A stretch of 49,537 nt of DNA from an uncultured Arenicella sp. (lineage in GTDB: Bacteria > Pseudomonadota > Gammaproteobacteria > Arenicellales > Arenicellaceae). How positions within the stretch are numbered: the stretch's first letter is position 1; the number at the start of each line of letters is the position of its first letter. Below are positions 1 through 49,537 of the stretch, in pieces. The stretch lies in the NCBI GenBank assembly GCA_905479805.1, contig CAJQNY010000166.1, positions 1 to 49,537 on the forward strand, in the 5' to 3' direction. The translations under genes were made by a program, and so were the position numbers. The notes beneath the pieces are model-generated. The model saw only the letters and a list, made by a program, of their open reading frames with translations, was not told the origin of the DNA and made no database searches.

Positions 1-561
1 GATAGACACTGTGTGCGGAACTGATTTATCGATTATCAGATCAAGCTTTAGGGCTTGCTTTTTGGCAACTATTTTAAACATACCGAGAATATTTTTCAGC
101 AGCACCTCGACTTCGTTTTTCTCGGCCTTTATATCCAATCTGCCGGCTTCGATCTTCGTTATATCCAACAAATCGTCAATCAATATCATCATCGAATTTG
201 CACCGCTATGGATCGTATTCATATAATCCAATTGAGCATCATCCAGTTTTGTTTCGAGCAAAATTTCCGACAAGCCGATAATGGCGTTGAGGGGGGTCCT
301 TACCTCATGACTAACCTGCCCCAGAAAATTTGACTTCGTCTCAAGCGCCTTTTTCAGACGCTGATTGCTAATACTAAGTTCATTTGTAGCGTGATTAACT
401 TTATTCAGTAACCCTTCTTTTGAAGCCTGCAATTTGCCGTTGACTAAAAATAATTCCCTGGATTTGTGCTCCAGTAGACGTTCCGCAGCATCTCTACCTT
501 GCTTATAACGCTCTGCACGTCGCTCCGCCAATTCTAGCTTTTCATTAATGTCTTTAGCCAT
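1..561 (-). CDS. Histidine kinase, H-NOX-associated (partial, runs off left edge)
   Basis: The open frame starts at an ATG at 561 and continues through base 1 without a stop, so only the first 187 residues are visible. Residues 1 to about 75 are charged and predicted coiled coil. A HisKA dimerisation/phosphoacceptor box follows with the core SHEVRTPLNAIIG, which places the phosphorylated histidine at residue 85. No membrane segment is seen before the box, which suggests a soluble kinase. The ATPase domain and any receiver domain lie outside the window. The gene starts 36 bp after the H-NOX stop on the same strand. In other bacteria H-NOX proteins regulate a neighbouring kinase in trans in response to nitric oxide, and I infer the same here. 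Kinase identity is firm; the NO link is inference from context. Confidence 0.85.
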   Translation of the reverse strand, partial: MAKDINEKLELAERRAERYKQGRDAAERLLEHKSRELFLVNGKLQASKEGLLNKVNHATNELSISNQRLKKALETKSNFLGQVSHEVRTPLNAIIGLSEILLETKLDDAQLDYMNTIHSGANSMMILIDDLLDITKIEAGRLDIKAEKNEVEVLLKNILGMFKIVAKKQALKLDLIIDKSVPHTVSI

Positions 562-597
562 AGAAGTGAGAGCCTCGATCTACAATATTTACCGCAT

Positions 598-1137
598 TTA
601 AGATGCGATCGATATCACAAATTTCGCCGATTTATGATCTTCATGAAGTTCGCTCGAAAGTAAACTGTCACTATTTCCAAAATACTTTAAGCAGGCCCCA
701 ACCAAAGCCAGCGCGACTGAGGCCAGCGGTCTAGGCGATTTATAATACAATGTCATTAATTGACCATCGACACTCGATTCGAATCTCGGTAATTCAGCAT
801 CAGGGTAGAGTTTTAGTACTTCGACATGGATATGATTGTCGACCTGCATCAACATTTCCACGGCAGAATCAACGCCCTCGAAGAACAATCCGTAATCACG
901 CTTAAATACTAGGAAAAGGTGCTCAGAAAAATCATTGAGTAACACATTTTGGTCTATTCCTGTTTTGGCCACAGATTGCGTCAACAGGTGTATTAATTCT
1001 TGGTAGTCATACTGGCCTACTCGCGTATAAACACCTTGAGAATCAATTCCCGCTTCGTCGATTATATCTTGCGCACTATCGTTACCTAATGACAGTTCCA
1101 AAAATTCGACAAATTCCGATAGGATAATCCCTTTCAT
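598..1137 (-). CDS. H-NOX (haem NO/oxygen-binding) sensor protein
   Basis: This 179-residue stand-alone protein has the length of a bacterial H-NOX domain and opens with the typical MKGII start. The proximal haem ligand pattern H-x-x-V-x-x-x-x-P-x-x-x-x-P-x-F is present with His104 as the likely iron ligand. The haem-propionate clamp Y-x-S-x-R is present as Tyr132, Ser134 and Arg136. The family binds NO (and sometimes oxygen) at haem and passes the signal to a partner kinase or cyclic-di-GMP enzyme. The start codon overlaps the stop of the upstream response regulator by four bases (ATGA), and a histidine kinase follows, so the three genes are probably one operon. NO versus oxygen selectivity cannot be read with certainty here. 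Confidence 0.92.
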   Translation of the reverse strand: MKGIILSEFVEFLELSLGNDSAQDIIDEAGIDSQGVYTRVGQYDYQELIHLLTQSVAKTGIDQNVLLNDFSEHLFLVFKRDYGLFFEGVDSAVEMLMQVDNHIHVEVLKLYPDAELPRFESSVDGQLMTLYYKSPRPLASVALALVGACLKYFGNSDSLLSSELHEDHKSAKFVISIAS

Positions 1138-1727
1138 AATGACAACTCCACGGTAGATTGATTCTTATTTAGCTTTAATTTTTTTAGGATTGATGATTTA
1201 AATTCAGCGACATCAACCGGCTTCGCAAAGAAGTCAATGCCATCAGGAATTCCACCCCGTTCACTGATATTTTCATCACTCAACCCACTAATAACGATAA
1301 TTCGGTCCGCTGAAATCAGATCCGACTTGTATAAAGAACGAATCATCTGCAATCCGTCCATTCCCGGCATATAGATGTCTGTAATTAACAATTCCGGCTT
1401 AAGTTTACCTATCTCTACGAGAGCTTCAAAACCATCTTGAGTACTCTTTACCTTAACATCGAGCCCCCAAGATCGAATTGCCGCTTCATAAAATTTTGAA
1501 ACCGTCGGATTGTCTTCGACAATTAAAATGTAATTTTCATCTGTTGGCTGTGGTGCAGTATTTAAGTGCTGCTCTACGTATTCATCAACCGAAGAAGCCG
1601 TTATGCGACGATGACCGCCCGCCGTTTTCCACGCCTCTAAAGAGCCGTTCTCGACCCATAACTGTACAGTTCTTACTGAAACACCCAATAATTTTGAGGC
1701 CTGAATAGTTGTGTAATAATTTTTCAT
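1134..1727 (-). CDS. Response regulator with N-terminal excisionase/MerR-type helix-turn-helix
   Basis: This 197-residue protein has a DNA-binding helix-turn-helix of the excisionase/BldC type at residues 5-55 (LLGVSVRTVQLWVENG, then TAGGHRRI). A CheY-like receiver domain follows at about 65-190. The receiver has the acidic pair in VEDN near residue 70, the phosphoacceptor Asp117 in TDIYMPG, and the conserved Lys169 in FAKP. DNA-binding first and receiver second is the reverse of the usual OmpR/NarL order. It is the first gene of the operon with H-NOX and the kinase, so it is the likely output transcription factor. The ATG at 1727 gives the full helix-turn-helix. Confidence 0.88.
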   Translation of the reverse strand: MKNYYTTIQASKLLGVSVRTVQLWVENGSLEAWKTAGGHRRITASSVDEYVEQHLNTAPQPTDENYILIVEDNPTVSKFYEAAIRSWGLDVKVKSTQDGFEALVEIGKLKPELLITDIYMPGMDGLQMIRSLYKSDLISADRIIVISGLSDENISERGGIPDGIDFFAKPVDVAEFKSSILKKLKLNKNQSTVELSL

Positions 1728-1906
1728 TTGCTCATCGCATTAGTTTCATAATTCTCATAAGTATCATTATTATCATATTTAATGAATAAATCAAGCAAAA
1801 TATTGGATACTAATGCTTATTTAGGAGTTTCGTATTCCAGCCAGACCGTGGTGGTTTGAATGCACTTGAGCATTCATCAAGCCGCAAGCACTCAGGACGA
1901 AAAAAA

Positions 1907-1934
1907 ACCCCAGAGCATCTCTACTCTGGGGTTT
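1907..1934 (-). terminator. Rho-independent terminator downstream of the EF-G2 gene
   Basis: A 9-bp GC-rich inverted repeat, ACCCCAGAG and CTCTGGGGT, encloses an 8-nt loop. Read on the minus strand it is followed by a run of T, about 22 bp after the EF-G2 stop. On the plus strand it also ends in a short T run, so it may work in both directions and separate EF-G2 from the H-NOX operon promoter. Confidence 0.85.
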
Positions 1935-1955
1935 TTAGTACCTTTATGAAAAATA

Positions 1956-4043
1956 CTAGCTTTTTGCTTCGTCTCTTTCTTTTTGTGCTTTGATCACTTC
2001 TTCAGCAACATTTCGAGGGCACGGCATATAGTTTTCGAATTCCATCGAGAACTGACCACGACCCGAAGTCATTGTACGTAAATCGCCGATATAACCGAAC
2101 ATTTCCGCTAGCGGAACGCCTGCTTTGATGCGAACGCCCGTTGGCGTCAAATCTTGAGATTTGATCATGCCACGACGACGGTTCAAGTCACCAATTACGT
2201 CGCCGACATTATCTTCAGGTGAGAATACATCTACCTTCATGATGGGCTCGATGATCTGTGGAGAAGCTTTTGGCAAACTCTGACGGTACGCGCCTTTTGC
2301 AGCGATTTCGAAAGCTACAGCTGACGAATCCACTGCGTGGAAGCCACCATCCATTAACGTGATCTTGACATCTTCAGTTGGGAAGCCAGCAAGTACACCT
2401 TTATCCATTGAAGTTCTAAAACCTTTTTCAATAGCAGGCCAGAATTCCCGTGGGACGTTTCCGCCAGTCACCTTAGATTCAAACTCGTATCCTGCACCCG
2501 GCTCATTAGGCTGAACCACATAATCGATCTTACCAAATTGACCTGACCCACCCGATTGCTTCTTATGAGTGTAGCTGTCTTCTACGGTTTGAGTAATGGT
2601 CTCACGATAAGCAACTTGCGGTGCACCGACATCACAATCCACACCGTAAGTACGACGCATAATATCTACTTTAATGTCTAAGTGAAGCTCACCCATTCCG
2701 TTCAATATTGTCTCACCTGATTCTTGATCAGTCTCAACAATAAAGGATGGATCCTCTGCTACCATTTTACCTAAGGCAATGCCCATTTTTTCGGTTGCTG
2801 CTTTATCCTTAGGGAAAACAGCCATTGAAATCACAGGAACTGGAAAAACCATTGGCTCAAGTGTTGCTGGATTTTTTGGATCACATAGTGTGTGACCCGT
2901 TTGAACATTTTTCATTCCAACGATAGCGATAATGTCGCCAGCTTGCGCCTTATCAAGCTCGATTCGATCATCGGCATGCATTTCAACCATACGGCCTACA
3001 CGCTCAGTTTTACTGGTAAATGCGTTCATGATCGTGTCACCTTTATTCAGGGTACCCGAATAGATACGTACGAACGTGAGTGCGCCGAAACGGTCGTCCA
3101 TGATTTTGAATGCAAGCGCACGGAACGGGCCGTCTGGATCAACAATTGCAAATTCACCCGTCTCTTCACCTTCTTCATTTACCTCAGGTTGAGGCTTAAC
3201 TTCGGTTGGGCTTGGCAAATAATCCACAACAGCATCTAGAACCAATTGAATGCCTTTGTTCTTGAATGCAGAACCGCAGTAGGTCGGGAAGAATGCAAGT
3301 TCGTTAGTACCCTTGCGGATACAGGCTTTAATTGTTTCAATGCTTGGCTCTTCACCTTCTAAATAGGCTTCCATTGCATCGTCATCGTGTTCAATCGCAG
3401 TTTCAATCAACTGCTCTCGATACTCTTCTACCTTGTCTACCATATCGGCAGGAACATCTTGAATCTCATACTTAGTTGGGTCACCCGAGTTATCCCAAAC
3501 CCATGCTTTACGGGTTAGTAGATCGACAACACCGACAAAATCATCTTCGATACCGATCGGCAACACCATAACTAACGGCGTCGCGGCTAAAACCGTTTTG
3601 ATTTGATCAACCACTTTATAGAAATCAGCGCCCATACGGTCAAGCTTGTTGACCAAGATCACTCGCGCTACTTCAGATTCATTAGCGTAACGCCAGTTTG
3701 TTTCTGATTGAGGCTCTACACCACCCGAACCACAAAACACGCCCACACCACCATCGAGCACTTTCAATGAACGATATACTTCGACTGTGAAGTCTACGTG
3801 GCCTGGTGTATCGATGATATTCATACGGTGTCCATCCCATTCACAGCTAGTTGCTGCTGATTGAATAGTAATTCCGCGCTCTTGCTCCTGTTCCATAAAG
3901 TCAGTGGTCGCTTCACCATCGTGAACTTCACCAATTTTATGAATTTTCCCAGTAAGGCTAAGAATACGTTCCGTAGTCGTGGTCTTTCCCGCGTCAACGT
4001 GCGCGAAGATACCAATATTTCTATATTTCGATAGGTCAGCCAT
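1956..4043 (-). CDS. fusA: Elongation factor G, EF-G2 type (fusA2/fusB subfamily)
   Basis: This 695-residue translational GTPase catalyses ribosomal translocation or a related step. Domain I carries the P-loop AHVDAGKT at residues 14-21, the switch sequence [17 protein letters not shown] and NKLD. Domains II to V follow at normal length. The N-terminus [19 protein letters not shown] and the stretch [26 protein letters not shown] match the second EF-G of Vibrio, Shewanella and Pseudomonas (called EF-G 2, FusB or FusA2) rather than the EF-G of the str operon. It stands alone, with no rpsL, rpsG or tuf beside it, which also supports a second copy. The leader contains a stable hairpin just before the ribosome-binding site, and a terminator follows the gene. 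Confidence 0.93.
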
Positions 4044-4059
4044 GTCGATTTCTCATTAG

Positions 4060-4079
4060 TGAAAGCGTTGCCGCTTTCA
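4060..4079 (-). promoter_or_regulatory. Hairpin in the EF-G2 leader
   Basis: An 8-bp perfect inverted repeat, TGAAAGCG and CGCTTTCA on the minus strand, closes a four-base loop GCAA, which is a GNRA tetraloop. It ends 17 bases before the EF-G2 start codon, immediately upstream of the purine-rich GAGAAA ribosome-binding region. In RNA it could affect translation initiation or mRNA stability. That it is regulatory is inference. Confidence 0.45.
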
Positions 4080-4917
4080 AGGTTGTGACGATATTCCGAG
4101 CCATCTCGTCATATCTAAAATTTATAAAAAACTCTGTATTACTCATACAAATATAAAAAGTGCCGGAAATCGACTTAAAAGCTCGATTCAGCCAGCACCG
4201 AATGGGTCGCGATCATACATCAAGTTGCGCCTCAGGTCTAAGCAATAAAACCAATTATCTTGCAAAGATCGTTCGCTATAAGTTTGGGCTGTTTTCGAGA
4301 ATTCAAGCTTTGTACACCGACACCACAGTGGGATATCTATATCCAAGATGCGAGCCCCAAAAAAAACACTGAAAATCATCTAAATATTTTGAATAAGCCT
4401 AAATAAATGATCGATATTTCGGTTGTCCGAAACAGGAGAACACCGCTTAAATGATAAAAAATTGAACAAAATCAGGGTTCACGGAATGTTAGAAACACAC
4501 CACCACCAGTTTAAACACCGTAAAAAACCATTTATACTCGCTATGCTTGAAAAGTGCGATGCTCTATATGCACACCTTAATTAATTTGTTGTTACCTTAG
4601 TTGTTACTAATAGTTTTACGGTCAGAGAAAGGCGATCCTTGTGCTTAGCCTAACGACTTTGCTTCTAGTCTCATTCTGGTTTTTGCTTCACAATAATCTT
4701 TGGTTTTCCATATTTACCCGCTTAATTTCATAGCGCACATCTGCGTAAGTCTACTTCGGCCATTTTATGGTGTAAACCGGGTGCCACTCGCACAAATGTG
4801 TCATGTTTTGGCCCTTGGGCTTTGGTAATAGAGTTCTCCTAGTGAAACAGTTATTCTTCACTCACCGAATTCTATGTTTATTTATATCGGAAAGTTAATT
4901 TTCCAGGATTACTGACT
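4080..4917. other. Long intergenic region between EF-G2 and the cold-shock gene
   Basis: About 840 bp with no coding frame that I can support. The short open frames around 4160-4380 on both strands show no family resemblance, domain or signal peptide. The stretch must hold the EF-G2 promoter and the cold-shock promoter. Long structured 5' leaders are usual for CspA-type genes. The last 120 bp contain a small GGCCCTTGGGC-type hairpin near 4811-4825 and the ribosome-binding site CCAGGATT before the csp start. I could not identify a convincing -35/-10 pair or a cold box. Confidence 0.5.
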
Positions 4918-5124
4918 ATGTCTACAACTACCGGAACCGTTAAATGGTTCAACGAAACAAAAGGCTTCGGCTTTATCGAACAAGAATCTGGCCCTGATGT
5001 CTTCGCCCATTACAGTGCGATCTCAGGCGATGGCTTCAAAACTTTGGCCGAAGGTCAGAGGGTCGAATTTGAAGTAAAGCAAGGGGATAAAGGCCCTCAA
5101 GCTGAAAATATCATAGCGCTCTAA
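4918..5124 (+). CDS. Cold-shock protein, CspA family
   Basis: This 68-residue single cold-shock domain is the standard length for the family. RNP1 is seen in KGFGFI (residues 16-21) and RNP2 in VFAHYSAI, after the typical opening [16 protein letters not shown]. These small beta-barrel proteins bind single-stranded RNA and DNA and melt mRNA structure during cold or growth transitions. A good ribosome-binding site (AGGA) precedes the ATG at 4918, and a strong terminator follows, so the gene is monocistronic. The long upstream region is consistent with leader-mediated control, though that is not shown. Confidence 0.96.
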
Positions 5125-5154
5125 GCTTAGAATATTAGCTAGAAAGCTTTTTTG

Positions 5155-5196
5155 AAGGCCCGTTAAGACTTCCTGTCTAAGCGGGCCTTTTCTTTG
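5155..5196 (+). terminator. Rho-independent terminator after the cold-shock gene
   Basis: The arms AAGGCCCG-TT-AAGAC (5155-5169) and GTCT-AA-GCGGGCCTT (5175-5189) pair over almost all of 15 bases around a 5-nt loop. A T-rich tail follows. It lies about 30 bp after the csp stop. Confidence 0.9.
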
Positions 5197-5283
5197 CCTC
5201 CAAGAAACTGAAGCTTAGTTGTGAAGCTCTGACGTCACCGACCCAGGCAATATTTAACTGCAAACGAAAATCCAAGTCGGTGA

Positions 5284-5454
5284 TTAGTCGCCCGTATCCG
5301 GGAAGTCAATGGCAATAAAAACAGGTGCCCCTGGGAAATTAGTCCCCACACCACCATCCGATATGGCGACATTGGCGCCAGCAGCGCACAATAGAGCATG
5401 GGCGGGACTGTTTAAAAGCATCCCAAGCAGCGCGATGATAGAAATGCGTCTCAA
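5284..5454 (-). CDS. Possible small secreted peptide (hypothetical)
   Basis: A 56-codon minus-strand frame starts at a TTG at 5454 and ends at TAA (5286-5284). It begins with two arginines, then a hydrophobic run ISIIALLGMLL, then a signal-peptidase-like site SPAHA. The short mature part is glycine- and alanine-rich with one cysteine and ends FIAIDFPDTGD. I do not recognise a family. There is no clear ribosome-binding site, and an in-frame stop lies shortly upstream, so no longer form with an ATG exists. It could be a real small secreted peptide, the end of a decayed gene, or chance. The signal-peptide pattern is the only positive evidence. Confidence 0.25.
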   Translation of the reverse strand: MRRISIIALLGMLLNSPAHALLCAAGANVAISDGGVGTNFPGAPVFIAIDFPDTGD

Positions 5455-5974
5455 TCGGCAAAACCGTCTACTGAGCGGGTTGGTTTTTGTCTATTCATAC
5501 GAAAATTGAGATATCTAATCCATTGAACGGGTAAATTCTGGCCGATGACTCTCTGTCTTGAGTTCCTTACTCATGGCAATTACCTCAATAAGCATAGTAA
5601 GTTAGACGTGTTAGGCAACCAAAATGAAAATCACTATCTAAAATCTACATTTCAATCAATCACATAGCCGCACAACCACTTCGTTTCGGAAAAATACCCC
5701 TTAATGTTATCTAACCCAAACTTGCCGTATATCCTAATAATTAAATTTTTTATCAGGCTTTAACCGGACATTCATTAACCGTGTAGAATTGCATCTAACA
5801 TATTTATTGGTCATCAAACCCTAATAAAAGGCATTTATAGCTGATCTTAGATTGCTAATGGATCGGCTTTGTAGTACAAATGCGGGCTAATTTTGTCGAT
5901 AGCAAATTTAACCCAGTCGCTTCAGTTAATTTATTCACTAAATTCATTTCTTTCTTTCTTTGAGAGTATTCATC
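5455..5974. other. Intergenic region upstream of dksA
   Basis: About 520 bp without a supportable gene. It should contain the dksA promoter and leader. The DNA is AT-rich from about 5700, with several T- and A-runs and a TTTCTTTCTTTCTTT tract just before dksA (5947-5961). No hairpin with a T-tail, no RNA gene and no recognised operator was found. Confidence 0.4.
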
Positions 5975-6670
5975 ATGGCTACGAAAAAAACCAAAAAAAC
6001 GGTAAGTAAAACTTCAGTCAGCAAAGCTAAAACTGTGAAAGCGACGACGACCAAGAACGCCAAAAAGACGACTAAGCAATCGTCCAAGAAAGTGGTCAAA
6101 AAGCCGGCTGTCAAAGCCGCCAAAAAGGTGAGTAAAAAAGCCACGAAAGTAGCAAAAAAGGTCATCAAAAAGACACCGAAAAAAACCTCCGTAAAAACAA
6201 CCAAAAAAGTAGTTAAAAAAGTGGCTTCTAAAAGAAAATCTAATACTCTAAACAACGACTCATTAATACACGGCATTGAACCGTATAAAGAGAAGGCTCG
6301 TGAAAAATACATGAGCGCTAAACAAATGACTCACTTCAAATCAATCCTGTTAGCTTGGAAAACCAACCTTCTGGACGAAGTCTCCAAGACTATTCATTTG
6401 ATGCAAGATGAGAATATTAATCACCCAGATCCAAATGATAGAGCTAGCCAAGAGACTGATATGTCATTGGAGCTTCGCAATCGTGATAGAGAACGAAAAT
6501 TGCTAAAGAAAATTGAAAAAACTATGACGAAGGTCGATGGTGGTGACTATGGCTGGTGTGATCGTTGCGGGATTGAGATTGGGATACGCAGATTAGAAGC
6601 ACGACCAACAGCGGACCTGTGCGTAGATTGTAAAACTCTAAACGAAATCAAAGAGCGACAAATGATTTAG
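5975..6670 (+). CDS. dksA: RNA polymerase-binding transcription factor DksA with lysine-rich N-terminal tail
   Basis: The C-terminal 140 residues (about 95-231) align by eye along the whole of E. coli DksA: GIEPYKEK, PDPNDRASQE, SLELRNRDRERKLLKKIEK, and a zinc finger with Cys195, Cys198, Cys216 and Cys219. The coiled-coil tip acids needed for ppGpp-linked action are present (Asp152, Asp155, in DPNDRA). DksA binds the RNA polymerase secondary channel and tunes rRNA and amino-acid promoters. Residues 1-90 are an unusual tail, mostly Lys, Ala, Thr, Val and Ser, resembling histone H1-like C-termini. I chose the ATG at 5975; an in-frame TTG at 5960 is less likely. A strong bidirectional terminator follows. 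Confidence 0.95.
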   Translation: MATKKTKKTVSKTSVSKAKTVKATTTKNAKKTTKQSSKKVVKKPAVKAAKKVSKKATKVAKKVIKKTPKKTSVKTTKKVVKKVASKRKSNTLNNDSLIHGIEPYKEKAREKYMSAKQMTHFKSILLAWKTNLLDEVSKTIHLMQDENINHPDPNDRASQETDMSLELRNRDRERKLLKKIEKTMTKVDGGDYGWCDRCGIEIGIRRLEARPTADLCVDCKTLNEIKERQMI

Positions 6671-6704
6671 GTTTTCATCTTCATCATCTTTCGAGTTATG
6701 AAAA

Positions 6705-6755
6705 GCATGAGCAATAAAAAAGCCCGCTAAAAGCGGGCTTTTTTATTGCTCATGC
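6705..6755. terminator. Bidirectional terminator between dksA and surA
   Basis: A perfect 24-bp inverted repeat (6705-6728 and 6732-6755) has a 3-nt AAA loop. The core AAAAAAGCCCGCT / AGCGGGCTTTTTT gives a GC stem with a T-run in both directions. It lies between the convergent genes dksA (stop at 6670) and surA (stop at 6780), so it serves both. Confidence 0.93.
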
Positions 6756-6779
6756 AATCTCGTCACTCAACTCACGGTA

Positions 6780-8075
6780 TCAAGCAGGTTGCGCCACGTA
6801 CTCTATATAAGCTTCTTCTTTCAATTCACGGACCCATTGCTCGAATTCTCTTTCCGCTCGTTGTCTACGTAATATATTATCGGCTCTGCCACGTATCATT
6901 TGGTCCGTGATATTTTTCTGTCTCCGATCCAATACTTCAAGAATATGCATTCCGAATTGAGTCGAAATTGGTTGGCTAATCTCGCCTAATGGTAACTGTT
7001 GAAAAGTCTTCTCGAAACTGGGGACCATCTCACCAGGAGATACCCAGCCGAGCTCTCCTCCATTAGCCGCCGATACCGAATCATCCGAATATATTCGCGC
7101 CAATTGCTCGAAATCCTCACCATTCAGAATTCTCTGTCTAATATCAAACAGCTTTTTAGCCGCCTGAGATTGTGCAATCGCGGTCTTAGAACTAATCAAT
7201 ATATGTCGTACATTATTCTGCAAAATTTCTTGCCTATCACCTTTCATGTTCAATAACTTAAGAATGTGGAGACCATTGGCACTCTCTAACACGTCAGTGG
7301 TGCTACCAACCTGTACATTTTTTATCGCATTGGCAAACACTTCAGGTAACTGCTCTAGCGTACGCCAACCAATTAATCCGCCATCTTGCGCATCAGTTGC
7401 TTCTGAATAATTCAGTACGGCTTGCTGAAAACTCATACCATTGCGTAAACCATCGACAACTTCCTGCGCCTTGTCTTTACTGTTTACGGGGTCCTTAATC
7501 AAGATATGTGCGATTTCATACTCAGCTCCATTCCCCTCAAGTTTATTCTGAGCAATGAATCCATCAATTTCATAATCTGGAACTACCACTCGAACGGATG
7601 CATAGTAATCTGTAAGACGCGAGATAGTGAGCGACTCTCGTACCGATTCACGAAAACGTGAGTAGGACTGCCCTTGTGACACAACCCGTTGTGCCAGCTG
7701 TTGAGATGAAATATTTTGTTGCGCGGCGAAACGTTCAATAGCGGCATTTAATTCTTCATCGCCAATCTTAATTCCACGCCGCTCAGCCTCTTGAATCTGC
7801 AGGCGATCTGACACCATACCGTCGAGTAGCTGCTTGCTCAAATCAGCAGGAACATCTTCACCAGCCCCGCCCTTACGCTCAATTTCACCTTGAATAGTGG
7901 CTAAACGATGATCAAATTCAGATTGCGTAATCACATCTTCATTGACTATCACCAACACTCTATCCATAAAATCGGCACTTACAGGATTAGACACAAACGC
8001 AAACATCGCTAAGACCAAGCCCAAATACGGTCTAGCGTTGCTTGATTTTGATGTTACAAATATTTTTTTCATCAT
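6780..8075 (-). CDS. surA: Periplasmic chaperone and peptidyl-prolyl isomerase SurA
   Basis: This 431-residue protein has a signal peptide (hydrophobic LGLVLAMFAFVSNPVSA, cleavage near residue 34) and the SurA N-terminal domain beginning DRVLVIVNEDVITQSEF. Two parvulin-type domains follow, the first starting EYEIAHILIKD and the second NVRHILIS, each with GGxLGW-type segments (GGLIGWRTLEQLP, GGELGWVSPGEMVP). A C-terminal helix ends the protein. SurA escorts unfolded outer-membrane proteins, LptD in particular, to the BAM complex. It lies 48 bp downstream of lptD, the usual gammaproteobacterial order lptD-surA. Either of two adjacent ATGs (8075, 8072) could be the start. Confidence 0.96.
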   Translation of the reverse strand: MMKKIFVTSKSSNARPYLGLVLAMFAFVSNPVSADFMDRVLVIVNEDVITQSEFDHRLATIQGEIERKGGAGEDVPADLSKQLLDGMVSDRLQIQEAERRGIKIGDEELNAAIERFAAQQNISSQQLAQRVVSQGQSYSRFRESVRESLTISRLTDYYASVRVVVPDYEIDGFIAQNKLEGNGAEYEIAHILIKDPVNSKDKAQEVVDGLRNGMSFQQAVLNYSEATDAQDGGLIGWRTLEQLPEVFANAIKNVQVGSTTDVLESANGLHILKLLNMKGDRQEILQNNVRHILISSKTAIAQSQAAKKLFDIRQRILNGEDFEQLARIYSDDSVSAANGGELGWVSPGEMVPSFEKTFQQLPLGEISQPISTQFGMHILEVLDRRQKNITDQMIRGRADNILRRQRAEREFEQWVRELKEEAYIEYVAQPA

Positions 8076-8123
8076 GTTTCTTCTAAATATAAATACTTCG
8101 ATTATTTTCCATTTATCAAGACT

Positions 8124-10445
8124 CTAGTAGCTATCGCCACCTCGGCCCTGAAAACCAGTACGTACTTTGCCAAGGCTAGTAAGTTCAAGCTCTATGAAAA
8201 ACGCTGTTCTTTTATCTTCAATATCACGGTTGTTAATTCGTTCTTGATTGGTAAACCTTAACTTCCAACAGCATGAATTATATTCGAGCCCTAATGTTCT
8301 CGAAAGACTCTCAGAATCTTCCAACGAGTACCGCTCTGAACCGAAGAACTGCCAACGGTCTGAAATAGGCCAATTTGCATTAATGGTTAATTGGTCAACA
8401 TTTCGTGTGGAATTTAGGCGATTCGAATAGTAATAACCAACACTAATATTCTTACGACTGTCATCCTTAGGCTCATAGCCAAATGCGAACCTGGCTGTTC
8501 GAATTTCGCTCTCATCATGGTCGTATTGTACAAAGCTATAGGTTGTCCACGCCCCTTTTGATTCAGTGCGCATTTCGGCCAAAAAGTCACCCAAACCTGA
8601 TTCGATTTTTTGTGAGGAAAATAGATTCTGCTCTAGATCATCAATTAAGTATAACTGCCCAAAGCTGGCCTTTAATCTTTGATCGCCCGACTCATTATCA
8701 ATAATGCGTGTAGTGACACCTAGAGTAATTTGATTAGTATCGCCAACTCGGTCTTCACCATAGAAGCGATTCTCTCTGAAGATATTGCCAAAATTATTAA
8801 GTGATACTTGGCTTGTATCGAAAATAGGTACATCGCTCTGATCTTCATCTGGGGCATAGGCATAAAACAATCTAGGCTCTAAAGTATGCAGAGCGCCTTC
8901 TCCAAACCACTTCGTGTTCTTCTCAAAATATATTCCAGCATCTACACTAAAAATGGGAACGGTGTAAGAGGGGCTGTCTTCAACTGTCGCGGCAACATTG
9001 TCCAAGCTGTAAGTACGATGGTGCAGAGAAACCTTTGGAGTGACGTATCCCCATATATTCTTAAACGGGAGATAAGCGAAGGATGAAACACCCGTGCGCG
9101 AGCCCTCTGTCCGACTACTATGAGAAAAATTAGTGTAGCTCCCGCTAAAACCATACTTCATACCCCAAGGACCTTCTGGCAAATTGGTACGAAACGACAC
9201 AGCTGGTAGCCGTTCATAGGGTGCTCTACTTTCCGGAATAATAGGGTCGATGATTTGATACTCTTTGGCGTATGCGCCGACACTTAGATATTTCCCAGAA
9301 TAACTTAGCGACGCAGTTCGAGGCACATATGTTGCACTAAAGTAACGTACATCATTACGTAGGTCTTCAAAGTAATCCACGTCAGATACATCGTTATAGT
9401 TAATTCTTCCGACAATATTGTCGGTGAAATTCTGTGTGTGCCGTACGGTTAATAAATCTCTGTCCTCGCCAAAAAGCTCATCATCTGGCAGGACTTCTCC
9501 ATAGATAAATGTATCGCTCACTGTCGATTTATGACGGTACTCTAAGGCAACTTGGAGTCCTCGGTCAGTGTAGTATCTCGGCGTAATCGTGGCATCTTGA
9601 TTAGGAGCAATATTCCAATACCAAGGGATCTGAACAATGTTGCCAGATTCTTCGTCTGAACCGAACCCTGGTGTTAAAAAGCCCGTTTTACGTTCATCAT
9701 TGATTGGAAATGAAATATATGGGGCATAGAAGATAGGCACCCCTAGAAACCTTATAGTTGCACCTCTTGCCTTACCGATACCAGAATTTTGATCCAGTTC
9801 CAGTTCACGCGCATAAATCATTACATCATCTTGGCCTTCTTGGCAGTTGGTGTACTGAGCATTTTCAAGTCTAACTAAGCCCTCACCCTCCAAGTTGACA
9901 ACCTTTGCAGAACCCCGAGATTCAATTTGAACAGTATCGATTCCGTCCTCAGAAGTAATTGATTTTGCAAGTTTGAAATCAGTATTTTGCAAAGTCCCTA
10001 TTTGGGTCGGCGCATGAACGTCGATGGATTCACTGGCTAGATAATTGCCGTTCTCAGAAATCATCTCCACATTGCCGGTGGCAACCACGCGATCCGTTTC
10101 GCGGTAATACTTTAGTTCATCGGCCACGATAGTTTGTCGCCCTTGAGAAACTTCAGCATTCCCACGCAATGTCACTAGCTCCTGCCCCTGTGCCTCCACA
10201 TCATCGGCTTCTAATGAAATAGGAAACTTCCCATTCTCATCTGGCACAAGTGTGGGTGATTGAAATTGCAGTTCAGATGGTTTGCAAACACAATCTACAT
10301 TTTTACAAGCCGCTTTCGCTGGGCTTATTGCTAAAAACGATAGTAAAGTCGTGGCAAAAAGAGTCGTGGCAAAAAGAGCAACAGAATGTAATTTAAGTTT
10401 CATAGGCATTTTAGGATGAGTCGAAATGGTCGCTTGTTTTATCAT
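8124..10445 (-). CDS. lptD: LPS-assembly outer-membrane protein LptD
   Basis: This 773-residue protein has a signal peptide, an N-terminal OstA/LptA-like beta-jellyroll (about 75-230) and a large C-terminal beta-barrel. Cys47, 52 and 54 near the mature N-terminus, Cys201, and the pair Cys725/Cys726 match the pattern of disulfides that E. coli LptD needs to mature. LptD with LptE inserts lipopolysaccharide in the outer leaflet. The annotated ATG at 10445 gives a long leader; ATGs 12 or 14 codons later (at MPMKLKL) would give a more normal signal peptide. A 15-bp tandem duplication repeats LFATT inside the signal peptide. surA lies directly downstream, and amgK is divergent upstream. Confidence 0.95.
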   Translation of the reverse strand: MIKQATISTHPKMPMKLKLHSVALFATTLFATTLLSFLAISPAKAACKNVDCVCKPSELQFQSPTLVPDENGKFPISLEADDVEAQGQELVTLRGNAEVSQGRQTIVADELKYYRETDRVVATGNVEMISENGNYLASESIDVHAPTQIGTLQNTDFKLAKSITSEDGIDTVQIESRGSAKVVNLEGEGLVRLENAQYTNCQEGQDDVMIYARELELDQNSGIGKARGATIRFLGVPIFYAPYISFPINDERKTGFLTPGFGSDEESGNIVQIPWYWNIAPNQDATITPRYYTDRGLQVALEYRHKSTVSDTFIYGEVLPDDELFGEDRDLLTVRHTQNFTDNIVGRINYNDVSDVDYFEDLRNDVRYFSATYVPRTASLSYSGKYLSVGAYAKEYQIIDPIIPESRAPYERLPAVSFRTNLPEGPWGMKYGFSGSYTNFSHSSRTEGSRTGVSSFAYLPFKNIWGYVTPKVSLHHRTYSLDNVAATVEDSPSYTVPIFSVDAGIYFEKNTKWFGEGALHTLEPRLFYAYAPDEDQSDVPIFDTSQVSLNNFGNIFRENRFYGEDRVGDTNQITLGVTTRIIDNESGDQRLKASFGQLYLIDDLEQNLFSSQKIESGLGDFLAEMRTESKGAWTTYSFVQYDHDESEIRTARFAFGYEPKDDSRKNISVGYYYSNRLNSTRNVDQLTINANWPISDRWQFFGSERYSLEDSESLSRTLGLEYNSCCWKLRFTNQERINNRDIEDKRTAFFIELELTSLGKVRTGFQGRGGDSY
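10347..10376 (-). repeat. 15-bp tandem duplication in the lptD signal-peptide region
   Basis: The 15-mer AGTCGTGGCAAAAAG occurs twice in direct succession (10347-10361 and 10362-10376). The duplication is in frame and gives the repeated pentapeptide LFATT in the hydrophobic core of the LptD leader, making the leader unusually long. Confidence 0.9.
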
Positions 10446-10839
10446 TAGGGTTCTCGTTCACAAATCAGGATACTGCTTACCAAGGTCATTTAATCATGGC
10501 TCTCAAACAAATACGTAGCAATTCATGCATCTGCCTTTTTCACCTTTTGACTTCAACAAACGAGGCAATCTAATTAGTAAAAAGTTAGAAAAATAAGTAC
10601 TCGCCGTAAGGTACAACGCAGGTTTAAGAAGCCACAGCATAGATTTAACCAGAAATAGCGGTTTATTTATTATTTTAATACAACTAAGCCACCTTAACTG
10701 ATACTCAGAACTGTATAATTCTAGCTAGGGATTATAGAGCATTAAGTGCCTTACTGCTAAGCAACTAAGAACTTTTCGCTCTGAACTCATAACATATTAC
10801 ACGACCAATAATCAGACACCTTGGCAGGGCCAAGACGCT
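10446..10839. promoter_or_regulatory. Divergent intergenic region lptD / amgK
   Basis: This 394-bp gap lies between two divergent genes and must contain both promoters. A consensus -10 hexamer TATAAT lies at 10714-10719 on the plus strand, 120 bp before amgK, but its -35 (CCTTAA, spacing 16) is weak. No RNA gene or open frame of interest is seen. Assignment of the promoter is tentative. Confidence 0.35.
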
Positions 10840-11823
10840 ATGGATAAACGTATTCAACTTGCCAAACTCTGGCTCGAAAAGGTTATCGACAAACCGATTC
10901 AAAGCTTTGAAGTAGCGTCAGAAGACGCTAGTTTTCGACGTTATTTCAGGGTAACAACATCCTCCTCGTCATATATTCTGATGGATGCACCGCCGGACTT
11001 AGAACCTGTCGAACCCTTTATCAATATTGCTCACCTTTTGAGACAGCTTGACATTCATGCTCCTGAAGTTTTCGAGAACAACAAAGAACAAGGGTTCCTG
11101 TTGTTGGAAGATCTCGGCAACAGAACCTATTTACCTGAGTTAGTGCACTCTGCAGGACCTTTGTATAGCGACGCAATCAAAGCATTAGTGAAGCTTCAAT
11201 CAGGCAATGTCGATCAACACAATATACAGCTGCCAAACTATGACGAGAAATTTTTAAAAAAGGAAATGAGCGTCTTTATTGATTGGTATGTCACCGAACA
11301 TCTAGGCTCGTCTCTCTCTGATGAACAGGTCAAAATATGGGAAAGCACGCAAAACTTCCTAGTTGAAGCTTGCTTAGAACAACCTCAAGTTCTTGTACAC
11401 CGAGACTATCACTCGAGAAACTTGATGGTCATCGGCAAAAATTCGCCAGCCGTTATTGATTTTCAAGACATGATTGTTGGCCCTATTTCCTATGACCTAG
11501 CCTCATTATTTAAAGACTGTTATATCGAATGGCCTAGGGCAGAGCAGCATCAGTGGCTCAGGCAATACCTATCTTTAGCCAAATCAGAAATACCAAACCA
11601 TGTGTTTGACATGGAGCAGCTGATTCGCTGGGTCGACCTAACAGGATTGCAAAGACATCTCAAAGTCTTAGGAGTTTTTAGTCGCCTAAATTACCGTGAC
11701 AATAAAAGCCAATATTTAGACGACCTGCCCCTGGTTGAAAAATATATACACCAAGTGGTCGATCTGTATCCTGAACTCACCGGATTTGGTAATTTGTTCC
11801 ACTCACTTAGCAAAGTCTCATGA
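10840..11823 (+). CDS. amgK: N-acetylmuramate/N-acetylglucosamine kinase AmgK
   Basis: This 327-residue protein has an aminoglycoside-phosphotransferase-like kinase fold. The catalytic loop is VHRDYHSRNLMV and the metal-binding segment is VIDFQDMIVGPISYDLASL. The pattern YILMDAPPDLEPVEPF near residue 50 is typical of AmgK. AmgK phosphorylates the anomeric carbon of MurNAc (and GlcNAc) released by cell-wall turnover. It overlaps the next gene, murU, by four bases (ATGA), so the two are translationally coupled. The same pair lies beside lptD-surA in Pseudomonas. Together they form the MurNAc recycling route that bypasses de novo UDP-MurNAc synthesis. Confidence 0.93.
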   Translation: MDKRIQLAKLWLEKVIDKPIQSFEVASEDASFRRYFRVTTSSSSYILMDAPPDLEPVEPFINIAHLLRQLDIHAPEVFENNKEQGFLLLEDLGNRTYLPELVHSAGPLYSDAIKALVKLQSGNVDQHNIQLPNYDEKFLKKEMSVFIDWYVTEHLGSSLSDEQVKIWESTQNFLVEACLEQPQVLVHRDYHSRNLMVIGKNSPAVIDFQDMIVGPISYDLASLFKDCYIEWPRAEQHQWLRQYLSLAKSEIPNHVFDMEQLIRWVDLTGLQRHLKVLGVFSRLNYRDNKSQYLDDLPLVEKYIHQVVDLYPELTGFGNLFHSLSKVS

Positions 11824-12551
11824 CACATTATTCGACAAATGCTACTACCGCCGTTTTACTGGCAGCTGGCCACGGTAAACGCATGCTTCCGCTAACTGCA
11901 GACATCCCCAAGCCATTGCTAAAAGTTAACGGCCTTAGCCTAATTGAATACCATCTAGCCTCACTACAAAAAGCTGGTTTTAAACAAGTCGTGATAAACA
12001 TCGCACATCTTGGTGATCAGATAGAAGAGCAGCTGGGCGATGGTAAGGACTATGGATTGAACATCAAGTATTCTGATGAAAGGCAAACTGGCGCTCTAGA
12101 AACGGCTGGTGGGATAAGAAATGCTTTACCTTTAATTCAAAGTGACCCATTTATCGTGGTGAACTCTGATATCTGGACTGACTTCAAATATGACACTCTT
12201 TTAGCTCCTCTAACGTGCGATGCGAGATTGGTTATGGTGGACAATCCCGATCATAACTCAACAGGTGATTTTTCAATTTCAGGAACGTCATCCCTTGTTG
12301 AGAAACAAGCAGGGGAGTCACAAAGCCACACTTTCAGCGGGATCGCGCTCTACAGGAAGAGATTGTTTGAAGGCATGGATTCCAATGTAAGAGGGTTAGC
12401 GCCAATTTTCATGAATCTAATCAATGAAAAAAACATAGAAGGCATAACTCACCAAGGTGTCTGGCGCGATATCGGCACGCCTGAAAGACTAGCGGCACTA
12501 AAATGTGAGTTCAGCGGCTCAAACCAAGCAGCTGAATCGGGCTCAAATTAG
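11820..12551 (+). CDS. murU: N-acetylmuramate alpha-1-phosphate uridylyltransferase MurU
   Basis: This 243-residue nucleotidyltransferase has the signature VLLAAGHGKRMLPLTADIPK followed by PLLKVNG at residues 12-38, and the metal-binding VVNSDIWTD near residue 115. MurU converts MurNAc-1-phosphate made by AmgK to UDP-MurNAc. The start overlaps the amgK stop by four bases. Its 3' end overlaps the 3' end of convergent lipB by nine bases. The C-terminus IEGITHQGVWRDIGTPERL is typical of this subgroup rather than of glucose-1-phosphate transferases. Confidence 0.93.
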   Translation: MTHYSTNATTAVLLAAGHGKRMLPLTADIPKPLLKVNGLSLIEYHLASLQKAGFKQVVINIAHLGDQIEEQLGDGKDYGLNIKYSDERQTGALETAGGIRNALPLIQSDPFIVVNSDIWTDFKYDTLLAPLTCDARLVMVDNPDHNSTGDFSISGTSSLVEKQAGESQSHTFSGIALYRKRLFEGMDSNVRGLAPIFMNLINEKNIEGITHQGVWRDIGTPERLAALKCEFSGSNQAAESGSN

Positions 12552-13187
12552 ACTGGCGAAACGCGTCACAAGGTCCAACCCTATTTTTTTCTTATCGACG
12601 TCTAAACAATGATCAACTAGTTGCGTCACTTGTAAACCTTGGTAACCACAAGGGTCGATATTTTTGAAGGGCTGCATATCCATATCCACGTTCAAACTTA
12701 AGCCGTGATAACTGGTTCCTTTCCTAATCCTGAGGCCCAATGCGGCTATTTTCTCGTCAGCAACATAAATTCCTGGTGCATCAGCACGGCGGGTTCCAAC
12801 AATCTCGAAGTCTTTTAGCAAATCAATCACAGTTTGTTCTAGACTGTTTACGAGAGCCTTCACTCCCATCCCGTAATCTTTGAGCCGGAGCATTGGGTAC
12901 ATAACGATTTGCCCAGGGCCGTGATACGTAATTTGTCCACCACGGTCTGATTTGACGATAGGAATGTCACTCGGCATCAATGTGTTCTGCGAACAGGCTG
13001 TTCCCTGAGTATAAACAGGCGGGTGCTCTAACACCCATATTTGATCGGGTGTTTTTTCACCTCTATGTGCCGCAAACTCTTGCATCTCTGATTGCGTTTT
13101 CAAGTAATCTAATTCTTCAAATTCAAAGCCTTCAATTTCATTGCCTGAACCAGTTTTGAGCACAAATTTCTGTTGCGGAATGTCCAT
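12543..13187 (-). CDS. lipB: Octanoyl-[ACP]:protein N-octanoyltransferase LipB
   Basis: This 214-residue protein has the LipB core RGGQITYHGPGQIVMYP (residues 82-98). The catalytic lysine is in DEKIAALGLRI (Lys146) and the catalytic cysteine in IDPCGYQGL (Cys180). It transfers octanoate from acyl carrier protein to lipoyl domains, the first step in lipoate cofactor synthesis; LipA is not in the window. The next gene upstream on the same strand is ybeD, the usual neighbour. The 3' end overlaps murU by nine bases in convergent orientation. Confidence 0.96.
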   Translation of the reverse strand: MDIPQQKFVLKTGSGNEIEGFEFEELDYLKTQSEMQEFAAHRGEKTPDQIWVLEHPPVYTQGTACSQNTLMPSDIPIVKSDRGGQITYHGPGQIVMYPMLRLKDYGMGVKALVNSLEQTVIDLLKDFEIVGTRRADAPGIYVADEKIAALGLRIRKGTSYHGLSLNVDMDMQPFKNIDPCGYQGLQVTQLVDHCLDVDKKKIGLDLVTRFASLI

Positions 13188-13246
13188 AACCTTTAAATTC
13201 CTAAGTCCATAACAATCAAAGCTGAAAGCCCATACCCATTAGACCC

Positions 13247-13558
13247 TTAAAGCGTCATGACGACGATAGGCGAATTTGCGATAGATTTATATATTGCTTC
13301 CAATTCGGCGCGGTCCGTTAGCCTCACGTCCACCGTGACGGATTCAAACTTCCCAGTCCTTGACTGCTTGGTTCTAATCCCGAGAAAAGCGTCTTCCAAA
13401 ACATGATTCAATACAAGGCTGCGGATGACTTCACTCGCGTCCTGACTACTGAATTGAGCCACCCTGCACATCGCCTTGAATCCATAGTCACAAGGATATT
13501 CTATAAGATCGAAGCCGTCTTGGGGGTCATCTGAGAGTGGGTGTTTCGTGTCTGTCAT
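13247..13558 (-). CDS. ybeD: YbeD/DUF493 family protein
   Basis: This 103-residue protein has the YbeD features: LIEYPCDYGFKAMCR near the start, then VTVDVRLTDRAELEAIYKSI and a hydrophobic end. The fold is a small ACT-like alpha/beta domain. The family lies between dacA and lipB in many gammaproteobacteria, as here, and is described as a putative lipoate-related regulatory protein; its biochemical role is not established. Start at ATG 13558. Confidence 0.9.
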   Translation of the reverse strand: MTDTKHPLSDDPQDGFDLIEYPCDYGFKAMCRVAQFSSQDASEVIRSLVLNHVLEDAFLGIRTKQSRTGKFESVTVDVRLTDRAELEAIYKSIANSPIVVMTL

Positions 13559-13605
13559 CGCTTATCAATGGTTGATTGTGTATTTGAATTCTGCTGCTCG
13601 ATAAT

Positions 13606-14796
13606 CTATTTTTCGCGAAATTCTCGCCACTTCAGACTAACGCTATCGGTGAAACGTTTCCATAGGCCACCGCGTTTTATACTGCTCATCGAAACTAAAG
13701 AAACGTCGGCTAATTGTTTGTTATCTAAGGTCAAAGTTGCAATTCCCATAGCCTGTCCAATCTCAATTGGCGCAAGATAATATGGACTTAGTTGCATGTC
13801 CACAACAACGTCACTCTCTCTGCCGTGAGGAACAACAATATTAACCGCATGCTCCGCCTGCAATAGTACTTCATCAACTTCGCCTAAGTAGACTTGTGCG
13901 GTCGCTAAACCTCCTTGTTGATCTAACGTCTGAACTGGCTGATACGCAGCAAAGCCGAAATCGAGCAGAGACTGAACTGCATTTTCACGACTGCGCTCAT
14001 CCTTTGATCCAAGCACAACCGCTATCCATCGTTGTCCATTTCGTTCCGCTGAACCAACTAGACAATATCCCGCCGCCTCAGTATGCCCCGTTTTCAAACC
14101 ATCGACGCTCGAGTCTTTCCAGAGCAATTTATTCCGATTGTATTGAACAATATTATTGTGTTCGTATTCCTTCTCCGAGTACCAAGCATAAAATTTGGGG
14201 TACTCCCTAATTATCGCAGAACTCAGAATAGCGATATCGTGTGCGGACATATGATGCTGAGGGTGCGGTAATCCAGTAGCATTAATAAAATTACTATTCT
14301 GCAATTTAAGAGACTTGGCGGAGCTATTCATCATTTGAGCAAATTGCAGTTCACTGCCACCAATATAACCGGCTAAGGCGACCGCAGCATCATTACCTGA
14401 TTGAATAATTGTGCTCTTCAATAAATGTTTAAGTTCTATCTGAGTGCCGACTTTAGCAAACATCCTCGACCCTTCAGTTCGCCAGGCCTTTTCACTGATT
14501 GAAACCGAATCTTGTAAACTGATGTCCCCCTTTTTGAGGGCTTCAAAGGTTACATAATTTGTCATTAGCTTGGTAATGCTGGCTGGGGGAAATTGCTTCT
14601 CCTCATTTTGTCCCGCTACCAATACGCCACTATTAAACTCATAGAGCGCCCATGCTTTTGCATCAATTTTCGGTAAAGGCACATCTGCTGAAACATACGT
14701 TTGCGCCGGCTCCGACTGAGCCTTGACAGCGACGTTCATTACAAGTCCCAAGGTTATCGAGACAATTTTTATCAAATTAACGAATTCTATCTTCAT
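13606..14796 (-). CDS. dacA: D-alanyl-D-alanine carboxypeptidase (PBP5/6 family)
   Basis: This 396-residue low-molecular-weight penicillin-binding protein has a signal peptide ending near residue 26. The active-site motifs are S73-I-T-K76, S133-G-N135 and K235-T-G237, in order and at family spacing. A PBP5-type C-terminal beta domain follows, and the tail VSLKWREFREK is a probable amphipathic membrane anchor. The enzyme removes the terminal D-Ala of peptidoglycan pentapeptides in the periplasm and affects cell shape. It sits in the ybeD-lipB neighbourhood, 12 bp after mltB on the same strand. Confidence 0.95.
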   Translation of the reverse strand: MKIEFVNLIKIVSITLGLVMNVAVKAQSEPAQTYVSADVPLPKIDAKAWALYEFNSGVLVAGQNEEKQFPPASITKLMTNYVTFEALKKGDISLQDSVSISEKAWRTEGSRMFAKVGTQIELKHLLKSTIIQSGNDAAVALAGYIGGSELQFAQMMNSSAKSLKLQNSNFINATGLPHPQHHMSAHDIAILSSAIIREYPKFYAWYSEKEYEHNNIVQYNRNKLLWKDSSVDGLKTGHTEAAGYCLVGSAERNGQRWIAVVLGSKDERSRENAVQSLLDFGFAAYQPVQTLDQQGGLATAQVYLGEVDEVLLQAEHAVNIVVPHGRESDVVVDMQLSPYYLAPIEIGQAMGIATLTLDNKQLADVSLVSMSSIKRGGLWKRFTDSVSLKWREFREK

Positions 14797-14808
14797 TTAC
14801 ACACCCGC

Positions 14809-16134
14809 TTAACGCCGGTTTTTTTTCGCCTTCGCAATAGCTTGACTCAGGTCATGAACCGCCATCGCATACAACACGCTTTGATTGTAGCGAGTAATCA
14901 CATAAAAGTTTTCATGCGTGTAGAAAAACTTTGGCTGAGAATGAAGATCCCCACCATCCGATGCAACCGTTGCTTTGTTATTCTTTTGACCAACAACCCA
15001 TTTACCAGAATCCACTTTATCCGATTTACTTACCGTTGATTTTTTCGGTGTAGTACCTGAACTAGGTATTGTGAGTTTTTGCCCTCGAAAAATCGAACCC
15101 CGTTTATTCAATTTATTGATACTAAACAGAGACTTACATGTTACTTTATGTTTCTCAGCAATTTGACACGCTGTGTCTCCTGCCCGCACTATATAGGAGT
15201 TCGAACTCGTTGATTCTGGCACTATTTCGCTGGCATTCAATTCGAGCACTCCGAGCTTTTCCTGATTCGGGACAGCGTCTCCAATAGCAGCGCCCAAAGC
15301 ACGCAACGCCTCTGCTGTGTGCTTTACTTTACGTTTTCGACTAGCCAGCTCAGCGACATTGTCTGGCACATCATCGAACGCCAACGACGCGACTGGCTGA
15401 CCAGTTCGCCACCCATTTTCGACAAAATAATTAGCGATGCTGCCAATCGCATCTATAGGCTGATCAATCAAATCTGTCTTACCATCGCCTGAAAAATCCA
15501 CCGCATAGGCGCGATAACTACTGGAAATAAACTGGGGAAAACCGACAGCACCGGCATAGGAACCCATAACTTCTTGAATCGCTAGTTCATTCGCTTTACA
15601 CAAGACCAGAAACTCTTTAAGTTCCCCTGCAAAGAACTTACTACGTCTTTCAAAACCAACGACCAAAGTAACCAAACTGTCTAGCACCCTATGTTTCCCT
15701 TTGTACTTTCCAAATTTTGACTCGACTCCAATTATTGCAGCGATAACGCTCGCTGGAACACCATACTCCTTTTCGGCACGTTCGAAATGTGGCTCATATT
15801 CGAGCCAAAAATCCACTCCTTGTTGGATGCGGTCTTGTTGTAAGAATAACTTTCGATATTTACCCCAAGTGAATTTATATTCAGCTGGGTTTTGCATGGC
15901 GTCTAAGATTGATTGCTTAACCTCCGCTTTTGCGAAAACTGCTTCAAGCTCTTCTTGGGAGTAATGACCCTCAGCCACTAACTGTTCGGCTATCACCTTT
16001 AGTTTGGGCTGTTGATCAAGCTCTATGCCAAGAGCTTGAAAATTAATCGACCCAAGCAGCATAACCACAACGAACATCAGATAGGGCTTTAACACTTTGG
16101 CCTCGGAGAAATATTTTTTAGTAAGTCTGAACAT
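14809..16134 (-). CDS. mltB: Lytic murein transglycosylase B with an inserted LysM domain
   Basis: This 441-residue protein has an N-terminal hydrophobic segment (signal or anchor, about 17-35). The MltB catalytic domain contains the glutamate in IIGVESKFGKYKG (Glu138), the segment GSYAGAVGFPQFISSSYR and an Asp/Gly-rich DFSGDGKTDL calcium-binding loop. A complete LysM peptidoglycan-binding module (about 314-357) is placed before the usual MltB C-terminal segment FYVITRYNQSVLYAMAV (410-426). The enzyme cleaves glycan strands with 1,6-anhydroMurNAc formation, so its products feed amgK-murU recycling. A LysM in this position is not found in E. coli MltB. Part of the rodA-to-dacA block on the minus strand. 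Confidence 0.92.
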   Translation of the reverse strand: MFRLTKKYFSEAKVLKPYLMFVVVMLLGSINFQALGIELDQQPKLKVIAEQLVAEGHYSQEELEAVFAKAEVKQSILDAMQNPAEYKFTWGKYRKLFLQQDRIQQGVDFWLEYEPHFERAEKEYGVPASVIAAIIGVESKFGKYKGKHRVLDSLVTLVVGFERRSKFFAGELKEFLVLCKANELAIQEVMGSYAGAVGFPQFISSSYRAYAVDFSGDGKTDLIDQPIDAIGSIANYFVENGWRTGQPVASLAFDDVPDNVAELASRKRKVKHTAEALRALGAAIGDAVPNQEKLGVLELNASEIVPESTSSNSYIVRAGDTACQIAEKHKVTCKSLFSINKLNKRGSIFRGQKLTIPSSGTTPKKSTVSKSDKVDSGKWVVGQKNNKATVASDGGDLHSQPKFFYTHENFYVITRYNQSVLYAMAVHDLSQAIAKAKKNRR

Positions 16135-16184
16135 GTATTAGTAATTAAGTTTAACAATAGTTTTTGCTGCACGGTGATGCCTCA

Positions 16185-17258
16185 TTAGCGAGACATTAGA
16201 CTGCGGTGATTGTGAATACCCATCAAGATACCAAAGCCGGCCATCAGAGTCACCATTGATGTGCCGCCATAACTTATTAGCGGCAGTGGAACTCCAACTA
16301 CGGGTAAAATTCCCGCAACCATCCCCACATTGACAAACACATAGAAGAAAAAGGTCATTGAGATGCTTCCGGCTAATAAGCGTGAGTAGGTATCTTTCGT
16401 GTAATAGGCAATGTAAAGCCCACGGCCAACGATGGCGATATAGAGAACCATTAACAACAAAACGCCAATAAACCCAAACTCCTCAGAAAATACCGAGAAG
16501 ATGAAGTCGGTATGGCGTTCTGGAATAAATTCCAGCTGTGATTGACTACCTGCCCGCCAACCCTTGCCCTGTAAGCCCCCCGAGCCAATTGCAATCATCG
16601 ACTGAATACTATGATAACCGTCTCCCAAAGGATCGGACCAAGGATCAAACAAAGTTAATATTCGTCGCTGCTGATAACCATGCAGCATCTGCCATAGAAA
16701 CGGCGCAGCAATTGCTCCCAACAGAGCCAAAAAACCGATACTCCGCCAGCGAAAACCAGCCAAGAATATTATTAAGGTACCTGATGCCAATATCATAATA
16801 GTGGTACCAAGATCGGGCTGCTTAAGGATTAAGGCAGCTGGCACAAACAACACCAACGCCGCATAAAAAAGCGTGAGGTTATTAGGCGGCAGTGGACGGG
16901 AAGTGAGAACCCAAGCAACCATCATCGGCACACCGATTTTCATCAACTCCGATGGTTGAAATCGAAATAAACCAAGATCGAGCCAGCGTTGCGCACCCTT
17001 TCCGGTATATCCGACCACCAGCACTAATCCAAGCATAATTAGCCCAACGCCAAAAACATACGGTGACCAACGAAACCAAGAATCTGGTCGGACTTGTGCA
17101 AAAACCATCATCACAGCCAAAGCAACAAACATCCTAATAGATTGATTCACCAACAGACGCGTACTTTCACCCCCCGCACTGTACAGAATAACCAGACTCA
17201 CCGAACACAAAATCAGCAAACCAGTTAATAGAGGTAGATCGACTTTAATTTTGACCAC
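16185..17258 (-). CDS. rodA: Peptidoglycan glycosyltransferase RodA
   Basis: This 357-residue SEDS-family membrane protein has about ten hydrophobic segments. Characteristic stretches are YTGKGAQRWLDLGLFRFQPS, KQPDLGTTI, GDGYHSIQSMIAIGSGGL followed by QGKGW, ERHTDFIFSVFSEEFG and PLPLISYGGTS. RodA polymerises lipid II into glycan strands for side-wall growth, with PBP2 as its transpeptidase partner. The start is a GTG at 17258, eight bases after the mrdA stop, so the pair is co-transcribed. Confidence 0.96.
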   Translation of the reverse strand: MVKIKVDLPLLTGLLILCSVSLVILYSAGGESTRLLVNQSIRMFVALAVMMVFAQVRPDSWFRWSPYVFGVGLIMLGLVLVVGYTGKGAQRWLDLGLFRFQPSELMKIGVPMMVAWVLTSRPLPPNNLTLFYAALVLFVPAALILKQPDLGTTIMILASGTLIIFLAGFRWRSIGFLALLGAIAAPFLWQMLHGYQQRRILTLFDPWSDPLGDGYHSIQSMIAIGSGGLQGKGWRAGSQSQLEFIPERHTDFIFSVFSEEFGFIGVLLLMVLYIAIVGRGLYIAYYTKDTYSRLLAGSISMTFFFYVFVNVGMVAGILPVVGVPLPLISYGGTSMVTLMAGFGILMGIHNHRSLMSR

Positions 17259-17266
17259 AATCGCCT

Positions 17267-19231
17267 CTAGATATTTCCTGAACTAGGCCTAGTTACAGAT
17301 TGCGGAACGTTATTGTTACTGGCTGTGGTATCCACATTATTTTCAACCGAATTCGTATCCTCAATCTCTGGCACAGCATTCGCGTCCTTTCCCAATAAGT
17401 AAAAGTCCATAACCTTTCTAGCAACTGGCGCTGCGACTCCACTCCCACTCCCCCCATTTTCAACAATGACCGCGATGGCAATCTTGGGCTTTTCAACCGG
17501 CGCAAATGAAATAAATAATGCATGATCCTTTTGAAATTCACTCAACTTTGTTGCGTCATATTTCGCGCCTTGTGCAATCGCGACAACTTGTGCGGTGCCT
17601 GTTTTTCCTGCAATAGTATATTCGGCATTCAAGCCGGCCCGGCGTGCGGTACCTCGTGGGTGCTCGACCACATTCTGCATCGCTTCAATAATTGACGAAA
17701 AATGCGCTTTGTTGACCTTCACCTTTTCCAATAATTTACCTTCGAGGTCGGCAATTTCATGCTGACTATCTCCACTTCCATGAGTTAATCTATCCACTAA
17801 ACGCGGCTCGATTCTGTTGCCACGATTCGCCAACGTTGCGGTCATCACCCCTAGCTGCAATGGCGTGGCTAACATATAACCTTGTCCAATCCCCGTGATC
17901 AAGGTCTCACCTGGGTACCATGGATTACTTCTTGCTCGTCGCTTCCATTTTTTCGATGGCATTAACCCAGATGGCTCACCTTTCAAATCAATTCCGGTTT
18001 GACTACCCAGTCCAAACCGGCTCAGGAAATCATGCAGCTTATCTATGCCTAGAGAGTTCGCGAGTTGATAGTAATAGACATCGCACGACTGCATGATCGA
18101 TTCCATCATGCTCGTAGGACCATGCCCTTGACGACGCCAGCACCGATATCGATGACTACTGCCCTTCAGCTGGTAATATCCTGGACAGACAACTTTGGAA
18201 TTTTTATTCCACCCGTTCTCCAGTCCAGCTAATGCAACCAAGCCCTTTATCGTTGAACCTGGGGCATAACGTCCGTTCAAGGCTCGGTTCAGTAATGGGC
18301 GATTTATATTGTCACGAAGTTCGTTATATGAACGATGGTCGATTCCATTCACAAACTTATTTGGGTCATACACCGGGTTGCTCACGAACGCCAGAACATC
18401 TCCAGATGCAGGTTCAATAGCAATAACTGAACCACGATGATCACCCAGATATTCCCGCGCTTTAACCTGCAGCTCAGCATCAATATTTAGATGAATATCT
18501 TCACCAGACACGGGCGGATTCTTACTTAATGTCCTAACCCTTTGCCCATGGGCATTAGTTTCAACCTGTTCAAAACCGACTTTACCTAACAACACATCTT
18601 CATACTTGGCTTCAATACCTAACTTGCCTATGTATTCTGTGCCTTTGTACGCCGCTCTATCAATTGAATTTAATTCACTTTGGTTTATGCGCCCCACATA
18701 ACCAAGCGCGTGCACTAACTCCCCTCCATAAGGGTAGTAACGTTGCAACCGAGCATGAACTTCGGCTCCACCAAAGCGGTTCTTATTTACAAAAAAACGG
18801 GCAGCCTCTTCCTCACTTATGTTGACCTTCAGTATTTGCGACTCGAAATCTGGTCGTGACCTTACCTGCGCTTTAAACTTACGAATTTCGTTAGGTGAAA
18901 TTTGTATTATTTTGGCGAGAGAGTCCAATAAGCCATCCATATTTTTGACTTCTGATGGCAGAACTTCGAGCGTGAATACCGGAATATTTTCAGCAAGAAC
19001 CTTTCCATTTCGATCATAGATTTGCCCTCTCACTGGCGGCACAGGGATGAGTCGTACTCGGTTGTCTTTTGATAAAACCTCGAAACGTTGATATTGATAA
19101 ACCTGCAGATACCAAATCCTTCCGACCAGCACCATAACCATCAAGGCTAACAAGACAACCAAGGAAACTAATCGCGAATGAACCAAGTTCGTTTCGCGCA
19201 AATAGTCTTTTAACTCAAGTTGCTGTGCCAC
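17267..19231 (-). CDS. mrdA: Penicillin-binding protein 2 (peptidoglycan D,D-transpeptidase MrdA)
   Basis: This 654-residue class B PBP has one N-terminal membrane helix (about 20-43). A pedestal domain with VRGQIYDRNGKVLAENIP follows, and then a transpeptidase domain. Active-site motifs are S326-T-I-K329 (in YAPGSTIKG), S382-C-D384, and KTG in IAGKTGTAQ. PBP2 crosslinks new wall in the elongasome. The GTG at 19231 is taken as the start. The C-terminal tail of about 40 residues is Asn/Ser/Thr-rich and probably disordered. It is flanked by mreD upstream and rodA downstream. Confidence 0.96.
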   Translation of the reverse strand: MAQQLELKDYLRETNLVHSRLVSLVVLLALMVMVLVGRIWYLQVYQYQRFEVLSKDNRVRLIPVPPVRGQIYDRNGKVLAENIPVFTLEVLPSEVKNMDGLLDSLAKIIQISPNEIRKFKAQVRSRPDFESQILKVNISEEEAARFFVNKNRFGGAEVHARLQRYYPYGGELVHALGYVGRINQSELNSIDRAAYKGTEYIGKLGIEAKYEDVLLGKVGFEQVETNAHGQRVRTLSKNPPVSGEDIHLNIDAELQVKAREYLGDHRGSVIAIEPASGDVLAFVSNPVYDPNKFVNGIDHRSYNELRDNINRPLLNRALNGRYAPGSTIKGLVALAGLENGWNKNSKVVCPGYYQLKGSSHRYRCWRRQGHGPTSMMESIMQSCDVYYYQLANSLGIDKLHDFLSRFGLGSQTGIDLKGEPSGLMPSKKWKRRARSNPWYPGETLITGIGQGYMLATPLQLGVMTATLANRGNRIEPRLVDRLTHGSGDSQHEIADLEGKLLEKVKVNKAHFSSIIEAMQNVVEHPRGTARRAGLNAEYTIAGKTGTAQVVAIAQGAKYDATKLSEFQKDHALFISFAPVEKPKIAIAVIVENGGSGSGVAAPVARKVMDFYLLGKDANAVPEIEDTNSVENNVDTTASNNNVPQSVTRPSSGNI

Positions 19232-19240
19232 CGTGATTGC

Positions 19241-19738
19241 CTAATTAATCCGCGCGCTGCGTCGCAATTCTTGTAGAAGAATAAAGATAAATGGCCAAGT
19301 CAGCATGCTACCTAATAAGGAATACCAATATTCACCCGTAATGGTAAAGTCAGCGATCAAGCCGTATAACCAACCGGTAACCAGTTTGAAGATACCCACA
19401 AAAATCCCCACGACTAACATTTGTTGCCAAAATGACAACACTCTGAGTTGAAGAGATGCTCGATTCACCATAAACGCTAGTATCGCCATGCCGAAACCAA
19501 GTACACCAAAATTTCTAACAAAAAGAACTTCCAAGACAGTACCTATCGCAAAGCCTATCCATGGACCCACTCGGTCAGGCACAGTCAACGCCCAATATAC
19601 GACAACCAAGGCCATCCAATCTGGCCGAAAATAGAACACCCATTGTGGTAATGGAATCACCGTGAGGGTCAACGCAATAAACGATGACAGACAGATGACT
19701 AAAAATAAATTTAGCGAACTCGCTTTTCGATGCATCAT
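19241..19738 (-). CDS. mreD: Rod shape-determining protein MreD
   Basis: This 165-residue inner-membrane protein has five or six hydrophobic segments, starting with LVICLSSFIALTLTVIPLP and the conserved RPDWMALVVVYWALTVPDRV followed by GPWIGF. MreD links MreC to the RodA-PBP2 synthase. It is placed between mreC and mrdA as usual. Two adjacent ATGs (19738 and 19735) are possible starts. Confidence 0.94.
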   Translation of the reverse strand: MMHRKASSLNLFLVICLSSFIALTLTVIPLPQWVFYFRPDWMALVVVYWALTVPDRVGPWIGFAIGTVLEVLFVRNFGVLGFGMAILAFMVNRASLQLRVLSFWQQMLVVGIFVGIFKLVTGWLYGLIADFTITGEYWYSLLGSMLTWPFIFILLQELRRSARIN

Positions 19739-19800
19739 GCTAGCGGCTCACTTCCATGACAGAAAGTAGCATCTTGAGTATACGACTAGAAGGCTGATAA

Positions 19801-20724
19801 TCATTCACGATTATCAAGCGGTGAGTCTTGGTCACGCTCCTCATTTGACAGATTTTGCTCCAACGGCCTGAGGACATTTGGAACCCGTAAATCATTGGAA
19901 TTAGAAGGCTCTCCGCGTGACAATAAAAGTACATGATTGGAACGATCCAACTTAGCTATTGGCTTAGCCGAAACCTCCATAAAAGCTTCGTCCTGAATCA
20001 CATCCACATCGGTAATTATTGCTACCGGGTAGCCGTTAGGGAATCTTCCGCCCAATCCCGAGCTCAGTAACACATCCCCTGGTTCAATATCCGAATTTTG
20101 GTTCAAAAAGGGCACTCGTAAGGTTGATACACTTCCTGTGCCATAGACCACAGTCCGCAAGCCTGTGCGTTGAATTTGAACCGGTAACGCGTGTCCAGGA
20201 TCAGTTATTAACAGGACACTACTATTGAACGGCATAACCTCTGTGACCTGCCCAATAACACCTTGGTCGTCTATCACTGCCTGGCCACCATAGACTCCGT
20301 GGCGTAATCCTCTACCTACCAAAATAGAGTGATTATAAGGGTCAATGCTGACATTAATTAACTCGGCCAAGGTTATCTTTTCTTTCAGTCTCTGAGATGC
20401 ATCGAGCAGAGCGCGTAAATCTTCGTTCTCCTCTTGTAAGCTACGCAATGACAATGTCTCGGCCTTTAGCTGAAAATATTCATTGCGTAAATTGTCGTAA
20501 GCCAACTTAATATCTGGCTCTGCAGATATTAAGTTGGTGAATACTCTACCAATGGCAGTAGGAAGGGATGCGAGAATTTGTACCGGCGCAATAGCCACAG
20601 CCAATACATTGCGAGGCATCTCTAGCCATTTGGTTCGCGCATCCATCACCATCAAAGCAACAGCGAGTATGCATACCACACCAAACTGTGACCATTCAGA
20701 GTTTTTGCGAAACGGATTTGCCAT
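19801..20724 (-). CDS. mreC: Rod shape-determining protein MreC
   Basis: This 307-residue periplasmic scaffold has one N-terminal membrane helix (about 13-27) and a coiled coil (about 70-115, LRNEYFQLKAETLSLRSLQE). The MreC beta-domain follows with GLRHGVYGGQAVIDDQGVIG and GDVLLSSGLGGRFPNGYPVA. It activates PBP2/RodA. The last 40 residues are charged and probably disordered. It sits between mreB (36 bp upstream) and mreD (62 bp downstream). Confidence 0.95.
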   Translation of the reverse strand: MANPFRKNSEWSQFGVVCILAVALMVMDARTKWLEMPRNVLAVAIAPVQILASLPTAIGRVFTNLISAEPDIKLAYDNLRNEYFQLKAETLSLRSLQEENEDLRALLDASQRLKEKITLAELINVSIDPYNHSILVGRGLRHGVYGGQAVIDDQGVIGQVTEVMPFNSSVLLITDPGHALPVQIQRTGLRTVVYGTGSVSTLRVPFLNQNSDIEPGDVLLSSGLGGRFPNGYPVAIITDVDVIQDEAFMEVSAKPIAKLDRSNHVLLLSRGEPSNSNDLRVPNVLRPLEQNLSNEERDQDSPLDNRE

Positions 20725-20760
20725 CGATGCAATTACACTGGCTATGGTTTATAAACTATC

Positions 20761-21825
<1,065 letters not shown>

Positions 21826-22100
21826 TTATAAAAGTATATTGTTATTGTTGTTAATCGGTAATTGTACATCGGAAACCCGCTACATTCTATTCAACAAAAC
21901 CGCTAACTGTGGTAATTTCATGGTTTATACATCGAAACATGGCATCATCTGTCATGCATTCCCAACAACACCGTCTAAGAACTTAGCAAGAACCCAGAAT
22001 TGGTGTTTATAGACATAATAAATCAAGTAATATTTGACGCTTTGCTATCCCATTGAAAGCGGGTAGCCCAGCACCAATAACAGCAATCACAAGAATTAAA

Positions 22101-22388
22101 ATGGCCTTAGACAAGCAAACCGTACACGATATCGCCCGCCTCGCTCGCTTACACATAGACGATGCAGAGACCGAAAAATATCAATCCGCTCTTTCAAACA
22201 TTTTGAGTTTGGTGGAACAAATGGAAACCTGCGATACCACTGATATTGAACCCATGACTCACCCTTTTGATGCGACGCTAAGATTGAGAGCAGATGAAGT
22301 AACAGAAACGAACAATCGTGATAAATATCAAACGGTGGCACCTGACACTCAAGACGGATTGTATTTGGTTCCAAAGGTAATCGACTAG
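22101..22388 (+). CDS. gatC: Asp/Glu-tRNA amidotransferase subunit C
   Basis: This 95-residue protein starts MALDKQTVHDIARLARLHID, typical of GatC, and ends in DGLYLVPKVID. I place the start at the ATG at 22101; the frame stays open upstream to a TTG at 22053 but that extension does not resemble the family. GatC is the linker subunit of the GatCAB complex, which converts misacylated Glu-tRNA(Gln) and/or Asp-tRNA(Asn) to the amides. gatA begins 94 bp downstream. Confidence 0.94.
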   Translation: MALDKQTVHDIARLARLHIDDAETEKYQSALSNILSLVEQMETCDTTDIEPMTHPFDATLRLRADEVTETNNRDKYQTVAPDTQDGLYLVPKVID

Positions 22389-22482
22389 AACTTACCTCGA
22401 CGTAATAAACCTTTCAAATTTAGGCCGAATTCACCACTAGGAATTCATTTTGCGTACACCGCAACTCAAACAGGATTAAGCA

Positions 22483-23958
22483 GTGACAATTACCACTCTA
22501 TCAGAGCTCGCCCAGCAACTTTCTTCAGGAAAACAGTCGAGCGTTGAATTAACACAAGATTATCTCAATAGAATTGAGGAATCGAAACACAATGCATTTA
22601 TATCAATCGATCCTGAAAAAAGTATCACAGCGGCAAAAAAGGCTGACGAGAGACGCGCAACAGGCGACACCGCTCCCTTGCTTGGGGTTCCGATTGCCCA
22701 AAAAGATATATTTTGCATTGAAGGCACACTGACGACTTGCGGTTCTAAAATTTTAGAAAACTTTGTAGCACCCTACACCGCAACCGTCGTGCAAAAAATG
22801 CATGATGCTGGAATAGTAAGCTTGGGCAAAACGAATATGGATGAGTTTGCGATGGGGTCGTCAAATGAGACTTCATACTATGGGTCAGTGAGTAATCCTT
22901 GGGGCAGCCAAGAGCAGCCATTAGTTCCTGGTGGAAGTTCGGGTGGCTCTGCAGCTGCGGTAGCCGCTCAGCTGGCACCTGCCGCTACCGGAACAGACAC
23001 CGGAGGCTCAATACGGCAACCAGCAGCATTTTGTGGCTTGACCGGTCTCAAACCCAGTTATGGCCGATGTTCGCGTTACGGGATGATCGCATTTGCATCA
23101 TCGCTAGACCAAGCGGGCCCGATGACTCATACCGCGGAAGATGCTGCACTATTACTCAACACCATGGTTGGCTTTGATTCCCGAGATTCCACTTCCTTAG
23201 AACTACCTGCCGAGGACTTTACTCACAACATCGACAACTCACTTGAGGGCCTAAGAATTGGTCTCCCAAAGGAGTTTTTCAGCGACGGTCTAGACTCTGA
23301 AATTGCTGAGCTGATTGAAAATGCAGTTAGAACTTACGAAACTTTAGGCGCGACCATAAAAGAGGTCTCGCTACCCAACACTCATCTCGCCTTACCTAGC
23401 TACTACGTTATTGCTCCCGCTGAAGCGTCTTCAAACCTAAGCCGTTTTGACGGCGTACGTTATGGGTACCGCGCTGAGGAATATTCTGATCTAGTCGACA
23501 TGTATACCAAAACACGCACGGAAGGGTTTGGAGAAGAAGTAAAACGACGGATCATGATCGGTGCCTACGCACTTTCCTCAGGCTACTATGACGCTTACTA
23601 TTCGAAAGCTCAAAAACTACGTCGCCTGATTTCAGACGACTTTACTCGAGTCTTCGAAAACTGTGATGTCCTCATGGGACCAACGACACCCACGACTGCC
23701 TTTGCTCAAGGGAGCCGCACAGATGATCCTGTCTCTATGTATTTAAATGACATTTACACTATCCCAGTAAACCTAGCGGGTTTACCCGCCATTTCAATAC
23801 AAGCGGGACTCACCCAGCAAAACCTCCCCATAGGCCTGCATATCATTAGCCCCTATTTACAAGAAGCAAAGTTGCTTAACGTTGCTCATAAATTCCAACA
23901 GGTAACCGATTGGCATCAAAAAACGCCAACAATATCTGCTGAAAAGGGGGACAAATAA
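22483..23958 (+). CDS. gatA: Asp/Glu-tRNA amidotransferase subunit A (amidase)
   Basis: This 491-residue amidase-signature enzyme has the Ser-cisSer-Lys triad: Lys74 (AQKDIF), Ser152 (PGGSSGGS) and Ser176 ([12 protein letters not shown]). It releases ammonia from glutamine for channelling to GatB. The start is a GTG at 22483 after the ribosome-binding site AGGA. The stop overlaps the gatB start by one base (TAATG), indicating translational coupling. Confidence 0.97.
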
Positions 23959-25403
23959 TGTTCACATGGGATGAAGAATGGGAAGTAGTGATCGGCTTGG
24001 AGGTTCACACGCAACTACAGACCAAGAGCAAGATATTCTCTGGCAGCTCTATCGAATATGGGGCGGAACCGAATACACAAGCAAGCACCGTCGATCTAGC
24101 CCTGCCGGGCGTATTACCAGTGATGAACCTAGAAGCGGCACGGTTGGCAGTCAGATTTGGTCTTGCAATCGACGCACATATCAATAAAACCAACGTGTTT
24201 GCTCGAAAGAATTATTTTTATCCTGACCTGCCGAAAGGCTATCAGATCTCGCAGATGGAGTTACCCATCGTTGGCGCAGGTGCCATTGAAATCGAAACCG
24301 AGTCAGGCATCAAGTCAATCGGGGTTACTCGTGCTCATCTAGAGGAAGATGCCGGAAAATCACTGCATGAAGACTATCAAGGTAAAACAGGGGTCGATTT
24401 GAATAGAGCCGGCACACCGCTTCTTGAGATTGTCTCAGACCCGGACATGCGATCACCCGCTGAAGCTGTGGCTTACTTAAGGAAGCTTCACAACTTAGTT
24501 CAATACATAGAAATATGTGATGGCAATATGCAAGAAGGGTCATTCCGATGCGATGCAAATGTGTCAATACGACCAAAAGGCCAAGAAGAACTAGGTACAC
24601 GAACCGAAATAAAGAACATCAATTCATTTAAGTTTGTGGAACGCGCGATGGAGTACGAAATCGAACGGCAAATCGATATTTTGGAAGACGGAGGAAAAAT
24701 AGCGCAAGAGACACGCCTATATGATTCTGACAAGCATGAAACACGCTCGATGCGTTCCAAAGAAGAAGCGCATGATTATCGTTATTTTCCGGACCCAGAC
24801 CTTCCGCCAATGGTGCTGAGCGATGATTTTATCGAGGAGATCAGAGCCACACTTCCTGAACTACCTGAAGCCAAGAAATCGCGTTTTGAAACTAATTTAG
24901 GACTGAGCAGTGAAGACGCATCAATTCTCACGAGCAATCGAGCAACCGCAGATTACTTTGAACTGACCAAGTCTCTATGCAGCGCGGACACCAAGATCAT
25001 CGCAAACTGGATGATCGGCGAACTTTTTGCCAACTTAAATAAGTCAGAACTGGAGATTTCTAGTTCACCGATTACGCCGGCTCAATTTGCAAAATTATTA
25101 GATCGACTCCATGACAACACCCTATCTGGAAAGACCGCAAAACAAGTATTTGCCGCGCTGTGGGAAAATGTAGGAGAAGTCGATGACATTATTGAGCAAA
25201 AAGGCCTAAAACAAATAACGGATACGGGCGCAATTGAAGCGATTGTCGATGAAGTTATCACTGATAACCCAGACCAGGTCGAACAGTTCAAAGGCGGCAA
25301 CGACAAAGTGATCGGTTTCTTAGTAGGCCAAGTAATGCAGCGCTCAAAAGGCAAGGCCAACCCACAAATGGCGAATCAAATGTTAAAAGAGAAGATGTCT
25401 TAA
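23958..25403 (+). CDS. gatB: Asp/Glu-tRNA amidotransferase subunit B
   Basis: This 481-residue protein starts with [19 protein letters not shown] and contains [44 protein letters not shown] and the GatB/YqeY C-terminal helical domain (about 330-478). GatB activates and amidates the glutamyl or aspartyl group on tRNA. It overlaps gatA by one base, and the thioesterase-like gene starts one base after its stop. Confidence 0.97.
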
Positions 25404-25404
25404 C

Positions 25405-26235
25405 ATGAGTTTCACAGAATTAGTTAGCAGCATGACCGCATCAGTCAACGAGTCTCGGTCTGGAGAGGCCCAGTCTGGAAGTACTCAACCGGAAACAACT
25501 CACTCAGTAACAATATCCGAAGATTGGATGCAGGGCCGAACCACCTACGGAGGTCTATCTGCCGCATTATGTTTACAAGCGGTTATGAACGAATATCCGG
25601 GGCTTCCCCCTCTTCGATCCGCGCAGATCAACTTTGTTGGTCCAGCGGGTGGCACGGTATCGATAACGACTCGAGTCATGCGCCAAGGCAAGTCTGTTGC
25701 CTATATCAGCGCCGAAATGGTTGGAGACAAGGGGATTGCGACGCATGCTGTGTTTTGCTTTGGCACATCCCGTGAATCAAAATTAAATAGAGATTTCACA
25801 GACAAACCTTGCGTTCCCGGCATAGAGGAATCTACTGACTTTTTCAAGCTCGGGCCTGGCCCTGTATTTACCGCAAACTTTGATTGCTTGCTCTCGGTGG
25901 GAGAGCCCCCCATGTCAGGTACTGATTTGAAAGAGTTCTATATCTGGTGCCGTCATAGAGATCAATCGGCTAATGGGGTTGTTGCTCTGCTTAGCATCGC
26001 CGACATGCCTCCGCCGGCGGTATTACCCATGTTCAAAGAGTTTGCGCCGATCAGCTCCATGACTTGGATGATGAATTTTGTCAAAGAAGACCTCAGCACT
26101 TCTGACGGCTGGTACCTTCTTCGCTCAGAGGCAGAAAACGCTCAGGACGGCTATTCAAGTCAAGACATGCAGGTTTGGAATAGCGATAAGGAACTTCTTA
26201 TTACCGGTCGCCAAAGCGTGGCGATTTTTTACTAA
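25405..26235 (+). CDS. Acyl-CoA thioesterase-like (double hot-dog) protein
   Basis: This 276-residue protein resembles the TesB-like/thioesterase-superfamily double hot-dog fold. The N-terminal half has the segment WMQGRTTYGGLSAALCLQA, then PLRSAQINFVGPAG and a second strand series ending THAVFCFGTSRES. The C-terminal half has DLKEFYIWCRHRD and MTWMMNFVKE, then DGWYLLRSEAENAQDGYSSQ and a final strand LLITGRQSVAIFY. The family hydrolyses acyl-CoA thioesters, but the substrate cannot be inferred. It starts one base after gatB, so it is probably co-transcribed; the functional link with GatCAB is unclear. Confidence 0.8.
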   Translation: MSFTELVSSMTASVNESRSGEAQSGSTQPETTHSVTISEDWMQGRTTYGGLSAALCLQAVMNEYPGLPPLRSAQINFVGPAGGTVSITTRVMRQGKSVAYISAEMVGDKGIATHAVFCFGTSRESKLNRDFTDKPCVPGIEESTDFFKLGPGPVFTANFDCLLSVGEPPMSGTDLKEFYIWCRHRDQSANGVVALLSIADMPPPAVLPMFKEFAPISSMTWMMNFVKEDLSTSDGWYLLRSEAENAQDGYSSQDMQVWNSDKELLITGRQSVAIFY

Positions 26236-26263
26236 CTAATTCACATCAAACGTGAATCATTTA

Positions 26264-26292
26264 TCGAAATGATTGGCTGCATCCCTTATAAT
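26264..26292 (+). promoter_or_regulatory. Possible promoter of the tRNA-Arg gene
   Basis: The consensus -10 TATAAT at 26287-26292 has TCGAAA (four of six matches to TTGACA) 17 bp upstream at 26264-26269. A GC-rich discriminator (CTCGGC) follows, common at stable-RNA promoters controlled by ppGpp/DksA. The tRNA begins about 60 bp downstream. Confidence 0.45.
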
Positions 26293-26351
26293 CTCGGCAT
26301 CCAGAGATGCATTGTTCAAATGGAGCTCTGTCTTAAGGACATAAAAATTAT

Positions 26352-26428
26352 GCGCCCGTAGCTCAGCTGGATAGAGTACCTGGCTTCGAACCAGGTGGTC
26401 GGGAGTTCGAATCTCTCCGGGCGCGCCA
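26352..26428 (+). tRNA. tRNA-Arg (anticodon TCG)
   Basis: A 77-nt cloverleaf with encoded CCA. The acceptor stem GCGCCCG pairs with CGGGCGC, with discriminator G. The D arm is GCTCAGCTGGATAGAGT. The anticodon arm CCTGG-CTTCGAA-CCAGG has TCG at positions 34-36, and the T arm contains GTTCGAATC. It reads CGA-type arginine codons. The 3' 19 bases and the following terminator are repeated 183 bp downstream. Confidence 0.96.
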
Positions 26429-26524
26429 TACATAAAGACCAGCCAAGCGATAGCTTAGTGCTGGTTTTTTTGTATGTGGTGCTCGGATGATTTAATTTGA
26501 AGCCAAAATATAGGAGTTCGACAA
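26410..26524 (+). repeat. Direct repeat copy 1: tRNA-Arg 3' tail plus terminator region
   Basis: This 115-bp unit starts inside the T arm of tRNA-Arg (AATCTCTCCGGGCGCGCCA), includes the terminator and ends GGAGTTCGACAA. Copy 2 lies exactly 183 bp downstream and is nearly identical; I see only a few differences (for example TACAT against ACCAT after the CCA, and GCCAAAATA against GTCCAAGTA near the end). Confidence 0.93.
26438..26472 (+). terminator. Rho-independent terminator of tRNA-Arg (copy 1)
   Basis: The outer stem ACCAGC/GCTGGT and inner stem AAGC-GATA-GCTT are followed by seven T. It starts 10 bases after the tRNA CCA end. Confidence 0.88.
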
Positions 26525-26592
26525 ATTCATCTGGAATGAATTTGCGCAGCCGGCAGGCTGGTCGAAGACCGAAGCACAGGACGTGCTGAGCC
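26525..26592. repeat. Hairpin-rich 68-bp spacer between the two repeat copies
   Basis: Together with a few bases on its left border this spacer can form four consecutive small hairpins: CAAATTCAT/ATGAATTTG, CAGCC/GGCTG, GGTC-GAA-GACC, and GCAC-AGGAC-GTGC. It contains no coding sequence that I can support. It resembles a dispersed REP-like intergenic element, but whether it occurs elsewhere in the genome cannot be told from this window. Confidence 0.55.
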
Positions 26593-26707
26593 AATCTCTC
26601 CGGGCGCGCCAACCATAAAGACCAGCCAAGCGATAGCTTAGTGCTGGTTTTTTTGTATGTGGTGCTCGGATGATTTAATTTGAAGTCCAAGTATAGGAGT
26701 TCGACAA
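26593..26707 (+). repeat. Direct repeat copy 2: partial tRNA-Arg tail plus terminator region
   Basis: The second copy of the 115-bp unit begins with the last 19 bases of tRNA-Arg (including CCA) but lacks the remaining tRNA, so it is a tRNA 3' fragment. The terminator inside it is intact. Confidence 0.93.
26621..26655 (+). terminator. Duplicated terminator (copy 2)
   Basis: Identical in sequence to the first terminator: ACCAGC/GCTGGT stem, AAGC-GATA-GCTT inner stem, T-run. It would stop any read-through from the tRNA before mobA. Confidence 0.85.
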
Positions 26708-26785
26708 TCTGATTAGGAAAACTCGAATTGACTGATATGAAAGCATCACTTTAAAATAGCTTCAAATAGAGGACAATGGTAGTTT

Positions 26786-27412
26786 ATGGATATGCCTCCA
26801 ATCGCTGATAACAATTTAATTTCCCCGCAGAACTCCACCATGGGCGTCGTCCTATCTGGCGGAGCGGGTTCACGATTTGGTGGGTTAGATAAAGGCTTAC
26901 AGCTTTATAACGGTAAACATCTAATACAAGCGGTATTGGAATCACTACAACCGCAAGTACACGACGTAATGATGTGTATCAACAGAAACGAAGATCAATA
27001 CCGGAGATTTGAATTAATAAGCGTTTACGATGAAGGCTCCGACTATGAAGGGCCACTAGCGGGCATTGTCTCAGCCATCAAGTATATTGAAGAAAACGAC
27101 AAACTTAGTCACATAGACTCCATGTTACTGAGTAGCTGTGATTCGCCCGCGTTACCCAATAATCATGTAGCGAAGTTAGCGGACTCCTTGAGCAATGGAG
27201 GCTGCCTATCTGCTGTAGTACACGATGGTGAGCGGGTGCAAAACCTTCATACCTTGATCCACCGTCAAATATGGCCTTCGATATTGAGCTTCTATTCCAT
27301 AGGAGGCCGCGCAATGCATCGTTGGCACAAAGAGGTTGGATCAGCCAAAGTCGATTTTTCAACTCAGGCCGACTGTTTCTTAAATATCAACTCCTTAGAA
27401 GATTTGATTTAA
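26786..27412 (+). CDS. mobA: Molybdenum cofactor guanylyltransferase MobA
   Basis: This 208-residue nucleotidyltransferase has GVVLSGGAGSRFGGLDKGLQ (residues 13-32), the pattern EGPLAGIVSAIKYI and SCDSPALP near residue 115. MobA attaches GMP to molybdopterin to form the bis-MGD cofactor. No other molybdenum gene is in the window. The ATG at 26786 is used; an alternative is two codons later. The convergent gspG ends 42 bp downstream. Confidence 0.9.
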   Translation: MDMPPIADNNLISPQNSTMGVVLSGGAGSRFGGLDKGLQLYNGKHLIQAVLESLQPQVHDVMMCINRNEDQYRRFELISVYDEGSDYEGPLAGIVSAIKYIEENDKLSHIDSMLLSSCDSPALPNNHVAKLADSLSNGGCLSAVVHDGERVQNLHTLIHRQIWPSILSFYSIGGRAMHRWHKEVGSAKVDFSTQADCFLNINSLEDLI

Positions 27413-27423
27413 TCAAATCTTCT
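27397..27423. terminator. Inverted repeat at the mobA 3' end
   Basis: The 11-bp arms AGAAGATTTGA and TCAAATCTTCT pair around a 5-nt loop that includes the mobA stop codon. The stem is AT-rich and lacks a clean T-tail, so it may be a weak terminator or an mRNA-stabilising structure for mobA. Confidence 0.4.
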
Positions 27424-27457
27424 CAACAGTCAATTAATCTTCTCAACAGTCAATTAA
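27418..27457. repeat. 20-bp tandem repeat between mobA and gspG
   Basis: The 20-mer TCTTCTCAACAGTCAATTAA occurs twice in direct succession (27418-27437 and 27438-27457). A partial third copy (TCTTC) follows and forms the end of gspG. Confidence 0.92.
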
Positions 27458-27906
27458 TCTTCCCAATTACCCACGTCTTTAGCCCAACCTTCGCCGCCCG
27501 GCGCGCCGTCTGAGCCGTAACTCCATAGGTCATACTTGTTGGGATTCTTCTGACCCGGCTGTAAATACTGATAATCATTATTCCACGGGTCTTTCTTTAT
27601 CTTATCTAAATAACTTCTGCCTTTACCAGACGGGTTTGTAACTAGTGCTTGCAGACCTTGCGAAGTGGAAGGGTATGAAAAATTGTCTAGCTTATACAAA
27701 GCCAATTGCCCATCAATAGCTCTCACATCCGACTTCGCTGCGATCTGTAAAGCCTTGTCCTGATTATCCAACATATTCGGAACGATAAGCGTGGCGAGAA
27801 TGCCTATTATCACCACAACTACCATTATCTCAATCAGAGTAAACCCTCGTTGACTGCCGATATGGTTATATCTTGCTACTGAATAATTATCTTTGTTTTG
27901 TTTCAT
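27454..27906 (-). CDS. gspG: Type II secretion major pseudopilin GspG
   Basis: The prepilin cleavage site G|FTLIE is followed by the hydrophobic N-terminal helix and a GspG globular domain with YPSTSQGLQALV, DPWNNDYQY and DLWSYGSDG, including the calcium-site region. I place the start at the ATG at 27906 (150 residues, 22-residue leader) because AAAGAG lies at ribosome-binding distance. A GTG at 27930 would add eight residues. GspG forms the secretion pseudopilus after processing by prepilin peptidase. It is the last gene of gspD-E-F-G here; gspH and later genes do not follow. Confidence 0.93.
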   Translation of the reverse strand: MKQNKDNYSVARYNHIGSQRGFTLIEIMVVVVIIGILATLIVPNMLDNQDKALQIAAKSDVRAIDGQLALYKLDNFSYPSTSQGLQALVTNPSGKGRSYLDKIKKDPWNNDYQYLQPGQKNPNKYDLWSYGSDGAPGGEGWAKDVGNWED

Positions 27907-27933
27907 TTCTTTTTTCTCTTTAATGATCACTAA

Positions 27934-29160
27934 CTAATAATCTAACATTGAATTCATATCAAAGATGGGCATCAATATGGCCATCACTATCGCGAATACT
28001 AAGCCGCCCATGACAAGAATCATTAACGGCCCCAACAAACTCACCATCATTGAGATACGCGTTTGCATTTCGTTTTCGGTCGCTGTCGCCGCTTTCTCTA
28101 ACATATGGTCTAATCGGCCGCTGTTTTCTCCGCTCGACACCATATGTACTAACAATGGTGGAAAGTTTCCACTTCGATCAAGCGCCCTGCCGATAGAAAT
28201 ACCTTGAGCAACTTCTTCAGTCGCATCGTGTAGGTTTTTCCTGAGAACACTATTACTCATGACCTCTCTTCCGGCTCGTAAAGAAGAAAGAATTGGAACC
28301 CCGCTGCCTACCATAATGGACAATGTTCTGGCCATCCGAGCGGTATCAACGTTTTGTACCAGTTTTCGTATTCCCGAAATTTTTAAATAAACTCCATCCA
28401 ACCAGAAACGCGGGGATTCTTGTCGAAAAATGTAGCTGACACCCAGAACCACTGCAGCGATGAGGCCAGCTAACATAAAACCGTAGTTCACCAGAAATTC
28501 TGAGAGGCTAATAACAATTTTCGTGAGTGTCGGTAACTCTTGTCCCGTATCCTTATAAACTTTAACGACCTTGGGCACCACCAACGTTATTAGAACAATC
28601 AGTATACCACTGCACGCAAACAGCAAAAATATGGGATACACAACCGCTTGCGTGATTTTCTTACGCAGCGCATCACTTTCTTCTAAGTAGTCGGCAAGCC
28701 GTTCAAGCACACCGTCTAGCGTTCCCGACTCTTCGCCTGCGGAAATAGACGCTCTATAAATCTCAGGAAAGCTACTTGGATATGTGGCAACGGCTTCAGA
28801 CAACGATTGTCCTTCGGTCACTAAGGAACGAATATCACTGATAACAGACTTTACTTTATAGCCTTCAGATTGCTTTATTAGCGCTCCTAAGGTTTCTTCA
28901 ATAGTCATGCCTGACTCTAGCAATGTTGCCATCTGCCGCGTCATGATAGATAGCTCATCGGGCTTTATTTTGACCCTACGAGTTTTAGAATTATTTCCTT
29001 TAAGCTTATCTCCCGCGCTCTCTGAGATTGCTTTTACCTCAGTCGGTATTAGCCCTTGTGCTCGGAGCTCCGCTCGCACTTGTTTAACATGATCGCCAGT
29101 CGTTACGCCTTTAATCGTTTTGCCTTTTTGATTAAGCGCTTGATATTCGTATGCCGCCAT
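27934..29160 (-). CDS. gspF: Type II secretion inner-membrane protein GspF
   Basis: This 408-residue protein has two T2SS-F domains, each followed by membrane segments: the first starts MTRQMATLLESGMTIEETL, the second MARTLSIMVGSGVPILSSL. Three hydrophobic stretches (about 170-195, 225-245, 375-400) fit the family topology. GspF is the platform protein contacting the GspE ATPase. It lies between gspE and gspG with short gaps. Confidence 0.95.
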   Translation of the reverse strand: MAAYEYQALNQKGKTIKGVTTGDHVKQVRAELRAQGLIPTEVKAISESAGDKLKGNNSKTRRVKIKPDELSIMTRQMATLLESGMTIEETLGALIKQSEGYKVKSVISDIRSLVTEGQSLSEAVATYPSSFPEIYRASISAGEESGTLDGVLERLADYLEESDALRKKITQAVVYPIFLLFACSGILIVLITLVVPKVVKVYKDTGQELPTLTKIVISLSEFLVNYGFMLAGLIAAVVLGVSYIFRQESPRFWLDGVYLKISGIRKLVQNVDTARMARTLSIMVGSGVPILSSLRAGREVMSNSVLRKNLHDATEEVAQGISIGRALDRSGNFPPLLVHMVSSGENSGRLDHMLEKAATATENEMQTRISMMVSLLGPLMILVMGGLVFAIVMAILMPIFDMNSMLDY

Positions 29161-29170
29161 TTCCTTTGAC

Positions 29171-30742
29171 CTAACCCTGGGTAACGCGGAACACTTCGTC
29201 TACGGTCGTTTCACCCGCGGCGACCCGAGCAAACCCATTCTGCATTAAGCTTGAGGATGTTTTCCGAGCATGCTCACTCAAGCGATCCTCTGAAGCTTGG
29301 TCGTGGATAAGACTGCGCATTCCTTCGTTCATTTCTACCAGCTCATAAATACCCAATCGGCCGCGATAACCAATCTGATCACAGGCTACACATCCTTTTG
29401 CTCTAAAGAGCTCGGTGCCTTCCGTTACGCCGAGTAACTGTTGTTCAGCTTCATCTGGAGAGTACGACTCCTTGCAGTCCGGGCATAGGCGGCGAACCAA
29501 GCGCTGCGCCAATACACCCACCATACTAGAGGCAATCAAAAACGGTTCTACTCCCATATCAACCAAACGAGTTACTGCACCAACAGCGGTATTGGTATGG
29601 AGTGTTGAAAGTACTAAATGGCCGGTTAGACTGGCCTGTACAGATATCTCTGCGGTTTCCAGATCACGGATCTCACCCACCAGTACAACGTCTGGATCTT
29701 GGCGTAAGATTGAACGTAGTCCACTCGCAAAGGTCAGCCCTATTTTTGGATTCATCTGAGTTTGACCTACACCGTCTAAGTCATATTCAACGGGGTCTTC
29801 TACGGTCAAAATATTTAGCTTCTTTCGATCAAGTCGATGCAAGCCAGAATACAAAGTAGTGGTTTTACCTGAACCAGTCGGACCAGTTACCAGTAAAATT
29901 CCATTAGGCTTATTAATTAACTCTACAAACGTTTCGAGAATCTCTGCTGGCATGCCTAATTTTGCCAAGTTCAGGCGAGCGCTTTGCTTATCCAGCAAAC
30001 GCAGTACGACTCTCTCTCCATGTTGAGTGGGAAGCGTGGAAACTCGCACATCCACAGGATGCTCTGCAACTCGCAATGACATACGACCATCTTGCGGTAA
30101 TCGTTTCTCAGCAATATCCAACTTAGACATAACCTTAATTCGTGACACCAAAGCCCCGTGGAGCTCTCTTCGCGGACTTAGGATATTTCTTAGTACGCCA
30201 TCGACTCTAAAACGGACGGTTGACTCGTCCTCAAATGCTTCTAGGTGAATATCTGATGCGTTCTCTCTAATAGCTTGAGTTAACAATGCATTAATTAGCC
30301 TAATAATAGGCGCATCATCATCGGCCTCTAACAAGTCAGTTGTTTGCGGCATTTCTTGTGCTAATCGCTCAAGATCCATTCCGCTGTCATCGATGTCATC
30401 CATCAATTGAGTCGCTTGGCTGCCGCCCTTGTCGTACGCTACTCTGAGTTGTTCCTCAAACTCCGACTGTCCGAGTTGATTTAACTCAAGTCGACAATTT
30501 AGCTTTCGCTTTAGCTCAGAAAGGACAAACAATTTTGGCGTTTCGACACAGGAAACCATGGCGGCGCCGCTGTCGAGCAATGAAACCAAGACATTGTGTT
30601 TTTTTGCGAATGAATAGGGAACTAACTCTTCATTAACTCCATCAATAGATTCAGACTCAATGGCTAATTGATCATTCTCATTAGCTTCGAGATCTGCACT
30701 CTCATGCTGTTCTTGCGTTTGCACTTGGTCTTGCGTTTGCAC
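29171..30742 (-). CDS. gspE: Type II secretion ATPase GspE
   Basis: This 523-residue secretion ATPase has Walker A GPTGSGKT at 287-294, an Asp box (TVEDPVEYD), Walker B LVGEIRDLETAEI and a His box LVLSTLHTNTA. The zinc tetracysteine pairs are CPDC and CVAC. The N-terminal domain (about 40-130) is the MshEN/GspE-N type. It powers pseudopilus assembly. The start is a GTG at 30742; an 18-bp duplication at the start creates a second GTG six codons later. Family residues begin only around residue 40, so the exact start is uncertain. Confidence 0.94.
   Translation of the reverse strand: MQTQDQVQTQEQHESADLEANENDQLAIESESIDGVNEELVPYSFAKKHNVLVSLLDSGAAMVSCVETPKLFVLSELKRKLNCRLELNQLGQSEFEEQLRVAYDKGGSQATQLMDDIDDSGMDLERLAQEMPQTTDLLEADDDAPIIRLINALLTQAIRENASDIHLEAFEDESTVRFRVDGVLRNILSPRRELHGALVSRIKVMSKLDIAEKRLPQDGRMSLRVAEHPVDVRVSTLPTQHGERVVLRLLDKQSARLNLAKLGMPAEILETFVELINKPNGILLVTGPTGSGKTTTLYSGLHRLDRKKLNILTVEDPVEYDLDGVGQTQMNPKIGLTFASGLRSILRQDPDVVLVGEIRDLETAEISVQASLTGHLVLSTLHTNTAVGAVTRLVDMGVEPFLIASSMVGVLAQRLVRRLCPDCKESYSPDEAEQQLLGVTEGTELFRAKGCVACDQIGYRGRLGIYELVEMNEGMRSLIHDQASEDRLSEHARKTSSSLMQNGFARVAAGETTVDEVFRVTQG
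30707..30742 (-). repeat. 18-bp imperfect tandem repeat at the gspE start
   Basis: Read on the minus strand, GTGCAAACGCAAGACCAA is followed by GTGCAAACGCAAGAACAG. It encodes QTQDQ-VQTQEQ and gives two equivalent GTG start codons. Confidence 0.88.
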
Positions 30743-30756
30743 TTAAGCCACCAACA

Positions 30757-33156
30757 TCAATCAACGCCGTTTGACTGATCAATCTGTCTATCGACTTCTT
30801 CTTCGATAGCATTTTTTATTTTTGAAGAGCCTTCAGCTTTATAAGAGCCATCAGCTCTCGAAGTGTCTTCCCATCTGATAGGTTCCTCTTCGAAGTTGAT
30901 TTCCTCAGATTCCAATACACCTTCAGTTTTGAAATCTTGTTGTAGTTCATCGCGATCGTAGGAATCATCATTTGATGCATTCTTATAACGTCGTTTCTTA
31001 CCAAATAAGGCTCTCAGCCCAGTTGGCTTTGGCTCGCCATTCACGGAACCATCTGCGAGCTTGGTTCGTCGCTCGGTTCTCAGCTGGCCATCATTGGTGA
31101 CGTTATCGTATTCATCTAAGATAGGTGGTCGTGCAGAGGGGATCAAAAACTTAGAACTACTTCGTTCGGAGATCTTACTGTCTCGGCGCACTTCATTGTA
31201 TTTTTCACGACTAAATTTCTCTAAGTCTGCCGCAGACCGAATAATTCTGGGCTTCAAGAAAACCATTAGATTACGCTTAATCGCAGTCTTAGACTTGCTA
31301 CGAAACAGTGCACCAAGAATGGGAATGCTGCCTAAAACCGGCACCCTATTCACGGTATCAATGACGTCATCCTGAATAAGACCGCCCAATACGATCACTT
31401 GCCCATCATCGACCTGAACAGTCGCCTCAATAGAACGTCGATTGGTAATCAAATCAGCTTGTCCGGCAATTGCCGTATCCGCGACACTGGATATCTCTTG
31501 TAGAACTTCCAATTGAATCGTATTCCCATCACTGATCTGCGGCTTTATTTTAAGCTTAATGCCCACGTCCTTACGTTCAATGGTTTGAAAACTATTACCG
31601 ATAGTATTATTAACAACATTACCGTTTTGATCAGTTTGAGTACTGTTATTAGCGTTATTACTAGAACGTCCAGTAACAAATGGCACCTCTTGCCCAACAA
31701 CAATTTCGGCCTCTTCGTTATCCAATGTCAGGATTGTCGGAGTAGACAGAATATTGCTATTGGTATCGGCTCGCAATGCATTTAACACTACATCCAAATT
31801 GTATTTTTTGAAATCAAGCAGGGAGTAATTCAGGCCAGCCGTTCCCAATTCAAATGCCGTATTTACCGCCGCTGTGCCTAAAATCTGGTTTGGATTATCG
31901 CGGTTTATTAGGTTGCCCACGTTAGTGCCTGCGACAGCATTACCATCCGCGTCAGTTGTCGCGGCACTCGTCGAATTAGGTCCACCAGCGCCCCAAGTAA
32001 CACCTAAATTCGCAGCTTGGCTCAATGAAACCTCGGCAATCACGGTTTCAACAAATACTTGCTCGCGGCGTATGTCTAATTGTTCGATCACGCCTCGAAT
32101 AGTTTGTAGTTGTGCTCCAGTGGCACGAACAATCAAGGCGTTAGTTGACTCATCGGCTTGCACGCTCGGCCTGGCCGTCGTCCCTGCCGCAGCGCTTTCA
32201 CTGGTTAAATCATTGAGCACACTGACCATGTCTTCAGCTTTGGCATGTTTCAAATAGATGACATTAATATCCGCTTCCAACTTTCGCTCTATATCCAACT
32301 CATCTATGAGAGCTTGAATTTTTGTATACTCATCGTCGGTTGCGCTGATAACCAATGCATTAATCGCATCGAGCGGCTGAATTGTCACTTTGCTTCCAGC
32401 CGCCGCAGCTTTTGGGTCAGCATTTGAAGCAACAATTTGCGTTAAGGTAGCTGCAAGTTCGCTTGCCTTGGTCTTCTCTAAATAGACGACACGCACATTG
32501 GTGCGTTTATCGGGCACGTCAATTCGCTTGATGATTTTTAGGACCCTCTGAATGTTCGCAGCGGTATCAGTGATAATAATACTGTTTGAAGGGACATGTG
32601 GAGCAAAATGGCTGGTCGGCGGAATAAGTGGCCGTATAATAGCCTGAAGGTCTTGGACCGGCGCGTGCTTAAGCTGGATTATCTGTGTAATTTGCGCATC
32701 GTTTGCATCGACAGAAGGCCCAAATGGCGTCGGTCGTTGTTTGATTACGTTGCTGGGCAGGACTTTTATAACGCTTCCAGAATCAACGGTTGAAAAATTG
32801 TGCACTTCCAAAATAGAGAGAAACACGTCATACAGTTGATCTGGATCGAGCGCGGCTCCCGAAATCACTGACACTTTACCCTTTACTCTAGGATCGACGA
32901 CGAAATTTTTACCACTCACTTCAGCAACCGTATTGATTAAAACTCGAATATCAACGTCTTGTAAGTTGAGCGTTACTTGCGAACCGGCCTCGGCATCAGC
33001 CCCTGTTCTAGAATTAGTTTGCGCGATTGATGAAGCGCTGCAAAACGACAGAGACGCAGCAATGATTGTCACCCTTAGCCTAAGAGGAATGGTGCGTGCC
33101 AATTTCTGAATTTTATTTTGAAAGATTGCGGTCATGAAATTTGCCAGTAAGGTCAT
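30757..33156 (-). CDS. gspD: Type II secretion outer-membrane secretin GspD
   Basis: This 799-residue protein has a signal-peptide-like N-terminus (ends near SSIAQ, residue 46) and an N0 domain (VTLNLQDVDIRVLINTVAEV). Three KH-like N1-N3 repeats follow with VVYLEKTKASELAATL, INVIYLKHAKAEDMVSVL and QVFVETVIAEVSLSQAANLG. The secretin core has VGQEVPFVTG and VQVDDGQVIVLGGLIQD. About 130 charged residues follow the core and are probably disordered; their function is unknown. The gene is first of gspD-E-F-G. Starts at ATG 33156 or 33135 are both possible. Confidence 0.95.
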   Translation of the reverse strand: MTLLANFMTAIFQNKIQKLARTIPLRLRVTIIAASLSFCSASSIAQTNSRTGADAEAGSQVTLNLQDVDIRVLINTVAEVSGKNFVVDPRVKGKVSVISGAALDPDQLYDVFLSILEVHNFSTVDSGSVIKVLPSNVIKQRPTPFGPSVDANDAQITQIIQLKHAPVQDLQAIIRPLIPPTSHFAPHVPSNSIIITDTAANIQRVLKIIKRIDVPDKRTNVRVVYLEKTKASELAATLTQIVASNADPKAAAAGSKVTIQPLDAINALVISATDDEYTKIQALIDELDIERKLEADINVIYLKHAKAEDMVSVLNDLTSESAAAGTTARPSVQADESTNALIVRATGAQLQTIRGVIEQLDIRREQVFVETVIAEVSLSQAANLGVTWGAGGPNSTSAATTDADGNAVAGTNVGNLINRDNPNQILGTAAVNTAFELGTAGLNYSLLDFKKYNLDVVLNALRADTNSNILSTPTILTLDNEEAEIVVGQEVPFVTGRSSNNANNSTQTDQNGNVVNNTIGNSFQTIERKDVGIKLKIKPQISDGNTIQLEVLQEISSVADTAIAGQADLITNRRSIEATVQVDDGQVIVLGGLIQDDVIDTVNRVPVLGSIPILGALFRSKSKTAIKRNLMVFLKPRIIRSAADLEKFSREKYNEVRRDSKISERSSSKFLIPSARPPILDEYDNVTNDGQLRTERRTKLADGSVNGEPKPTGLRALFGKKRRYKNASNDDSYDRDELQQDFKTEGVLESEEINFEEEPIRWEDTSRADGSYKAEGSSKIKNAIEEEVDRQIDQSNGVD

Positions 33157-33373
33157 GAGTGCGGCCGATCACTTTAGCAATCCCCCCCATTCACTTTGAT
33201 CTTATAATTTGTTTTATGATATCGCAGCATCATACTGAAATTTAAGAGTTCTGACCACGATTTAAGCCCAGCTATACGTGGAATTAATACCTTAGTAATG
33301 TAGTGGTCCCCCGCTATCAGCAACGAGCTTGAATAATTATCGCAATGCTTACTGAGTGATTGTCTAGTATTTA

Positions 33374-34819
33374 TTACACGCCTAATTCTTTCGCAATATA
33401 TTGGTGGATCACACTTAGATCATTTTCGAGTATCTGAAAGCGCTCTTCTCGATCAAAAAGGTCGTGCATATGCTTTGGTAATTCAGGTTCAGGAATCCGA
33501 CTATCTGGGAGAAATTCACCGGCTTTCTCAACGGCATCAGGAAACTTTGCAGGATGTGCTGTTGCTAAACACACTGTAGTCACGCTTTTTGTATCCACCA
33601 TCGAACTTTGATAATGCTTAGCCGCTGCCGCACCGATGGCAGTATGTGGGTCTAATACGTAACCGCTTCTATCAAATTCCTGAGCAATCACTTCAAGCAT
33701 TTCTTTATCTTGCAATGAGAAACTCTCAAAAAGCTCTTTTGCCGTTGCTAGCGCCGCCTCACTTAGGAGCATTTCTCCTTCTTGAAGGTCGCTGATCAAT
33801 CGTTGAATCTCCGTGCCATCGTGTTCATATAAATCAAATAATAACCGTTCAAAATTACTCGATACCATAATGTCCATACTTGGGCTCAATGTATGCTCCA
33901 ATGGTTTCTTACTGTGATCATTTTGGCTGATGCATCTGTGTAAAATGTCGTTTTGGTTGGTCGCTATGATTAAACGCTCAATGGGGAGTCCCATTTTGTT
34001 CGCTAGGTAACCGGCAAAAATATCACCAAAGTTTCCAGTAGGTACTGAAAAAGCGATTTCTTTTTGAGATTGACCGCCTCGATTCAACACACCCAGTTTC
34101 AATGCAGCGTAAAAGTAGTAGACAATCTGAGCCATTATACGAGCCCAGTTGATGGAGTTTACCGCCACTAATTGACGACCATCAGTGAGAAATGATTGGT
34201 CTGCAAAACTTGCTTTCACCATATTTTGGCAATCATCAAAGTTCCCTTCTACCGCTATATTAAATACATTATCAGCCAGCACTGTGGTCATTTGCCGGCG
34301 CTGTACATCAGAGACCCGCTCATGCGGATGCAAGATAAAAATATCAATATTCTCGCAGCGTTTACAGCCTTCTATTGCCGCTGAGCCGGTATCACCCGAG
34401 GTTGCGCCGATAATCACCACGCGCTGTTGTCGTTTCTGTAAAAAATAATCGAGCAAGTGACCTAAAAACTGTAAGGCAAAATCCTTAAATGCCAGAGTCG
34501 GACCATGGAATAACTCCAATACCCAGAGCTTCTCATCCAGTTGGTGCAATGGTGCGATATCTTCATGGCGAAAATCTTGGTATGCCTTATCGATGATGAC
34601 CTTAAGATCGTCGTCGCAGACTTCACCATCAACGAATGGATGAATGATTTTAAACACTAATTCTTGATAACTTAACGTTGCCCATGAGGCTATTTCAATC
34701 GTGTCGAACTTTGGCAAGGTTTCAGGCACATACAAACCCCCATCATTCGCCAGGCCAGCAAGAACTACTTCTTCAAAACTAAGTACCGGGGCATCGCCAC
34801 GCGTGCTAATAAATTTCAT
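33374..34819 (-). CDS. thrC: Threonine synthase
   Basis: This 481-residue PLP enzyme starts MKFISTRGDAPVLSFEEV and has the Schiff-base lysine in FHGPTLAFKDFALQFLGHL (Lys112). ATSGDTGSAAIEG and SVPTGNFGDIFAGYLA form the phosphate-binding region. It converts O-phosphohomoserine to threonine. It is the last gene of alaC-hom-thrC. No homoserine kinase gene is in this operon, so that step must be encoded elsewhere. Confidence 0.96.
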   Translation of the reverse strand: MKFISTRGDAPVLSFEEVVLAGLANDGGLYVPETLPKFDTIEIASWATLSYQELVFKIIHPFVDGEVCDDDLKVIIDKAYQDFRHEDIAPLHQLDEKLWVLELFHGPTLAFKDFALQFLGHLLDYFLQKRQQRVVIIGATSGDTGSAAIEGCKRCENIDIFILHPHERVSDVQRRQMTTVLADNVFNIAVEGNFDDCQNMVKASFADQSFLTDGRQLVAVNSINWARIMAQIVYYFYAALKLGVLNRGGQSQKEIAFSVPTGNFGDIFAGYLANKMGLPIERLIIATNQNDILHRCISQNDHSKKPLEHTLSPSMDIMVSSNFERLLFDLYEHDGTEIQRLISDLQEGEMLLSEAALATAKELFESFSLQDKEMLEVIAQEFDRSGYVLDPHTAIGAAAAKHYQSSMVDTKSVTTVCLATAHPAKFPDAVEKAGEFLPDSRIPEPELPKHMHDLFDREERFQILENDLSVIHQYIAKELGV

Positions 34820-34855
34820 ATGTTTAATTCAAAAATGTAATAAAAGTAGTGAGGC

Positions 34856-36181
34856 CTAGTCTAAATGTTCGACGCGAATTCGAGTCACCTTATCCAGCAC
34901 ATCTGGCATTCCTTGAATCTTCTCAATGGCATCATCAATTAAACCCTCTTGAGTGCGTTGGGTTAGGAATATTACCGAGACCTTCAACTCTCCTTTAGCA
35001 GGCTCCTTCTGTGTAATGCCTTCAATACTAATACCGTATTCGGCGAATACAGTAGACAGCTGTGACATAACCCCAGGGACATCATTAACATCAACTCTCA
35101 GATAATATGCTGAGCGAAATTCTTTAGGCTGCATCACCTTTCTTTCTTTGATCGACTGCGCTTCAAATGCCAAGGCTGGAACATTAATAGGAGCGTTCTT
35201 ACTGTCTTCGCTTAGATTTAACGCTCTTGCAATATCAAGGATATCAGCCACAACTGCAGACGCCGTTGGTTCAGCACCCGCTCCTGCACCGTAATGAAGC
35301 GTATTCCCTACTGCATCTCCTTTGACCAAGACAGCGTTCATCACCCCATCCACATTCGCAATCAAACGCTTTTCAGGAACGAGTGTTGGGTGAACTCTTA
35401 ACTCGATTCCATCTTCGAGCGCCTTGGCGATGCCTAAGTGCTTGATTTGATAGCCGAGTTCTCTCGCATACGCCACATCTTGTAAATGCAAAGAAGATAT
35501 CCCTTCGGTGTACACTTTCTCAAACTGTAATGGGGTGCCAAACGCGATTGCCGCGAGAATAGTGAGCTTATGCGCCGCATCGATGCCTTCGATGTCAAAA
35601 GTCGGGTCTGCTTCTGCATAACCAAGCTCTTGAGCCTCAGCCAGCACATCTTCAAAGCTTCGCCCTTTATCACGCATTTCAGTAAGAATGAAATTAGTCG
35701 TGCCATTGATGATGCCAGCAACCAAACTGATGTCATTACCCGCCAAGCCTTCTCGAATACTTTTAATTATACTAATGCCCCCCGCTACGGCAGATTCATA
35801 GAGAACCGAAACGTTTTTATCTGCGGCGGCGGCGAAGATTTCTGTTCCATGCATTGCAATTAGCGCTTTGTTCGCTGTCACAATATGTTTTCCATTACTA
35901 ATTGCTGCGAGAATTAACTCCTTCGATAATGTCTCTCCACCGATTAATTCGACCACAATATCTACACTCGGGTCATTCACCACTTCATAGGGATCTTGAG
36001 TCAACTCAAACGATTTAGTTTCGCAAATTCTTGGGGCGCCAATATCTCTCACTGAGGCAATGTGAACCCTGACCTCACAACCCACCCTACGACTAATTTG
36101 CTGCGCATTTCTGTTTAAAACATTGGCAGTGCCACCACCAACGGTTCCTAAGCCTAAAAGGCCGACATTAATAACTTTCAT
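34856..36181 (-). CDS. hom: Homoserine dehydrogenase
   Basis: This 441-residue protein has the NAD(P)-binding GLLGLGTVGGGTANVL at residues 8-23, the catalytic-region sequence GIINGTTNFILTEM and the pattern AEADPTFDIEGIDAAHKL. A C-terminal ACT domain (about 355-435) suggests allosteric control by threonine. It is a single-function enzyme, not fused to aspartokinase. It reduces aspartate semialdehyde to homoserine and lies 36 bp upstream of thrC. Confidence 0.96.
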   Translation of the reverse strand: MKVINVGLLGLGTVGGGTANVLNRNAQQISRRVGCEVRVHIASVRDIGAPRICETKSFELTQDPYEVVNDPSVDIVVELIGGETLSKELILAAISNGKHIVTANKALIAMHGTEIFAAAADKNVSVLYESAVAGGISIIKSIREGLAGNDISLVAGIINGTTNFILTEMRDKGRSFEDVLAEAQELGYAEADPTFDIEGIDAAHKLTILAAIAFGTPLQFEKVYTEGISSLHLQDVAYARELGYQIKHLGIAKALEDGIELRVHPTLVPEKRLIANVDGVMNAVLVKGDAVGNTLHYGAGAGAEPTASAVVADILDIARALNLSEDSKNAPINVPALAFEAQSIKERKVMQPKEFRSAYYLRVDVNDVPGVMSQLSTVFAEYGISIEGITQKEPAKGELKVSVIFLTQRTQEGLIDDAIEKIQGMPDVLDKVTRIRVEHLD

Positions 36182-36191
36182 TCTAATATTG

Positions 36192-37406
36192 CTAGATTTT
36201 GATTCGCTCGGGATGTAAGAGCATGGATTTAATATTACGCGTTGCTTGGCGAATACGTTGCTGGTTTTCGATTAGGCTAAACCTTACATACTGATCACCG
36301 TAATCCCCGAAGCCTATTCCAGGTGAGACAGCTACTTTTGCCTCTCGCAGAAGCACTTTGCTAAACTCCATCGATCCTAGTTCAGCAAACCGTTCAGGTA
36401 TTTTGGCCCAAACAAACATGGTTGCTTTAGGTTTGTCGACTGGCCAACCTGCGGTAGTTAGACCATCACAAAGCACATCTCGACGCGCTTGATACATATC
36501 ACGTATTTCACCAATCCAGTCTTTAGCCTCAGGTGCTTCCAAGGCAAATATTGAGGCGATCTGAATGGGTGCAAACATGCCGTAATCTAGGTAGGACTTC
36601 ATTTTTGCAAGAGCGGCTATCAGCTTTGAATTGCCAACCAAAAATCCGACGCGCCACCCCGGCATATTATAGCTTTTAGATAAGCTAAATGATTCAACAG
36701 CCACATCTTTGGCACCAGGCACCTGCATAATCGAAGGCGCTACGTAACCATCAAAGACGATATCGGCATAAGCAAGATCTTGGATAACCCAAAACTTATG
36801 TTCAATAGCCATTTCAACGACGCGTTCAAAGAACTCAAGCTCTACACACTGTGCCGTCGGGTTGCCAGGAAAATTAAGCACTAGCATTTTCGGCTTGGGA
36901 AACATATTACGAAGCGCGGTTTCAAGCTCAGCGAAAAAATCAATTCCAGGACCAATTGGTACGTGCCGAATGTCGGCGCCAGCGATGATAAACCCATATG
37001 GGTGGATAGGGTACGCTGGGTTAGGTACCAATACCGAATCACCCGTATCTACCGTGGCCATTGCCAGATGAGCCAACCCCTCCTTGGAGCCAATGGTCAC
37101 GATGGCTTCAGTTTCCGGGTCAATATCGACGTTAAATCGCTCTCCATACCAGTTCGTTATGGCGCGTCGTAGTCTAGGGATACCGCGTGAGACCGAATAG
37201 CGATGTGTATCACCCCGCTGAGCCGCTTCACAAAGCTTATCGACGATCGGCTGAGGAGTGGGTTGATCGGGATTACCCATACCAAAATCAATAATATCTT
37301 CACCGCGCGCGCGCGCTGCCGCTTTCAAATCCCCCACAATATTGAAAACATAATGGGGTAAGCGTTTTATTCTTGGAAAGTCATCCATAGCGGGAGTGTG
37401 CGCCAC
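36192..37406 (-). CDS. alaC: Alanine transaminase AlaC-type aminotransferase
   Basis: This 404-residue fold-type I PLP aminotransferase is close to E. coli AlaC along its length: [72 protein letters not shown] and [16 protein letters not shown] with the PLP lysine. It makes alanine from pyruvate with glutamate. In many proteobacteria it sits upstream of hom-thrC, as here. The start is a GTG at 37406; an ATG at 37388 is an alternative. The gap to hom is only 10 bp. Confidence 0.93.
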
Positions 37407-37526
37407 TTCTATTTGCGCGGAAACAATGTCAATAGACGCTATATTCTATCGAGCGAACCTTCAAATGTCGCTATAAATTCTGTCTTTTAGAGAACGAATT
37501 TGAACTTTCTAGACCAATAATGGTCG

Positions 37527-38432
37527 CTAGTCTTGGAAACCTGATACATCATCCCATGAATAGCCATTTTTGCTGAGAATCTGCTTAAGTTTATCCAACG
37601 CTTGAATCTGTATTTGCCGCACGCGTTCCCTCGTCAAACCAACTTCTTTGGCAACCTCTTCAAGGGTTTGTACCTCACCTCGTTGTAAGCCATATTCACA
37701 AAGGCCAAAGCGGCGTTCGATAATATCTCTTGGTTTGTCACCTAAGTATTCCAACCACTCTTTCACATGTTTCAGCACTTCATGCTGTTGCGTGATTTCC
37801 ATGGGGTTCTCAGCGCCTTCATTTTCTACGGCATCGAGGATTGTATAATTACTCGATTCAGAACGGCCGATAGGCTCGTCCATAGAGGCCGATGTGCGAT
37901 TCATAGTAATCAAACGACTGACATCATCCAAAGTATTGTCGGTCGAATCAGCTATCTCCTGCATGCTGGGTTCATGCTGAAGGGTTTGTACTAACTCATA
38001 GCTGGCGCGTTTGTATTTATTGACCTGGCGTACAACATGCACTGGAAGTCTTACAGTACGGGATTGATTCATAATGGAGCGTTCTATTTCATGGCGGATC
38101 CACCATGAAGCATAGGTTGAGAAACGAAACCCTTTTTCTGGATCGAACTTTTCGACCGCATGCATCAAACCTATATTCCCCTCTTCGATCAGATCCAAAA
38201 GTCCTAATTTCACCACACGATACTTTCTGGCAATTTTGACTACCAATCTTAAATTTGACTCTATCAATTTATGCCTGGCGTCTTCGTCACCGGCCTGAAC
38301 TAATCTTCCTAAGCGAATCTCGTCCTCTGCGGTAAGCAGGTTAAACAGTGCGATATCACGCATATACAAGGACTCAGCATCATGTGAACTTGATCCTTTT
38401 AATTCAGTGCTTGAGGTGATTTTACTGTTCAA
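37527..38432 (-). CDS. rpoS: RNA polymerase sigma factor RpoS
   Basis: This 301-residue sigma-70 family protein has regions 2 ([34 protein letters not shown], then [20 protein letters not shown]), 3 and 4 ([18 protein letters not shown]). Position next to nlpD and pcm supports RpoS rather than RpoD or RpoH. It directs stationary-phase and stress genes. The N-terminal part is short and region 1.1 is absent. No in-frame ATG precedes; the reading frame opens at a TTG at 38432 after an upstream stop, and the next ATG is 23 codons in, which would damage region 1.2. Likely expressed both from nlpD read-through and internal promoters. Confidence 0.92.
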
Positions 38433-38509
38433 TTCGCCATTAATAATGAAGCCGTTTTATTTCATACTACTCCTATATTCGCTAACAACTCAAATTATTA
38501 ACGATTTTT

Positions 38510-39328
38510 CTAGTCATTTGGCAAGTATTTTTTAGGGTCTACTGGCTTCCCATGCTGCCTTATCTGAAAATGCAACACATTACTTTTAAGCTTATTTTTC
38601 CCTAGAGAAGCGATTCGGTAACCTGTATTAATCCGTTGCCCTTCCCGCACGAATGTCTCTTTATTGTGTGCATAGGCACTCAAATACTCTTCGTTGTGTT
38701 TCACAATAACTAAGTTTCCGTACCCTTTTAGCCCATTCCCAACATACACTACTTCACCACTACTACTCGCCAACACAGCTTGCCCATTCTCGCCACTAAT
38801 ATCTATTCCTTGTCGGCCTGCGCTCGGCGCAAAGTTTGCGACAACTCGACCCTTAGTTGGCCAAGTCCAAATGACCTTAGAAATAAATGCCGGTGACGTA
38901 GCCTGCGTCTGTTTTACCACGCTTCTGGCTGCGGGCTTACGAACTAGTTTTGTCTCAGATCTCTTTGCACGAGTCTGTTGCTGGGAACTCGGTGCTCGCG
39001 GTTTCCGACTGACCTTCTTGCTCGCCTTCTTACTGGAAAAACCAATGGGTTGCGTTAAGCGAATTCGCTGGCCAATTAAGAGTCGACTGGTATCCGTTAA
39101 GTCGTTCCATGCCGCCAATTTATTTACGTTTAGGCCATTTGCAAAAGCAATTCCGTGCAAGCTATCCCCGGGCTCTGCGATTCGAATATACGCTCCACCA
39201 ATCTTTTCGCTGGCTAAGCGAGGGTCTACAGTTTTACGTTCAACGACGGCAACCTTAGATGGCGGCGAGCATGCACTTAAAACAAGCGCTAAGAGCAGAA
39301 CTAACTGAAGGTAGAAAGTACGATTCAT
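38510..39328 (-). CDS. nlpD: Murein hydrolase activator NlpD (LysM and degenerate M23 domains)
   Basis: This 272-residue lipoprotein has the lipobox LVLSAC (Cys20). A LysM module lies at about 48-92, followed by a basic linker and an M23/LytM domain (about 150-270). The metal-binding histidine of active M23 peptidases is replaced (RQGIDISG), and the domain matches E. coli NlpD, which is catalytically inactive and activates the amidase AmiC. It lies immediately upstream of rpoS, whose promoter is inside nlpD in E. coli. Confidence 0.94.
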   Translation of the reverse strand: MNRTFYLQLVLLLALVLSACSPPSKVAVVERKTVDPRLASEKIGGAYIRIAEPGDSLHGIAFANGLNVNKLAAWNDLTDTSRLLIGQRIRLTQPIGFSSKKASKKVSRKPRAPSSQQQTRAKRSETKLVRKPAARSVVKQTQATSPAFISKVIWTWPTKGRVVANFAPSAGRQGIDISGENGQAVLASSSGEVVYVGNGLKGYGNLVIVKHNEEYLSAYAHNKETFVREGQRINTGYRIASLGKNKLKSNVLHFQIRQHGKPVDPKKYLPND

Positions 39329-39400
39329 GCGATATAGACTTTCACTCTACAAGTTCTTTGTTGAAAAAGCAGCAAGTTGAGTTAGATAAGCCATCAACGC

Positions 39401-39991
39401 TCACCAAAGCTTATAAATGGTAAACGCTAGCGCTGCAAGGATAAGTGTGCCCCAACCTAGCCATTCTATTTGCTTGTGGATAGTGGACTCGAGCTTATCG
39501 CCTCCTAGCTTCACCAAGCCCGCCACTAAGAAAAACCGTGCTCCGCGACTAATTAATGACAATAGGATAAAGGGGAAGATCGCGATACCGACCACTCCTG
39601 ACGCGATTGTGAAAATTTTGTAGGGCACTGGAGTAAAACCAGCCAGCAGCACGATCGCCATGCCATGTTCTATATAGGAAGCCTGCACTTGAGCAAATTT
39701 GTCGTGGGCATGAAAATAATTGAGAATCTCATCACCGTAACTGTCAAATAGAAATGCACCAATTAGATAACCGAACACTCCACCCAAAATTGACATAACA
39801 GTAGTAATGCTCGCGAGACGCCAAGCCTTATCAGGTTGAGCAAGCACCATGGGCGCCAGCATCACATCAACTGGAATCGGGAAAAACGAAGACTCTGCAA
39901 AACTTATTCCTGCCAAATACCGTTCCGAATATTTATGCTTTGCCAGCGCTAGGACTTTGCTGTAGATGGGTTCAAAAAGATTAAATGTCAT
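39401..39991 (-). CDS. yqaA: YqaA-family (DedA/SNARE-associated) membrane protein
   Basis: This 196-residue inner-membrane protein has four or five hydrophobic segments. The segments GISFAESSFFPIPVDVMLAP and FTPVPYKIFTIASGVVGI are typical of the VTT/DedA fold. The exact transport role of this subgroup is not established; DedA relatives translocate lipid carriers. It lies between pcm and nlpD, a common position in gammaproteobacteria. Confidence 0.88.
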   Translation of the reverse strand: MTFNLFEPIYSKVLALAKHKYSERYLAGISFAESSFFPIPVDVMLAPMVLAQPDKAWRLASITTVMSILGGVFGYLIGAFLFDSYGDEILNYFHAHDKFAQVQASYIEHGMAIVLLAGFTPVPYKIFTIASGVVGIAIFPFILLSLISRGARFFLVAGLVKLGGDKLESTIHKQIEWLGWGTLILAALAFTIYKLW

Positions 39992-40013
39992 AACTTCCGT
40001 ATGTTTATCTAGA

Positions 40014-40688
40014 CTAGCCTAGGCCAGCAAGACGCGGAACGAAACGAACCGCCTCGATCTCTTTTTGTACTAAGCCAGATTCTGTTTTATCAATCACTAT
40101 CAACACTTGGTGATCATCACGCCCTACGGGCATCACAATTCGGCCACCAACCGCCAATTGTTCTATTAGTTCAGGAGGTACGTCTTCGGAAACAGCGGCC
40201 GCCAAAATACCATCGAAGGGAGCAAACTCTTCGAAGCCAGCAAAGCCATCACCATGCCGAAATACCACATTTCTTACCGCAAGATCATAGAGCAGGTCGC
40301 GGGCTTGACGATGTAGCTTCACAATCCGCTCAACACTAACTATCTTTTCGCATAAAGGTGCCAACACGGCTGTTTGATAACCGCAACCAGTGCCAATCTC
40401 TAGAATGTTAGCTCTAGGCTTATTCAACAAGGTCTGCGTCATCAAAGCAACGATATAAGGCTGAGATATGGTCTGCCCATGGTTTATCGGTAAAGCGGTA
40501 TTCTCGTATGCACGACTAGCAAGAGCTTCATCGACGAACGCATGACGGGGCAAACTCTGCATAATACGAAGCACAGATTCATTAACAATGCCCATCTCAC
40601 GCAATTGATCAATCAATCGCCGTCGAGTTCGATCTGAAGTCATCCCAATTCCAGCGAACTGAGGTTTACTTAAGTGCTGTTGGTACAT
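40014..40688 (-). CDS. pcm: Protein-L-isoaspartate O-methyltransferase
   Basis: This 224-residue methyltransferase has the Pcm signature: VPRHAFVDEALASRAYENTA-like start, GQTISQPYIVALMTQ, the SAM-binding ILEIGTGCGYQTAVLA, and the C-terminal GGRIVMPVG. It methylates isoaspartyl residues for repair of aged proteins. It stands at the head of pcm-yqaA-nlpD-rpoS. surE, the common neighbour, is not present upstream. Confidence 0.95.
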   Translation of the reverse strand: MYQQHLSKPQFAGIGMTSDRTRRRLIDQLREMGIVNESVLRIMQSLPRHAFVDEALASRAYENTALPINHGQTISQPYIVALMTQTLLNKPRANILEIGTGCGYQTAVLAPLCEKIVSVERIVKLHRQARDLLYDLAVRNVVFRHGDGFAGFEEFAPFDGILAAAVSEDVPPELIEQLAVGGRIVMPVGRDDHQVLIVIDKTESGLVQKEIEAVRFVPRLAGLG

Positions 40689-40860
40689 CCCCTAATTATA
40701 GAGGATTCTCGGACTCGAGAGTATCTAACTCTCAAATATGCATACCAAAATAAGTGCTGAACCCTGAGGGCTCCGATGGTCTCAAGGAAGTAAATTTAAT
40801 AGCGCCCTATTCAATACCCTACAGAGCTGCCACAAAATACTAGCAGGTTAATTTAATTTA

Positions 40861-41694
40861 CTAATAAACTCTCTTTTCTTTGGAGCCTTTGTAGAGAATG
40901 TTCGTCAAATTCTCATCAACTAGGTCGCGCAGCTCAATAGCCTCTAAAGCGCCGTCCTGCTTAGGGCTGGGCAATATTACGCTAGCTGGTCCGCGATCAT
41001 TTTCACCCTGAATATCCATCCAATAATTATCACCTTCAAGCTGCTTAATATCGGGTGACATATAAGATTGCAGGGCAAAACCTATACGTCGAGAATCGCT
41101 CAAATTCGCTTGTGAACCGTGAATTATCTCTCCATGGTGTAACGACATTTGTCCAGGTCGCAAGATTAAATCTACTGCTGAGCGCTCATCAACACCCTCT
41201 ACCTCTTGGCCGCGCGTGAGAATATTATCCTCACCAAAGGTATCTGTATGGCTTCGAATATGTTCCTTGTGACTACCAGGAATCATGCTCATACAGCCAG
41301 TATTTCTATTGCTTGGGGAAAGTGCCAGCCAAGGGGTTACAAAGTCATTGGAACTCATCCCCATATACGTCGCATCTTGGTGCCAGCTGACAAAGTGTTG
41401 AGTCTTTGGTTCCTTAATAAACAACACTGATGCCCATAGAGAAATATCAACGCCAATCAAATCCTCCACTGCGCCGATAATACGTGGGTGGTGAGCTAAC
41501 TCATCTAAAAACGTAAAACACAAATGCGCATTGTTACGCTTACTTGGGCCTAATTGATCGGGGAAATCCTGCTCAGCTTGCTCAAGTCTTTTTACATACG
41601 ATATGGCTTCGTCTTCCGACATAATATCAACGCAGGCAACAAAACCATTGTCGTGGTAAAAATCTATTTGGTCTTGCGTCAGTACTTTGGGCAT
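40861..41694 (-). CDS. Fe(II)/2-oxoglutarate oxygenase, phytanoyl-CoA dioxygenase (PhyH) family
   Basis: This 277-residue protein has a double-stranded beta-helix oxygenase fold. The iron ligands are His105 and Asp107 (SWHQDATYMG) and probably His192 (IIHGSQANLSDSRRIGF), with Arg203 as the 2-oxoglutarate anchor. The pattern WLALSPSNRNTGCMSMIPGS, with LHHGEIIHGSQAN, places it in the branch that also contains SyrB2-type halogenases, but the Asp ligand indicates hydroxylation rather than chlorination. The small-molecule substrate is unknown. It follows the MFS transporter with a three-base gap, so the two are one operon. EctD-type ectoine hydroxylases are distant relatives; I do not call it EctD. 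Confidence 0.85.
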   Translation of the reverse strand: MPKVLTQDQIDFYHDNGFVACVDIMSEDEAISYVKRLEQAEQDFPDQLGPSKRNNAHLCFTFLDELAHHPRIIGAVEDLIGVDISLWASVLFIKEPKTQHFVSWHQDATYMGMSSNDFVTPWLALSPSNRNTGCMSMIPGSHKEHIRSHTDTFGEDNILTRGQEVEGVDERSAVDLILRPGQMSLHHGEIIHGSQANLSDSRRIGFALQSYMSPDIKQLEGDNYWMDIQGENDRGPASVILPSPKQDGALEAIELRDLVDENLTNILYKGSKEKRVY

Positions 41695-41697
41695 GAG

Positions 41698-42957
41698 CTA
41701 GCTCGCTAAGCGTTTTTTATTACGTTGAAACAATAGAATCGCCATGGTTAAACCAACCAAGCTGGTAGCAAACAAATACCAAAATGTAATCCTGTAGCCT
41801 GCTTCGCCAGGGTTGGCATCCAACCAATAGCCAAACAATGGGTAGATAAAAGCTTCCGGAAGAAATCCTACAAATGAGGTAACACCGACTATCGCACCCG
41901 TTATTTCAAGCGGCATATCCGATTCACCGACTAGGGCATAATAGTTCCCTCGAATCATATAAACCGCAAAGCCCATCACCAGCATCGTTATCGTGACGGC
42001 TGGCATCATGTTGGCCGTCGACGGAATTATTAGAAAGGTCAACATGCAGACAGTAGTGACGCTAAAGGCATAGATAATTACCTTATTCGGAGAGCCTAAT
42101 TTAGTCGCCAAGGCAGCGGCACCTATACCTCCTGCAGTTTGCAAACCATAAGTTCGAATCAAGCCCATCAACGCACCCATGGTGAGTGAAGCACCCAGTA
42201 TCTCTGTCATATAGGGAGTGATGTAACTCTGGCCAGCGAAGAGACTATAACCACATAAAATAATAACCGCGATCATCCAGGTGGTCGGCATTTTCATCGC
42301 CGTAATAATGCCATCTAAAGCGGCACCCTGCTGCTCCTCTTGTTCTGAATCCTCGAACAAAAACCATACCGCTAAACCGGCAGCGACTGTAATCACCGCG
42401 GAAATTATAATCACCCACATCAATCCTTCTTGGCTCTCCCCCATGTTCGAGAAGACCACTAGAGTCAAACCGCCTATCAACAGACCAAATACGCCGCGGC
42501 CGCCTTCTAATAAACCAAATAACTTGCCTTGTTCTTCTTTGTTGCCAAGATTCCGCGTTGCCTTGATTAGCGGAGCCCAAAATATAACCAAAGTGCTTAT
42601 GCCCCAAAACCCGTACAAGAACATTGCACCGATATAGGAGGGAAACATCGCGAAATAGAAACCACTTAAACCCGTACTAACGAGTGAAATAGACAGCAAC
42701 AGGCGTGGTGAATAACGATCCGCCAACCATCCGCCAGGTATATAACCAAGTGTTGACAAAATACCATTGAGGCTTTGTAAAACCCCCATCTGAGTGTGCG
42801 TTAAATTCAGCGCATTCTGAAGAGGTTCATAGTAGGAGTATCGTAGGAAGGGAAAGGTGTAAATTGTCGAGGCTGCTAATGATAACAAGGCCAACATAAA
42901 CCAACGTTTTGAATTGGAGTTTCCTTCGCCCATCTTGTCGCTCTTTATGTCGCTCAT
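41698..42957 (-). CDS. MFS transporter
   Basis: This 419-residue membrane protein has about 12 hydrophobic segments. The first, FMLALLSLAASTIYTFPFLR, is followed by the MFS loop motif GGWLADRYSPRLLL between segments 2 and 3 and by a long charged central loop (EDSEQEEQQ) between halves. The general look is that of organic-anion/sugar-phosphate type MFS proteins; the substrate cannot be told. It starts the minus-strand operon with the PhyH oxygenase and is divergent from the four-gene catabolic operon, so it probably imports or exports that pathway's substrate. Confidence 0.88.
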   Translation of the reverse strand: MSDIKSDKMGEGNSNSKRWFMLALLSLAASTIYTFPFLRYSYYEPLQNALNLTHTQMGVLQSLNGILSTLGYIPGGWLADRYSPRLLLSISLVSTGLSGFYFAMFPSYIGAMFLYGFWGISTLVIFWAPLIKATRNLGNKEEQGKLFGLLEGGRGVFGLLIGGLTLVVFSNMGESQEGLMWVIIISAVITVAAGLAVWFLFEDSEQEEQQGAALDGIITAMKMPTTWMIAVIILCGYSLFAGQSYITPYMTEILGASLTMGALMGLIRTYGLQTAGGIGAAALATKLGSPNKVIIYAFSVTTVCMLTFLIIPSTANMMPAVTITMLVMGFAVYMIRGNYYALVGESDMPLEITGAIVGVTSFVGFLPEAFIYPLFGYWLDANPGEAGYRITFWYLFATSLVGLTMAILLFQRNKKRLAS

Positions 42958-43070
42958 ATTCTCTCGCTTATTTTGTATTCAAATGCTCAAATATTGATCT
43001 AGCTTAGCGACCTATTTTGTTCCTCAATCGACACATCTTTGTTTGTACCAGAAAATTCCTCGCATAGTCT

Positions 43071-43092
43071 GCAAAGTTAGTGCAAACTTTGC
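43071..43092. promoter_or_regulatory. Candidate operator in the divergent MFS / M20 promoter region
   Basis: A perfect inverted repeat, GCAAAGTT (43071-43078) and AACTTTGC (43085-43092), separated by six bases, lies in the 171-bp gap between the divergent operons. It is 37 bp upstream of the M20 start. The size and symmetry fit a dimeric repressor or activator site such as LacI- or GntR-type. No regulator gene is encoded in the cluster, so the binding protein is unknown. Confidence 0.5.
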
Positions 43093-43128
43093 TAAACGCA
43101 ATCGCCTAGTTAATTAGATTGAATCAAA

Positions 43129-44316
43129 TTGAACCATAACACCAATAACAGCGTAGGTATCCACTTAAGGCAGACCAGTCAACCGGAAATGCAGGAGTGG
43201 CGACGCCATATTCATCAATTTCCTGAAACCGGTTTCGAGGTAGAGGACACCGCCAAATTTGTTGTTGAAAAATTGCAGTCTTTTGGGTTTGAAACACACT
43301 CCAATTTCGGCAAAACGGGTGTCGTCGGAATATTAAAGAAAGGCGATTCAGATCAAGCCATCGGGCTGCGTGCCGATCTTGATGCTTTGCATGTCAAAGA
43401 ACTTAACCAATTTGATCATTGCTCAAAGCACGAAGGGAAAATGCATGCTTGCGGCCACGATGGACATACCACCATGTTGCTCGGCGCTGCCAAAGAGCTA
43501 TCCGAAACTAATTTTGATGGTACGGTCTACCTGATTTTTCAGCCAAACGAAGAACACGGCCTTGGCGCTCTGGCGATGATCCACGATGGCTTATTTGAGA
43601 AATTTAAAATGAAAGCCGTGTATGGCATGCACAATATGCCCGGTATGCCTGCTGGCCAGATCGCGATGAATGCAGGCGCAGTGATGGCGGGTGAAGACAA
43701 CTTCACAATTACTATAAAAGGGCGTGGCGGCCATGCTTCACAACCACATCATCACATTGATCCAGTGCCCATATCCGCTGAAATTGCATTAGCGATGCAA
43801 ACCATCGTGTCACGAAACATTGATCCCAGCGAACGAGCCGTGGTATCAATCACCGAGATCGAAACTGATGGCACTGTGAATGTCATCCCCAGCAACATTA
43901 CACTTAAAGGTGACTGCCGAAATTTCAATGAAGCGGTTAGCTTAGAGATTGAAACAGCGATGCAACGTCTAAGTCATAATATTTGCGCCGCGCATGGTGC
44001 AGAGTGTGAATTGATCTACGACCGAGTCTTCCCACCTACCGTTAATAGCAAACAAGAATCCGGCTTTGCCGAGCAAGCCGCTAACGCCACCGTCGGACCA
44101 GATCAGGTTAACCCTAACTGTGAAGCACTCACTATATCGGAAGACTTCGCCAACATGCTCAAAGTAAAAGCTGGATGCTATGTCTTTATTGGAAATGGCG
44201 AAGACAGCGAAGGTGGATGCATGTTGCATAACCCGCATTATGATTTTAACGACGCCATCCTCACTACTGGTTGCCAGTATTGGGTCAACCTGGTGACGCA
44301 ACAACTATCGGTATAA
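43129..44316 (+). CDS. M20-family amidohydrolase (possible N-acetyl-diamino acid deacetylase)
   Basis: This 395-residue (from TTG at 43129) metallohydrolase of the hippurate-hydrolase/M20D type has metal ligands Cys108 and His110 (MHACGHDGH), Glu142 (QPNEEHG), His168 (YGMHNMP) and a final His in MLHNPHYDFND. A lid/dimerisation domain starts near FTITIKGRGGHASQPH. The family cleaves N-acyl amino acids. In ectoine-type pathways an M20-like DoeB2 is proposed as acetyl-diaminobutyrate deacetylase; I infer a similar step here. The start is uncertain: TTG at 43129 or ATG at 43189, the latter just before the conserved WRRHIHQFPE. First gene of a four-gene operon. Confidence 0.85.
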   Translation: MNHNTNNSVGIHLRQTSQPEMQEWRRHIHQFPETGFEVEDTAKFVVEKLQSFGFETHSNFGKTGVVGILKKGDSDQAIGLRADLDALHVKELNQFDHCSKHEGKMHACGHDGHTTMLLGAAKELSETNFDGTVYLIFQPNEEHGLGALAMIHDGLFEKFKMKAVYGMHNMPGMPAGQIAMNAGAVMAGEDNFTITIKGRGGHASQPHHHIDPVPISAEIALAMQTIVSRNIDPSERAVVSITEIETDGTVNVIPSNITLKGDCRNFNEAVSLEIETAMQRLSHNICAAHGAECELIYDRVFPPTVNSKQESGFAEQAANATVGPDQVNPNCEALTISEDFANMLKVKAGCYVFIGNGEDSEGGCMLHNPHYDFNDAILTTGCQYWVNLVTQQLSV

Positions 44317-44369
44317 CCTACCTGTATCACTTGCCTATTTATCTTTTCCGTTCTATTTGAAGAAAGACT

Positions 44370-45512
44370 ATGAACTCGACTACTTATTCTCACCGCAAGC
44401 ATCTAGAAAACTCAAACTTCGATGCCACTGCTCATACTGAATTTTCCAGTTTGCTCTCACAAACCGATTGCGAAGCCGCTAAACATGAGATCTCAGCTTG
44501 GGATGGCTACCAACAAACGCCGTTAGTAGAGCTCGATGACATCGCCGCCGCCGCAGGCGTTAAGAGTATTTACTACAAAGATGAATCAGGGCGATTCGGC
44601 CTGGGTTCATTCAAAGCCCTTGGTGGATCCTACGCTGTATTTAAACTAGCCGATGAATATAAAGCAGAACACGGGAATCTAGAAGGTTTTGCAGTAGCCA
44701 CCGCCACCGACGGTAACCATGGCCGGTCAGTCGCATGGGGCGCGCAGCGTATCGGTGTCGAATGTCATATTTTCATCCACGCCCACGTTAGCCAACAACG
44801 AGCGGATGCCATGGCCGCGCTCGGCGCTGAGGTACATCGCATCGATGGTAATTACGATGATTCGCTGGTCGAATGCGAAACGTTATCTAGTAAAAATAAT
44901 TGGCAGATTGTTTCCGATACCAGTTGGGATGGATACGAAACAGTGCCAATTCAAGTTATGGCTGGCTATTCAGTAATGGCCAACGAAATTGTCGAACAGT
45001 TAGATGGTCATATCCCCAGCCACTTCATTATTCCCGCTGGCTGCGGAGGTTTGGCAGGTGGAATGTTGGCTTACTTCTGGCAAGTCTGGAAAGACCAATT
45101 GCCAACGATTGTAATCGCAGAATCGGAATATTCAGACTGCGTCTATCAAAGCCTGGAAGCCAATCAAATCAAACTGGTCAATATCGTTGATGAAACCTTG
45201 ATGGCGGGTTTATCCTGCGGTGAGGTCTCTAAGATAATCTGGCCGCTCCTCGCCAAGGGCGTTCAACATGTTGTTACCATACCTGACGATGGCGTTGTTC
45301 CCATGATGCAATGGTTAGCAAGACCAACCTCTTCTAGAGCTTCTGTTGAAGGTGGCGAATGTTCAGGCGCTGGTTTAATTGCCTTGATGGCAGCAAACAA
45401 TGATCCTTCATTGAAGCAGGCCTTGAACATTAATGCTCAATCCACAATTCTAGTACTAGGCACCGAAGGTGCAACCGATCCCGAGTTTTACAAACAGGCA
45501 ATGGAAAGCTAA
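44370..45512 (+). CDS. Diaminopropionate ammonia-lyase-like PLP enzyme
   Basis: This 380-residue fold-type II PLP enzyme has the Schiff-base lysine at Lys82 in YKDESGRFGLGSFKALGGS, which is the DpaL pattern. An ATATDGNHGRSVAWGAQ loop and PAGCGGLAGGM also occur. The C-terminal VEGGECSGAGLIAL matches DpaL. DpaL removes ammonia from 2,3-diaminopropionate; the related hydroxyectoine enzyme EutB is a threonine-dehydratase type. The neighbours suggest a diamino acid or beta-hydroxy diamino acid substrate, which is inference. It starts 53 bp after the M20 stop. Confidence 0.85.
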   Translation: MNSTTYSHRKHLENSNFDATAHTEFSSLLSQTDCEAAKHEISAWDGYQQTPLVELDDIAAAAGVKSIYYKDESGRFGLGSFKALGGSYAVFKLADEYKAEHGNLEGFAVATATDGNHGRSVAWGAQRIGVECHIFIHAHVSQQRADAMAALGAEVHRIDGNYDDSLVECETLSSKNNWQIVSDTSWDGYETVPIQVMAGYSVMANEIVEQLDGHIPSHFIIPAGCGGLAGGMLAYFWQVWKDQLPTIVIAESEYSDCVYQSLEANQIKLVNIVDETLMAGLSCGEVSKIIWPLLAKGVQHVVTIPDDGVVPMMQWLARPTSSRASVEGGECSGAGLIALMAANNDPSLKQALNINAQSTILVLGTEGATDPEFYKQAMES

Positions 45513-45556
45513 CAAATAAATATACCTATAACTCTGAAACCATCATCGCCAAGACT

Positions 45557-46312
45557 ATGCAACTACTAAACTTTGACACCCTACCCGATGATCACATCAC
45601 CAAGCTGGGTCTAATAGTGCTGCAATCAGATGTCACGATTGAAGATGAATTTCGCTTTTTCTTTGACGGTCTACCCGTCAGTCTAATGGTGAGCCGTATC
45701 CCGTTTGAAAACGAAGTCACAGTAGAAACCTTAAAGCAGATGGAAGGCCATATCAGTAATAGTATGAGCCTATTCCCGATAGACGCTGAATTTAATTGCG
45801 TCGGTTACGGTTGTACTTCTGGTGCTTTACACATCGGTCATGCGCCCATTGGAGCACTCGTCAATGAAGCGAGGACTACCCAAGCGGTAACAAACCCGAT
45901 GCTTTCTGCGGTCACGGCGATGCAACACATTGATGCCAAAAAGATTGCCTACCTTGCACCCTATAGCCAAGAGGTGTCACAAACCATGGTCGATGAGTTT
46001 GAGCGCAATGGCATAGAAGTTGCGGTATCGGCCACCTTCAACGAATCCCAAGATAGAATAGTAGGACGTATTTCTCCAGAGTCCATCAAACAAGCCTCCA
46101 TAGAAATTACAAAACAGAAAGAAGTAGATGCAGTGTTTGTTTCTTGCACCAATATGAAGTGCGCGCAAATCATTCCTGAAATCGAAGCAGCCACTGGCAT
46201 CGTCGCCACATCGAGCAATCAAGTGCTCGCTTGGCATATGGCAAAGCTGGCAAACATCAAGTTTGATTCAGCAAGCTCTGTTTTAGAGAAGGGACGGTTA
46301 CTGCAATGTTAA
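45557..46312 (+). CDS. Asp/Glu-racemase-family protein, EutA-like
   Basis: This 251-residue protein has the paired cysteines of the Asp/Glu racemase, maleate isomerase and arylmalonate decarboxylase superfamily: Cys86 in VGYGCTSGA and Cys197 in VFVSCTNMK. The opening LGLIVLQSDVTIEDEFR and the segment SRIPFENEVTVETLKQME match EutA, a putative racemase/isomerase of hydroxyectoine utilisation. The exact reaction of EutA is not established. The gene overlaps the M24 gene start by seven bases, so the two are coupled. Confidence 0.85.
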   Translation: MQLLNFDTLPDDHITKLGLIVLQSDVTIEDEFRFFFDGLPVSLMVSRIPFENEVTVETLKQMEGHISNSMSLFPIDAEFNCVGYGCTSGALHIGHAPIGALVNEARTTQAVTNPMLSAVTAMQHIDAKKIAYLAPYSQEVSQTMVDEFERNGIEVAVSATFNESQDRIVGRISPESIKQASIEITKQKEVDAVFVSCTNMKCAQIIPEIEAATGIVATSSNQVLAWHMAKLANIKFDSASSVLEKGRLLQC

Positions 46313-47514
46313 GCAACACAAAAAATAGGGTAATCCCACCGCGCGGTTTTGCAGAGACAGAATATCTGCGCAGATTGCTGAAAGCTCAAAGCGGCATGGC
46401 TGATGCGGGCCTCGGAGCCATGCTCATCACCACCGAAGCGGACATGTACTACTTCACAGGTTTCTTAAGCCAGTTTTGGCAAAGCCCTACTCGGCCTTGG
46501 TTTGTGGTTATTCCTTTAGAGGGCAAACCCATTGCGGTGATTCCGGAGATTGGCGTTAATTGCATGAAGAACAACTTCATGGAAGATATTCGCAGTTGGT
46601 CTTCACCACATGAAAACGATGACGGAGTAAGCTTATTGTTCGAGACCCTGTGCGAAGTGTTAGCCAAATCTAGCGACTCCAAAACCATTGGCATCAATCA
46701 GGGACGCGAAACCCATGTACGAATGCCCTTACACAATTTTGATCTATTGAAAGGAAAACTGAGCGCTCAAGACCCTGCCATCGATTTCGGTGATGCCACT
46801 GAGATTATCCGCCAACTTAGGATGGTGAAGTCCGAAACCGAGATAGATAAATTGAGATACGTCGCGCAATGTGCCTCCGACGTCTTCGAGAATCTTTTCT
46901 CTTTCATTCAGCCTGGCATGCGCGATGATGAGATTTTTCGTGCATTCAAGATCGAGTGTTTAAAAGCGGGCGTCGATGATGTTTCGTACCTAGTCGGCGC
47001 GGCTGGGCAAGGTGGCTATGACGACATCATCTCACCACCAAAAGGCAGAATATTGCGCGACGGTGATGTATTGATCTTAGACACTGGCTGCACCTTCGAT
47101 GGTTACTTTTGTGACTTCGATCGTAACTATGGTTTCGGTAGAATTAATGACGATGCCATTCGTGCTTATGACGTAGTTTGGCAGGCAACAGAAGCCGGCA
47201 TGGCCGCCGCCAAACCTGGCAACACCTGCCAAGACATATTTCACGCCATGGACAAAATCATGAACGCCGGTGGCGCACAGGGTGAATCAGTTGGGCGCTT
47301 TGGTCATGGCCTAGGCATTCAGCTAACCGAACCCCCCTCTCACACCTCATGGGATAACACAGTTCTCGAAGACGGCATGGTGATCACTCTAGAACCAGGA
47401 ATGATATTTGCGCCCGGCCGAATGATGGTGCACGAGGAAAATTTAGTGGTACGCGAAGGCGGGGTGGAAATGCTGTCAAGACGTGCCGACGCTGAGATGC
47501 CAATCTGCTTCTAG
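46306..47514 (+). CDS. M24-family metallohydrolase (Xaa-Pro dipeptidase-like)
   Basis: This 402-residue pita-bread-fold protein has a creatinase-like N-terminal domain (about 20-165) and a C-terminal M24 domain. All five classical metal ligands appear: Asp259 and Asp270 (LDTGCTFDGYFCDFD), His334 (FGHGLG), Glu363 (TLEPGM) and Glu377 (VHEEN). Position is where ectoine pathways carry the M24-fold hydrolase DoeA/EutD. As I recall, DoeA lacks this ligand set, so this enzyme may hydrolyse a different amide or iminopeptide bond. The start overlaps the preceding gene by seven bases. Confidence 0.87.
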   Translation: MLSNTKNRVIPPRGFAETEYLRRLLKAQSGMADAGLGAMLITTEADMYYFTGFLSQFWQSPTRPWFVVIPLEGKPIAVIPEIGVNCMKNNFMEDIRSWSSPHENDDGVSLLFETLCEVLAKSSDSKTIGINQGRETHVRMPLHNFDLLKGKLSAQDPAIDFGDATEIIRQLRMVKSETEIDKLRYVAQCASDVFENLFSFIQPGMRDDEIFRAFKIECLKAGVDDVSYLVGAAGQGGYDDIISPPKGRILRDGDVLILDTGCTFDGYFCDFDRNYGFGRINDDAIRAYDVVWQATEAGMAAAKPGNTCQDIFHAMDKIMNAGGAQGESVGRFGHGLGIQLTEPPSHTSWDNTVLEDGMVITLEPGMIFAPGRMMVHEENLVVREGGVEMLSRRADAEMPICF

Positions 47515-47697
47515 GAACTGTCCGCATAATCCAGAGTTCTCTGAAGCAATTTTCCAATTAGTTATAGTAGTGGAATGCATTACCTACATCATCTAAGGAT
47601 TAGGAACCATATAAGGATTGAAAACCATAGTTGGCATATTGCATATTAAATTGCCATGATTTCATTCATAAATTGTTGGAATGAATCAGCTTCCCAC

Positions 47698-48792
47698 CTA
47701 CTGGCATGCACTATCGAGAGCCGTACCGTCTGTTTCAAAAACAAACGAGCAAACAGGAGTGCCAGTAACCGACCCTTCCAAAAAAGTGTTAGCAACATAA
47801 GACTCATCGGAATCCGAGCCATTATCATCTTTTAGGCTGATGTCCTCAGTTCTTATTGTGCTGTTGGAAATCCAAAACCTATCGCTATTGGCAACATTCA
47901 AACCATTAACTACCCCTATATTCTCAAAGCTCCCGCCAAATGCCTCTATTGTTGAATTCAACATTGTTAACGAGCCAATATTATTAACCCCTTTAAGGCT
48001 AGAACCGTCGGCGAGTAAAATCTCTACCTCATTCAGCCTGGTTTGCCCAGATCCCTCGACTCCCACTGTTGAAGAGGCACCATTCAAACTAATCCGAGTT
48101 TGGCGAATATCACTAATGCCCGAAATTAGACTTAAACCAGCAAGAAAGCTGGCAGATGGTAAAGCCGTACCAGTTATAGTGAGGTCGCTAGCGATTACAT
48201 CACCAGCCGATTCAATTCCCTTCGCATCGGATGATGCTCCCATCAATTGAATGTCCGAGTCCCTTATTGTCAAGGTATCCCCGTTAAAGAAAATTCCCTT
48301 TTGTAAAAAGCCACCCGTTAATTTTATAGATACGCCTGAAAGTCGAGGTGATGCGGAGGGGTCGGTGATATTGAACCCTCTTGCCTGTACTGCAGTAGTT
48401 GTTACTTCAACTGACAAATCTTGGATATTAGTGTCAGGCTCTAATTCAATTGCAACAACTAAAGTGCTTGCCGATAGTTTGGTAACACCTCTCCCGCTAC
48501 CAGCGATATCGACGAAGGGCTTAGTAACCAAACTTTGCGTTAAGTTGTATACACCAGGCGCAATCACCATCAAGTAGGGGTTTGCAGAACTTGCATCAGA
48601 AATCGATGCCATCGCCGCTACGGGGTCCGTAAAATCACCGTTCTTCTTCGCTACCGTCACAATATTTTTAAGCGGTTCTAAATCATCACCCGCCATCGGT
48701 ATTACAACTACCTTATTGTGAGCATGCGCTAACCCAAAAAACGCCATACACACAACAAGCAAACACCCAAAACCAACTCTATAAATTTTCAT
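47698..48792 (-). CDS. Secreted protein with predicted right-handed beta-helix
   Basis: This 364-residue protein has a signal peptide ending near residue 24 (LAHA|HNK). It starts KVVVIPMAGDD, then KNIVTVAKKNGDFTDPVAAMASISDASS and a VIAPGVYNL segment. These lead into repeated short strands (VDIAGSG, IQDLSVEV, LTIRDSDIQL, RLNEVEILLADGS, LTMLNSTIEAF, FWISNSTIR), the pattern of a pectin-lyase-like beta-helix. The C-terminus has two cysteines. Function unknown; marine gammaproteobacteria often have several such KVVVIP proteins. It shares a TGTAC-N4-GTACA element with the next secreted gene. Confidence 0.8.
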   Translation of the reverse strand: MKIYRVGFGCLLVVCMAFFGLAHAHNKVVVIPMAGDDLEPLKNIVTVAKKNGDFTDPVAAMASISDASSANPYLMVIAPGVYNLTQSLVTKPFVDIAGSGRGVTKLSASTLVVAIELEPDTNIQDLSVEVTTTAVQARGFNITDPSASPRLSGVSIKLTGGFLQKGIFFNGDTLTIRDSDIQLMGASSDAKGIESAGDVIASDLTITGTALPSASFLAGLSLISGISDIRQTRISLNGASSTVGVEGSGQTRLNEVEILLADGSSLKGVNNIGSLTMLNSTIEAFGGSFENIGVVNGLNVANSDRFWISNSTIRTEDISLKDDNGSDSDESYVANTFLEGSVTGTPVCSFVFETDGTALDSACQ

Positions 48793-48846
48793 TGCTATTA
48801 CCCTCGTATCCTTGATTGCCTAAGACTACTTGAAGCCTATTGCCTT

Positions 48847-48867
48847 CGCTAATGTACGAAAGTACAC
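48847..48867. promoter_or_regulatory. TGTAC-N4-GTACA motif upstream of the beta-helix protein (copy 1)
   Basis: CGCTAATGTACGAAAGTACAC contains the palindrome TGTAC-GAAA-GTACA (48853-48866). It begins 55 bp upstream of the start codon at 48792 and is nearly identical to the element at 49384-49404. A regulator-binding site is the simplest reading. Confidence 0.5.
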
Positions 48868-48959
48868 ATTTCCTTTGGCCACCGATTGTCTTAGCAAGAT
48901 GCTGAATAGCCTATCCAAACGCGTCGACAATGGAGTTCTATCCAAATCAGATCCGCACA

Positions 48960-49328
48960 TTATTCTGGTCGACAAACAGCTATGGACTTTCCGCTTTGGC
49001 AAAATGACTCGTGCTTCTCAGGGCATGCTGGATTTGGGCGACAGTCTAGGTCCAATATCGGTGATTCTGGTGGTTGATGAATAACCGCCGCATTACTTAA
49101 TGGTGGTGAGCTGCGTACACATAAATAAGCGCCGTTTGAATTTTGCACTTCGACAGGATCGTATCCAGCTCTGCAATCCCCAGTGTTTATTAGTGGGTTC
49201 ATATTCATGCATTTCCCGCGTAAGCATTTTCTCTCGCCATCGCATTCACTATTATTCGCACACATTTGCGCTCCAACAGTGGGTAGTGCCATCGTAAAAA
49301 CAAAAAGCAAAGTAATCCAAAATTTCAT
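48960..49328 (-). CDS. Small secreted cysteine-rich protein
   Basis: This 122-residue protein starts at the ATG at 49328, giving a clean signal peptide MKFWITLLFVFTMALPTVGA; the frame also opens 12 codons upstream, but that form lacks a proper leader. The mature part has ten cysteines, spaced C-x5-C-x5-C-x4-C in the first part and C-x5-C, x7, C-x8-C near the end, so up to five disulfides. The spacing NNSECDGERKCLRGKC resembles EGF-like or toxin-like disulfide modules, but I do not recognise a named family. The extracytoplasmic location is inferred from the leader. Confidence 0.7.
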   Translation of the reverse strand: MKFWITLLFVFTMALPTVGAQMCANNSECDGERKCLRGKCMNMNPLINTGDCRAGYDPVEVQNSNGAYLCVRSSPPLSNAAVIHQPPESPILDLDCRPNPACPEKHESFCQSGKSIAVCRPE

Positions 49329-49383
49329 ATCAAATCTCCATTTATCATCATGAAACAAGATCATGCAAGAAACTTCCAGAAGT

Positions 49384-49404
49384 CGCTAATGTACAAAAGT
49401 ACAC
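49384..49404. promoter_or_regulatory. TGTAC-N4-GTACA motif upstream of the cysteine-rich protein (copy 2)
   Basis: CGCTAATGTACAAAAGTACAC contains TGTAC-AAAA-GTACA (49390-49403). It begins 56 bp upstream of the start codon at 49328. It differs from copy 1 by one base in 21. It also lies 66 bp from the start of the divergent response regulator gene at 49470. Confidence 0.5.
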
Positions 49405-49469
49405 TTGTAACTTGAGCGGCGCTAACGCAAAGTATTGATTATGGGAAATTGTAAGATTTATTTTTACTG

Positions 49470-49537
49470 ATGGACGCTGTCGCATTGAAAGTTCTAATTG
49501 TGGATGACCACCGCTTATTCGCTGACGGATTGGCATT
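49470..49537 (+). CDS. Response regulator, NarL/FixJ type (partial, cut by right edge)
   Basis: Only 22 codons are visible, starting at the ATG at 49470. The sequence VLIVDDHRLFADGLA is the standard start of a receiver domain (acidic pair DD at residues 12-13) seen in NarL/FixJ/LuxR-type regulators. The output domain is outside the window. It is divergent from the secreted cysteine-rich gene, and the shared gap contains the palindromic motif. The NarL type is likely because of the DDHRLF motif. Confidence 0.75.
   Translation, partial: MDAVALKVLIVDDHRLFADGLA

What the first reader, a model, noticed from the sequence alone, without database searches (positions are those of the whole stretch)
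40861..47514. Undescribed-looking divergent catabolic cluster resembling, but not equal to, ectoine/hydroxyectoine utilisation
Six adjacent genes fit one pathway: an Fe/2-oxoglutarate oxygenase and an MFS carrier (minus strand), and an M20 amidohydrolase, DpaL-like PLP lyase, EutA-like Asp/Glu-racemase-family protein and M24 hydrolase (plus strand). Sequence directly shows the folds and catalytic residues. Known ectoine pathways combine an M24-fold hydrolase (DoeA/EutD), a deacetylase (DoeB/EutE), EutA, and a PLP dehydratase (EutB). Here the deacetylase is an M20 enzyme, the PLP enzyme is DpaL-like, EutC is missing and the carrier is MFS rather than TRAP or ABC. I infer a route for a cyclic or N-acylated diamino acid, perhaps a hydroxylated one given the oxygenase.
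Basis: partly seen in the sequence, partly recalled or inferred. Interest (0 to 1): 0.78.

Follow-up and report, generated by a model that had tools for sequence, protein, structure and literature searches.

The report
Marine diamino-acid breakdown gene cluster
A six-gene cluster in an uncultured bacterium belongs to a gene set found in many other bacteria, marine ones among them, that looks built to break down a small nitrogen-rich solute resembling ectoine, but its enzymes are not the ectoine enzymes and the compound it eats is still unknown.

Summary
The six genes are real, correctly placed, and not a chance assembly. Their core (metal-type M24 hydrolase, EutA-like isomerase, DpaL-type lyase, M20 amidohydrolase) recurs in Alpha- and Gammaproteobacteria; Actinobacteria have M24 with EutA, without the lyase. 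Of the 80 best M24 relatives, 62 have EutA, 45 the lyase, 32 M20 within 10 kb; three carry all six. It is not an ectoine cluster: the four catabolic proteins fail the ectoine-family cut-offs, and M24 keeps all five metal ligands in 102 of 102 distinct proteins, whereas ten EutD-type proteins lack four. The lyase passes the general diaminopropionate ammonia-lyase cut-off. New here: the nearest operons continue into a FAD/GcvT (N-demethylase-like) oxidase, and relatives sit beside ProV-, BCCT-, Ehu- or TRAP-type carriers. I infer catabolism of a zwitterionic, probably N-methylated, acylated 2,3-diaminopropionate-type compound, ending in pyruvate and ammonia; substrate and order are inference, and the oxidase is not beside this copy. 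The cluster occupies the surE position beside pcm, so it is probably acquired. Ten searches of the held papers listed no description. New variant of a known kind.

The parts
40861..41694 (-). PhyH-family Fe(II)/2-oxoglutarate oxygenase, 277 aa; H105-x-D107 and a later His present, so hydroxylase- rather than halogenase-type (motif recalled)
   Evidence: PF05721 93.8 bits; ectoine hydroxylase model 29.2 of 336.5 bits: not met; best solved relative 6zyk, 99.8 bits; EctD 34.8 bits
41698..42957 (-). MFS transporter, 419 aa; presumed uptake carrier
   Evidence: homologue in L086, L087, L089 (54-56% identity)
42958..43128 (.). Divergent intergenic region with an operator-like dyad GCAAAGTT-6 nt-AACTTTGC (43071-43092)
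   Evidence: function not tested
43129..44316 (+). M20-family amidohydrolase (N-deacylase), 395 aa; metal/catalytic positions C108, H110, D111, E141, E142, H168 kept (roles recalled)
   Evidence: TIGR01891 324.8 vs 153.75: met; DoeB2 NF038260 319.7 vs 550: not met; 39 of 40 distinct sequences, the other with a gap
44370..45512 (+). Diaminopropionate ammonia-lyase-type PLP enzyme, 380 aa; K82, D114, D183 correspond to K77, D120, D189 of the E. coli enzyme (roles recalled)
   Evidence: NF006058 416.2 vs 276: met; 4d9g, 234.9 bits; of 55 distinct sequences: K82 in 55, D114 in 53, D183 in 55
45557..46312 (+). EutA-like protein of the maleate-isomerase/arylmalonate-decarboxylase branch, 251 aa; both cysteines C86 and C197 kept
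   Evidence: TIGR02990 148.5 vs 318: not met; best folds: maleate cis-trans isomerases, TM 0.82-0.85; both Cys in 75 of 75 distinct sequences
46306..47514 (+). M24-family hydrolase of a distinct SPTRPW subfamily, 402 aa; predicted metal ligands D259, D270, H334, E363, E378
   Evidence: EutD TIGR02993 77.3 vs 613: not met; 102 of 102 distinct sequences keep all five ligands

Best explanation
A horizontally acquired catabolic operon that takes up a small zwitterionic, ectoine-like nitrogen compound and dismantles it to central metabolites. Proposed route: the MFS carrier imports the compound. The PhyH oxygenase hydroxylates it, or oxidatively removes a methyl group. The M24 metallohydrolase cuts an amide or cyclic amide, probably at an N-alkylated nitrogen as prolidases do. 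The M20 enzyme removes a second acyl group. The EutA-like two-cysteine enzyme inverts or isomerises an intermediate. The DpaL-type enzyme then beta-eliminates a 2,3-diaminopropionate-type product to pyruvate and ammonia. In related operons a FAD/GcvT oxidase removes N-methyl groups onto folate. Shown: gene identities, conserved catalytic residues, conserved linkage, difference from ectoine enzymes. Inferred: substrate class, order of steps, N-methylation, acquisition by transfer.
For: Conserved linkage: of 80 loci with the best M24 relatives, EutA in 62, DPAL in 45, M20 in 32 within 10 kb; all six in L086, L087, L089; usually close and co-directed (EutA within 300 nt in 47 of the 60 loci counted there, DPAL in 37 of 43). 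DPAL passes its general equivalog cut-off and keeps the K77/D120/D189 equivalents. M24 metal site intact in 102 of 102 distinct proteins; nearest folds are PepE and Xaa-Pro dipeptidases. The FAD/GcvT oxidase follows M24 in L087, L088 and L089; in 35 module-bearing genomes its orthologues (59-100% identity, next best 48%) number 12 in 11 genomes, and 11 of those 12 lie next to, or one gene from, an EutA or M24 gene (exception L198). Carriers beside the module: ProV-type ATPase over its cut-off, BCCT, Ehu-type, TRAP, MFS. Acquisition: in the 20 other genomes of the genus and family searched the best-scoring DPAL match is 34% identical; surE sits beside pcm in 8 of 10 same-genus loci with a complete pcm but not here.
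Against: No substrate is known and no assay exists. The FAD/GcvT gene is not beside this copy; the best in the assembly is 46% identical at a contig edge, below the orthologue band, so the N-methyl step may not apply here. Only 10 of 80 loci have it at 58% or more in the count (L086 has a partial copy besides). PhyH (15 of 80) and MFS (3 of 80) are rare in the wider set, and 8 of 80 loci have M24 alone, among them the one Anaerolineae MAG. Actinobacterial members lack DPAL and M20 at the limits, and one plasmid (Aminobacter) has a cystathionine beta-lyase instead, so the end product may differ among members. The Ehu-like proteins of L112 and L153 and the BCCT protein of L085 fall just below their model cut-offs. 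The lyase misses the narrower models TIGR03528 and TIGR01747. The 80 loci are the best-scoring ones, not an even sample, and mostly Alphaproteobacteria.
Confidence: 0.5

Rival explanations
1. A five-membered-ring or acyclic analogue of the ectoine pathway without N-methylation: N-acyl-2,3-diaminopropionate (or its cyclic imidazoline) is opened by M24, deacylated by M20 and eliminated by DPAL; FAD/GcvT and PhyH neighbours are incidental.
For: DoeB2 ties with CpsA as the M20 protein's closest equivalog model (319.7 bits each, both below cut-off); of the 20 loci with M24, EutA, DPAL and M20, 14 lack a FAD/GcvT orthologue nearby; Lrp/AsnC-like genes in 27 of 80 loci, as beside ectoine genes (PMC5924519, passages).
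Against: FAD/GcvT orthologues track EutA/M24 closely and a second M24-like/EutA/SoxB triad exists in L112, which is hard to call incidental.
Confidence: 0.22
2. Scavenging of dipeptides or imino-acid peptides (prolidase-type): M24 splits X-Pro or X-N-methyl peptides, FAD enzymes oxidise the secondary amine, EutA epimerises it.
For: M24 fold and metal site are those of prolidases and PepE; SoxB-family protein beside an EutA/M24-like pair in L112.
Against: A diaminopropionate ammonia-lyase has no evident role; the carriers identified are of compatible-solute, amino-acid, TRAP or MFS types, none identified as an oligopeptide carrier; the subfamily-wide SPTRPW segment is not matched in the five dipeptidases aligned.
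Confidence: 0.12
3. A divergent ectoine or 5-hydroxyectoine utilisation cluster.
For: Same four enzyme folds; EutA-like gene; Ehu-type ABC carriers beside some members.
Against: EutD, EutA, EutB, DoeB2, EutE and EctD models not met; EutD-type residues absent; five of 15 genomes searched carry a separate EutD over the cut-off beside having the module.
Confidence: 0.05
4. Unrelated genes side by side by chance.
For: None beyond the divergent arrangement.
Against: Recurrence in two proteobacterial classes with short gaps, and of M24 with EutA also in Actinobacteria.
Confidence: 0.01

Closest known systems
Ectoine/5-hydroxyectoine utilisation (eutABCDE/doeABCD with ehu or ueh carriers)
   Same: M24-fold hydrolase, deacylase, EutA-like protein and a fold-type II PLP enzyme in one unit; some members with Ehu-type carriers and Lrp/AsnC regulators
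   Different: M24 keeps its metal site; deacylase is M20; PLP enzyme is DpaL-type; no EutC beside it; FAD/GcvT and PhyH partners in relatives; no aminotransferase or semialdehyde dehydrogenase in the window's cluster
Diaminopropionate ammonia-lyase units of enteric bacteria (ygeX-ygeY and relatives)
   Same: DpaL-type lyase with an M20 hydrolase (recalled)
   Different: No M24, EutA, PhyH or FAD/GcvT there (recalled); TIGR03528, the DpaL model closer to the E. coli type (recalled), not met (284 of 532 bits)
Xaa-Pro dipeptidases/prolidases and PepE (M24)
   Same: Pita-bread fold and five metal ligands; best solved relatives
   Different: Conserved SPTRPW segment and linkage with a diamino-acid lyase
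Dimethylglycine/sarcosine demethylation enzymes
   Same: FAD plus GcvT two-domain oxidase next to relatives of this cluster (kind recalled from its domains; no NCBIfam cut-off met)
   Different: Separate orthologous group (59% or more within, 48% or less outside) tied to EutA/M24

Membership tests
Ectoine hydrolase EutD/DoeA | Reaches the curated EutD model score | tested here: not met
   77.3 of 613 bits; 75.4 in the whole-genome search
Ectoine hydrolase EutD/DoeA | Lost M24 metal ligands (metal-free mechanism, recalled) | tested here: not met
   All five ligands kept in 102 of 102 distinct module proteins. EutD-type comparison: 11 rows, four of the ten usable ones over the EutD cut-off and six just under it (569-589 of 613 bits); all ten read E, P, Y, M, E at the five places; the eleventh (L203) was read out of frame and is dropped
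Ectoine deacetylase EutE/DoeB or DoeB2 | Reaches the curated model score | tested here: not met
   DoeB2 319.7 of 550 bits; EutE model: no match in the assembly (its control genomes gave no match over cut-off either)
EutA | Reaches TIGR02990 | tested here: not met
   148.5 of 318 bits
EutB / EutC | Hydroxyectoine dehydratase and EutC present | tested here: not met
   PLP protein 68.1 of 413 bits to TIGR02991 EutB; only EutC-family match 108 of 471.65 bits, on another contig; assembly 78% complete
Diaminopropionate ammonia-lyase | Curated family score and catalytic Lys/Asp/Asp | tested here: met
   NF006058 416 vs 276; K82, D114, D183. The narrower models TIGR03528 and TIGR01747 were not met (284.2 of 532.25; 267.7 of 274)
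Diaminopropionate ammonia-lyase | Activity on 2,3-diaminopropionate | not testable with these tools
   needs an assay
M24 metallopeptidase (prolidase-like) | Five metal ligands and pita-bread fold | tested here: met
Maleate isomerase/AMDase branch of Asp/Glu racemases | Fold and two cysteines aligned with those of maleate isomerase | tested here: met
   reaction itself not tested
Ectoine hydroxylase EctD | Reaches TIGR02408 | tested here: not met
   29.2 of 336.5 bits

The most novel reading that the evidence does not exclude
The module is an undescribed, widespread pathway for N-methylated 2,3-diaminopropionate compounds (for example beta-N-methylamino-alanine, BMAA, or an acylated or betaine-like derivative), linking an unrecognised pool of methylated diamino acids to pyruvate, ammonia and folate-bound C1 units in marine and plant-associated bacteria.
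Probability: 0.13. Interest if true: 0.85.

Novelty: new variant of a known kind. Interest (0 to 1): 0.5.

Why it matters
A conserved gene set in roseobacters, Luminiphilus, vibrios and rhizobial plasmids implies a common nitrogenous solute whose breakdown I found assigned nowhere in the papers searched. It also shows that ectoine-type labels given to such genes by similarity (EutA-, DoeA-, DoeB2-, Ehu-like) would mislead, and it offers a direct test: ligand screens on the neighbouring binding proteins and enzyme assays on diaminopropionate derivatives.

Tried and rejected
Ectoine/hydroxyectoine cluster: rejected on family scores and on the M24 metal site. Halogenase reading of PhyH: the nearest NCBIfam model is 'chlorinating enzyme' (66.5 of 226.3 bits), but His-x-Asp is present, so rejected (motif recalled). 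Creatinase and DddP-type lyase were considered for M24 because they share the fold; nothing specific supports either. Uric-acid, homarine and trigonelline routes were considered: nothing in the listings tied these genes to them, but the listing includes a paper on anaerobic uric-acid breakdown that mentions diaminopropionate (PMC12507026), of which I saw only the start of the abstract. Literature: ten searches of the held open-access library listed no description of the M24-DPAL-EutA set; searches matched 2,701, 115 and 214 papers, of which 25, 12 and 12 were listed, and one search matched none. I saw one outline with abstract plus passages (PMC13188858) and passages only of three others (PMC5924519, PMC4809877, PMC9414260); the rest as listings. 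Subscription papers and preprints were not searchable. My first ORF picker dropped genes hidden by longer overlapping frames, so counts are taken from the tblastn passes, which differ a little because their limits differ. In one search I took E377 for the fifth metal ligand; the profile alignment shows it is E378 and repeats the count. The residue counts held a few loci twice (L112/L200, L148/L195, L154/L201, L123/L055, L119/L077 and, for single families, L128/L152 and L132/L134); one search recounts distinct sequences, and the report uses those. One search shows that L055 and L123, and L077 and L119, are the same DNA reached by two tools.
Full report
What is there. Six intact ORFs fill 40861-47514 in two divergent arms. 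Leftward: PhyH oxygenase and MFS carrier; rightward: M20 amidohydrolase, DpaL-type PLP lyase, EutA-like protein and M24 hydrolase, the last two overlapping by 7 nt. Pfam and NCBIfam support the fold assignments.

Is it an ectoine cluster? No. Against curated models the proteins fall short: EutD 77 of 613 bits, EutA 148.5 of 318, DoeB2 319.7 of 550, EutB (TIGR02991) 68 of 413, ectoine hydroxylase 29 of 336.5. The assembly has no match above the EutD, EutC or EutE cut-offs (assembly 78% complete). The strongest single result concerns M24. Its aligned metal ligands D259, D270, H334, E363 and E378 are kept in the window protein and all 101 other distinct module proteins at 40% identity or more, 102 of 102. 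EutD-type proteins from genomes that also carry the module read E, P, Y, M, E at these places in ten of ten usable rows; four of these ten are over the EutD cut-off and six just under it (569-589 of 613 bits), and an eleventh row, L203, was read out of frame and dropped. Nearest relatives by sequence and by predicted fold are PepE and Xaa-Pro dipeptidases; the EutD structures come after them. The genomes of L115, L120, L122, L134 and L138 hold both an EutD over cut-off and the module M24, so these are separate systems (5 of 15 genomes searched).

What the parts can do. The lyase passes the general diaminopropionate ammonia-lyase model (416 vs 276 bits), although not the narrower models TIGR03528 and TIGR01747, and aligns to the E. 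coli enzyme 4d9g with K77, D120 and D189 matched by K82, D114 and D183 (catalytic roles recalled). In 55 distinct module sequences these are kept 55, 53 and 55 times. The EutA-like protein has the fold of maleate cis-trans isomerase (TM 0.82-0.85) and both cysteines in 75 of 75 distinct sequences. The M20 enzyme keeps its metal and catalytic positions in 39 of 40 distinct sequences, the other having a gap. The PhyH protein is closest to structure 6zyk (99.8 bits) and far from EctD (34.8 bits).

Is the linkage real? By my reading of the record titles these are 54 alphaproteobacterial, 14 gammaproteobacterial, 11 actinobacterial and one Anaerolineae. Within up to 10 kb of M24, EutA was found in 62 of 80, DPAL in 45, M20 in 32, PhyH in 15, the MFS carrier in 3; 8 of 80 had M24 alone, the Anaerolineae one among them. 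In the actinobacterial loci M24 goes with EutA, in most of these with PhyH, and at the limits without DPAL or M20. With other limits, EutA is found in 60 loci, 47 of them within 300 nt of M24, and DPAL in 43, 37 of them within 300 nt; 20 loci have M24, EutA, DPAL and M20. All six families occur together in L086 (a MAG named Hellea), L087 and L089 (Luminiphilus MAGs), at 41-66% identity per protein. In an even draw of 274 genomes of the window's class, 19 had an EutA-like match, the window's own among them; of 16 such regions that I fetched, six (L051, L052, L055, L060, L061, L077) carry it near a module-type M24. L055 and L077 are the same DNA as L123 and L119 of the 80. Among plasmids (13 regions fetched, one of them without annotation), Aliiroseovarius has Lrp, amidohydrolase, DPAL, M24, Asp/Glu racemase in a row, and Phaeobacter, Roseovarius and Photobacterium have variants of it.

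What the neighbours add. In L087, L088 and L089 the gene after M24 encodes a two-domain FAD/GcvT oxidoreductase. For L087, NCBIfam scores point to the sarcosine-oxidase/aminomethyltransferase kind without meeting any cut-off; the FAD and GcvT domains were seen in the orthologues of L055 and L154, and the name dimethylglycine-dehydrogenase-like is recalled. The next ORF in L087 is a Cyclase-family hydrolase. Searching 35 genomes that carry the module, 12 genes in 11 genomes are 59-100% identical to the L087 oxidase and everything else listed is 48% or less. Eleven of the 12 lie next to, or one gene from, an EutA or M24 gene, sometimes in a second unit with an Ehu-type ABC carrier and GntR regulator; the exception is L198. 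These families are numerous in such genomes (0 to 15 matches each), so it is the orthologue band and the adjacency, not mere presence, that count. A second triad, M24-like, EutA-like and a SoxB-family protein that does pass its cut-off (602 vs 529), lies in L112. Carriers beside members are of compatible-solute, amino-acid or TRAP types: ProV-type ATPase above cut-off with a ProW-like permease below it, BCCT as annotated but just below the BCCT model, Ehu annotated as such or just below the EhuB cut-off, TRAP. This mix is why I favour a betaine-like, N-methylated substrate. It is inference, and the weakest link for this particular copy, because here the FAD/GcvT gene is not adjacent and the best one in the assembly is 46% identical.

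Origin. In the 20 other genomes of the genus (17) and family (3) searched, the best-scoring lyase match is 34% identical (G277); in the same order 48% relatives exist. In 8 of 10 same-genus loci with a complete pcm gene, surE lies directly upstream of pcm (L181 and L184 are the exceptions; an eleventh locus, L190, is cut); here the PhyH gene does, and no surE was found in the assembly. GC is 46.5% in the cluster against 44.1% in the rest of the window. Insertion of the cluster at or in place of surE is the simplest reading.

Mechanism, with status. Uptake by MFS: inferred. Oxygenation by PhyH: family shown, substrate inferred. Amide or ring hydrolysis by M24 with a metal centre: fold and ligands shown, bond inferred; prolidase-type enzymes favour amides of N-alkylated nitrogen (established knowledge), which would fit an N-methylated partner. 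Deacylation by M20: family shown. Isomerisation by EutA: cysteines and fold shown, reaction inferred. Beta-elimination by the lyase to pyruvate and ammonia: family and residues shown, substrate inferred; a review passage states that such enzymes act on both enantiomers of 2,3-diaminopropionate, giving 2-aminoacrylate and ammonium (PMC9414260, passage). N-demethylation by FAD/GcvT: only in relatives.

Comparison and novelty. It works like the ectoine route in outline but fails every defining ectoine test applied. It contains a diaminopropionate ammonia-lyase by family criteria. None of ten literature searches in the held library listed a description of the M24-DPAL-EutA set; some listings were capped, and subscription papers could not be searched. 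I rate it a new variant of a known kind: known enzyme families in a conserved, apparently unassigned catabolic combination.

Noticed in passing
window 43071-43092: Perfect 8-bp dyad GCAAAGTT-6 nt-AACTTTGC in the divergent intergenic region just upstream of the M20 gene; none of the six cluster genes is a regulator, while 27 of 80 relatives have an Lrp-like and 7 of 80 a GntR-like gene nearby.
   Followed up: partly
window 40688-40861: surE, which lies beside pcm in 8 of 10 same-genus loci, is missing here and was not found elsewhere in the 78%-complete assembly.
   Followed up: partly
L083 8153-12655 (Aminobacter plasmid): Variant with racemase, M24, M20 and a cystathionine beta-lyase (passes its cut-off) in place of the diaminopropionate lyase.
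   Followed up: no
L104, L110, L135, L142, L146 (Actinobacteria): M24 next to a class V PLP enzyme resembling EgtE/SufS (L104 scored, 165 bits, below cut-offs); four of the five also have PhyH and EutA, and none showed DPAL or M20: probably a different end of the pathway.
   Followed up: partly
L112 17495-20707: Second triad of M24-like, EutA-like and SoxB-family genes beside the main module and an Ehu-like ABC carrier.
   Followed up: partly
L082, L166, L167 (rhizobial plasmids): M24 and DPAL with an amino-acid ABC carrier and a Zn-dependent hydrolase (carbamoylase family in L082); nitrile hydratase genes close by in L082 and L166.
   Followed up: no
window 47698-48792 and 48960-49364: Two minus-strand ORFs downstream of the cluster, near the contig end; not analysed.
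   Followed up: no
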